Assembly: GCA_903872035.1 (NCBI GenBank)
Contig: CAIQIZ010000010.1
Location: 1 to 35,726, forward strand
Origin: an uncultured bacterium
GTDB lineage: Bacteria > Patescibacteriota > Minisyncoccia > Phycocordibacterales > PALSA-1337
Direction of reading: 5' to 3'
Length of the DNA: 35,726 bases
Below are positions 1 through 35,726 of this stretch, in pieces. How positions within the stretch are numbered: position 1 is the first letter of the stretch; each line of letters begins with the position of its first letter. Under the pieces are notes generated by a model, which was not told the DNA's origin, did not search any database, and saw only the letters and a list, made by a program, of their open reading frames with translations. The position numbers and the translations under genes are program-made.

Positions 1-23
1 CCTCGAAGTTGGAACCATTCCAT

Positions 24-116
24 GATATCTTTTTTCATGAAAAAGGCGTTGTTTATGTGATTGGTAATTGGGAAACTACAAATCACAGCGTAACACCGCC
101 TTTTTCATTAGATATC
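24..116. other. Long imperfect palindrome, possible terminator of an upstream gene
   Basis: Positions 38-53 pair with 92-107 (15 of 16 bases), and the inner arms TGTGATT (56-62) and AATCACA (81-87) pair perfectly. GATATC occurs outside both arms (24-29 and 111-116). The right arm ends in CCGCC followed by five T, so on the + strand it could terminate a gene that lies before the window. It does not carry the core of the palindromic element family described below. Function is inferred only from the fold. Confidence 0.45.
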
Positions 117-148
117 CACAACACTAATTCTCCAAGAACCATATCCGC

Positions 149-177
149 TTGCACATTATTCGCGACTTTCCTATACT
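149..177 (+). promoter_or_regulatory. Promoter of the response regulator gene, apparently leaderless
   Basis: TTGCAC (149-154) and TATACT (172-177) are separated by exactly 17 bp. The expected transcription start, about 7 nt after the -10 box, falls on the ATG at 185. There is no Shine-Dalgarno sequence and no room for one. The pattern recurs at other genes in the window. Confidence 0.7.
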
Positions 178-184
178 TCTTTCC

Positions 185-874
185 ATGAAAATACTAGTCG
201 TAGAAGATGATAAAGATACGGCTGAATTGGTCCGGAACGGACTGGTTTCCGGCAATAATACAGTCGAAGTCGCTAACGATGGGGCTAACGGCTCTTTCCT
301 AGGCCGAAGCTACGAGTATGACGCAATCGTCCTCGATTATTCCCTACCAAAAAAGGACGGCCTGATGGTCTGTAAAGAAGTTCGTGATTCCGGCAGATCG
401 ACTCCCATCATCTTCCTTTCTGTGAACGACGATCAAGAAACGAAGATGGCCGCTTTCGAGCGTGGCGCAGATGACTATCTAACAAAACCATTTTTCATGA
501 ATGAATTGAATGCCAGAATCAAAGCCCTCAATCGTCGTCCAATATTGATCGGCAGCACCACGCTTTCGGTCGCTGATCTCACGCTTGATACTGAAAAACA
601 TATCGTCAAGCGCGGTAGCAAGCCTATTCATATGACGAACAAAGAATTCAGCTTGTTGGAATACCTCATGAAAAATATCGGTGTGATCCTTTCACGGGCG
701 CTTCTCATGGAGCACGTCTGGACCGCAGACAGCAATATGTTCTCCAATACCGTTGAGGCCCATATCAGAAATCTTCGCAAGAAGATCAATGCTGGCAATA
801 AACCCAATCTGATCGCCAACATTCCCGGACGAGGCTATGCTATAGATACGCCGGAAAATCTGAGGAAAATATAA
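185..874 (+). CDS. OmpR/PhoB-family response regulator
   Basis: A 229-residue two-domain transcription factor. The N-terminal receiver (about 1-118) has the acidic pair D8/D9, phospho-acceptor D51 in VLDYSLP, S79 and K101 in TKPF. The C-terminal winged helix (about 125-225) ends with the usual PGRGYAI hairpin. The longer reading frame opens at TTG 149, but that TTG is part of the -35 box, so I choose ATG 185, where MKILVVEDD is a typical receiver start. No histidine kinase gene is adjacent, so the partner is unknown. An array of 11-bp direct repeats, the spacing this family binds, lies about 70 bp downstream. Family certain, target inferred. Confidence 0.95.
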   Translation: MKILVVEDDKDTAELVRNGLVSGNNTVEVANDGANGSFLGRSYEYDAIVLDYSLPKKDGLMVCKEVRDSGRSTPIIFLSVNDDQETKMAAFERGADDYLTKPFFMNELNARIKALNRRPILIGSTTLSVADLTLDTEKHIVKRGSKPIHMTNKEFSLLEYLMKNIGVILSRALLMEHVWTADSNMFSNTVEAHIRNLRKKINAGNKPNLIANIPGRGYAIDTPENLRKI

Positions 875-879
875 GGCGA

Positions 880-927
880 CATAAGTGCCGGTTCAGAACT
901 GTGGGCCAGTTTGAAACGGGACATGTG
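880..927 (+). repeat. Palindromic element copy 6 (decayed), just after the response regulator stop
   Basis: The core at 890-917 contains AGAACTGTGGGCCAG, two mismatches from the family core AGCGCTGTGGGCC. It is flanked by imperfect arms: 885-894 pairs with 913-922 with two mismatches, and pairing extends to 880/927. Core-to-arm register is the same as in the intact copies. It begins 6 nt after the stop codon, so it would form a 3' hairpin on the mRNA. Confidence 0.55.
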
Positions 928-941
928 CTGACCTAGAGCTG

Positions 942-1015
942 AATCTTCACGATTTCTTGAACCTATTTTTATCCTTTCTTGAGACTTTCTTCACGGTTTC
1001 TTCATTTCCGTTTGA
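942..1015 (+). promoter_or_regulatory. 11-bp-periodic direct-repeat array, candidate response-regulator binding sites
   Basis: Near-identical octamers start exactly every 11 bp: AATCTTCA at 942, TTTCTTGA at 953, a weak TATTTTTA at 964, TTTCTTGA at 975, TTTCTTCA at 986, TTTCTTCA at 997 and a weak CCGTTTGA at 1008. OmpR/PhoB-family regulators bind tandem direct repeats with 11-bp spacing, and such a regulator gene ends 68 bp upstream. The binding itself is inference. No gene starts until 1253. Confidence 0.55.
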
Positions 1016-1093
1016 TACGCTCAATGCGGTTATGAGTCGAGATAACCTTTACGAATCTATATTTTGTTTTAATGACGAGTTCATCTTCTTCCG

Positions 1094-1122
1094 CGGCCAG
1101 AGATCCGCAACATCACTGGCCG
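1094..1122. other. Hairpin in the 875-1252 intergenic stretch
   Basis: CGGCCAG (1094-1100) and CTGGCCG (1116-1122) form a perfect 7-bp stem around a 15-nt loop. The 378-bp gap between the response regulator and the next gene otherwise holds the decayed element, the 11-bp array and a weak terminator-like hairpin. I see no convincing ORF there. A small RNA is possible but no promoter decides it. Confidence 0.3.
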
Positions 1123-1155
1123 TCCGTTCGTAGTCTGTTAGTGTCTTGTATAACT

Positions 1156-1176
1156 TGAGTATTCCACTCATTTTTT
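1156..1176 (+). terminator. Weak intrinsic terminator-like hairpin
   Basis: TGAGT-ATTCC-ACTCA followed by six T on the + strand. The stem is only 5 bp. It could end a transcript from the response regulator region. Confidence 0.4.
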
Positions 1177-1252
1177 CCGGCAGGCAGGTTCTAGCATAGC
1201 CGCGCGGTCCTATAGGCGTCCGCGCTGCTGTGTTGTATACTATAATTCAATT

Positions 1253-1465
1253 ATGGATTCAGCTATAGAAAAAGAACTTAAGGACCAGCGCGAACTTATC
1301 CAAAAGATCTACGTTTCGGTTGAGAAGACTCGCAAGTACTATCTCTGGACGGTGTGGATAACAGTGATTGTTTTCGTGTTGCCGCTAATAATCATGGCCT
1401 TCGCGCTTCCCTATTTCATAAACACTTATAGCAGCCTCTTGAACGGCAGCTCCCTAGGATTGTAA
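1253..1465 (+). CDS. Small single-pass membrane protein, function unknown
   Basis: A 70-residue protein with a charged, helical N-terminus (about 1-28, rich in E, K, D), one hydrophobic segment at about 31-56 and a short serine-rich tail. I do not recognise a family. TATAAT at 1241-1246 ends 6 nt before the ATG, so the mRNA is probably leaderless, and no Shine-Dalgarno sequence is visible. The clean codon structure and this promoter support it as a real gene. It is the first + strand gene after the 11-bp repeat array and could be the regulated target, which is inference only. Confidence 0.7.
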   Translation: MDSAIEKELKDQRELIQKIYVSVEKTRKYYLWTVWITVIVFVLPLIIMAFALPYFINTYSSLLNGSSLGL

Positions 1466-1490
1466 AAGGCATCAAATTTTGAGTACAAAA

Positions 1491-1557
1491 AAAGCGCACG
1501 CCACCAACTTGGTGAACGGCGCTTTCGAAAACCAGACTTGCCACCTGGCTTGTCTGG
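1491..1557 (-). terminator. Tandem terminator hairpins for the secreted-protein gene
   Basis: On the minus strand the first hairpin is CCAGAC/GTCTGG (1532-1557), directly after the stop codon. The second has AAAGCGC/GCGCTTT outer arms (1491-1497 and 1519-1525) with an inner CACCA/TGGTG stem, followed on the minus strand by seven T. The second may also work weakly for the 70-aa gene on the + strand. Confidence 0.7.
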
Positions 1558-2598
1558 TTACTGAACTGTCCGGTAAAACTTCCGGGTCGGACCAGTGCTC
1601 AACGTGATCTGATTACCGACCATCGTACCTTCGGTCGCCCAAACTCCACTTTTAAGATCAGTGGTGGACTGCACGATGACACTCTTTCCTGATGCAACGT
1701 TAATAGCTGTCAGCAGGACCTTGTTGCCTTGACTGCTGATCTTCAGCGTCGGCCGCGGATTGATCTGTAGGGTCAATTGACCATTCGCAACGCCGCCAGC
1801 GGAATTCGTCACGGTGCAAATCATGGTAATCCCAAATCCGTTAGGATAACCAGTAGCTGGGGTGATTTGTGTCAACCATTGCTGAACATCACTGAGCGTT
1901 ACCGGTTGGAAACACACAGTACGGATCGGCGGCCCCCAAACCTCGTTGACCATTCCACTTCCGCTCTCAAAGTTCTTGAACAGTTGATCATTGGGACCAG
2001 GGCTACTCGCCGCCCACGCTGCACCGTAGGTCCATGGACCGTAGTCAATGCCAGCTATGCTCGATAACGAGACCTGGTTCTCCAGAGTATTCTTGACTGC
2101 TGGAATTTCCTGGTAGCCCATTCCGAGAAGGTTGAAGGGTGACTGCGACCAGACATGCGGCCAGAACCAAACTACCAGATTTGTAGGAATCGCCGGCTGG
2201 TAAAAGCTATCCACAGGAAGCAGGTTACCGAGGCTATTGGTAATACCACCATTCTTGTAGAAGCTCGCCTCTGTCGCCGTCGCCCAATCTGAATATCCTG
2301 GTTGTGAGGAGTCTGGTCCGAGAACCGCGACCAACTCGGCACCAAACTGACTGCCATTCAAGTCCTTTGGAAATACCGCGGGTGGCGATACTTTCACAGG
2401 AGTGACCGGCGATGTCATTGGGACCGGAGCCGTGCTGCTGGTGTTAGCACCGACAGTGTTTCTGTCGCCGACCGGTAAGGTCGCGCTAACATTGGCCGTA
2501 GCTTCATCTCCTGCCAAGCTCGCCGTTGGGAAAGCCGTAAACAGTACGGCTACTGCACAGACCGTAAGGCCTGCCACTTTGATCATATTTCTTCTCAT
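1558..2598 (-). CDS. Secreted protein of unknown function
   Basis: A 346-residue protein with a signal peptide (basic MRRNMIK, hydrophobic stretch at about 8-22, likely cleavage near ASLAG at about 26-30). A low-complexity T/S/P/V linker follows (about 35-75), then a tryptophan- and glycine-rich body (about 80-250). The last 65 residues contain VIVQSTTDLKSGVW and end in KFYRTV. That resembles the short beta-sandwich tail common on Verrucomicrobia-type exported proteins, a resemblance of pattern only. A Shine-Dalgarno-like AAAGGT lies 8 nt before the ATG, unlike many neighbours. No catalytic motif is recognised. Confidence 0.8.
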   Translation of the reverse strand: MRRNMIKVAGLTVCAVAVLFTAFPTASLAGDEATANVSATLPVGDRNTVGANTSSTAPVPMTSPVTPVKVSPPAVFPKDLNGSQFGAELVAVLGPDSSQPGYSDWATATEASFYKNGGITNSLGNLLPVDSFYQPAIPTNLVVWFWPHVWSQSPFNLLGMGYQEIPAVKNTLENQVSLSSIAGIDYGPWTYGAAWAASSPGPNDQLFKNFESGSGMVNEVWGPPIRTVCFQPVTLSDVQQWLTQITPATGYPNGFGITMICTVTNSAGGVANGQLTLQINPRPTLKISSQGNKVLLTAINVASGKSVIVQSTTDLKSGVWATEGTMVGNQITLSTGPTRKFYRTVQ

Positions 2599-2711
2599 TG
2601 TCTACCTTTCATTTAACACCCCAATTTCAACCGAATACTCAGAGATAGAGCGTCAGTAATCAATAGTTCTCTTCTATTGTCAAATTGCGGGTCATTGGTT
2701 ATGCTGTCTCC

Positions 2712-2740
2712 TTTCTAGCAGATGCTTGCTTATTTGTCAA
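2712..2740 (-). promoter_or_regulatory. Likely promoter of the secreted-protein gene
   Basis: On the minus strand TTGACA (2740-2735) is followed after 17 bp by TAGAAA (2717-2712). A second TTGACA (2683-2678) lies closer to the gene without a convincing -10 box. Either gives a leader of roughly 80-110 nt. Confidence 0.45.
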
Positions 2741-2744
2741 GGTC

Positions 2745-2850
2745 GGTGTAGGATATATTTACACATTCTACACCTCACCAATCATGAGTACCGTGTGTGA
2801 TGATTGTTGAGAATTCACGTAGATTGGGCACCCCACGATTGTGAGGTGCC
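2745..2850. other. Inverted repeat and hairpin upstream of the PrsW-like gene
   Basis: GGTGTAG (2745-2751) and CTACACC (2768-2774) form perfect 7-bp arms around a 16-nt AT-rich spacer, an operator-like layout. A separate hairpin, GGCACC/GGTGCC with an inner CAC/GTG (2827-2850), follows. Neither has a T-run. Their roles are unknown. Confidence 0.35.
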
Positions 2851-2880
2851 ATATTCTTAATCGCCACTTATATGTGAGCA

Positions 2881-2909
2881 TTTACGAGATTCTCGCTAGC
2901 CGCTATACT
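2881..2909 (+). promoter_or_regulatory. Promoter of the PrsW-like gene, leaderless
   Basis: TTTACG (2881-2886), 17 bp, TATACT (2904-2909), with ATG at 2916, 6 nt after the -10 box. This fixes the start at 2916 rather than at the upstream in-frame codon at 2841, which lies within the preceding hairpin. Confidence 0.6.
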
Positions 2910-2915
2910 ATAAGC

Positions 2916-3620
2916 ATGCCGAGTTCTTACACTCTTATCTACGCCATAATCGCGGGGCTTGTTCCCTCTTTTATCTGGCTCTTCTTCTGGCTTCGCGAGG
3001 ATGCAACGGATTCCGAGCCACGCTCGATGCTGGTCGGCACATTCATTGCCGGCATGCTAGCCGTCATAGCAGCGCTATTTGTTGAAAAGTACATCTCTGA
3101 TATGGTCAGCAACGAATCGACACGATACATTTGGTGGGCCGCCACCGAAGAGATCCTCAAATTCATCGCTGTGGCGATCATCGCCCTAAATTCCCATTAC
3201 AACGATGAACCTATTGACGCTATGATTTATTGTATTGTCGCTGCTTTAGGCTTTGCTGCTGTGGAAAATATGCTTTTTGCCATGGGACCGCTCTCCGCCG
3301 GCTCGATAGCCGAAAGCGTGGTCACAGGGAATATGCGCTTCATTGGCGCTTCATTGGTGCATACCGTTTGTTCGGCCGTCATCGGCTTTTCGCTAGGCCT
3401 CACCTTTTATCGCCACTGGATCGTAAAAGTAATTGCTCTACTAGTCGGGTTATCCGCAGCCATCACATTGCATGCCGCATTCAATTTGTCTATAATATCC
3501 ACATCAGGTAGCGATACGCTCCGAGTCTTCGCCTGGGTCTGGGCAGCGGTAGTCATTCTCATCGTGTTATTCGAGGAAGTAAAGGCGGTTAGACCGAGAA
3601 CAACAATTCGAAAAGTATAA
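2916..3620 (+). CDS. PrsW-family intramembrane metalloprotease
   Basis: A 234-residue protein with about seven hydrophobic segments. It carries the conserved membrane-embedded motifs of the PrsW/Abi-like group: E78-E79 in TEEILK, the later AAVEN motif, a histidine in SLVHTV and LHAAFN near the C-terminus. In Bacillus, PrsW starts cleavage of an anti-sigma factor at site 1. No sigma/anti-sigma pair is visible here, so the substrate is unknown. It ends 30 bp before the Hsp20 gene and the two may be co-transcribed. Family assignment rests on the motifs and topology. Confidence 0.85.
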   Translation: MPSSYTLIYAIIAGLVPSFIWLFFWLREDATDSEPRSMLVGTFIAGMLAVIAALFVEKYISDMVSNESTRYIWWAATEEILKFIAVAIIALNSHYNDEPIDAMIYCIVAALGFAAVENMLFAMGPLSAGSIAESVVTGNMRFIGASLVHTVCSAVIGFSLGLTFYRHWIVKVIALLVGLSAAITLHAAFNLSIISTSGSDTLRVFAWVWAAVVILIVLFEEVKAVRPRTTIRKV

Positions 3621-3650
3621 TAATTATTTAATTCGCTTATTGAAAAACAT

Positions 3651-4133
3651 ATGGCAAAAGACAAGAGATCATTTTTTGAACGTTTGACCGGAACCGTCAA
3701 AGTGGCAGATGAACAAGAAGAGGAAACGGTTACAAAGCCGGTCAAAACGAATGGGCACGGCAACGGATCCCCCGCCTCTTGGATGGACACTGAAACCGAA
3801 GAGGAGGGAGAGCTGACTGTCGATGTTTACCAAACGCCTGATGCCATCGTCATCAAGTCTATGATCGCTGGTGTTCGCCCTGAAGATCTAGATATTTCCA
3901 TAACCCGTGAAGTAGTCACCATACGCGGCAAACGCGAAGAGGAACGAGTGGCTCGTGATGAAGACTACTACAGCCGAGAACTTTATTGGGGCTCATTCTC
4001 CCGCACTATTTCCCTGCCAGAAGAGATCGACGTCGATGAGGCTGAAGCTATCGAGAAGCACGGCCTGCTCATATTGAAACTACCGAAGTTAGACAAAAAG
4101 AGGCTGTCAAAACTCAAGGTTAAGACTGGATAA
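3651..4133 (+). CDS. Hsp20 / alpha-crystallin small heat-shock protein
   Basis: A 160-residue ATP-independent holdase chaperone. A charged, E/T-rich N-terminal arm (about 1-50) precedes the alpha-crystallin domain (about 53-150). Recognisable blocks are DVYQTPDAIVIKSMIAGV, ITREVVTIRGKR, YYSRELYWGSFSRTISLPEEID and a HGLLILKLPK strand near the end. The protein ends in a short basic KKRLSKLKVKTG tail; a canonical IXI tail motif is not obvious. No Shine-Dalgarno sequence is visible before ATG. It is followed by a strong bidirectional terminator. Confidence 0.95.
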   Translation: MAKDKRSFFERLTGTVKVADEQEEETVTKPVKTNGHGNGSPASWMDTETEEEGELTVDVYQTPDAIVIKSMIAGVRPEDLDISITREVVTIRGKREEERVARDEDYYSRELYWGSFSRTISLPEEIDVDEAEAIEKHGLLILKLPKLDKKRLSKLKVKTG

Positions 4134-4136
4134 ACC

Positions 4137-4171
4137 AAAAAATGCCTTCGAATCGATCGAGGGCATTTTTT
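4137..4171. terminator. Bidirectional terminator between hsp20 and gyrB
   Basis: AAAAAATGCC (4137-4146) pairs with GGCATTTTTT (4162-4171), with an inner TCGA/TCGA pairing. A T-run follows on either strand, and the flanking genes converge. Confidence 0.9.
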
Positions 4172-4180
4172 ATTGATCTC

Positions 4181-6361
<2,181 letters not shown>

Positions 6362-6564
6362 TTATATATAAACTCCAGCCCGGCCTCTCTTCCCATAAAT
6401 AAAAAAGCGTACCTGCTTTTACTGAAATAGTATAGCAGAAAGCCGTCTGAAATGCACGTTTTTATACACAGTTAATGTGGCTCGGTTGAGCCGTGCATTT
6501 TGAGACACAGTGCTATATTTGACGCCAGAATATCTGGTTAACTTTTCAGTCAAGTTTTCTCGTG

Positions 6565-6648
6565 TGCGCAGGGCAGGATTTGAACCTGCGTAGCCCATAG
6601 GGCGATGGATTTACAGTCCATTGCAATTGACCGCTCTGCCACCTGCGC
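6565..6648 (-). tRNA. tRNA-Tyr (anticodon GUA)
   Basis: On the minus strand GCGCAGG (6648-6642) pairs with CCTGCGC (6572-6566), with discriminator A at 6565. The D arm has GCA/TGC. The anticodon stem ATGGA/TCCAT encloses CTGTAAA, giving anticodon GTA. A long class II variable arm (CCC/GGG) follows, then the T arm GCAGG-TTCAAAT-CCTGC. No CCA is encoded after the discriminator. Confidence 0.97.
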
Positions 6649-6683
6649 AAAAAGCGAATTTTACGGAACCAGTTGATTCTACC

Positions 6684-7499
6684 CTATTTGCTCATTGCTT
6701 TCAATTCAATCACGATCTGATCGAGCGAAGTCGCCGCTTTGACCAAGAATTTTTGCGCACCCAGAGCCCGTGCCTTTTCGATATCTGATGGACGAGAAAG
6801 ATTGGAAAGGACCATCTTGGGGACTGATTTCAAGCGGCTGTCTGTATTCACCACCTGCAAGATGTCGAAGCCGCTCATGCCTGGCAAAATCAAGTCGACG
6901 ACGATCACGTGAGGAATCACAGTTTTCAGTGTTTCCAAGGCTGCTTCTCCGTTCTTGGCGTGAAAGAGGTCGAATCCGGCCGTGACCAGCTTCTTACCGA
7001 GGATAGTTCCAATAAGCTTGTCATCCTCGACCCAAAGAATCTTTCTCTTCCCTTTCTTGCTGCCATCGTCTGCAGTCACGTGGCTCGTTAACTTGATATA
7101 GTCGAATTGACGATTGATCTTCTCAACCACAGCAGCTGGATCAGTATGAAAGGCCATTATGAATTCGGTCACGCTTCCAGGTGGGACATTCCTCATATTG
7201 AATGGCACACCATGTGTGGAGATCATGAAGACAGGAATCCTTGATAAAAGCCTTTCCTGCTGCTTCTTGTTCAATATGTCATATCCGTCGGCCCCTGGGA
7301 GGGTCACGTCGAGGATCACCAGATGCGGCAATAATTCGTATATATTCTTCAGTCCTTCGGCGCCATTTTTGACCAGATAGACATTCTCATAGTGGTCCTT
7401 TCGAAGAGCGGCTACGACTTTCTCGCCAAATCCGCCATCTCCCGTGATAAGCAATATTTTCTCGCTTTTAGTAGGATTAGTAGGATCGATGGCTGCCAT
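6684..7499 (-). CDS. Tandem double-receiver response regulator without output domain
   Basis: A 271-residue protein with two CheY-like receivers. The first (about 14-128) keeps the phospho-acceptor region (LVILDVTLPGADGYD) but replaces the acidic pair with GDGG and lacks the conserved lysine context, so it is probably degenerate. The second (about 151-268) is complete: WVEDDK, VVDLILPGMSGFD, a serine in VLSNLS and lysine in KFLVKA. No DNA-binding or enzymatic domain is present, so it is a signalling or scaffold protein of phosphorelay type. A promoter lies just upstream (7521-7549). No kinase is adjacent. Confidence 0.9.
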   Translation of the reverse strand: MAAIDPTNPTKSEKILLITGDGGFGEKVVAALRKDHYENVYLVKNGAEGLKNIYELLPHLVILDVTLPGADGYDILNKKQQERLLSRIPVFMISTHGVPFNMRNVPPGSVTEFIMAFHTDPAAVVEKINRQFDYIKLTSHVTADDGSKKGKRKILWVEDDKLIGTILGKKLVTAGFDLFHAKNGEAALETLKTVIPHVIVVDLILPGMSGFDILQVVNTDSRLKSVPKMVLSNLSRPSDIEKARALGAQKFLVKAATSLDQIVIELKAMSK

Positions 7500-7520
7500 A
7501 GTGTTGGAACTAGTGGCAAA

Positions 7521-7549
7521 ATTGTACCATATTTAACTCACTGAACCAA
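7521..7549 (-). promoter_or_regulatory. Promoter of the double-receiver gene
   Basis: On the minus strand TTGGTT (7549-7544), 17 bp, TACAAT (7526-7521). The expected start gives a leader of about 15 nt without a Shine-Dalgarno sequence. Confidence 0.55.
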
Positions 7550-7567
7550 CGAGGCTTATCAACATGA

Positions 7568-8500
7568 CTAGATGTATCCCTGAATCGCTTTCCGAATCGT
7601 ATCGACCGGCAATGAGAAGCTTATATTGCTAGAACCATAGACGGTGGCAACGTTTATACCTATAACATTTCCGTTCAAATCCACAAGCGGTCCTCCGGAA
7701 TTGCCAGGATTGATCGATGCGTCCGTTTGTAATATGCCTGATAACTGTTCCACATTGCCGTTGCTATCGTAAGCCTGGATAGACCTATTCATTCCTGAGA
7801 TTATGCCGACCGAAACTGAATTGCTGTACTCGCCCAATGCGTTTCCTATAGCCACTACAGTCTGACCGAGTTTCAACGTTGATGAATCGCCGAAGCTGGC
7901 TATCGTCGGATAATTGCCATCGATCTTGATGACCGCTATGTCATTCGTAGGATCACGATATATGACATTGGCTGTTTTCTGAGCACCAGTCGACAAGAGG
8001 ACGGTATATTTGGCAGATGCCTGGTTGACTACGTGTTTATTAGTCAATATGTATCCATCGTGAGAGATGAGAAACCCGCTTCCAGCACCGACTTTTTGCA
8101 AAGTCGAACCCTTCTGTTGATATACCGGCACTTGGAAACCAAAATTCTGGAAGAGCGGATCATTCCCGAAAGGATTCACATAAGTGACCTGGAGATTGGG
8201 TACTGCTTCCGATATGACAACCGAGACTACAGCGGGAGCAGCCTTGGCCACAGCACCAGTTAGTAACTGATCTTGGCTTTTTGGGCTATTCGAGGCTATG
8301 TCTTGAACTTTTGCTATGTCCTGCTGAGCCGTGGTCAATGTCTGCGCAACCGATGCCTGATTTGCCGAGAGAGATTGAAGATTGGACTGCACAGATCCTA
8401 ACTGGCTTTCGAGCATTGCCACTCTATTAAGAGAGTAGACTCCAACCCCTAGCGAGAGAAGAATGATCAGAGTAGTTATAGTCTTGAATATAGCATTCAT
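7568..8500 (-). CDS. HtrA/DegP-like trypsin-type serine protease without PDZ domain
   Basis: A 310-residue S1C-family protease. An N-terminal hydrophobic segment (about 7-24) is an uncleaved anchor or signal. A coiled-coil-like Q/S/A-rich stretch follows (about 28-72), then the protease domain. The catalytic triad reads H156 (TNKHVV), D187 (TNDIAVIKID) and S268 (PGNSGGP). The chain ends at about 310 right after the protease fold, so the PDZ domain usual in DegP/DegS is missing. It likely acts in extracytoplasmic protein quality control. It is followed upstream by a stomatin-like gene on the same strand; SPFH proteins often regulate membrane proteases. Confidence 0.92.
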   Translation of the reverse strand: MNAIFKTITTLIILLSLGVGVYSLNRVAMLESQLGSVQSNLQSLSANQASVAQTLTTAQQDIAKVQDIASNSPKSQDQLLTGAVAKAAPAVVSVVISEAVPNLQVTYVNPFGNDPLFQNFGFQVPVYQQKGSTLQKVGAGSGFLISHDGYILTNKHVVNQASAKYTVLLSTGAQKTANVIYRDPTNDIAVIKIDGNYPTIASFGDSSTLKLGQTVVAIGNALGEYSNSVSVGIISGMNRSIQAYDSNGNVEQLSGILQTDASINPGNSGGPLVDLNGNVIGINVATVYGSSNISFSLPVDTIRKAIQGYI

Positions 8501-8562
8501 ACGTAATGTACGAATAAGCTCGCTATTTTGGTTAAGGTCAACCCCATCAAATCTGCCATCAC

Positions 8563-9321
8563 TTATGACTTCTTCGAATCTCCTTTGATCGTTGCGATCG
8601 CTTCCTGGACAGTCGTCATGAATTGAGCCGGGAATATGATGGTCGAATTCTTTTCTGTAGCTATCTCCGACATGGTTTGAAGTGTGCGCAATTGCAGAGC
8701 GACTGGATGTGCGGCGATGATGTCAGCGGCTTCGCCAAGCTTGACTGCAGCCTGGAATTCGCCTTCGGCGGCCACGATCTTAGCACGGCGCTCGCGTTCC
8801 GCTTCGGCTTCCTTGGCCATAGCACGCTGCATATTGTCCGGCAAAGTGATGTCCTTGATTTCTACAGCCGTAACTTGAGCTCCCCAAGGTTCTGTATGAG
8901 CATCAATAACATCTTTGATCTGCATATTGATATCGCTTGTTTGCGAAAGCAGTTGGTCTAACGAAAATCGACCGACTACATTTCTAACCGTCGTCTGACT
9001 TATTTGGTTGACGGCATCGTATACGTTTTCAATCGCGACAACTGATTTTTGCGCATCGACGATGTGATAGTAAGCCACAGCCGCGATGTCTATGGAAACA
9101 TTATCTTTCGTAATGATCTTCTGCGACGGAATATTCATAGTGATCGTCCGCAAGGTCACCTTTGTCATTCGCTCGAATATTGGTATGAGAATGATGAGCC
9201 CAGGTCCGCGGACTCCGGTGCACTTACCCAGAAAGAAGATAACGCCGCGATCATACTCTTTGACTACTTTTAGAGATAATGCGAGTAGGATGACGACGAT
9301 TATTAATATGGTGAATAACAT
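8563..9321 (-). CDS. SPFH/stomatin-like (slipin) membrane protein
   Basis: A 252-residue protein with an N-terminal hydrophobic anchor (about 1-18), then an SPFH domain with [25 protein letters not shown] and [17 protein letters not shown], and a C-terminal charged helix rich in A/E/R ([23 protein letters not shown]). This is the classical slipin layout, forming oligomeric membrane microdomains. The -10-like TATACT is 9 nt before the ATG. In many bacteria slipins pair with NfeD membrane proteases; here the neighbour is the HtrA-like protease instead. Confidence 0.92.
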
Positions 9322-9363
9322 GATGTTTGTAGTATAGCGCCAAAAACCGATTTGTACATATTA

Positions 9364-11553
9364 TCAAGCCTTCTGTTTCTTGACCTTCTTCCCCACCCCG
9401 AACTTCTCCTGTAACTTGAACAATTCATCCCGAATCAGCGCCGCCGATTCGAAGTCGAGCGCCTTAACAGCTTCAGCCATCTGCTCTTCTTTGAGCTTCA
9501 TAAGCTTCTTGGGATTGCTCTGCGCCAAAACTTCATCTATCTTCACCATTTCATTTACAGCCTTATCGTGATCAGAACGCAATTGGTCGGTTATATCATG
9601 AATAGCCTTGATAATGGTCTGCGGCGTAATGCCATGCTCCTTGTTGTAAGCGACTTGAATGGCGCGACGTCGATTAGTTTCCTTAATAGCGCGATCCATT
9701 GAACCCGTAAGGTTGTCAGCATACAGGATGACCCTTCCAGCTGCGTTACGAGCCGCTCTACCAATAGTTTGCACTAGAGCCGTCTCAGAACGAAGGAAGC
9801 CTTCTTTATCGGCATCAAGGATTCCAATAAGCGTCACTTCAGGTAAATCTAATCCTTCACGTAAGAGATTGACGCCAACAACGATATCGTACTTCCCTCT
9901 ACGAAAATCAGTAAGAATTGTAATGCGGTCAATCGTTTTAATATCGCTGTGAAGATATGCCGCCTTAATCTTCTTTTCAATAAGAAATTCAGACAAGTCC
10001 TCGGCCATTTTCTTTGTGAGCGTAGTTGCCAGAACACGCCCACCTTTTTTGATAGTAGCGATTGTTTCATCAATGAAGTCGAATATTTGGCCTCTGTAAT
10101 CACGTCGAGAAGAATCCTTCATCTCGCCGCCGGCCCACAGCGCTCTCGCTGAAGGATTCTTCTCTCCTTCCTTAATAGGCCGTATTTCCACTTCAGGATC
10201 TACCAATCCAGTCGGCCTGATCACTTGTTCAACAATTTGCTTCGAAGTCTCTCGCTCGTAATCGGAAGGCGTCGCCGACGTGTAAACCATGGGTCCGATC
10301 CTCTCCAGGAATTCATTGAATTTCAATGGCCTATTATCTTTAGCCGACGGCAAACGGAAGCCGTGCTCAATCAATGTTTCTTTGCGAGAAGCGTCGCCGG
10401 CATACATTCCATTAAGTTGCGGAATAGTAACATGCGATTCATCAACTATCGTAAGAAAGTCTGGCGAGCCATCCGCCTTGTGCGGGAAATATGCAAGCAA
10501 ACTGTCCGGCGGTTCTCCAGGCATTTTTCCAGAAAAATGGCGTGAGTAATTCTCTATGCCGTTCGTGTATCCGATTTCCCTGATCATTGAGAGATCGTAT
10601 TTGACTCGGCGTTTTAGACGCTCGGATTCAAGCATTTTTCCGGCTTTATCGAGCTCTTTCAGCCGCAATTCCAGTTCAGCTTTGATGGTTTTTATAGCTC
10701 GATCACTTTGTTCATCGTTGGAAATGAAATGTTTGGCTGGAAAGATGAAGATCGTCCTATTATTAGGCGCCGATCGGCTCAAGAAATCATTCGCCTCGCC
10801 GCCGGCCCACGGCGCTCGAGCCGAATGATCTCTTTCGCCTCCGTCGCGAATCGCACGCGACACAGGATCTAACTCAGTGATCTGGCTAATTGTAGAACCT
10901 TCGTATTCAATGCGGTATATCGTTTTCTCATTCACCGGCATTACTTCTAAGGTATTTCCAAGCGCTCTGAATTGGCCGGAATTGATATCGGCGTTGGTTC
11001 TTTCAAAGTGAATATCGATAAGCTTGCGGATAAGTTCGGCTCGAGACAGTTTCATGCCAACCGATAATTTGAGATTTACCTTTTCATATTCTTCCGGACT
11101 ACCCAAACCATAGATACAAGAAACTGAGGCAACAATGATTACATCCTTTCGCGTAAGCAATGCCTGTGTAGAAGCGTGACGTAATCTTTCAATCTCTTCA
11201 TTTATCATCGCTTCCTTCTCGATATAAGTATCCGTGGCCGGCATGTACGCTTCTGGTTGATAATAGTCGTAATACGACACAAAGTAATGCACGGCGTTAT
11301 TTGGAAAGAATTCCCTGTACTCTTGAGCCAGTTGTGCTGCCAAAGTCTTGTTATGAGCGATAACCAGCGTAGGTTTACCGTAATCAGCAATGACATTCGC
11401 CATGGTAAAAGTCTTTCCTGACCCAGTGACTCCAAGCAAAGTCTGACGATCAAATCCCTTAGACAAACCTTCATTCAAAGACAAAATCGCCTTCGGTTGA
11501 TCGCCGGCGGGCTTATATGGAGTGGCTAGCTTGAATGGTGAATTTTTCTGCAT
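9364..11553 (-). CDS. uvrB: Excinuclease ABC subunit B
   Basis: A 729-residue nucleotide-excision-repair helicase-like subunit. Walker A is GVTGSGKTFT. The beta-hairpin YYDYYQPEAY, helicase motifs VDESHVTIPQL, TSATPSDYE and QTIGRAARN, and a C-terminal UvrC-binding UVR motif (about 680-715) are present. I start at ATG 11553 (MQKNSPFK), which has a GAGG sequence 11 nt upstream; the longer frame begins at the transcription start. The family is normally about 660-680 residues. The excess is two in-frame insertions encoded by palindromic elements, at about residues 239-259 (before TIFIFPAKHF) and 463-482 (after EIRPIKEG). Both lie between conserved blocks, so activity is probably kept. Confidence 0.97.
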   Translation of the reverse strand: MQKNSPFKLATPYKPAGDQPKAILSLNEGLSKGFDRQTLLGVTGSGKTFTMANVIADYGKPTLVIAHNKTLAAQLAQEYREFFPNNAVHYFVSYYDYYQPEAYMPATDTYIEKEAMINEEIERLRHASTQALLTRKDVIIVASVSCIYGLGSPEEYEKVNLKLSVGMKLSRAELIRKLIDIHFERTNADINSGQFRALGNTLEVMPVNEKTIYRIEYEGSTISQITELDPVSRAIRDGGERDHSARAPWAGGEANDFLSRSAPNNRTIFIFPAKHFISNDEQSDRAIKTIKAELELRLKELDKAGKMLESERLKRRVKYDLSMIREIGYTNGIENYSRHFSGKMPGEPPDSLLAYFPHKADGSPDFLTIVDESHVTIPQLNGMYAGDASRKETLIEHGFRLPSAKDNRPLKFNEFLERIGPMVYTSATPSDYERETSKQIVEQVIRPTGLVDPEVEIRPIKEGEKNPSARALWAGGEMKDSSRRDYRGQIFDFIDETIATIKKGGRVLATTLTKKMAEDLSEFLIEKKIKAAYLHSDIKTIDRITILTDFRRGKYDIVVGVNLLREGLDLPEVTLIGILDADKEGFLRSETALVQTIGRAARNAAGRVILYADNLTGSMDRAIKETNRRRAIQVAYNKEHGITPQTIIKAIHDITDQLRSDHDKAVNEMVKIDEVLAQSNPKKLMKLKEEQMAEAVKALDFESAALIRDELFKLQEKFGVGKKVKKQKA
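10107..10164 (-). repeat. Palindromic element copy 1, in frame inside uvrB
   Basis: Perfect 15-bp arms: 10107-10121 (starting GAGAAGAATCC) and 10150-10164. The 28-nt core is at 10122-10149. Read on the coding strand the core is AGCGCTGTGGGCCGGCGGCG and encodes ARALWAGGE. The arms are unlike those of the other copies. Confidence 0.9.
10776..10839 (-). repeat. Palindromic element copy 2, in frame inside uvrB
   Basis: Arms 10781-10793 and 10822-10834 match at 12 of 13 positions, and a further GGC/GCC pair outside (10776-10778 and 10837-10839) continues the stem. The 28-nt core at 10794-10821 is AGCGCCGTGGGCCGGCGGCG on the coding strand and encodes ARAPWAGGE. Confidence 0.88.
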
Positions 11554-11568
11554 AGGTGAAACCTCTAC
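11554..11568 (-). promoter_or_regulatory. Operator-like palindrome overlapping the uvrB leader and start
   Basis: AGGT-GAA-ACCTCTAC on the + strand, abutting the start codon. It shares the half-site ACCTCTAC and the AGGT-N3-ACCT centre with the palindrome at 11621-11641. Confidence 0.45.
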
Positions 11569-11577
11569 AACAGAGAT

Positions 11578-11605
11578 ACTATACAGCACCTAGATATTTC
11601 GGCAA
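11578..11605 (-). promoter_or_regulatory. uvrB promoter
   Basis: On the minus strand TTGCCG (11605-11600), 16 bp, TATAGT (11583-11578). The expected transcript starts near 11571, giving an 18-nt leader that contains the GTAGAGG Shine-Dalgarno-like sequence. Confidence 0.6.
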
Positions 11606-11620
11606 TTGGCCGCGAAAACG

Positions 11621-11641
11621 TGTAGAGGTCTGACCTCTACA
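11621..11641. promoter_or_regulatory. Perfect palindrome upstream of the uvrB promoter
   Basis: TGTAGAGGT-CTG-ACCTCTACA: 9-bp arms around 3 nt. Its centre is about 72 bp from the related site at the uvrB start, so the two bracket the promoter. It is not of the LexA-box form found near lexA. It could instead be a second hairpin of the neighbouring terminator. Confidence 0.5.
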
Positions 11642-11681
11642 AAAAAGCCGCAAACTCCGCTGTTTAGGCGAAATCTGCGGC
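11641..11681 (-). terminator. Intrinsic terminator of the 117-aa gene
   Basis: On the minus strand GCCGCA (11681-11676) pairs with TGCGGC (11652-11647), with an inner CGC/GCG, followed by six T (11646-11641). Confidence 0.8.
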
Positions 11682-11709
11682 AAAATCACTGAGGCAGGCT
11701 GCTTACTGG

Positions 11710-12063
11710 CTAAAATTCGTCAGTATCTCCCGTAGGTGCAGGAATCCAGCGTCCATCCAAAGTATACTCATAACGATCACGACTCATCTTATTAGGATGA
11801 TGCGGCCTAAACCAGCCATAATGACCAGGCTTAGGCCGCAATAACGGCCGCTGACTCCTACGTGAAGTGAACGGAATTTCCTCTTGAGATAACCGAACCA
11901 GCAACAGTTGCCACTCTGCTTCGCTCAGCCACTTATCGGGATCCTCTGGAGACCGAATGACGGGTTCCGGTTGCGGACTCCCGTTATGCTTCCAGGCATG
12001 CAAGTCCGACTCCCTGGGTGCGAGACCGCCCTTCTTCTTCCGTGTGAATACTACTTCTGACAT
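11710..12063 (-). CDS. Hypothetical protein, 117 aa
   Basis: I do not recognise a family. The chain is rich in arginine, proline and tryptophan, with a basic N-terminus (FTRKKKGG), a middle acidic helix (WLSEAEWQLLLVRLSQEE, about 45-62), a basic RRSQRPLLRPKPGHYGWFRP segment (about 68-87) and an acidic C-terminal end. There is no signal peptide or membrane segment. A Shine-Dalgarno-like AAAGG lies 8 nt before the ATG, and a good terminator follows the stop, so it is probably a real single-gene unit. The following 12064-12375 stretch has only hairpins. Confidence 0.65.
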   Translation of the reverse strand: MSEVVFTRKKKGGLAPRESDLHAWKHNGSPQPEPVIRSPEDPDKWLSEAEWQLLLVRLSQEEIPFTSRRSQRPLLRPKPGHYGWFRPHHPNKMSRDRYEYTLDGRWIPAPTGDTDEF

Positions 12064-12130
12064 ATGATGACCTTTCTATGTGCTAAATCTGCTTTCATTC
12101 CCATTCCGCCACTGCGGGTGAGACAAGCAA

Positions 12131-12161
12131 ATCGGGTCCCAACTCTTGTTTGGAACCCGAT
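12131..12161. terminator. Hairpin, possible bidirectional terminator
   Basis: ATCGGGT (12131-12137) pairs with ACCCGAT (12155-12161), with an inner CCAA/TTGG. Weak T-runs follow on both strands. It lies in the 312-bp stretch (12064-12375) between two small minus-strand genes, where no ORF is convincing. Confidence 0.4.
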
Positions 12162-12326
12162 CTTGTAACCAAATAATGAGGAGAATTTCGTTACAAAGGC
12201 CGATTCCAAACACGCTTGCAAATGCGAAGCGTATAGGAGTTCAAGACGACCTTAGTAAAGGTGAAATTCATTGTGACATTAGTCTAGCGGATCTCCATAT
12301 GAAGTCAATAGAAGTTATGCACATAA

Positions 12327-12359
12327 AAAGTGGACCTCGCCGAGTCACCGACGAGGTCC
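12327..12359 (-). terminator. Intrinsic terminator of the 61-aa gene
   Basis: GGACCTCG (12332-12339) and CGAGGTCC (12352-12359) form a perfect 8-bp stem. On the minus strand it is followed by ACTTTTTATG. Confidence 0.8.
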
Positions 12360-12375
12360 GGTCATTGGGTTTTAG

Positions 12376-12561
12376 TTATTCAGTCTCTTCGTGAGCCTCC
12401 ACTTCTTCTTTACCGGCATGTAGTCCGCGGTATATCCCGCCGAACGGCACATAAGCCGGGGGTTGTTGTTCTGATGTTTGATCCGTGCCAGGCGAATGTC
12501 CATCCGCCTCGTCCACTATGCAATCAGGTTTACTGATACCAACATTTCTGATTCCATTCAT
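12376..12561 (-). CDS. Hypothetical protein, 61 aa
   Basis: An acidic, proline- and glycine-rich small protein without membrane segment or recognised motif. The sequence contains CIVDEADGHSPG in the N-terminal half and ends in EEVEAHEETE. GGAG lies 11 nt before the ATG and a TATTAT -10-like box lies further upstream. A strong terminator follows 16 nt after the stop. The promoter-to-terminator layout is the main reason to accept it. Function unknown. Confidence 0.55.
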   Translation of the reverse strand: MNGIRNVGISKPDCIVDEADGHSPGTDQTSEQQPPAYVPFGGIYRGLHAGKEEVEAHEETE

Positions 12562-12611
12562 GGCAAACGACTCCGTCCGAAGTTAATAATACAACATCTT
12601 TTTGAGATTTG

Positions 12612-13706
12612 CTACTTCCTCAACATCACCCTTTTCACCGCCTGTAGGATGTGGGGCTCCCCCATTTCATACAATTCAATAAGTTCTTCGGACTTTCCAG
12701 ATTGACCAAATTTATCATTCACTCCGATAAATTCAATGGGAGTTGGGATGTGCTTTGCTAGACATTCAGCAACTGCTGATCCCATACCAGAAATTATTTG
12801 ATGTTCTTCAACTGTCACGATAGCCCTGGTCTCATGCGCTAATTTGATTATCGCAGCTTCGTCTAAAGGTTTGATCGTAGACAAATTCATCACCACAACC
12901 TTCTTTCCTTCAGAATCCAGCTTCTTCGCAGCCAATAATGCCTTATGAAGCAGAGCACCTGTGGCGATTATTCCGACATCGTAAATAGTCTCGCCCTTTT
13001 CGCTCCAGACGTTTCCCCTTCGTTTCGCTGCGCTCAAGTCGGGGAAAGTCTCTCCGCGAACCGGGCTCGTCGTACTTCCTGCTCCCTGCTCCTTGCTCCT
13101 GAATACTTCCTGCGCTTTCCCTATTTGAAATGGTGTCTCTTCAGTCGTCATTACCACCGACTTTTCTCTAGCTAGGCGAATGTATGTCGGTGAATCAGTT
13201 TGAGCAGCAGCAATTGTTGCCTTCTTAGCTTCAATGGAATCACAAGGCGAAATTACCACCATTCTGGGAATTACTCTCATTAATGCAATGTCTTCCAACG
13301 CTTGATGACTTCCTCCATCTGGACCAACATTGACTCCAGCGTGCGTGCCAATGATTTTTACTGGTTGATTATTATAAGCAATCGTCGTCCGTATTTGCTC
13401 CCAATTCCTGCTAGGACTAAATATTGCATATGAAGAAATGAATGGGATCTTCCCCATGGCCGCCATGCCGCTGGCTACTGTCGCCAGGTTCTGTTCAGCA
13501 ACGCCGACCTCAAGGAAACGATCCGGAAACTTCTTCTTGAAAATCTCCATTTGTGTAGATTCTGTGAGATCTGCACATAGACCCACAACCCTCTTATCAA
13601 TTTCAGCCGCTTTTAATAAGCCTTCTCCAAAGCCAGTGCGCATGGATTTCAATTCAACGTTGGAGTCGAAGAGTTTCGAATTGAGTTTGAGGTCGGGGTT
13701 AAGCAT
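12612..13706 (-). CDS. Transketolase, C-terminal subunit
   Basis: A 364-residue subunit carrying the pyrimidine-binding (PYR) domain (about 15-185: VGLCADLTEST, FLEVGVAEQNLATVASGMA, GVNVGPDGGSHQALEDIALMR) and the C-terminal transketolase domain. In split transketolases these associate with the TPP-binding subunit encoded just upstream (13-bp gap). The enzyme interconverts sugar phosphates of the non-oxidative pentose phosphate pathway. Between FQIGKAQEVFR and YDVGIIATG there is an extra segment of about 38 residues (about 197-235), encoded by repeat-like DNA (see separate entry). The family normally joins these blocks directly, so this is an in-frame insertion. Confidence 0.93.
   Translation of the reverse strand: MLNPDLKLNSKLFDSNVELKSMRTGFGEGLLKAAEIDKRVVGLCADLTESTQMEIFKKKFPDRFLEVGVAEQNLATVASGMAAMGKIPFISSYAIFSPSRNWEQIRTTIAYNNQPVKIIGTHAGVNVGPDGGSHQALEDIALMRVIPRMVVISPCDSIEAKKATIAAAQTDSPTYIRLAREKSVVMTTEETPFQIGKAQEVFRSKEQGAGSTTSPVRGETFPDLSAAKRRGNVWSEKGETIYDVGIIATGALLHKALLAAKKLDSEGKKVVVMNLSTIKPLDEAAIIKLAHETRAIVTVEEHQIISGMGSAVAECLAKHIPTPIEFIGVNDKFGQSGKSEELIELYEMGEPHILQAVKRVMLRK
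13000..13113 (-). repeat. Compound repeat insertion inside the transketolase subunit gene
   Basis: Two parts are visible. A hairpin has AGAC-G-TTTCCCC (13007-13018) pairing with GGGGAAAGTCT (13041-13051), with a bulged G. Next to it a direct repeat TACTTCCTGC occurs at 13073-13082 and 13104-13113, with three tandem heptamers (GCTCCCT, GCTCCTT, GCTCCTG) between. The reading frame stays open and encodes a low-complexity peptide with SPVRGET. Its core is different from the WAGGE-type elements. Confidence 0.65.
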
Positions 13707-13719
13707 TGGTCATTAAGAA

Positions 13720-14583
13720 TTAATCATTTTTACTTCTCATCCTCCCCACCGCCTTCATCGCCACCTCTATCTCCTCTTTCGTCGTCGGCGGTTTGCCGTG
13801 CCACTCGAATTTGCGCTCGAATTCGGGGATGCCTTTTGAGGGAATGGTGTAAGCGATGATGACTGTCGGCTTGTCGAAAACAGCCTGCGCTTCGCCTATG
13901 ACGCGGTCTATGTCGTGGAAATTGTGTCCATCGCACTCCTCTACCTGCCAATTCCAGGCTTTCCATTTATCTACTAAGGGATTGAGCGGCATTATGTCTT
14001 CGGTGAATCCATCTATTTGAATATTGTTCCGATCAATTATCACTGTTAAGTTCTGCAGCTTCTCCTTGCCGGCCAACATGGCACCTTCCCATGAATTACC
14101 TTCATTGAGTTCGCCATCACTCATCAAACAGTAGATACGCTTGGAAGTAGTTCTACCATTATCGATCCTGTCCGCTAGAGCCAGGCCAACCGCTTGTGAC
14201 AATCCGGAGCCAAGCGGACCCGATGAAGTTTCGAGCATTGGCAACCATTCGCGATGTGGATGACCTTGTAACCGTGAGCCGAGCTTGCGCAACGTCTTCA
14301 ATTCAGAGACTGGAAAATATCCGGAATGCGCCATGGTCGCATATAGAACCGGACAGATGTGACCATTTGAAAGCACCAGGCGATCACGATATTCCCACGA
14401 AGGATTCTTGGGATCGTGCTTCAGTGCATGAAAATATAAGTACGTGAATATGTCGGCCATACCCAGAGCTCCGGCCAGGTGACCTGATTTGGCTTCTATC
14501 AGAGACTCGATGACGGAGCAACGGATCTCGGCGGCTTTCTTTGTGAGCAGAGAGATCTTTTCTTCTGTGAGAGGTGTAGACAT
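13720..14583 (-). CDS. Transketolase, N-terminal (TPP-binding) subunit
   Basis: A 287-residue subunit. It shows SGHLAGALGMADI, the GHICPVLYA histidine region, SSGPLGSGLSQAVGLALA and the thiamine pyrophosphate motif GDGEL-type sequence SDGELNEGNSWEGAMLA with NLTVIIDRNNIQIDG. Ends where the pyrimidine domain begins in full-length enzymes, so with the following gene it makes one complete transketolase. TATAAT ends 9 nt before the ATG, giving a very short leader, and an ACCTCTAC octamer like that at uvrB overlaps the -35 region. Confidence 0.95.
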   Translation of the reverse strand: MSTPLTEEKISLLTKKAAEIRCSVIESLIEAKSGHLAGALGMADIFTYLYFHALKHDPKNPSWEYRDRLVLSNGHICPVLYATMAHSGYFPVSELKTLRKLGSRLQGHPHREWLPMLETSSGPLGSGLSQAVGLALADRIDNGRTTSKRIYCLMSDGELNEGNSWEGAMLAGKEKLQNLTVIIDRNNIQIDGFTEDIMPLNPLVDKWKAWNWQVEECDGHNFHDIDRVIGEAQAVFDKPTVIIAYTIPSKGIPEFERKFEWHGKPPTTKEEIEVAMKAVGRMRSKND

Positions 14584-14592
14584 TTCACAATA

Positions 14593-14618
14593 ATTATATC
14601 ATATCCACTCACCTCTAC
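14593..14618 (-). promoter_or_regulatory. Promoter of the transketolase genes with a GTAGAGGT half-site
   Basis: On the minus strand TATAAT (14598-14593) precedes the ATG by 9 nt. GTAGAGGT (14618-14611) overlaps the expected -35 position. That octamer is otherwise found in this window only at the two uvrB palindromes. Confidence 0.45.
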
Positions 14619-15292
14619 TAAATCTTCTTGAATCTCTGAATCGCGTCGATCGCATTATCACTATTGAAAATGGCTGAACCGACGACCAATCTGTCCGCGC
14701 CAGCTGCGATCAACTTCGCCGCGTTCTCTAAAGACACGCCGCCATCGACTGAAATCGAAATACCCGGATGCTTTGCCCTGATCTCTTTGACCTTATCGAG
14801 GACTTTTTCATCAAATTTCTGCTGTTGAAAGCCTATGTTGTCTATACCCATACATTGAACGAATTGGATCTGGCTGATATATGGATCTAGAACATTTACG
14901 GGTGTTTCTATGTTAATGGCCAGTCCGATTTCCGCACGATCACGGAGCAAAGTGACTGCCTCTTGGATATTTCCGCGCGCTTCGACATGAATAATGACGC
15001 GCATAGCACCAGCAGTCACCCAATCAGCAACGACTTCTTCCGGTTTATTGATCATCAAGTCGAATTCATAATTTAGCTCCTTCCACGCAGGCAATCCTTC
15101 ATCTTCTATAAGAAGCTTTTCGAAGGTATCGTCGCGTTTCTTGTATGGCCAAGAAGCGTTGGGCACGAATTGACCATCACAAACGTCGACTTGCACAGTC
15201 TTAACAAAGCCTTTGATTAACTCCACTTTATCTTGAAGCTCAGCAAAGTCTTTTGGAAGTATGGCTGGGATGATTTCTATGGATTTTCTCAT
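14618..15292 (-). CDS. Ribulose-phosphate 3-epimerase-like protein
   Basis: A 224-residue TIM-barrel protein. Family blocks are IIPAILPKDFAEL, the metal-binding region VQVDVCDGQFVPN (equivalent of HxDxMDGxFVPN), HVEARG, the SVDGGVSLENAAKLIAAGADRLVVGSAIF phosphate-binding end. The usual first histidine of the metal site is replaced (QVDV), and the segment after FVPN is longer than normal, so substrate or metal use may differ. I start at MRKSIEII (15292). That ATG overlaps the TGA stop of a small upstream ORF. It fits the neighbouring transketolase and RpiB in pentose phosphate metabolism. Confidence 0.8.
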   Translation of the reverse strand: MRKSIEIIPAILPKDFAELQDKVELIKGFVKTVQVDVCDGQFVPNASWPYKKRDDTFEKLLIEDEGLPAWKELNYEFDLMINKPEEVVADWVTAGAMRVIIHVEARGNIQEAVTLLRDRAEIGLAINIETPVNVLDPYISQIQFVQCMGIDNIGFQQQKFDEKVLDKVKEIRAKHPGISISVDGGVSLENAAKLIAAGADRLVVGSAIFNSDNAIDAIQRFKKI

Positions 15293-15399
15293 AAGGGTGA
15301 TTTGACTGATAAGCGGCGGCAATTTGCAGAACTGTTTGTCGGATCGCTCAAGGTACCTTGGCCGGCGCCGAACGCTGTCTTCTGTTCAAAAATTTTCAT
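15289..15399 (-). CDS. Possible 36-aa leader ORF coupled to the epimerase gene
   Basis: An ORF starting MKIFEQKTAFGAG and ending RRLSVKSPL whose TGA stop shares bases with the epimerase ATG (ATGA overlap). It lies entirely within the leader of the promoter at 15461-15489. No Shine-Dalgarno sequence precedes either start, so reinitiation by coupling is plausible. No family is recognised. It may alternatively be untranslated leader. Confidence 0.35.
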   Translation of the reverse strand: MKIFEQKTAFGAGQGTLSDPTNSSANCRRLSVKSPL

Positions 15400-15460
15400 T
15401 GACAGGAATGTTGCAATTTGTTGTGTAATGAAGAAGAAATATGGCTTTGTTGAGTCGTTG

Positions 15461-15489
15461 ATTATATCATGCAAATCAATTTGTGTGAA
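15461..15489 (-). promoter_or_regulatory. Strong promoter upstream of the epimerase
   Basis: On the minus strand TTCACA (15489-15484), 17 bp, TATAAT (15466-15461). The transcript would start near 15454 and have a leader of about 160 nt before the epimerase, unusual for this window. Confidence 0.65.
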
Positions 15490-15564
15490 TGAAATTTTAT
15501 CGACCACCGATATGACTCATCCTCTGTAGAAACGTCCCCGACCCACCGCCACAAATAAACTTCA

Positions 15565-16032
15565 TTATTCGATACTATCTATCTGCTCAATTCTCCTCGC
15601 ATGCTTCTCTTCATTGCTAAATGGTGTCTCAAGCCATAATTCAATAGCTTTCTTAGCTTCTTCTTCACTGACGAACTTTGCGCCTATCGATAGCACATTA
15701 GCATTATTATGCTCGCGTGACAGTCTTATGATGTCATCGTTGCCACCATACCAGACAGCCGTCCTGACTCCTGGAAAACGATTGGCAACCATAGCTTCAC
15801 CTTGACCGGACATACCGAAAATAATGGCCCTGGTATTCCCTTCTATGTCTTGTGCCACTTTCATGGCAGCTGCCGTCATGTAGACAGGATAATCGTCTTC
15901 CGGCACCAATTCGTGGGCACCAACGTCCAAAACCTGGTATTTCTTTGATTCCAGGAACTTCTTAACCACCTCTTTCAGGGCGAAACCGGCGTGGTCGGAG
16001 GCGAGGATGAGTTGTAAGTTGGGATTAGACAC
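15565..16032 (-). CDS. rpiB: Ribose-5-phosphate isomerase B family protein
   Basis: A 155-residue RpiB/LacAB-fold protein interconverting ribose 5-phosphate and ribulose 5-phosphate. Motifs are ASDHAGFALK, DVGAH, DYP and GMSGQGEAMVANRFPGVRTAV, then REHNNANVLSIGAKF. The active-site cysteine of the E. coli type is absent. E79 in GQGE aligns with the catalytic glutamate described for the actinobacterial type. The start is GTG. It is the first gene after the small membrane protein at 16066-16290, with 33 bp between them. Confidence 0.9.
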   Translation of the reverse strand: MSNPNLQLILASDHAGFALKEVVKKFLESKKYQVLDVGAHELVPEDDYPVYMTAAAMKVAQDIEGNTRAIIFGMSGQGEAMVANRFPGVRTAVWYGGNDDIIRLSREHNNANVLSIGAKFVSEEEAKKAIELWLETPFSNEEKHARRIEQIDSIE

Positions 16033-16065
16033 AGATTTCTGGTTTTATCGCAATATTGCAATGGT

Positions 16066-16290
16066 TCACATTATCCTTGGCTTGAAATACCTCATCCCAA
16101 TTAATGCTCCGACTATTGGTAACACAATAATTGAAATAATAAAAGTCACGACGATTGACTCGGATATTCCCAATAATAACAAATGGAGACATAGGATAAG
16201 CAATACTGAAACTGTTCCAAGCAAACAACCTTTCATCCAAGGTCTCAAGTAGCTCCACGCGCTGTTGCCTTGCCCATGTGATGATGCCAT
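16066..16290 (-). CDS. Small two-helix membrane protein, function unknown
   Basis: A 74-residue protein with two hydrophobic segments (about 21-40 and 45-66) and a basic C-terminal end (YFKPRIM). TATAAA ends 5 nt before the ATG, so the mRNA would be leaderless. No family is recognised. It may be co-transcribed with the RpiB gene. Confidence 0.6.
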   Translation of the reverse strand: MASSHGQGNSAWSYLRPWMKGCLLGTVSVLLILCLHLLLLGISESIVVTFIISIIVLPIVGALIGMRYFKPRIM

Positions 16291-16336
16291 ATCGTTTTAT
16301 ATTAATCCCCCCTAATTTATCATATTCTACCCGGAA

Positions 16337-18997
16337 TCAGAACATCCCCATCGAGCTTCCACCCTTCAAATTCCCAGGACCTAGCGGATCTGACCCTTTC
16401 AAAAGTTCATCGTAATCCGAATAACCATCTCCATCAGTATCCTTCTTATTCAGATTTGTGCCCAGATATTTCTCCAAGATATCAGGCAATCCGTCCTTAT
16501 CGGAATCTACCTTCGAGGCCTTGGCTGCTTCCTCAGATACCACCTTGGAGTCAGCTGTGTTCGTTCCATCCAGAGCAGTCATTGTGATGAGTTGCTTGTA
16601 ATTGGCAGATGAATAATCGTAGCTCGTCTGATAAATACCGGTAGGTGCCGTTCCCTTTTCATATGGTGACAATTGAACAGTATATGACAGTGCATAATCT
16701 GACCCCTTATTCACATACGTGAACGGCTGGCTTGTGAATATGTCTTTGGGCACGACTGTCATAGTCGGCGTAAAGTTATACTTTGAGCCTGTAGAAGTTT
16801 TAGTCAGATCATCTAGCGAAGCTGGGTATACACCCGTATCCATTTTGTACAATGAGAGCTGGGACTGGATCGAACGTATCGTAGACATCTGTTTGCTGAA
16901 TTCATATTGCGCTTTGCTTTGTCCTGTCACAGCCATCATGACATCTTCGAGATTGATGCTTGTTGCCGGTGCGCTTATCTGAACAGATTGATTGATGTTG
17001 GAGAGTCCTAATGTGACAGTCATCCGGACTTGCCGGTCAGAATTCTTTTGAGTGTCATCTGGGACCAAGCGCAAAGCGTAAGCAGCCTGGATAGGAGTGC
17101 CATTCTTGTCGGCCCAAAGCGTCAGAGCGGTATTATCACGGAAATAATCATATACCTTGCCGAAGGCCTGGCTGTTCAAATAATCCAAAGTGGATTGGTC
17201 AAAGATCAATGGATCATTCTCTTTGAAGGCTATCGAGAACTGGCTGGTCAGATCAGTGTAGAATTTCGCCATATTGCTCTTGTTGAACACAAGATCGTAA
17301 CGATATGCCCTGGTCCCATTGACGGTCTCTACGATCGGATCATCTCTCAAGACCAAAGCTTGATCGGCGTCAGCCACCGTCAAGACGATCTTCAGACCCT
17401 GTGCGACTCGTTCTTTTGTGGTAGCCAATTTGTCCTGAGTCGACTGTGCCGAGTTACCCATATATCCAGCCCCGTATGTCGCCATATCTTCCGGCGTGAT
17501 CTTTATCCATTTTTCTTTGATCTTGGAGATGTCAAAGAAGATGCTCGGGAATTTACTGACCATGAAGTAATAGGTATCAGCGATCTTTTCGAACTGCGCG
17601 TCTAAAGAGATATTTATATCATTCAAGTTGGTATTGGCGGTTACCTGAACCCGGCTGTTAACTGTCTGGTCTGGCAGTTTCTGACTGGCCCCAGAGATCG
17701 TACCATCTAGACTGAAGTCGGACGGAATGCTACCCAAATATTGCTGCATACCGAGCAAGCTGACCAAGAATGGCTGCGGTCTCTCAGACGGCAAATACAT
17801 ATAATTAGGGGTATCTTTAGAAAAAGTTACGGTCCTTCCTGAGATAGCTACAGCCGACTTACCGCTATACAATTTGGCGTCCTTTTGTATGGAGTTGACC
17901 GCATCGCTGGTTTGGAAAGTTACCGATAACCCGAAATTGCTTCCGCCATTCAGACCCAAGTAGCGATAGACTGACTTCTTGGCGGCGGGAACATTAGTCA
18001 ACTGTGAAAGCGCCACTGGGTAAGCCTTATTCGTCCGATAATAGCTCTGGAGTCCCGAAAGGATGCTCTGAATATCACGGAACACATCTAGATCCATTTT
18101 GTAAGAAACATCGTCGGATGTGCTGGAGACAGTCGAGCTGAATGGTCGAGCGCCTGCCTGTCTAGGTTCCGAGACAACGTTCAACCGCAATGAATATGAG
18201 GCTGTTTTAATGTTTCCCATTCCAGCAAATATGCTAGAAGCCAATGTTTTTTGGTCATATGGCGGCCTAGCAAAAGGTCCGAGTTGCTGAGAATAGCCGT
18301 AAGCGACCAAACCACCAAGAATTATGAAGACGAATATTGCTATGAGAATACCGAAACGCTTTCCCATACCGAGCGACTGTGGCGACTGTATCGGCGGGCG
18401 GCTATTGAATACCGTTGCGGGCGCTCCTACTCCAGTATATGTCGGGAATATCGACGGCAGCTGCGCTCTCGGATCGAACTGTTGGGCCGGCGGCTGCGGA
18501 ATTGGCGCAGATGCGACTGGTACGGTAGGAGCCATCGGAGCCGGCGGCGGAGTTAGTGGTACTGATTGAGAGAATGTCGTAGGTAGAGGAGGCTTTGGTG
18601 GCATCGGAGGAACCGATTGAGGAGATTGAAACGGTTTTATGTTTGGCAAAGGCTGAAAGGCTGGTCTAACTGGCGATGGATTGAATGAAGCTGGAGGCGG
18701 AACCGGTACAGGGACTGGTTTTGGAACCGGCTGGCTAGAAAACTGTGGCTTCGGCATTAGGGGTATCGATGAGGCGGTTGGTACTGGTTGCCTTGGAGGT
18801 ACTGCTGCCATTGGCGCTGCAGGCGGCTTGGGAACGAACGTTGTTTGTTTAACAGCTACAGTCGGCGCCGAAGGAAGATTTGGTGGAGGCGGAGCAGATA
18901 CTGGCTTTGGTGGTGGAGGTACAACTGGATTCACTCGTTGTCCAGGAGGGATTTGCGATGAAGGACCAGAGCCAGGTATTTGGTTATTTGGAGGCAT
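16337..18997 (-). CDS. Large membrane-anchored protein with proline-rich cytoplasmic arm and calcium-binding-type C-terminus
   Basis: An 886-residue protein. Residues 1-210 are a proline-, valine- and glutamine-rich disordered arm with many PPP and PKP runs. One membrane segment follows (about 217-236, GILIAIFVFIILGGLVAYG), then a long extracytoplasmic region. Two similar segments there (about 315-345 and 720-750; both read like a prepilin-style YRTNKAYPVALSQLTN / YKMDTGVYPASLDDLTK repeat) resemble pseudopilin globular parts. The end has DSDKDGLPDILEKYLGTN and DTDGDGYSDYDELLKGSDP, thrombospondin type 3-like calcium-binding repeats. Surface or cell-envelope role is inferred. Confidence 0.8.
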   Translation of the reverse strand: MPPNNQIPGSGPSSQIPPGQRVNPVVPPPPKPVSAPPPPNLPSAPTVAVKQTTFVPKPPAAPMAAVPPRQPVPTASSIPLMPKPQFSSQPVPKPVPVPVPPPASFNPSPVRPAFQPLPNIKPFQSPQSVPPMPPKPPLPTTFSQSVPLTPPPAPMAPTVPVASAPIPQPPAQQFDPRAQLPSIFPTYTGVGAPATVFNSRPPIQSPQSLGMGKRFGILIAIFVFIILGGLVAYGYSQQLGPFARPPYDQKTLASSIFAGMGNIKTASYSLRLNVVSEPRQAGARPFSSTVSSTSDDVSYKMDLDVFRDIQSILSGLQSYYRTNKAYPVALSQLTNVPAAKKSVYRYLGLNGGSNFGLSVTFQTSDAVNSIQKDAKLYSGKSAVAISGRTVTFSKDTPNYMYLPSERPQPFLVSLLGMQQYLGSIPSDFSLDGTISGASQKLPDQTVNSRVQVTANTNLNDINISLDAQFEKIADTYYFMVSKFPSIFFDISKIKEKWIKITPEDMATYGAGYMGNSAQSTQDKLATTKERVAQGLKIVLTVADADQALVLRDDPIVETVNGTRAYRYDLVFNKSNMAKFYTDLTSQFSIAFKENDPLIFDQSTLDYLNSQAFGKVYDYFRDNTALTLWADKNGTPIQAAYALRLVPDDTQKNSDRQVRMTVTLGLSNINQSVQISAPATSINLEDVMMAVTGQSKAQYEFSKQMSTIRSIQSQLSLYKMDTGVYPASLDDLTKTSTGSKYNFTPTMTVVPKDIFTSQPFTYVNKGSDYALSYTVQLSPYEKGTAPTGIYQTSYDYSSANYKQLITMTALDGTNTADSKVVSEEAAKASKVDSDKDGLPDILEKYLGTNLNKKDTDGDGYSDYDELLKGSDPLGPGNLKGGSSMGMF

Positions 18998-19146
18998 GTT
19001 TTTATGCTAAATAATACGTCATTATTATAGCATGTGACATATTGTATTTTTTAGTGCCTATTGAGAGAATGTGGACAACTGCAATCAATAAGTCAGGTGC
19101 GGTTTTCCCGCTTTTATTAATTAATGAATAACGGCACTTCATTAGA

Positions 19147-19361
19147 AGCTGTCTGGCTTATTTGTTGTAGCCAATATCCGCACCACCGGAGGATTCAATG
19201 TATTTCCAAACTGAGATTTTACAAATCTTGCTACAGCAAGATTCATGTCCAAAATCAACTCAAATATCGCTTATCTCCGTGCTTCTTCACAGAGCTATCT
19301 TGTCACAGCAAGATTTGTAAACACGTCATTTCAAAACAGAGTGCGCCAAAGTAAGACAGCT
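19147..19361. other. ORF-free region with nested long-range inverted repeats, candidate structured RNA
   Basis: The 375-bp gap 18998-19372 has no convincing gene. AGCTGTCT (19147-19154) pairs with AGACAGCT (19354-19361). Inside, a perfect 15-bp pair TTTACAAATCTTGCT (19218-19232) and AGCAAGATTTGTAAA (19307-19321) occurs. Each inner arm also belongs to a local hairpin (AATCTTGCT-AC-AGCAAGATT at 19224-19243; ATCTTG/CAAGAT at 19297-19314), so alternative folds exist. On the minus strand it is the 3' region of the GAPDH transcript. Confidence 0.45.
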
Positions 19362-19372
19362 ATCTGATTTCA

Positions 19373-19597
19373 TTATCGTACCATGCCACCAAAACCTCCA
19401 GTAATTAGGGTGAACAGCAACCCACCTGGCAAACCTGAATAAGAGTTTAACCTACACAAACCAGTCGTTTTGATGTAATCAGCTGACGATCCTGGTGGAG
19501 GTGTTGTTGTCCAATAATGACAATACGATACTTCTGTGTAACCAGATATCAAGAGTAGAATAATTATTACAACAATTACAATTAAGACTTTCTTCAT
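19373..19597 (-). CDS. Small membrane-anchored protein, 74 aa
   Basis: The N-terminal segment (about 4-19) is strongly hydrophobic, then an extracytoplasmic-looking part with two cysteines (C26 and C48) and a glycine-rich end. It begins 5 bp after the GAPDH stop, so the two are surely co-transcribed if this is expressed. No family recognised and no Shine-Dalgarno sequence visible. Confidence 0.55.
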   Translation of the reverse strand: MKKVLIVIVVIIILLLISGYTEVSYCHYWTTTPPPGSSADYIKTTGLCRLNSYSGLPGGLLFTLITGGFGGMVR

Positions 19598-19602
19598 AGC
19601 AA

Positions 19603-20634
19603 TTAAACTAATCTCCCCGCCTTTATCACATGCTCCACAAGCGTATACGTATACCCCATCTCATTATCATACCAAGCAAGAACCTTTACGAGATTTCCTC
19701 CCACGACGCGCGTAAATGCCAAGTCAGCGATGGAAGCGTGACGGTTGCCGATAATATCATGAGAAACTAGATCTTCTTCGGTAGTTGTGAAGATGCCATT
19801 CCAACGAGGTTCGGCTGCGGCTTTCTTTAATAGCGAATTAACTTCCTCAGCTGTAGTATTGCGCTTGGCCAAGAATGTGATATCGACAAGAGATCCAGTA
19901 ACGACAGGAACACGAATCGAGATGCCATCAAAAAGTCCTTTTAATTTAGGCATGACTTGGGTTACAGCTATAGCGGCACCTGTTGAAGAAGGGACAATGT
20001 TCATCGCGGCGGCTCTGCCTTCGCGCATGTCTTTTTTGGATGGACCATCAACCAATGATTGGCTAGCGGTGTATCCATGAACGGTGTTAAGCAGTGCTTT
20101 TTCAATACCTAATGTCTCATCAAGTATGGCAATCAATGGCGAACCGGCATTTGTTGTACACGAAGCATTTGAAGAAATCTGACACCCCTCCAATTCGCTC
20201 TCATTCATCGACATAAGGACGGTCGCGCCTTTAATCGTTGAATCTGCTTTGTCTTTGATCGGTGCAGTGACGACTACCCTCTTGGCGCCAGCTGTAATAT
20301 GGGCTTGGGCCTTTTCAGATGATGTGAATAGCCCAGTCGACTCGATGACTATGTCTATATCCATAGCCTTCCAAGGCAGTTTGGTCGGATCCTTTTCGGA
20401 AATAAATTTGATTTCTGTTCCATCGACAGTAAGCAGTCCCTTTTCATCATCATGACCAACCTCGAAAGGACTGACCCCATAAGCAGTGTCGTATTTCAAT
20501 AGATAAGCGAAGTTCTTCAGGCTACCGAGGTCATTGACCGCAACTATCTCCAATTCTTGCCTATCCTTGGCGATCTTCACGAAAGCTCGGCCGATGCGAC
20601 CAAAACCATTAATAGCAACGCGGATTTTTTTCAT
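19603..20634 (-). CDS. gap: Glyceraldehyde-3-phosphate dehydrogenase
   Basis: A 343-residue glycolytic enzyme making 1,3-bisphosphoglycerate with NAD(P). The Rossmann motif NGFGRIGR and D35 in VNDL (favours NAD) are present. The catalytic block is SSNASCTTN with nucleophile C159, followed by HGYTASQ and the C-terminal WYDNEMGY. Length is normal. A DnaA-box-like TTATCCACA lies 16 nt upstream of the start. Confidence 0.97.
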   Translation of the reverse strand: MKKIRVAINGFGRIGRAFVKIAKDRQELEIVAVNDLGSLKNFAYLLKYDTAYGVSPFEVGHDDEKGLLTVDGTEIKFISEKDPTKLPWKAMDIDIVIESTGLFTSSEKAQAHITAGAKRVVVTAPIKDKADSTIKGATVLMSMNESELEGCQISSNASCTTNAGSPLIAILDETLGIEKALLNTVHGYTASQSLVDGPSKKDMREGRAAAMNIVPSSTGAAIAVTQVMPKLKGLFDGISIRVPVVTGSLVDITFLAKRNTTAEEVNSLLKKAAAEPRWNGIFTTTEEDLVSHDIIGNRHASIADLAFTRVVGGNLVKVLAWYDNEMGYTYTLVEHVIKAGRLV

Positions 20635-20649
20635 GATAAAAAATGATTA

Positions 20650-20658
20650 TGTGGATAA
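20650..20658 (-). promoter_or_regulatory. DnaA-box-like nonamer before gap
   Basis: TTATCCACA on the minus strand, a perfect match to the common DnaA box. It is isolated, so an origin is not indicated. A second perfect copy is at 34320-34328. Confidence 0.35.
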
Positions 20659-20721
20659 CTAGTACGGCAATTGTAACATGTCATTAATATTCTGCGAGAA
20701 AATCAGCTATTCACAGTACTG

Positions 20722-20750
20722 TTGCTTTATTTGCCAAAGTAAGGCATAAT
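20722..20750 (+). promoter_or_regulatory. Promoter of the 221-aa gene
   Basis: TTGCTT (20722-20727), 17 bp, CATAAT (20745-20750). The leader would be about 48 nt. Confidence 0.5.
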
Positions 20751-20804
20751 GATTTTCGGACGGTAGTTAGTTAAACAATCAGTACAGCGCAGTTTTGATA
20801 ACTT

Positions 20805-21470
20805 ATGAACATTCAGACATCGCAGTTCGAAATCACACCATCAAGATTCAGTAGGCGGACAACTCCAACTCGCTCACCCGACCAACAAGACAACCCGGCC
20901 GGACCGGCCGCACTCATACCAGCAGGCTATACAGTGCCGACGCCGCCCCCGGTGCCGACTGAAGCTTCAGGACAGGAAATCGCCGACCAGGAGAAACGGG
21001 TCCACCAGATGGAAAGCATCACCGAAGAAACCCTCAGACAGTATCACCTCGATTTCTGCCAGAAGCAGAGCACCCTCGAGGGGTCGATGTTCAAGATCAT
21101 CATATCAGCCGGCAAAACTCTCTGGTTGCTCGTCAGCGATCGCAAGGAGAAGATCTCCAGTCTCAAGAAGACCATCAGCAAACGGATGCGTCACGGTGCC
21201 CAAGAGATCATCGTGAATGTGAACGGTGGCCTCAGAGACCTTCGAGCTAGCATCGACCACGGCATACGAGCGATCCGGTCGCTATTCAGCCGGCGCAACG
21301 ATGCCTACTACGAGGAACAGGCGATCGATTACGAAACGAAAGAGGCGCTTGAGTGCGAAAGCGGACCGCGGCGATGCCATAGGAAGCACCGGCTAAAGAA
21401 GTTTTGGTTTCACCGCCAAAACGGACGTCCCCGGTTTATCAGGAACCTGGCACAGCCTCGTTTTGCCTGA
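20805..21470 (+). CDS. Hypothetical protein, 221 aa
   Basis: I recognise no family. Residues 1-60 are disordered and rich in P, T and Q. Residues about 60-85 are a charged helix and about 95-170 an amphipathic stretch with a moderately hydrophobic segment near FKIIISAGKTLWLLV. The C-terminus is strongly basic and aromatic (KHRLKKFWFHRQNGRPRF). It is richer in G+C than its neighbours, particularly in the proline-rich part. A basic tail suggests nucleic-acid or membrane-surface contact, which is a guess. It has its own promoter and terminator. Confidence 0.65.
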   Translation: MNIQTSQFEITPSRFSRRTTPTRSPDQQDNPAGPAALIPAGYTVPTPPPVPTEASGQEIADQEKRVHQMESITEETLRQYHLDFCQKQSTLEGSMFKIIISAGKTLWLLVSDRKEKISSLKKTISKRMRHGAQEIIVNVNGGLRDLRASIDHGIRAIRSLFSRRNDAYYEEQAIDYETKEALECESGPRRCHRKHRLKKFWFHRQNGRPRFIRNLAQPRFA

Positions 21471-21502
21471 TCATTGATCAGTCTCTATGAATTAGTACTT
21501 TC

Positions 21503-21537
21503 GCGCGGCCCTTCGTAGGACCGCGCTATTTTTATTC
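21503..21537 (+). terminator. Intrinsic terminator after the 221-aa gene
   Basis: GCGCGG (21503-21508) pairs with CCGCGC (21521-21526), with inner pairing across the loop, followed by TATTTTTATT. Confidence 0.85.
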
Positions 21538-21549
21538 CAAGATTATAGC

Positions 21550-22677
21550 TTAACTCATCGAAATCCTTCCTCGTGAAGCAAAGGCTCTACAGAGTTTTTT
21601 TATGAGTCCTGGCCCTTCATATATCATTCCGGTGATAAGCTGGACCAAATCTGCACCAGCTTCGAATTTTTCTGCAGCCGTTTCCGGAGACAGGACGCCA
21701 CCGACGCCGATGATAGTAAATCGTTTTCCAAAAGCATCACGAGTCTTGTATATGAGATCAGTCGAAAGGTGCGTACACGGCTTGCCGCTCAAACCGCCCT
21801 TGAAAACTTCTGGTGCCTCTTCACGGAATTCCAGAGAGCTGTAATCCTTATTCAGATTTCCTATGACTACCCCATTCAAGCCGAACTCGTCAATGATCTT
21901 TAGAAGGGCCTCGAATTGTGGCCAAGGAATATTTATCGGCATCTTTACATAAAGCGGCTTCTTTGACGGAACCGTTTTTATGGCCGTCAGTAATCGCCTC
22001 AAGAGCTGCGGTTGATTGAAAGCTTCCGCCCCAAAGGCATTTGGACACGAAATATTAAGGGTGTAATAATCACCAACGCTCTCTTCATTTAATCGCTTGA
22101 AAGAATAGAGATAATCTTGTATGCCGGCCTCGATCGGAACTGATTTATCATCATTAGTTCTGGCAATAGAGATACCGACGATAAAATCAGTCCCCGAAAC
22201 AACCTTCGGTTCCCCGCTGGCCCACAGCGCTGAAACCGAAGGTTGTTTCTTCGCCTTATAATCTTTCAATCTCTCGATGATCTTATCCACTCCCTCATTC
22301 CGCAATCCCTTGTTTACAATAATGCTTTTCGATTTCGGCAATCTGGTCAGTCGTGGCTTCGGATTTCCTTCGCAGGCACGCGCAGTCACTGAACCAACTT
22401 CTTCCCCACCAAGCCCGATATGCGGCAAAATAAGCGGTAACTGGCCGTTGTAGTCAAAACCTGCAGAGAGGAGAAATGGCGTACGATATCTGAGACCGTC
22501 AACGGTCTTTCCGATATCCTGACCATGATAATCGTATGCCGCTCCAATGAGAGAACGTGTCAAAGCATGGTTGCTGAAAAAGACACCCTTGGCCGTCATC
22601 TGATCATGCACGTATTCTGGGTCAAATCTGAAAAATATCGGCTTTAATACGGCTTTATATAACATATCTAGTATCAT
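21550..22677 (-). CDS. pyrD: Dihydroorotate dehydrogenase (quinone type, class 2)
   Basis: A 375-residue flavoprotein of pyrimidine synthesis. The N-terminal helical membrane-binding extension with FRFDPEYVHD marks class 2. LSAGFDYNGQLP, GSVTARACEGNPKPRL, NKGLRNEG, NISCPNA, the GGLSGKP block and GVGGV follow. Inserted between KDYK and FIVGISIARTND is an in-frame segment of about 20 residues (about 141-162) encoded by palindromic element copy 3. An alternative start is M5 at 22665. AT-rich -10-like sequence sits directly before the start and is shared with the divergent DedA gene. Confidence 0.95.
   Translation of the reverse strand: MILDMLYKAVLKPIFFRFDPEYVHDQMTAKGVFFSNHALTRSLIGAAYDYHGQDIGKTVDGLRYRTPFLLSAGFDYNGQLPLILPHIGLGGEEVGSVTARACEGNPKPRLTRLPKSKSIIVNKGLRNEGVDKIIERLKDYKAKKQPSVSALWASGEPKVVSGTDFIVGISIARTNDDKSVPIEAGIQDYLYSFKRLNEESVGDYYTLNISCPNAFGAEAFNQPQLLRRLLTAIKTVPSKKPLYVKMPINIPWPQFEALLKIIDEFGLNGVVIGNLNKDYSSLEFREEAPEVFKGGLSGKPCTHLSTDLIYKTRDAFGKRFTIIGVGGVLSPETAAEKFEAGADLVQLITGMIYEGPGLIKKLCRAFASRGRISMS
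22196..22249 (-). repeat. Palindromic element copy 3, in frame inside pyrD
   Basis: Perfect 16-bp arms GAAACAACCTTCGGTT (22196-22211) and 22234-22249. In family register the 28-nt core covers 22209-22236. On the coding strand the core AGCGCTGTGGGCCAGCG matches copy 5 over 17 bases and encodes SALWASGE, in the same frame as the uvrB copies. Confidence 0.9.
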
Positions 22678-22740
22678 TCAACATATATTATCATATCTGG
22701 CGTAATCAATCATAATTAGTATATACTTATATACATATCC

Positions 22741-23346
22741 ATGAATATTCATGACCTCCCGAATACGCTCATGTATCTGGTGACGAACTACCCTGTCCTC
22801 GTCTACATCGTCCTTATATTGACCTCCTTTGTCGAAGGTCCTATCCTTGCACTGCTTTGCGGCATCTTCTATAGACTAGGCTTAGTCCATATCTTGCCGA
22901 TCTACTTAGCTTTGATGGCTGGGGATCTCATCGGCGATTGCTTCTGGTACTGGATCGGCTATCGCTTCGGACACCGATTCATCCAACGCTTTGGTCGCTT
23001 TGTAAGCATCCGCGAGAGAAACGTCAATGACGTGGAAAAAATCTTCCACACTCACAAAGACACTATCCTGATCGTTTCCAAACTGACTATGGGTCTAGGT
23101 TTTGCTTTGGTCACCTTGGTCACGGCCGGCCTAGTCAAGATTCCTTTCAAGAGATACCTGACCCTCAATGTTTTCGGGCAATTCATCTGGACCGGCTTTC
23201 TTTTGAGCCTCGGGTACATCTTCGGAAACCTGTATGTCAGTTTCAATAACATATTCGCCAGGATTTCGATCGGCGCATTCTTCATCGTTTTGATTTTTAT
23301 CATATTCGGATTCGGTAAATATGTCCGCACGAGGTTTATAAAATAA
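22741..23346 (+). CDS. DedA-family membrane protein
   Basis: A 201-residue protein with about five hydrophobic segments. It has the DedA signature: VLIVLTSFVEGPIL-like start with E in FVEGP, then AGDLIGDCFWYWIGYRFG, RFGRF, and the G-rich TMGLGFALVTLVTAG. DedA proteins are half-transporters linked to lipid (undecaprenyl-phosphate or aminophospholipid) flipping. It heads a cluster with two glycosyltransferases (13-bp gap to the first), which suggests envelope glycan or glycolipid work. TATACA ends 5 nt before the ATG. Confidence 0.9.
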   Translation: MNIHDLPNTLMYLVTNYPVLVYIVLILTSFVEGPILALLCGIFYRLGLVHILPIYLALMAGDLIGDCFWYWIGYRFGHRFIQRFGRFVSIRERNVNDVEKIFHTHKDTILIVSKLTMGLGFALVTLVTAGLVKIPFKRYLTLNVFGQFIWTGFLLSLGYIFGNLYVSFNNIFARISIGAFFIVLIFIIFGFGKYVRTRFIK

Positions 23347-23359
23347 TTGCACCATCTTC

Positions 23360-24097
23360 ATGATCTCCATAATCATCCCGACGTTGAATGAAGAGTCCGT
23401 CATCGCTGATACTATCAACAGTTTAAAATCAAAACTGACCATAGCTCACGAGATCATTATCTCTGATGGCCAAAGCAAAGACCGAACAGCCGAAATCGCC
23501 CGGCAAGCCGGCGCCAAGGTCGTCGAATATACTGGTTCTACACGCCAAACGATAGCTATGGGTCGGAATGACGGGGCAAAAGCAGCAACTGGCGAATTCC
23601 TGGTCTTCATAGACGCTGATTGCAAGATCCTCGAGCCAGACAAGTTCTTCACGCGCCTGCTCGGCCAATTCGCCGCCAATCCAAGGCTGGTGGCAGTGAA
23701 TGTCGCCATCCGCGTGCTTCCCGGTATGGAAACCTTTTCAGATAAGATGGTCTTCACAGTCTTCAATGATTACCTGTGGATCTTGAATAACTTCTTCCGT
23801 ATAGGCATGTCCGCCGGTGAATTCCAAATGATGAGGAAGGACGTATTCGACGGCCTCGGCGGATATAACGCAAAGCTTGTAGCCAGCGAGGATGTCGATA
23901 TGTTCTCTCGTTTGGCCAAGGTTGGACGTGTCCGATTCGACAAAGACCTGACTATCTACCATACAGGCCGTCGGGGCCACGCTATAGGCTGGCCGAAACT
24001 GCTTTCTCTCTGGCTCTTGAATAGCGTCTGGATGATGACATTGGGCAAGGCCTTCGTCAACGAATGGAAGCCTATCCGGAGTAGTAAAAAAATCTGA
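23360..24097 (+). CDS. Family 2 glycosyltransferase
   Basis: A 245-residue GT-A enzyme. IIIPTLNEESVIADTINSL opens the nucleotide-sugar fold, with SDGQSKDRTAEIA and the metal-binding DAD in FIDADC (about 76-79). GEFQMMRKDVFDGLGGYN and SEDVDMFSRL follow, then a single hydrophobic C-terminal helix (WPKLLSLWLLNSVWMM). The donor and acceptor are unknown. Its stop overlaps the start of the next gene (TGATG). Confidence 0.92.
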   Translation: MISIIIPTLNEESVIADTINSLKSKLTIAHEIIISDGQSKDRTAEIARQAGAKVVEYTGSTRQTIAMGRNDGAKAATGEFLVFIDADCKILEPDKFFTRLLGQFAANPRLVAVNVAIRVLPGMETFSDKMVFTVFNDYLWILNNFFRIGMSAGEFQMMRKDVFDGLGGYNAKLVASEDVDMFSRLAKVGRVRFDKDLTIYHTGRRGHAIGWPKLLSLWLLNSVWMMTLGKAFVNEWKPIRSSKKI

Positions 24098-24816
24098 TGA
24101 AGATCTCAGTCGTCATTCCAGCCTACAATGAAGAAGGTGGTATTTCAGCCGCCATCGAAGCGCTACTTGCCCAAGATTATTCTGATTTTGAGATAATCGT
24201 TGTGGACAATGCGAGCACCGACAATACAGCAGATGTTGCACGCAAGTATTCCCATGCTCGGCTGGATAGAAACGACCATCCAATCGCTCTAAAGGTTCTT
24301 TCGGAAACCCGTAAAGGCACCATGTGGGCATGTGAATGTGGGCGGCATGAGGCATCCGGAAAGATCATTGTCAGAATGGATGCTGACTGCAGACCAGGAT
24401 CGAACTGGTTATCTCGTGGAGTTGCACACTTCAACGATCCAAATATAGTCCTAGCCTCTGGACCATACGATTACCACGAAACTAACGTGGTCTTTCGATA
24501 TTCAAGCTACGTTTTACAAGTCTTGATATACATGCCAACGAATACAATACTTCAATGGTTGGGTATGGGCGCTATCAGCTTGGGAGGCAATACCTTCTTA
24601 CGCGCTACCACCCTGGAGAAGATGGGCGGCTTCAATACCGCACTGACGTTCTTTGGTGACGATACTGATACTGCCAAGCGCGCCGCTCGGTTCGGTAAAG
24701 TCGTCTTCGATCCCCTCCTCATCATAAAGACCGCCGCACCCCGAGCTCGCTTCGGCGGAAACAAGAAGATCTACAAGTATTGGTTGAATTTCTTCAAGGT
24801 GATATTCAGTAAGTAA
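24097..24816 (+). CDS. Family 2 glycosyltransferase
   Basis: A 239-residue GT-A enzyme related to the one before it: VVIPAYNEEGGISAAIEALL, NASTDNTADVA, the DAD in RMDADC, LGGNTFLR and FGDDTDTAKRAARFG acceptor-side motif. A hydrophobic stretch is at about 128-150. Translationally coupled to the upstream gene by a 1-nt overlap. With DedA, probably one operon for a surface or membrane glycan. Confidence 0.92.
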   Translation: MKISVVIPAYNEEGGISAAIEALLAQDYSDFEIIVVDNASTDNTADVARKYSHARLDRNDHPIALKVLSETRKGTMWACECGRHEASGKIIVRMDADCRPGSNWLSRGVAHFNDPNIVLASGPYDYHETNVVFRYSSYVLQVLIYMPTNTILQWLGMGAISLGGNTFLRATTLEKMGGFNTALTFFGDDTDTAKRAARFGKVVFDPLLIIKTAAPRARFGGNKKIYKYWLNFFKVIFSK

Positions 24817-24838
24817 TTTCAAATTGCGTATGTCATAC

Positions 24839-24872
24839 AGAAAATCACCCAGCTTTCACAGGGTGATTTTCT
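24839..24872. terminator. Bidirectional terminator after the glycosyltransferase operon
   Basis: A perfect 12-bp stem AGAAAATCACCC / GGGTGATTTTCT around a 10-nt loop. It separates converging genes. Confidence 0.9.
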
Positions 24873-24909
24873 AGCTTTATAAACTTTCAAACTTGTAACT
24901 TTCTAACTC

Positions 24910-25815
24910 TTATGGCGTCGTCGTTCCTGTCGTTGTTCCTGTTGTAGGAGCTGTCACGACCGGCTTCAAAGTTCCTTTGTCATATTTGACCAAAGCGTTG
25001 ATGATGGTCTGCGCATCCTTGCGAGCGGCTACGACATCCTTTTGAGCTGCTTGAACCTTCGTTCGAGCATCCTTGAGAGCAGCAGTATTTGCAGCCATCT
25101 TCGTCTTATCACCCTGATCTGGTGTAAGTGGAGCAAATTCGCTGACAGCAGCACTGATCTGCGTATTGGCATCAGTCAGCTTGGCGGCAAAATCGTTCAG
25201 ATCAGCCTGTAACGCGGCCATATTAGGAACACCGCTAGCTCCAGCCAAACGAGTTTGTAGCTTTCCACCGACCACAGACATCATATTTATGACCGTCGTT
25301 ATACGATCGGATGCGGCAAAGAGATTCAGTTGTGGGATAGCCAAAGCATAAACACGATAATTCTCAGTGATAGACTTCACGCTCTCTTTCAGAGTAGTCG
25401 AGGAAAGATCGGCGGAGGCTATCTGAGCATCAAGAGTATTCAGGTTGGTGATGAGTCCTTGTAGAGTCGTGATGATAGAAGCCTTCTGAGCATCAGAAAC
25501 ATTGCGTAGATCTTGGATTCTCGTTACCAGCTTATTCAGGCTGTCGATACGGACTTGGATTTCCTTCTCTCCGCGAGCCCCTAGAGCGGCCAAGCGTTGA
25601 GCCTGAGTCGGAGCCTTGCCAGCTTTAACTGCTTTGGGGGCAGCACTAGTTGGCGCGGCGCCGGTTGCGGTAGTAGGTGTGAGACTAGCCGTAGCAGCAT
25701 CGACAGCGGCCGCATTGCTTATACCAGATTGAGCAAAAGCTGGAAGGATTGCGAACGTGCTCATCGCTAGCGTCATGATAGTTGCGCCAATAATTCGAGA
25801 TTTCATATTATTCAT
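24910..25815 (-). CDS. Exported helical protein, function unknown
   Basis: A 301-residue protein with a signal peptide (KSRIIGATIMTLAMSTFAILPAFA-Q, cleavage near residue 28). An A/T/P-rich linker (about 35-72) precedes a long alanine-rich all-helical region (about 75-275) with heptad-like spacing, and a T/G/P-rich tail. No enzymatic motif. An alternative start is M4. It begins 27 bp after a membrane-anchored protein gene and the pair is probably one transcript. Confidence 0.8.
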   Translation of the reverse strand: MNNMKSRIIGATIMTLAMSTFAILPAFAQSGISNAAAVDAATASLTPTTATGAAPTSAAPKAVKAGKAPTQAQRLAALGARGEKEIQVRIDSLNKLVTRIQDLRNVSDAQKASIITTLQGLITNLNTLDAQIASADLSSTTLKESVKSITENYRVYALAIPQLNLFAASDRITTVINMMSVVGGKLQTRLAGASGVPNMAALQADLNDFAAKLTDANTQISAAVSEFAPLTPDQGDKTKMAANTAALKDARTKVQAAQKDVVAARKDAQTIINALVKYDKGTLKPVVTAPTTGTTTGTTTP

Positions 25816-25842
25816 ATTGATGATTTGGTTATATTCTCGTAA

Positions 25843-26184
25843 TTATTGCTGAACCGGGATACTTGTCCCAGGAGCGAGCCCAGCATCGACATTCGACAAG
25901 TCGGTGGAAAGGCCCTTCATCTGCGCATCAAGAGCCGCAGCATCTGTTTGTAATGACGAATTCGAATCATCGGTCACAGCCGAGAGACCGGTACCAATCA
26001 GATTCGGTCCTTGAGAGACAGGCGTTGGGCTAGCGATGGGCTTTACGCTAGCAACTGGAGTTACAACGTTCGGCACGACAGCTGTCGACGAGTTCGATTT
26101 GGTGCTGTTGTACCAGATTAGACCGATGACGACCACTATAATCAGAATAACGATGGCTATTCCAGTTTTTGCGGCATTTGACAT
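25843..26184 (-). CDS. Small anchored extracytoplasmic protein
   Basis: A 113-residue protein with one N-terminal hydrophobic segment (about 8-24), a T/V/P-rich linker (about 33-62) and a helical D/S-rich end (LQTDAAALDAQMKGLSTDLSNVDAGL). No family recognised. Likely functional partner of the exported helical protein downstream, from the 27-bp spacing and similar composition. Confidence 0.7.
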   Translation of the reverse strand: MSNAAKTGIAIVILIIVVVIGLIWYNSTKSNSSTAVVPNVVTPVASVKPIASPTPVSQGPNLIGTGLSAVTDDSNSSLQTDAAALDAQMKGLSTDLSNVDAGLAPGTSIPVQQ

Positions 26185-26440
26185 GAGTTTAGGTTAAAAA
26201 TTAATAAATATATTGATAATACGATGAAAACCTTTTTTAGGTGCTGGTAATTATAGCGTCAAGCGAGGGTGTGTGGCAACTCGTTGACACGACACCCGAG
26301 CGCAGACGATATATGAGCGAAACGAATATAACACAATTTCATATGCACACCTTTTCCACTCTTTCGTGAATAATATGACTTGCACCTCGTAAAAGAAATT
26401 ATGCTAAAATGTTTTTTATCGCCTCCGCCGGCACACTTCC

Positions 26441-27826
26441 GTGAATAACACATCACCCTATTTCAAGACAAAGGATCTAAAGATCCCGCCTAACAGTATT
26501 GAAGCCGAAAAAGCTCTACTCGGTTCGATCATGATCCGCGGCGAAGTCATGCACGACATTGCTGATATTGTGAACGCCCAATCATTCTATTCCAGCCCGC
26601 ACAGGATGATCTGGGAGGCTCTTCTCGAATTACATACAAAAAACTCCCCTATCGATGTGCTGACTGTTTCAAGTCGCCTCAAAGAAAAGGAGCAATTGGA
26701 CCAAGTTGGTGGAATGGCCACGCTGACCGAGCTTATCAATCTTGTTCCATCTTCGTCCAATGCCTCACATTACGCAGAGATCGTAGAAAAAAAGCATGTC
26801 ATGCGCGAGCTTCTGCGGGCTGCTGAAGATATAGCCACTCTGGGCTATGAAGAAGAAAGCGAACTGCACGAGATATTGGAAAAAGCTGAGAAGTCTCTCT
26901 ACGCCGTCACAAACAAAACCGGCTCTCACAAATTTGTCACTTTAAAGGACACCATGAACGAGGCTTGGGAGCGCCTCGACCATCTGCACAAGACCCGTGA
27001 CGAGATCCGCGGTGTGCATACTGGTTTCCCAGAGCTCGACAACAAGCTAGCCGGCTTCCAGAAGTCTGATCTCATAATCCTAGCCGCTCGACCTTCCATG
27101 GGAAAGACTTCTCTCGCTCTCGACATAGCCCGAAAAGCCGCCGTCAATCACAAAGTCCCCGTAGCCATTTTCTCTTTGGAAATGAGCTCCCAGCAATTGG
27201 TGGACCGCATGCTTTCTGCAGAATCTCAAGTCGATGCCTGGAAGATCCGTACCGGTCATAACCTATCTGTCGAACATGATTTCAAAGCCATCGGCGAATC
27301 TATCGCCCGACTTTCTGAGGCGCCAATTTTTATCGATGACCAACCCGGAAACAACATTTTGAAGATGCGCGCCGTAGCTAGGCGTTTGAAGAACGAGAAG
27401 GGACTAGGACTCATCATCGTCGACTATCTCCAGCTCATGTTACCTACTCAGTCCGGCAGATACAACGACAACTTGGTCCAGCAAGTCACCGAAATATCTC
27501 GCTCATTGAAGAATATGGCTCGAGAATTGGAAGTCCCTGTACTAGCTCTTTCCCAGCTATCCCGCGCCGTCGAGCAACGAGGTGGCAAACCCCGTCTTTC
27601 CGATCTTCGCGATTCCGGTTCCATCGAACAGGATGCCGATGTGGTCATGTTCATCCACCGCGAAGCAGACCAGGATCAGGGCGGCAAGAAAGAAGAAGCA
27701 GAGATCATGATCGAGAAGCACCGCAATGGTCCGACAGGCATAGTAAAACTATTCTTCGATTCAAAGAAGGCAACATTCCTATCCGTAGACAAGGCGGACT
27801 TCGGAGGATTTGAGCAAAACCCATAG
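26441..27826 (+). CDS. dnaB: Replicative DNA helicase
   Basis: A 461-residue hexameric helicase. The N-terminal primase-interacting domain (PPNSIEAEKALLGSIM) and the RecA-like domain are complete: Walker A ARPSMGKTSLALD, FSLEMSSQQLVDRM, Walker B IIVDYLQLM, ALSQLSRAVE and DLRDSGSIEQDADVVMFIHR. No intein interrupts it. The start is GTG at 26441; an extended -10 (TATGCTAAAAT, 26400-26410) lies upstream. Confidence 0.97.
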   Translation: MNNTSPYFKTKDLKIPPNSIEAEKALLGSIMIRGEVMHDIADIVNAQSFYSSPHRMIWEALLELHTKNSPIDVLTVSSRLKEKEQLDQVGGMATLTELINLVPSSSNASHYAEIVEKKHVMRELLRAAEDIATLGYEEESELHEILEKAEKSLYAVTNKTGSHKFVTLKDTMNEAWERLDHLHKTRDEIRGVHTGFPELDNKLAGFQKSDLIILAARPSMGKTSLALDIARKAAVNHKVPVAIFSLEMSSQQLVDRMLSAESQVDAWKIRTGHNLSVEHDFKAIGESIARLSEAPIFIDDQPGNNILKMRAVARRLKNEKGLGLIIVDYLQLMLPTQSGRYNDNLVQQVTEISRSLKNMARELEVPVLALSQLSRAVEQRGGKPRLSDLRDSGSIEQDADVVMFIHREADQDQGGKKEEAEIMIEKHRNGPTGIVKLFFDSKKATFLSVDKADFGGFEQNP

Positions 27827-27850
27827 TCAGACGGAACAACGATCAGATGA

Positions 27851-28507
27851 TCATTGCTTCTTGATCGCTTCTCTGGCGATCAGATTCACCAGATGACGCT
27901 TGATCGTCTCGTAAAGCAGTTCATGTCCAGCAGTATTTGGATGAAGGCCATCTTCTTCGATGAATAACCTTTCGTGGCCAGCCTGCATGAAAGCCGAATT
28001 GACATCGACTAGAGATATCCCGGCATTCTTAACCACTTCCGCCATAACCATATTGTATTGACCTATGTACGAATTCAAACGGACCTTCCCATTTCGCGGT
28101 TCTTTATTCTTCGCCTCGACAACCGGCAGGATATTGACGACGAGGATATCAGGCGAGATCTTCTTGGCAGATGCGATCATCGACTCCAAATTTTCTTTAA
28201 ATGTAACGATCGGAACCTTGAATTGGCTCTCCTCGGTTAGATAGGCCGCATCATTCGCTCCGTAAGCAAAAATGAAAATGGCTTTTTCTCCATCGCGCAG
28301 ACGGGATTTGTATTCAATCTCAAATCTAGCAATGAAACCATTGGTCGTTTCCCCGGGAATGCCTAGATTGTAAAATAGCGCATAAAAATTGGGATCTCTC
28401 TCCTGCATATCGTCGAGGTGTTTCCGTAAACGTGCTGCCCAACCAGATTTCTCGATATCCCATGCGCCATAAGTGATGCTGTCGCCGAATGCGTATATGA
28501 TTGCCAT
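27851..28507 (-). CDS. SGNH/GDSL-family hydrolase
   Basis: A 218-residue esterase-like protein. Block I FGDSITYG holds the nucleophile S10. G in LGIPGETTNG (block II), GANDA (block III) and DGLHPNTAGH (block V, with catalytic D and H) are all visible. No signal peptide, so probably cytoplasmic; the acyl substrate is unknown. It diverges from recR with only 30 bp between start codons, so the promoters overlap. A TATTAT box is 8 nt before its ATG. Confidence 0.92.
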   Translation of the reverse strand: MAIIYAFGDSITYGAWDIEKSGWAARLRKHLDDMQERDPNFYALFYNLGIPGETTNGFIARFEIEYKSRLRDGEKAIFIFAYGANDAAYLTEESQFKVPIVTFKENLESMIASAKKISPDILVVNILPVVEAKNKEPRNGKVRLNSYIGQYNMVMAEVVKNAGISLVDVNSAFMQAGHERLFIEEDGLHPNTAGHELLYETIKRHLVNLIAREAIKKQ

Positions 28508-28530
28508 AATTCATAATAATACCCTATACT
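28501..28530 (+). promoter_or_regulatory. Leaderless recR promoter overlapping the divergent gene start
   Basis: TTGCCA (28501-28506), 18 bp, TATACT (28525-28530), with ATG at 28538 after 7 nt. The -35 box lies over the start codon of the divergent SGNH hydrolase gene. Confidence 0.6.
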
Positions 28531-28537
28531 TACTTCC

Positions 28538-29164
28538 ATGGACAGCATCCACCGCCTTGAAGAAATATTCAGCCATTTCCCCGGTATCGGCCCTCGCCAA
28601 GCAAAGCGGTTTGTCTATTATCTATTGAATAAATCACAATCTTCTATCAAGGAATTTACGGATTTAGTCAATGAAGTAAAGAAAGCGACTTCAGAATGCG
28701 CTTCTTGTCACAGAATATTCATGCACAAGAATACAGGTGACAAGACCTGTTCTATTTGCACAGACGTAAATCGAGACCAATTTATTTTGATGATCGTTGC
28801 CCGCGATTCCGACTTTGAATCTATTGAGAGATCCGGTGCATACAAGGGGTTGTATTTCATTCTTGGCGGTACGGTACCGATTCTCGATAAAGAGCCTGAG
28901 AAACGGATCAGATTGAAGTCATTGCTTGAAAGAATTTCCAATAATATGTCCACCGCCACTTCCCCATTCAAAGAAATAATCCTTTCATTGAATACAACTC
29001 CTGACGGCGAGCATACGGCTAGCATTGTCCATGATGCGATTTCAAGAGTTACCACTACATCTTCGCCGAAAATCAGCATCCTCGGCCGTGGTCTCTCTAC
29101 TGGGGCTGAACTAGAATACGTGGATGCTGATACGATCAAAAGTGCCCTCCAAAATAGGCATTAA
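28538..29164 (+). CDS. recR: Recombination mediator RecR
   Basis: A 208-residue protein of RecFOR-type gap repair. It has the helix-hairpin-helix PGIGPRQAKRF, a zinc finger with C54, C57, C71 and C74, and a Toprim domain. Length is close to the usual 200 residues. Confidence 0.95.
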   Translation: MDSIHRLEEIFSHFPGIGPRQAKRFVYYLLNKSQSSIKEFTDLVNEVKKATSECASCHRIFMHKNTGDKTCSICTDVNRDQFILMIVARDSDFESIERSGAYKGLYFILGGTVPILDKEPEKRIRLKSLLERISNNMSTATSPFKEIILSLNTTPDGEHTASIVHDAISRVTTTSSPKISILGRGLSTGAELEYVDADTIKSALQNRH

Positions 29165-29192
29165 AAAACCATCGGACAGCCGATGGTTTTTT
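29163..29192. terminator. Bidirectional terminator between recR and rplU
   Basis: AAAAAACCATCGG-ACAG-CCGATGGTTTTTT, a perfect 13-bp stem with a 4-nt loop. It overlaps the stop codons of both converging genes. Confidence 0.93.
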
Positions 29193-29511
29193 ATTTAAGT
29201 GAATCTATCTTAACCTTGAAGAAATGTTGTCGATGACCGTTGCGCTTCCAACCTGAACGGCTCTTCGGCTTGTAGTGAACAACGATGATCTTGGCAGCAC
29301 GGCCAATTTCTGTGATGGTACCTTTGACTTCTGCCTTAGCAATGAAAGGGGTACCGATAGTTGTGTCTTTACCGTTATCAACCAGGAGGACTTTGTCGAA
29401 AACTACCTTATCACCCTCCTTGTGTTCGCCAGCGAGCTTTTCAATGGTAATAACATCGCCCTTGGAGACGTTATATTGCTTGCCACCGGTCTGAATTACT
29501 GCGAATTCCAT
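29191..29511 (-). CDS. rplU: Ribosomal protein L21
   Basis: A 106-residue large-subunit protein: MEFAVIQTGGKQYNV, a GTPFIAKAEVKGTITEIGRAAKI central region and the 23S-binding KPKSRSGWKRNGHRQHFFKVKI. rpmA (L27), which often follows, is not here. Its promoter is TTGCGC, 16 bp, TATAAT (see 29522-29549). Confidence 0.97.
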   Translation of the reverse strand: MEFAVIQTGGKQYNVSKGDVITIEKLAGEHKEGDKVVFDKVLLVDNGKDTTIGTPFIAKAEVKGTITEIGRAAKIIVVHYKPKSRSGWKRNGHRQHFFKVKIDSLK

Positions 29512-29521
29512 AGTGCGGCTT

Positions 29522-29549
29522 ATTATACATGGTTTTTAGATATGCGCAA
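29522..29549 (-). promoter_or_regulatory. rplU promoter
   Basis: On the minus strand TTGCGC (29549-29544), 16 bp, TATAAT (29527-29522) with a TG extension (TGTATAAT). The leader is only about 6 nt. Confidence 0.65.
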
Positions 29550-29550
29550 A

Positions 29551-30885
29551 TCACCTATCTATCTTTCCCAAAAAAGGCAGGCCGATCCTCTGTCTTTTGG
29601 TTTCGCCCCTCAAAAGCTGAGCCCGCCGTTCAGTTTCCTCTCCACGGTCGCCGCGGTGGCTCTGACTGTTCACCGCCTTCCAAGAAGACCCCAAAAATAC
29701 CGTATGTTTTCCGAATTTGGCATCGATAGAATCCACGGCTTGCAAGACTGCCTGGACTTTTTCGATCCTATTGGAGTCACCAAATAGATCGGCAGTTCTC
29801 ACGTCTTCATGATCCAGGTCCATGAGCACTATACCCGTCGCCCGGTAAAGGACTCCTGGCCGATGCACTTGGCTGAATTTTTCTCTGACACTACGGATGA
29901 TCTCTTGCGGCGCCGAGATAGCTTGCGACAACTTTATTTCCAGTCCTGCATACCGAAACTCCTGCGTTTTCAAAAAGAAAGCGAACCGCTTGGTAAACAA
30001 GCTGTGTCGTCTGAGTTTGATGCATGCATTCTCGATATTCTTGGAAAGTTGAGCAAAAACGTACTCACGATCACTGGATGGTGGAGTAAATGTCCTTGTC
30101 TTGGAAATAGAGGCATAATCATTCTTTTCACCGATCACGAGCGGATATACAAATCCCCCATTCAATTCACGATGAATCTCTTGAAAAGGCTTGGAGAAAT
30201 GGAGCTTGACCCATTCTGGTTGTTCCGAAGCGAATTGTAGAGCCGTGACTGCTCCAGAATAGCCACGCGCTTCCCCCAGGAGCTTCTGTATGTACGCCGA
30301 CGTTTGTGACCCAATACCCCAAACTTTCTCCACCGGTAACTTCGCTAGATATAGATGGATGTTATATCCAGGAATGATCGTGAGTCCCGAAGGCTTTCTC
30401 CACTTCGATGCCGCCTTAGCCAGAACCTTATTTACTGAAAGTCCCACTGAAAATGTCATACCCAATTCCATATCCAGCTCATGTTTTATTTTCATGGCCA
30501 TTTGCTCATAAGACATCTTATTCGGCCGCCTCATGCCAGTGAGATCCGCGAAGCATTCATCTATAGAGTATTCTTCGATGGCTTCCGTATAGCGCCGGAC
30601 GATCGCGTACATCCGCTGAGAATACAAGCTGTATGTCTCATAATCTGAGGGCAATATGATGACCTCCGGAATGAGCTTTCTTATCTCCGACAAGCGCATG
30701 GCTCTGGTCACCCCGCGAGCTTTGGCTTCATATGACATCGAGGACGCTATGCCGCGTTCCTTTCCCGTCACCACGCACTTCCCTTTGAGAGCGGGGTTCT
30801 TGGCCACTTCGCACGAAGCAAAAAAGCAGTCACCGTCTACGTGAAGTATGGCGCGTGAAAATGAATGGAGGCTAAGGATGGGCAT
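29551..30885 (-). CDS. dinB: Y-family DNA polymerase IV
   Basis: A 444-residue lesion-bypass polymerase. AILHVDGDCFFASCE gives the first metal-binding aspartate, SYEAKARGV the nucleotide-binding region and EEYSIDECFADL the second catalytic D/E pair. NKVLAKAASKWRKP, VWGIG and the little-finger domain follow. I start at MPILSLHSF (30885). The C-terminal FLGSSWKAV... IGLPFLG region is interrupted by a charged stretch of about 25 residues (RGDRGEETERR, LLRGETK) whose DNA contains a CTTTTG/CAAAAG inverted repeat, possibly another repeat insertion. No LexA-type box is visible upstream. Confidence 0.95.
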   Translation of the reverse strand: MPILSLHSFSRAILHVDGDCFFASCEVAKNPALKGKCVVTGKERGIASSMSYEAKARGVTRAMRLSEIRKLIPEVIILPSDYETYSLYSQRMYAIVRRYTEAIEEYSIDECFADLTGMRRPNKMSYEQMAMKIKHELDMELGMTFSVGLSVNKVLAKAASKWRKPSGLTIIPGYNIHLYLAKLPVEKVWGIGSQTSAYIQKLLGEARGYSGAVTALQFASEQPEWVKLHFSKPFQEIHRELNGGFVYPLVIGEKNDYASISKTRTFTPPSSDREYVFAQLSKNIENACIKLRRHSLFTKRFAFFLKTQEFRYAGLEIKLSQAISAPQEIIRSVREKFSQVHRPGVLYRATGIVLMDLDHEDVRTADLFGDSNRIEKVQAVLQAVDSIDAKFGKHTVFLGSSWKAVNSQSHRGDRGEETERRAQLLRGETKRQRIGLPFLGKIDR

Positions 30886-30922
30886 GGTCTTGGGCGTAGT
30901 TTGACAATTCAGTTGTAGCGTT

Positions 30923-30951
30923 TTGACATTTCGACTAATTAATGGTAGGCT
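30923..30951 (+). promoter_or_regulatory. Promoter of the pilin-like gene
   Basis: TTGACA (30923-30928), 17 bp, TAGGCT (30946-30951). The -10 box is weak. A second TTGACA (30901-30906) lies 22 bp upstream within a direct repeat (TTTGACAATTC and TTTGACATTTC). Confidence 0.45.
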
Positions 30952-31029
30952 CAAATCAGATTTAACTTGGGACTGTGCGCGTCCTTAACTCAACAAAATC
31001 AGTGCGCATACGCAGTTTAGAAAGGCTCT

Positions 31030-31521
31030 ATGAAAGAACAACAACGAAGCGGATTTACTGTAGTCGAGCTCTTAGTTATCATCGCCTGTGTAGCACTGAT
31101 CTTCGCCCTCATCTTCTTAGCCTTGGGAACAATAAGGTGCTATGCAAGGCAAGGAACCATGGATGCGATTCGAGCAAACATTCAGACCAGTACGGTAATC
31201 ATTACCAACATTGTCCATGTAGATTTCGATCAATATCCACATCCGACACCATACAGGCACAATCTGTACTACTTTACCAACAGTACAGGCCCAGACTTTC
31301 TGCAGGCGCTGTCAAGATTCCTCGACATTCACACGAATCTCGAGGTAGTGACGTGGACGTCAGACGTACAAAGACAAAACCGTGATGAGCGTGGTTGGAC
31401 AAGCCGAAGCGATTACGGCGCCACCGTCGGCTACTCCGTGGCCTTCAATGAGAAGCCACCAGTTACAGTTTTCTACCCTGCCACATTAGAGGAAACCAAT
31501 TCTCCCAACCTGAAGAGGTGA
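31030..31521 (+). CDS. Type IV pilin-like / pseudopilin protein
   Basis: A 163-residue protein with a class III (prepilin) signal: basic MKEQQRS, then G and FTVVELLVIIACVALI, with the invariant E at +5 after the cleavage point. The hydrophobic alpha-helix (about 9-35) is followed by a globular part rich in T, Y and aromatic residues. Cleavage by a PilD-type peptidase is expected; no other pilus gene is in the window. AAAGG lies 6 nt before the ATG. The function of the globular domain is unknown. Confidence 0.85.
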   Translation: MKEQQRSGFTVVELLVIIACVALIFALIFLALGTIRCYARQGTMDAIRANIQTSTVIITNIVHVDFDQYPHPTPYRHNLYYFTNSTGPDFLQALSRFLDIHTNLEVVTWTSDVQRQNRDERGWTSRSDYGATVGYSVAFNEKPPVTVFYPATLEETNSPNLKR

Positions 31522-31544
31522 ACCACTCCAAAGCGACCTTCCGT

Positions 31545-31575
31545 CCGGCGAATCACCTGATTCGCCGGTTTTTAT
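31545..31575 (+). terminator. Intrinsic terminator after the pilin-like gene
   Basis: CCGGCGAATC-ACCT-GATTCGCCGG, a perfect 10-bp stem, followed by TTTTTATTT. Confidence 0.92.
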
Positions 31576-31584
31576 TTACTTCTT

Positions 31585-31974
31585 TTACTCAGCAACTTCC
31601 GGCTTAAAATCCACCTGATGTTCCGGTATACCCAATGACAAACCATACTTCTTTGCCTCGTCGTACTGTTCTTTACTAGTCCTGTCTATGAAGAATACTT
31701 TGCCTTTGAAGATTATGTAATGATTCTTGTCATTCTTGTAATCAGCATACCAACTGCCGTTATGATCGCTAACAATTGACGCGCTTAAATCCTCAGCAAC
31801 TTGAGCCGCCATATTTTCAGGGATCTCGACTTTATGTAACGTCCACTGCTTGAGCCACGGTGTATGGTGTTCATCTACAACCTTTTCAACCTTAGTAGAA
31901 ATAATTTTCACCTTCTTCAATACAGAAGCGTCTTCAAGAGACTCTTCTATGATTGTGCCTTTGTAATTATTCAT
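31585..31974 (-). CDS. Hypothetical protein, 129 aa
   Basis: A soluble mixed alpha/beta-looking protein with many charged residues and no signal peptide. DLSASIVSDHNGSWYADYKNDKNHY is an aromatic, strand-like middle. I recognise the style from other small CPR proteins but no functional family. It follows the VOC gene by 15 bp and is probably co-transcribed with it. Confidence 0.7.
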   Translation of the reverse strand: MNNYKGTIIEESLEDASVLKKVKIISTKVEKVVDEHHTPWLKQWTLHKVEIPENMAAQVAEDLSASIVSDHNGSWYADYKNDKNHYIIFKGKVFFIDRTSKEQYDEAKKYGLSLGIPEHQVDFKPEVAE

Positions 31975-31989
31975 GGATTTTAATAGCTA

Positions 31990-32358
31990 CTACTCCGCCC
32001 CCGCGGTACCATCATTCCTCTTGTGAAGATTGAACTTGTTGCCATCGGGGTCGGCGATCGTGGCTCCATGGCAGACCGGTGTTTCCCAAACTTCATCCAG
32101 TACCTTCACACCTTTCTTCTTGAGCTCATCGACCGATTTCTTTATGTCATCCACAGCAAACGCCACTCCGGAGCATTTGCCGACCATATCTTTATCGAAT
32201 GTCCCTATATCGAACGTCACATTACCGGCATCGAATTCAGCCCACGAATCCCCTGGTTCGCCATCAAGCTTCAAACCGAGGGTATTCTGGTAAAAATCTA
32301 TGCTCTTTTTAAGATCGGAAACATAATACATAACATAATCTACGCCTTTAATTTTCAT
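31990..32358 (-). CDS. VOC (glyoxalase/bleomycin-resistance) superfamily protein
   Basis: A 122-residue two-module beta-alpha-beta-beta-beta protein: VDYVMYYVSDLKKSIDFYQNTLGLKL and GVAFAVDDIKKSVDELKKKGVKV, ending with IADPDGNKFNLHKRN. Metal-binding positions look incomplete, so catalytic glyoxalase I activity is uncertain. The substrate is unknown. Confidence 0.88.
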   Translation of the reverse strand: MKIKGVDYVMYYVSDLKKSIDFYQNTLGLKLDGEPGDSWAEFDAGNVTFDIGTFDKDMVGKCSGVAFAVDDIKKSVDELKKKGVKVLDEVWETPVCHGATIADPDGNKFNLHKRNDGTAGAE

Positions 32359-32409
32359 AGTTTTAAATTGATTAATAGCTGATAATTAACAAGTACGACC
32401 AACGATCAC

Positions 32410-33255
32410 TTATTGTTTCAATCTCTTTTTAAGATCTCCTCCTTCCAGGTAATTGTCACTCGTACTGACCGGTCTACCAATCTCCTTCTCTGTCTCTTTA
32501 CGGGCATTGCCAGCCACTCGACCTCCTCTATTGGCGACTTTTCTATTTTCAGGCATATCAACCGGTTTCTCCTTGATTGAAATCTCTGTTGTTACTTTCT
32601 CACCGAGCATAGTAAAAATAAGCTCCAATTCATCCATATGGTCACGCAGATTTTGATTCTTCTTCTGTAATCCCTTATATTTCTTGTATTCTGCTGGCGT
32701 CATATCGAATGTCGCTTGAGAAATTTCTGCTGTAAGAATAGCAAAATCACTTTCCCGTTTGACCCCTCGTTCCTTCCATTCATCTGTTAAGTTCTGTCTG
32801 ATAGCAACGCCTCGCAATCTCTTATCGATCCAGCTCTTGGAATATCCCTTACGTTCATATATCACCTTCATCCTTTCTTGCGTCAATTCAGGGTTCTCTA
32901 TCTCCTGGATCCTTTCATAACCAACACGTGCCAACCAAAGCTTGAACGGTTCGGCATTCGGAGATGGAATTGACTGAATAATACGAAACATTGTTTCAGT
33001 ATCCGCACAATCTGTATCATACTCTTTACCATCGGAAGAACGCATCTTCAGTTGTACGATTTTTTCGTACAACTGACTTCCCTCATCCTTAAGATTTATC
33101 TTTAAATCTGACCAATAACGACGCGGGATCGTGCTTTCAGTAAGAGCAGCCACAACATCAACCACGGAAAAATACCACTTCTCTTCTTTAGAATCCCAAT
33201 GTCTTCGTATATTTCTGCCTTCAAAGACAGCTAAATGTTTTTCTACGTTTTCCAT
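32410..33255 (-). CDS. BRO-N domain protein (prophage antirepressor / DinD-like)
   Basis: A 281-residue protein with an N-terminal BRO-N domain (about 8-115: WYFSVVDVVAALTES, RYWSDLK, DTETMFRIIQSIPSPNAEPFKLWLARVGYERIQE), then a helical DNA-damage-inducible-D-like part (about 120-215) with KGYSKSWIDKRLRGVAIRQNLTDEWKERG, and a disordered basic tail. Gene is 44 bp downstream of lexA on the same strand, which supports a role in the damage response or in phage-type derepression. No other phage gene is nearby. Confidence 0.85.
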   Translation of the reverse strand: MENVEKHLAVFEGRNIRRHWDSKEEKWYFSVVDVVAALTESTIPRRYWSDLKINLKDEGSQLYEKIVQLKMRSSDGKEYDTDCADTETMFRIIQSIPSPNAEPFKLWLARVGYERIQEIENPELTQERMKVIYERKGYSKSWIDKRLRGVAIRQNLTDEWKERGVKRESDFAILTAEISQATFDMTPAEYKKYKGLQKKNQNLRDHMDELELIFTMLGEKVTTEISIKEKPVDMPENRKVANRGGRVAGNARKETEKEIGRPVSTSDNYLEGGDLKKRLKQ

Positions 33256-33298
33256 GGCTATTTAGTATTAGTAGATTATACGCTCAGCTTCAAGTCTT

Positions 33299-33868
33299 TC
33301 AATATTTCCTAACCACCCCCTTCACCACCGCTGCTACCTTGAGATCATTCTCCGGATAAATAGGCTTGAAATCTTTGTTAGCTGGTTCCAACCAGACCTT
33401 GCCGTCAGTCTTGCGGAAATATTTCATGGTCCAACCACCATCGACCTCGGCAATGACGATCTCACCTATTTTCGGTTCACGCGAAATACGCTCGGCGATA
33501 ACAAGATCACCTTCTTGGATACCAGCGTCGATCATTGACTCCCCTTTTACTTCCAGTAAATACGTCGCTTCTTTGTTCTCTATCAAGTAATCGTCGAGAC
33601 TCATAGTATCTACCAACTCCTCTTCGGCTGCTGTCGGAAAACCAGCTTCGACTAAGCCGAGCATCGGCACTTCGCCGAACAGCTTATTCGGCACCAAGCG
33701 GCCTGATGAATCCTTTTCTAACATTCCTTCACCTACCAGCTTGTTGACCAGCTTATAGACTGCATTCTTTGACTTGAATCCCAATAGCTTCATTATCTCT
33801 GCATAAGACGGCATGCGCTTGGTCCGCTTGTAGAATGAGATTATTTTGTTTTTATATGAGTCAATCAT
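33299..33868 (-). CDS. lexA: LexA-type SOS repressor
   Basis: A 189-residue repressor-peptidase. The N-terminal winged helix (about 1-65) reads KRTKRMPSYAEIMKLLGFKSKNAVYKLVNKL. The C-terminal S24 peptidase domain has the self-cleavage site A75-G76 in VEAGFP, nucleophile S111 in KGESM and general base K149 in WTMKYF. I start at MIDSYKNK (33868); TAATAA ends 5 nt before it. An upstream GTG inside palindromic element copy 4 is in frame and could add 19 residues, but that start is unlikely. It probably shares the LexA-box promoter at 34281-34310 with the 66-aa gene. Confidence 0.93.
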   Translation of the reverse strand: MIDSYKNKIISFYKRTKRMPSYAEIMKLLGFKSKNAVYKLVNKLVGEGMLEKDSSGRLVPNKLFGEVPMLGLVEAGFPTAAEEELVDTMSLDDYLIENKEATYLLEVKGESMIDAGIQEGDLVIAERISREPKIGEIVIAEVDGGWTMKYFRKTDGKVWLEPANKDFKPIYPENDLKVAAVVKGVVRKY

Positions 33869-33878
33869 TTTAATTATT

Positions 33879-33944
33879 AGAGTGTGGGAATGTTCCGGTT
33901 CGCCGCCGGCCCACGTCGCTCTCACCGGAACATTCCCACACTCT
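33879..33944 (-). repeat. Palindromic element copy 4, immediately upstream of lexA
   Basis: The best-preserved copy: perfect 21-bp arms at 33879-33899 (AGAGTGTGGGAATGTTCCGG...) and 33924-33944. In family register the core is 33898-33925 and reads AGCGACGTGGGCCGGCGGCG on the minus strand. It ends 10 bp before the lexA start codon, and its TGGGCC core is open in frame with lexA (ATWAGGE). Confidence 0.92.
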
Positions 33945-33963
33945 GCCTTAAACTGGCAATCAA

Positions 33964-33993
33964 GAGTTAAGAACCGGGCAGAATTCTTAACTC
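33964..33993 (-). terminator. Hairpin between the 66-aa gene and lexA
   Basis: GAGTTAAGAA (33964-33973) and TTCTTAACTC (33984-33993), a perfect 10-bp stem with a 10-nt loop. Only a poor T-run follows on the minus strand, so it may attenuate rather than stop transcription into lexA. Confidence 0.45.
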
Positions 33994-34015
33994 ATGGCTG
34001 CCAGCCTCCGCCGAC

Positions 34016-34222
34016 TTAGAAAAGAAATGCTGAAGCAAAGCTCGCCACAGTACCGAACCAATTCGATCGCCTTGGGACCAGCCGAGCAAGCTCAGCCGTC
34101 AGAGATCTGTGTCGAAGCGCTTCCCGCCTGTAGGAAACTCCCCTAATGATCCGAAGGTCAATCTCTCGATTGAGTCTGTCGATCTCTGCACGAATGGCTC
34201 TGATGGTTTGATGCTTGCTCAT
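34016..34222 (-). CDS. Small basic helical protein, 66 aa, under LexA-type control
   Basis: MSKHQTIRAIRAEIDRLN opens a 66-residue protein that is mostly basic, with two helix-forming segments (about 4-28 and 30-50) and a hydrophobic end (WFGTVASFASAFLF). It has no signal peptide; the hydrophobic end may be a tail anchor. No family is recognised. The frame extends upstream to 34303 but that would overlap the promoter, so I start at 34222. It is the first gene of a probable SOS operon with lexA, so it may be a damage-induced inhibitor or small effector, which is inference from regulation alone. Confidence 0.65.
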   Translation of the reverse strand: MSKHQTIRAIRAEIDRLNREIDLRIIRGVSYRREALRHRSLTAELARLVPRRSNWFGTVASFASAFLF

Positions 34223-34280
34223 GGCTATGTGATAAATGTTAACTGGTAACTTATTGATAAGCGTTCTTACTGCATGAGTA

Positions 34281-34310
34281 AGTATAGGTGAACGAGTGTT
34301 CACCTGTCAA
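34281..34310 (-). promoter_or_regulatory. SOS promoter: LexA box filling the spacer
   Basis: On the minus strand TTGACA (34310-34305), 18 bp, TATACT (34286-34281). The spacer is exactly the perfect palindrome GGTGAACACTCGTTCACC (34304-34287), which contains GAAC-N4-GTTC, the Gram-positive-type LexA box. A bound repressor would block both promoter elements. Confidence 0.8.
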
Positions 34311-34319
34311 TGGAGTACC

Positions 34320-34328
34320 TGTGGATAA
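34320..34328 (-). promoter_or_regulatory. DnaA-box-like nonamer upstream of the SOS promoter
   Basis: TTATCCACA on the minus strand, a perfect match to the common DnaA box, 10 bp upstream of the TTGACA. It shares TTATCCACA with the copy before gap. Confidence 0.35.
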
Positions 34329-34356
34329 CTGGAAACTATTAGAATAGCTTTGATTG

Positions 34357-34426
34357 GAAGGCAAAAGAAATCTTTTCGTTTGAGCGCTGTGGGCCAGCGA
34401 CAAACAGAAAGATTTCTGGAGCCTTC
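34357..34426 (+). repeat. Palindromic element copy 5, after rmuC
   Basis: Arms 34366-34382 (AGAAATCTTTTCGTTTG) and 34401-34417 pair at 15 of 17 positions. An outer GAAGGC/GCCTTC pair (34357-34362 and 34421-34426) extends the stem. The core at 34378-34405 reads AGCGCTGTGGGCCAGCG on the + strand, so it is antisense to rmuC. It lies 7 bp after the rmuC stop. Confidence 0.88.
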
Positions 34427-34432
34427 AAAAGA

Positions 34433-35554
34433 TCATTGCTCCAAATCAGGTCTCTCAATAAGCGGAGTCTCTATTCCAGGCGCATCACCAGTTATGCGCA
34501 GAACATCCTTGTCAACTTTATTCAACTCCTTCCCCGCTGTATTGTAATGATTGACCGCCGTCGAGAGCGAAGCGCCAAGCTTGTCATGATACTCCTCATA
34601 CTTCTTCAAGTGAGTTCCCAATTCTGAAACTCTCTTGATGATATCCTTTGCTGTCTCTTCGATTTTCAAGGCCTTCAAGCCTTGGAGGACCGTCTGTAAA
34701 TAGGCTAGGAATGAAGTTGGCGAGACAATGATGACTTTGTACTTATTGGCTGCGCGCTGGATAAGATTATCAGTTTCCTCCGTAATGGCACCGATCTTAT
34801 TCACGAGCAAATCATAATATATAGCCTCATGCGGAATGAACATAAAGGCAAAATCCATAGTTCCTTCTGTCGGACGCACGTATTTGGCCGTCTCTTGAAT
34901 ACGCAGTTTCAAATCGCCCACGAATGCTTTTTCTAACTTCTCCTTCTCAACTGGATTCTTCTCTTCTGCCAATTTGTTGTAATTTTCCAAAGAAAATTTC
35001 GAGTCAATTGGAATAATTTTATCTTTGATGAAAACCGCTGCATCTACGATCTCTCCATTTTTGAAAGCGTATTGCATCTGATACTGTCCAGGTGCCAAAA
35101 CGTTCTTCAGCAACGTTTCCAAATAATATTCGCCGAGAATTCCGCGATGCTTGGGATTCTTTAATATGTCCTGTAAGTTCTGCAACTGATCGGCGAAGGA
35201 GACCACTTGTCTATTCGTTTCGTCCAATTTCGTCAATCCTTGCGTAACATCTTTGATCAGCTTGGAAGATTCGGTGAATTGGACGCGCATCGATTCCTGC
35301 ATATTCCTGGAAGATTCGCCTATCTTGTTGTCCACGGTCTTAGTCAGACCATCAACTTTGAAGTCGACTGTCTTTCGCAAGTCGCCGACTTGGCGGTCAA
35401 CGGTGCGACCCAATTCATTGACTTGCTCGAGAATCAACTTCAACCCTTCGCCATCTTGCGGCTTGGAATCGTTCTTGCGTCTAAAAAGCGCCATAGCTAG
35501 CAAGATGTTCGCAGCAACAGCGATGACGATGAGGATAATGAGGGTTGTTTGCAT
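34433..35554 (-). CDS. rmuC: DNA recombination protein RmuC
   Basis: A 373-residue protein with an N-terminal membrane helix (about 3-22), a long coiled coil (about 35-130, DGLTKTVDNKIGESSRNMQESMRV style) and the RmuC nuclease-like core (about 130-345): NPKHRGILGEYYLETLL, IVDAAVFIKDKIIPIDSKFSLENY, MDFAFMFIPHEAIYYDLL and VIIVSPTSFLAYLQTVLQG. RmuC limits inversions between short inverted repeats in E. coli, notable next to palindromic elements. A TAGTAT box sits 9 nt before the ATG. Confidence 0.93.
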   Translation of the reverse strand: MQTTLIILIVIAVAANILLAMALFRRKNDSKPQDGEGLKLILEQVNELGRTVDRQVGDLRKTVDFKVDGLTKTVDNKIGESSRNMQESMRVQFTESSKLIKDVTQGLTKLDETNRQVVSFADQLQNLQDILKNPKHRGILGEYYLETLLKNVLAPGQYQMQYAFKNGEIVDAAVFIKDKIIPIDSKFSLENYNKLAEEKNPVEKEKLEKAFVGDLKLRIQETAKYVRPTEGTMDFAFMFIPHEAIYYDLLVNKIGAITEETDNLIQRAANKYKVIIVSPTSFLAYLQTVLQGLKALKIEETAKDIIKRVSELGTHLKKYEEYHDKLGASLSTAVNHYNTAGKELNKVDKDVLRITGDAPGIETPLIERPDLEQ

Positions 35555-35726
35555 ATACGGTAAATACTATCACAAATAAATACCAACGGCGGTTCTTTGA
35601 ATATCAGTGTGGAAGATTTAGGAAAATGAAAGGCAAAAATGCCAATGTGATTTTGAGTACGTAGTTTTTGAAATTGCGAAATCCGTAAGACATTCTCTTG
35701 ATGAGCTTGATCTTGTTGTGGCAACC
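35555..35726. other. Right-edge intergenic region
   Basis: Holds the rmuC promoter region and a small hairpin (GGCA-AAAA-TGCC near 35634). I see no supported gene between 35555 and the window end; the open frames there have no start signal and no family resemblance. Confidence 0.5.

Follow-up and report, generated by a model that had tools for sequence, protein, structure and literature searches.

A probable LexA-autoregulated SOS operon in a Paceibacteria (Patescibacteria) genome, with a small gene between promoter and lexA

Introduction

In Bacillus, LexA operators take the form GAAC-N4-GTTC (PMC4234289), and the genes adjoining lexA in Gram-positives encode division inhibitors, which for SosA was argued before it was proven (PMC6851548). 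In E. coli, DnaA, whose box follows the consensus TTA/TTNCACA, represses uvrB, recN and dinJ together with LexA (PMC6015884).

Here we describe a locus within a 35,726-nucleotide stretch of DNA (contig CAIQIZ010000010.1; hereafter the window) that, judging from its sequence, very probably represents a LexA-autoregulated SOS operon of a Paceibacteria (Patescibacteria) genome; this estimate covers the autoregulated operon, while the function of its small protein and the involvement of DnaA are weighed separately below. The SOS network of the Patescibacteria was reportedly the subject of a 2017 study by Sanchez-Osuna, Barbe and Erill; the LexA group is presumably shared with the present locus, and the motif possibly so. 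As in the LexA autoregulation of Bacillus subtilis and other Gram-positives, the operator core is GAAC-N4-GTTC (PMC4234289) and LexA has an S24 domain, and, again as in Gram-positives, a small putative SOS gene adjoins lexA (PMC6851548). The differences from Gram-positives lie in the outer bases of the box (here RGTGAAC...GTTCACY), in the single exact box per genome and in the gene arrangement: here the small gene precedes lexA and both point the same way, whereas theirs are divergent, and the small proteins are unrelated.

Results

The original prediction placed TTGACA, a box with GAAC-N4-GTTC and TATACT at this locus, and exactly these were found on the minus strand at 34310-34281. The full minus-strand order is TTATCCACA, 9 bp, TTGACA, GGTGAACACTCGTTCACC, TATACT, a 68-aa ORF, lexA and a BRO-N gene, which bears out the predicted succession of promoter, small gene, lexA and BRO-N gene. 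The promoter region comprises the following elements:

34320..34328, minus strand: match to the DnaA-box consensus, TTATCCACA, 9 bp 5' of the -35 hexamer (from sequence)
34305..34310, minus strand: -35 hexamer TTGACA (from sequence and promoter score)
34287..34304, minus strand: putative LexA operator GGTGAACACTCGTTCACC, occupying exactly the 18-bp spacer between the -35 and -10 hexamers
34281..34286, minus strand: -10 hexamer TATACT (from sequence and promoter score)

The promoter, TTGACA-18-TATACT, scored 11/12. It had been called perfect, but the -10 hexamer is TATACT and not TATAAT. Likewise, the operator had been described as a perfect 18-bp palindrome and is actually a 7-4-7 inverted repeat, GGTGAAC-N4-GTTCACC, with 14 of 18 columns symmetric. 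The promoter of the lexA operon thereby contains the Gram-positive-type core GAAC-N4-GTTC, that of the Bacillus operator (PMC4234289), as had been recognized; the operator type is already known from Gram-positives and we claim nothing new for the box. The TTATCCACA element and a link to a Y-family polymerase, both treated below, had been overlooked, while the core observation stands.

A LexA dimer bound to GGTGAAC-N4-GTTCACC between the -35 and -10 hexamers would physically keep RNA polymerase off the promoter. Upon DNA damage, activated RecA would bring about LexA self-cleavage and the promoter would open, allowing the small protein and new LexA to be made, possibly along with the products of read-through genes. 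As the first product, and the only or principal one, the small protein would be the likely effector. In several relatives (L020, L024, L031, L033 and others) the small gene has its ATG just 12 nt past the box, approximately at the expected transcription start, which suggests that its mRNA is leaderless in these genomes.

In the 1.05-Mb source genome, about 0.003 exact boxes are expected and one was found. Across 119 genomes the exact box was present in 42, while the reversed pattern, used as a control, matched once, and 40 of the 42 box-bearing genomes carry a single exact copy. We then inspected 30 lexA loci, from the source genome and 29 others. In 28 of them the exact box sits 5' of lexA at the same promoter position; one of the remaining two has a box with one substitution (L027) and the other ends at a contig edge (L048). 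The relatives with names are Candidatus Taylorbacteria and further Paceibacterota / Patescibacteria. Box and promoter are kept while the surrounding sequence diverges, and another family has A..T as the outer pair of the box (AGTGAAC-N4-GTTCACT). This comparison of loci supports the predicted autoregulation of lexA from the distal promoter.

In the source genome the bare core GAAC-N4-GTTC is about as frequent as expected by chance (21 sites versus 22 control sites), for which reason it was rejected as a regulon marker. This frequency also fits the notion that the promoter-like and palindromic sequence is a functionless product of chance, which we consider hardly conceivable for a box kept in dozens of genomes with free variation confined to its four central bases. 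Two boxes of the source genome with two mismatches were rejected as further operators because they lie inside ORFs; the GAAC-N4-GTTC-type sites inspected are all within ORFs except for the lexA-promoter site and L005.

With just one exact box in 40 of 42 genomes, LexA seems to repress mainly its own operon, sites with up to two mismatches being considered. The box had been expected to recur before repair genes. A scan of the source genome to two mismatches did not find several boxes before repair genes, the lexA-promoter box being the sole exact copy. In other genomes, boxes do precede lexA-Y-polymerase operons; in genome G108 a second box precedes a UmuD-like/Y-family polymerase pair. A lack of other genomic copies, which the prediction would have counted against itself, is a poor test, as a single exact box is typical.

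The genes and elements downstream of the promoter are as follows:

34016..34222, minus strand: 68-aa basic helical-hairpin protein whose C-terminal end is hydrophobic, encoded by the operon's first gene (from alignments, a structure model and co-occurrence with lexA)
33954..34003, minus strand: hairpin in the stretch separating the small gene from lexA; the nearest relative shares its core
33879..33944, minus strand: copy of a palindromic element specific to this genome, likewise located between small gene and lexA; the nearest relative lacks it
33299..33868, minus strand: lexA, 189 aa (from the family model, the Ala-Gly cleavage site and the Ser/Lys dyad)
32410..33255, minus strand: BRO-N, partly DinD-like gene, 43 bp past lexA, with its own promoter-like sequence
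31990..32358, minus strand: glyoxalase-fold protein, co-transcription possible
31585..31974, minus strand: 129-aa ORF with no assigned family, co-transcription possible
29551..30894, minus strand: Y-family DNA polymerase, adjoining lexA in many relatives and here separated from the operon

The assignment of the lexA product as LexA was confirmed by a score of 121.7 bits against TIGR00498, above the curated cut-off of 110.95. Its segments VEAGFP, GESM and TMKYFRK align with solved LexA structures and keep the Ala-Gly cleavage site and the Ser/Lys catalytic dyad. The DNA-binding domain matched PF01726 weakly (19.4 bits versus a cut-off of 23.7), and the same region aligns with solved LexA; RecA is also encoded in the source genome. 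The weak domain match, together with the fact that LexA binding to the box is deduced from sequence, would be consistent with another dimeric regulator binding the box and controlling the lexA operon in place of the encoded LexA. We regard this as very improbable in view of the TIGR00498 score, the agreement of the box core with the Bacillus LexA operator (PMC4234289), the position of the second G108 box and the loss of the GGTGAAC box where the LexA type changes (f121).

The small gene had been given as 66 aa and counted, together with the BRO-N gene, as one of two uncharacterized SOS co-genes. Counted from its ATG (34222-34016), it encodes 68 aa, and it alone of the two is conserved beside lexA, lying between promoter and lexA in 28 of the 30 loci inspected. 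In a fixed set of 384 genomes of the class, lexA of this type is found in 54 and the small gene in 28; both occur in 26 genomes and are adjacent in 26/26 (Fisher p ~4e-23, with genomes treated as unrelated by phylogeny). The two exceptions (G220 and G240) have no canonical lexA; in them the small gene is oriented divergently from another repressor, which carries S24 and LexA-like DNA-binding domains. At these loci (L202 2500-3549 and L203 346-1394) the GGTGAAC box is gone and TTATCCACA is kept, and both intergenic regions share an imperfect palindrome, TTTAGAAAACTAGA, which may serve as the operator of the other S24/LexA-like repressor. Since the small gene sits there beside another LexA-type repressor, we infer that it follows LexA-type control across the change of repressor. 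Being nearly always next to a LexA-type gene, it is probably a dedicated part of the DNA-damage response and its product probably a dedicated SOS effector.

All members of the small family have a net charge of +6 to +10, and the last residue is F in 21 of 28. In the AlphaFold2 model, residues 3-27 and 32-48 form a two-helix hairpin predicted with confidence, and a low-confidence tail follows. Searches of Pfam, NCBIfam, PHROGs, PDB sequences and PDB folds returned no significant match; the best, insignificant ones were to the nucleic-acid-binding hairpins of bS20 (E 0.3) and SerRS (E ~2.6), and the resemblance to either was put down to chance. We also discarded the idea that the small gene or the box is of viral origin, as no relative was found in IMG/VR.

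By analogy with the unrelated division inhibitors encoded next to lexA in Gram-positives, the small protein may be a checkpoint protein that stops division or replication, an idea in which our confidence falls slightly below even. It resembles SosA, YneA, DivS and ChiZ in being a small protein encoded beside lexA under LexA control, which at this locus is deduced from the box. It differs from them in being a basic helical hairpin that ends in a hydrophobic tail: it matched no known SOS division inhibitor family in Pfam or NCBIfam, no sequence relation to the four was found, and neither family searches nor the model revealed transmembrane or LysM parts as in YneA/SosA-type inhibitors.

The main rival to a checkpoint role is that of a nucleic-acid- or replisome-binding helper in translesion synthesis or recombination, in which the basic hairpin would bind nucleic acid, RecA or the sliding clamp, lexA and the Y-family polymerase would form the SOS core, and the conserved hydrophobic C-terminal end would be a short docking motif. 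The positive charge of all members, the frequent terminal F, the helical hairpin with its bS20 and SerRS matches and the Y-family polymerase adjoining lexA in many genomes are in line with such a helper, whereas the bS20 and SerRS matches are at chance level and many genomes have lexA and the polymerase without the small gene. We rate the helper role, docking motif included, as possible and clearly short of an even prospect. Among the sampled genomes, 28 have lexA without the small gene; 18 of these carry a Y-family polymerase near lexA, and in 23 a GAAC-N4-GTTC-type box (at most two mismatches to GTGAAC-N4-GTTCAC) lies upstream. Some genomes with the small gene also have the polymerase after lexA. 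In the window, the BRO-N gene, the glyoxalase gene, the 129-aa ORF and an opposite-strand ORF lie between the two.

The place of the BRO-N gene in the SOS programme is doubtful. Its product matches Bro-N PF02498 and is like DinD (PRK11525, NF008573) in its BRO-N domain and in a partial C-terminal similarity, but falls far under the NF008573 cut-off (21.6 versus 242 bits). The gene was found at none of the lexA loci of the relatives examined, the nearest relative included, and a good promoter-like sequence of its own, TTGAAA-16-TATAAT, lies over the lexA stop. Its predicted standing as a conserved SOS co-gene was not borne out.

A conserved attenuator before lexA was also considered and rejected, as one of the two hairpins there is a genome-specific repeat copy absent from the nearest relative; an Rfam search of the hairpin region gave no real match. 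The repeat consists of a conserved apex (GAGCGCTGTGGGCCAGCG and flanks) and a long outer stem that varies between copies and yet pairs with itself. The source genome contains 35 copies, with cores in the window at 10128-10145, 10800-10817, 22215-22232, 33904-33921 and 34382-34399, and at 4440-4457 with two mismatches. Neither 10 relatives nor the reversed control yielded any, the copies near lexA had no Rfam match, and no copy was found in IMG/VR. Within uvrB (window 9364-11553), the copy at 10800 inserts ~23 residues in frame, as seen by comparison with the UvrB of congeners. The copy at 10128 falls in a second insertion-tolerant UvrB loop, where the relative G017 has a different insertion (PAKAGIQ...LDSRFRGND). 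The element inserted in UvrB is comparable in type to the palindromic elements of Rickettsia (PMC10969869).

Upstream of the operator, the exact TTATCCACA element was found in 42 of 60 distinct LexA-box promoters, where ~0.01 would be expected, and 36 of the 42 copies lie at -22 to -24 from the box. The source genome has 18 copies, mostly intergenic. Searching 40 genomes for TTATCCACA-N24-40-TATAAT gave at least 89 matches versus 3 in the control; among the matches listed, 65 of 89 have a spacer of 29-33, with a peak at 31-33. The element is not SOS-specific and precedes many non-SOS promoters; it is seen at the preferred distance 5' of the -10 hexamer, for example, in L099, L100, L101, L103 and L109 and at window position 20650.

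TTATCCACA matches the consensus 9-mer of the DnaA box, and DnaA is encoded in the source genome. The site beside the -35 hexamer probably adds a second input to the promoter, for which DnaA is the obvious candidate, put forward here tentatively. As in E. coli uvrB, recN and dinJ, a DnaA box would lie near a LexA box in an SOS promoter (PMC6015884); unlike in E. coli, the DnaA-like box is near-fixed just 5' of the -35 hexamer of the lexA operon in most of the examined genomes of this lineage, and it is also present in many non-SOS promoters. We give an even chance to the alternative that TTATCCACA serves promoters in general as an upstream element or is bound by some other lineage-wide regulator. 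Its preferred distance before TATAAT in so many promoters, its presence before genes without an evident link to replication and the lack of any TTATCCACA cluster seen upstream of dnaA all point that way, against which stand the fit to the E. coli DnaA-box consensus, the presence of DnaA in the genome and the known repression of SOS genes by E. coli DnaA together with LexA (PMC6015884). A broader proposal, which we consider rather unlikely, is that DnaA of this lineage is a widespread promoter-bound regulator that works from a near-fixed position just 5' of the -35 hexamer and that the SOS operon is a minimal two-input switch, with LexA in the spacer, DnaA outside it and a small effector not recognized before as the main output. 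If this were true, the damage response and replication initiation would be wired together at one promoter.

Discussion

In the literature searched, we found no description of the small family, of its linkage to two LexA types or of the DnaA-box-like element, the 2017 study of the Patescibacteria SOS network lying outside that search. As that study exists and the box type is known, novelty is limited to the small protein and the DnaA-box-like element.

Patescibacteria are tiny, mostly uncultured bacteria, and their SOS response appears to be reduced to one LexA-controlled operon, so that its effectors may be named by position. A 68-aa family without a database entry thereby emerges as a candidate SOS effector. 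With TTATCCACA occurring at a preferred place before many promoters, the part played by DnaA, or by another general regulator, in the transcription of these bacteria can be tested directly.
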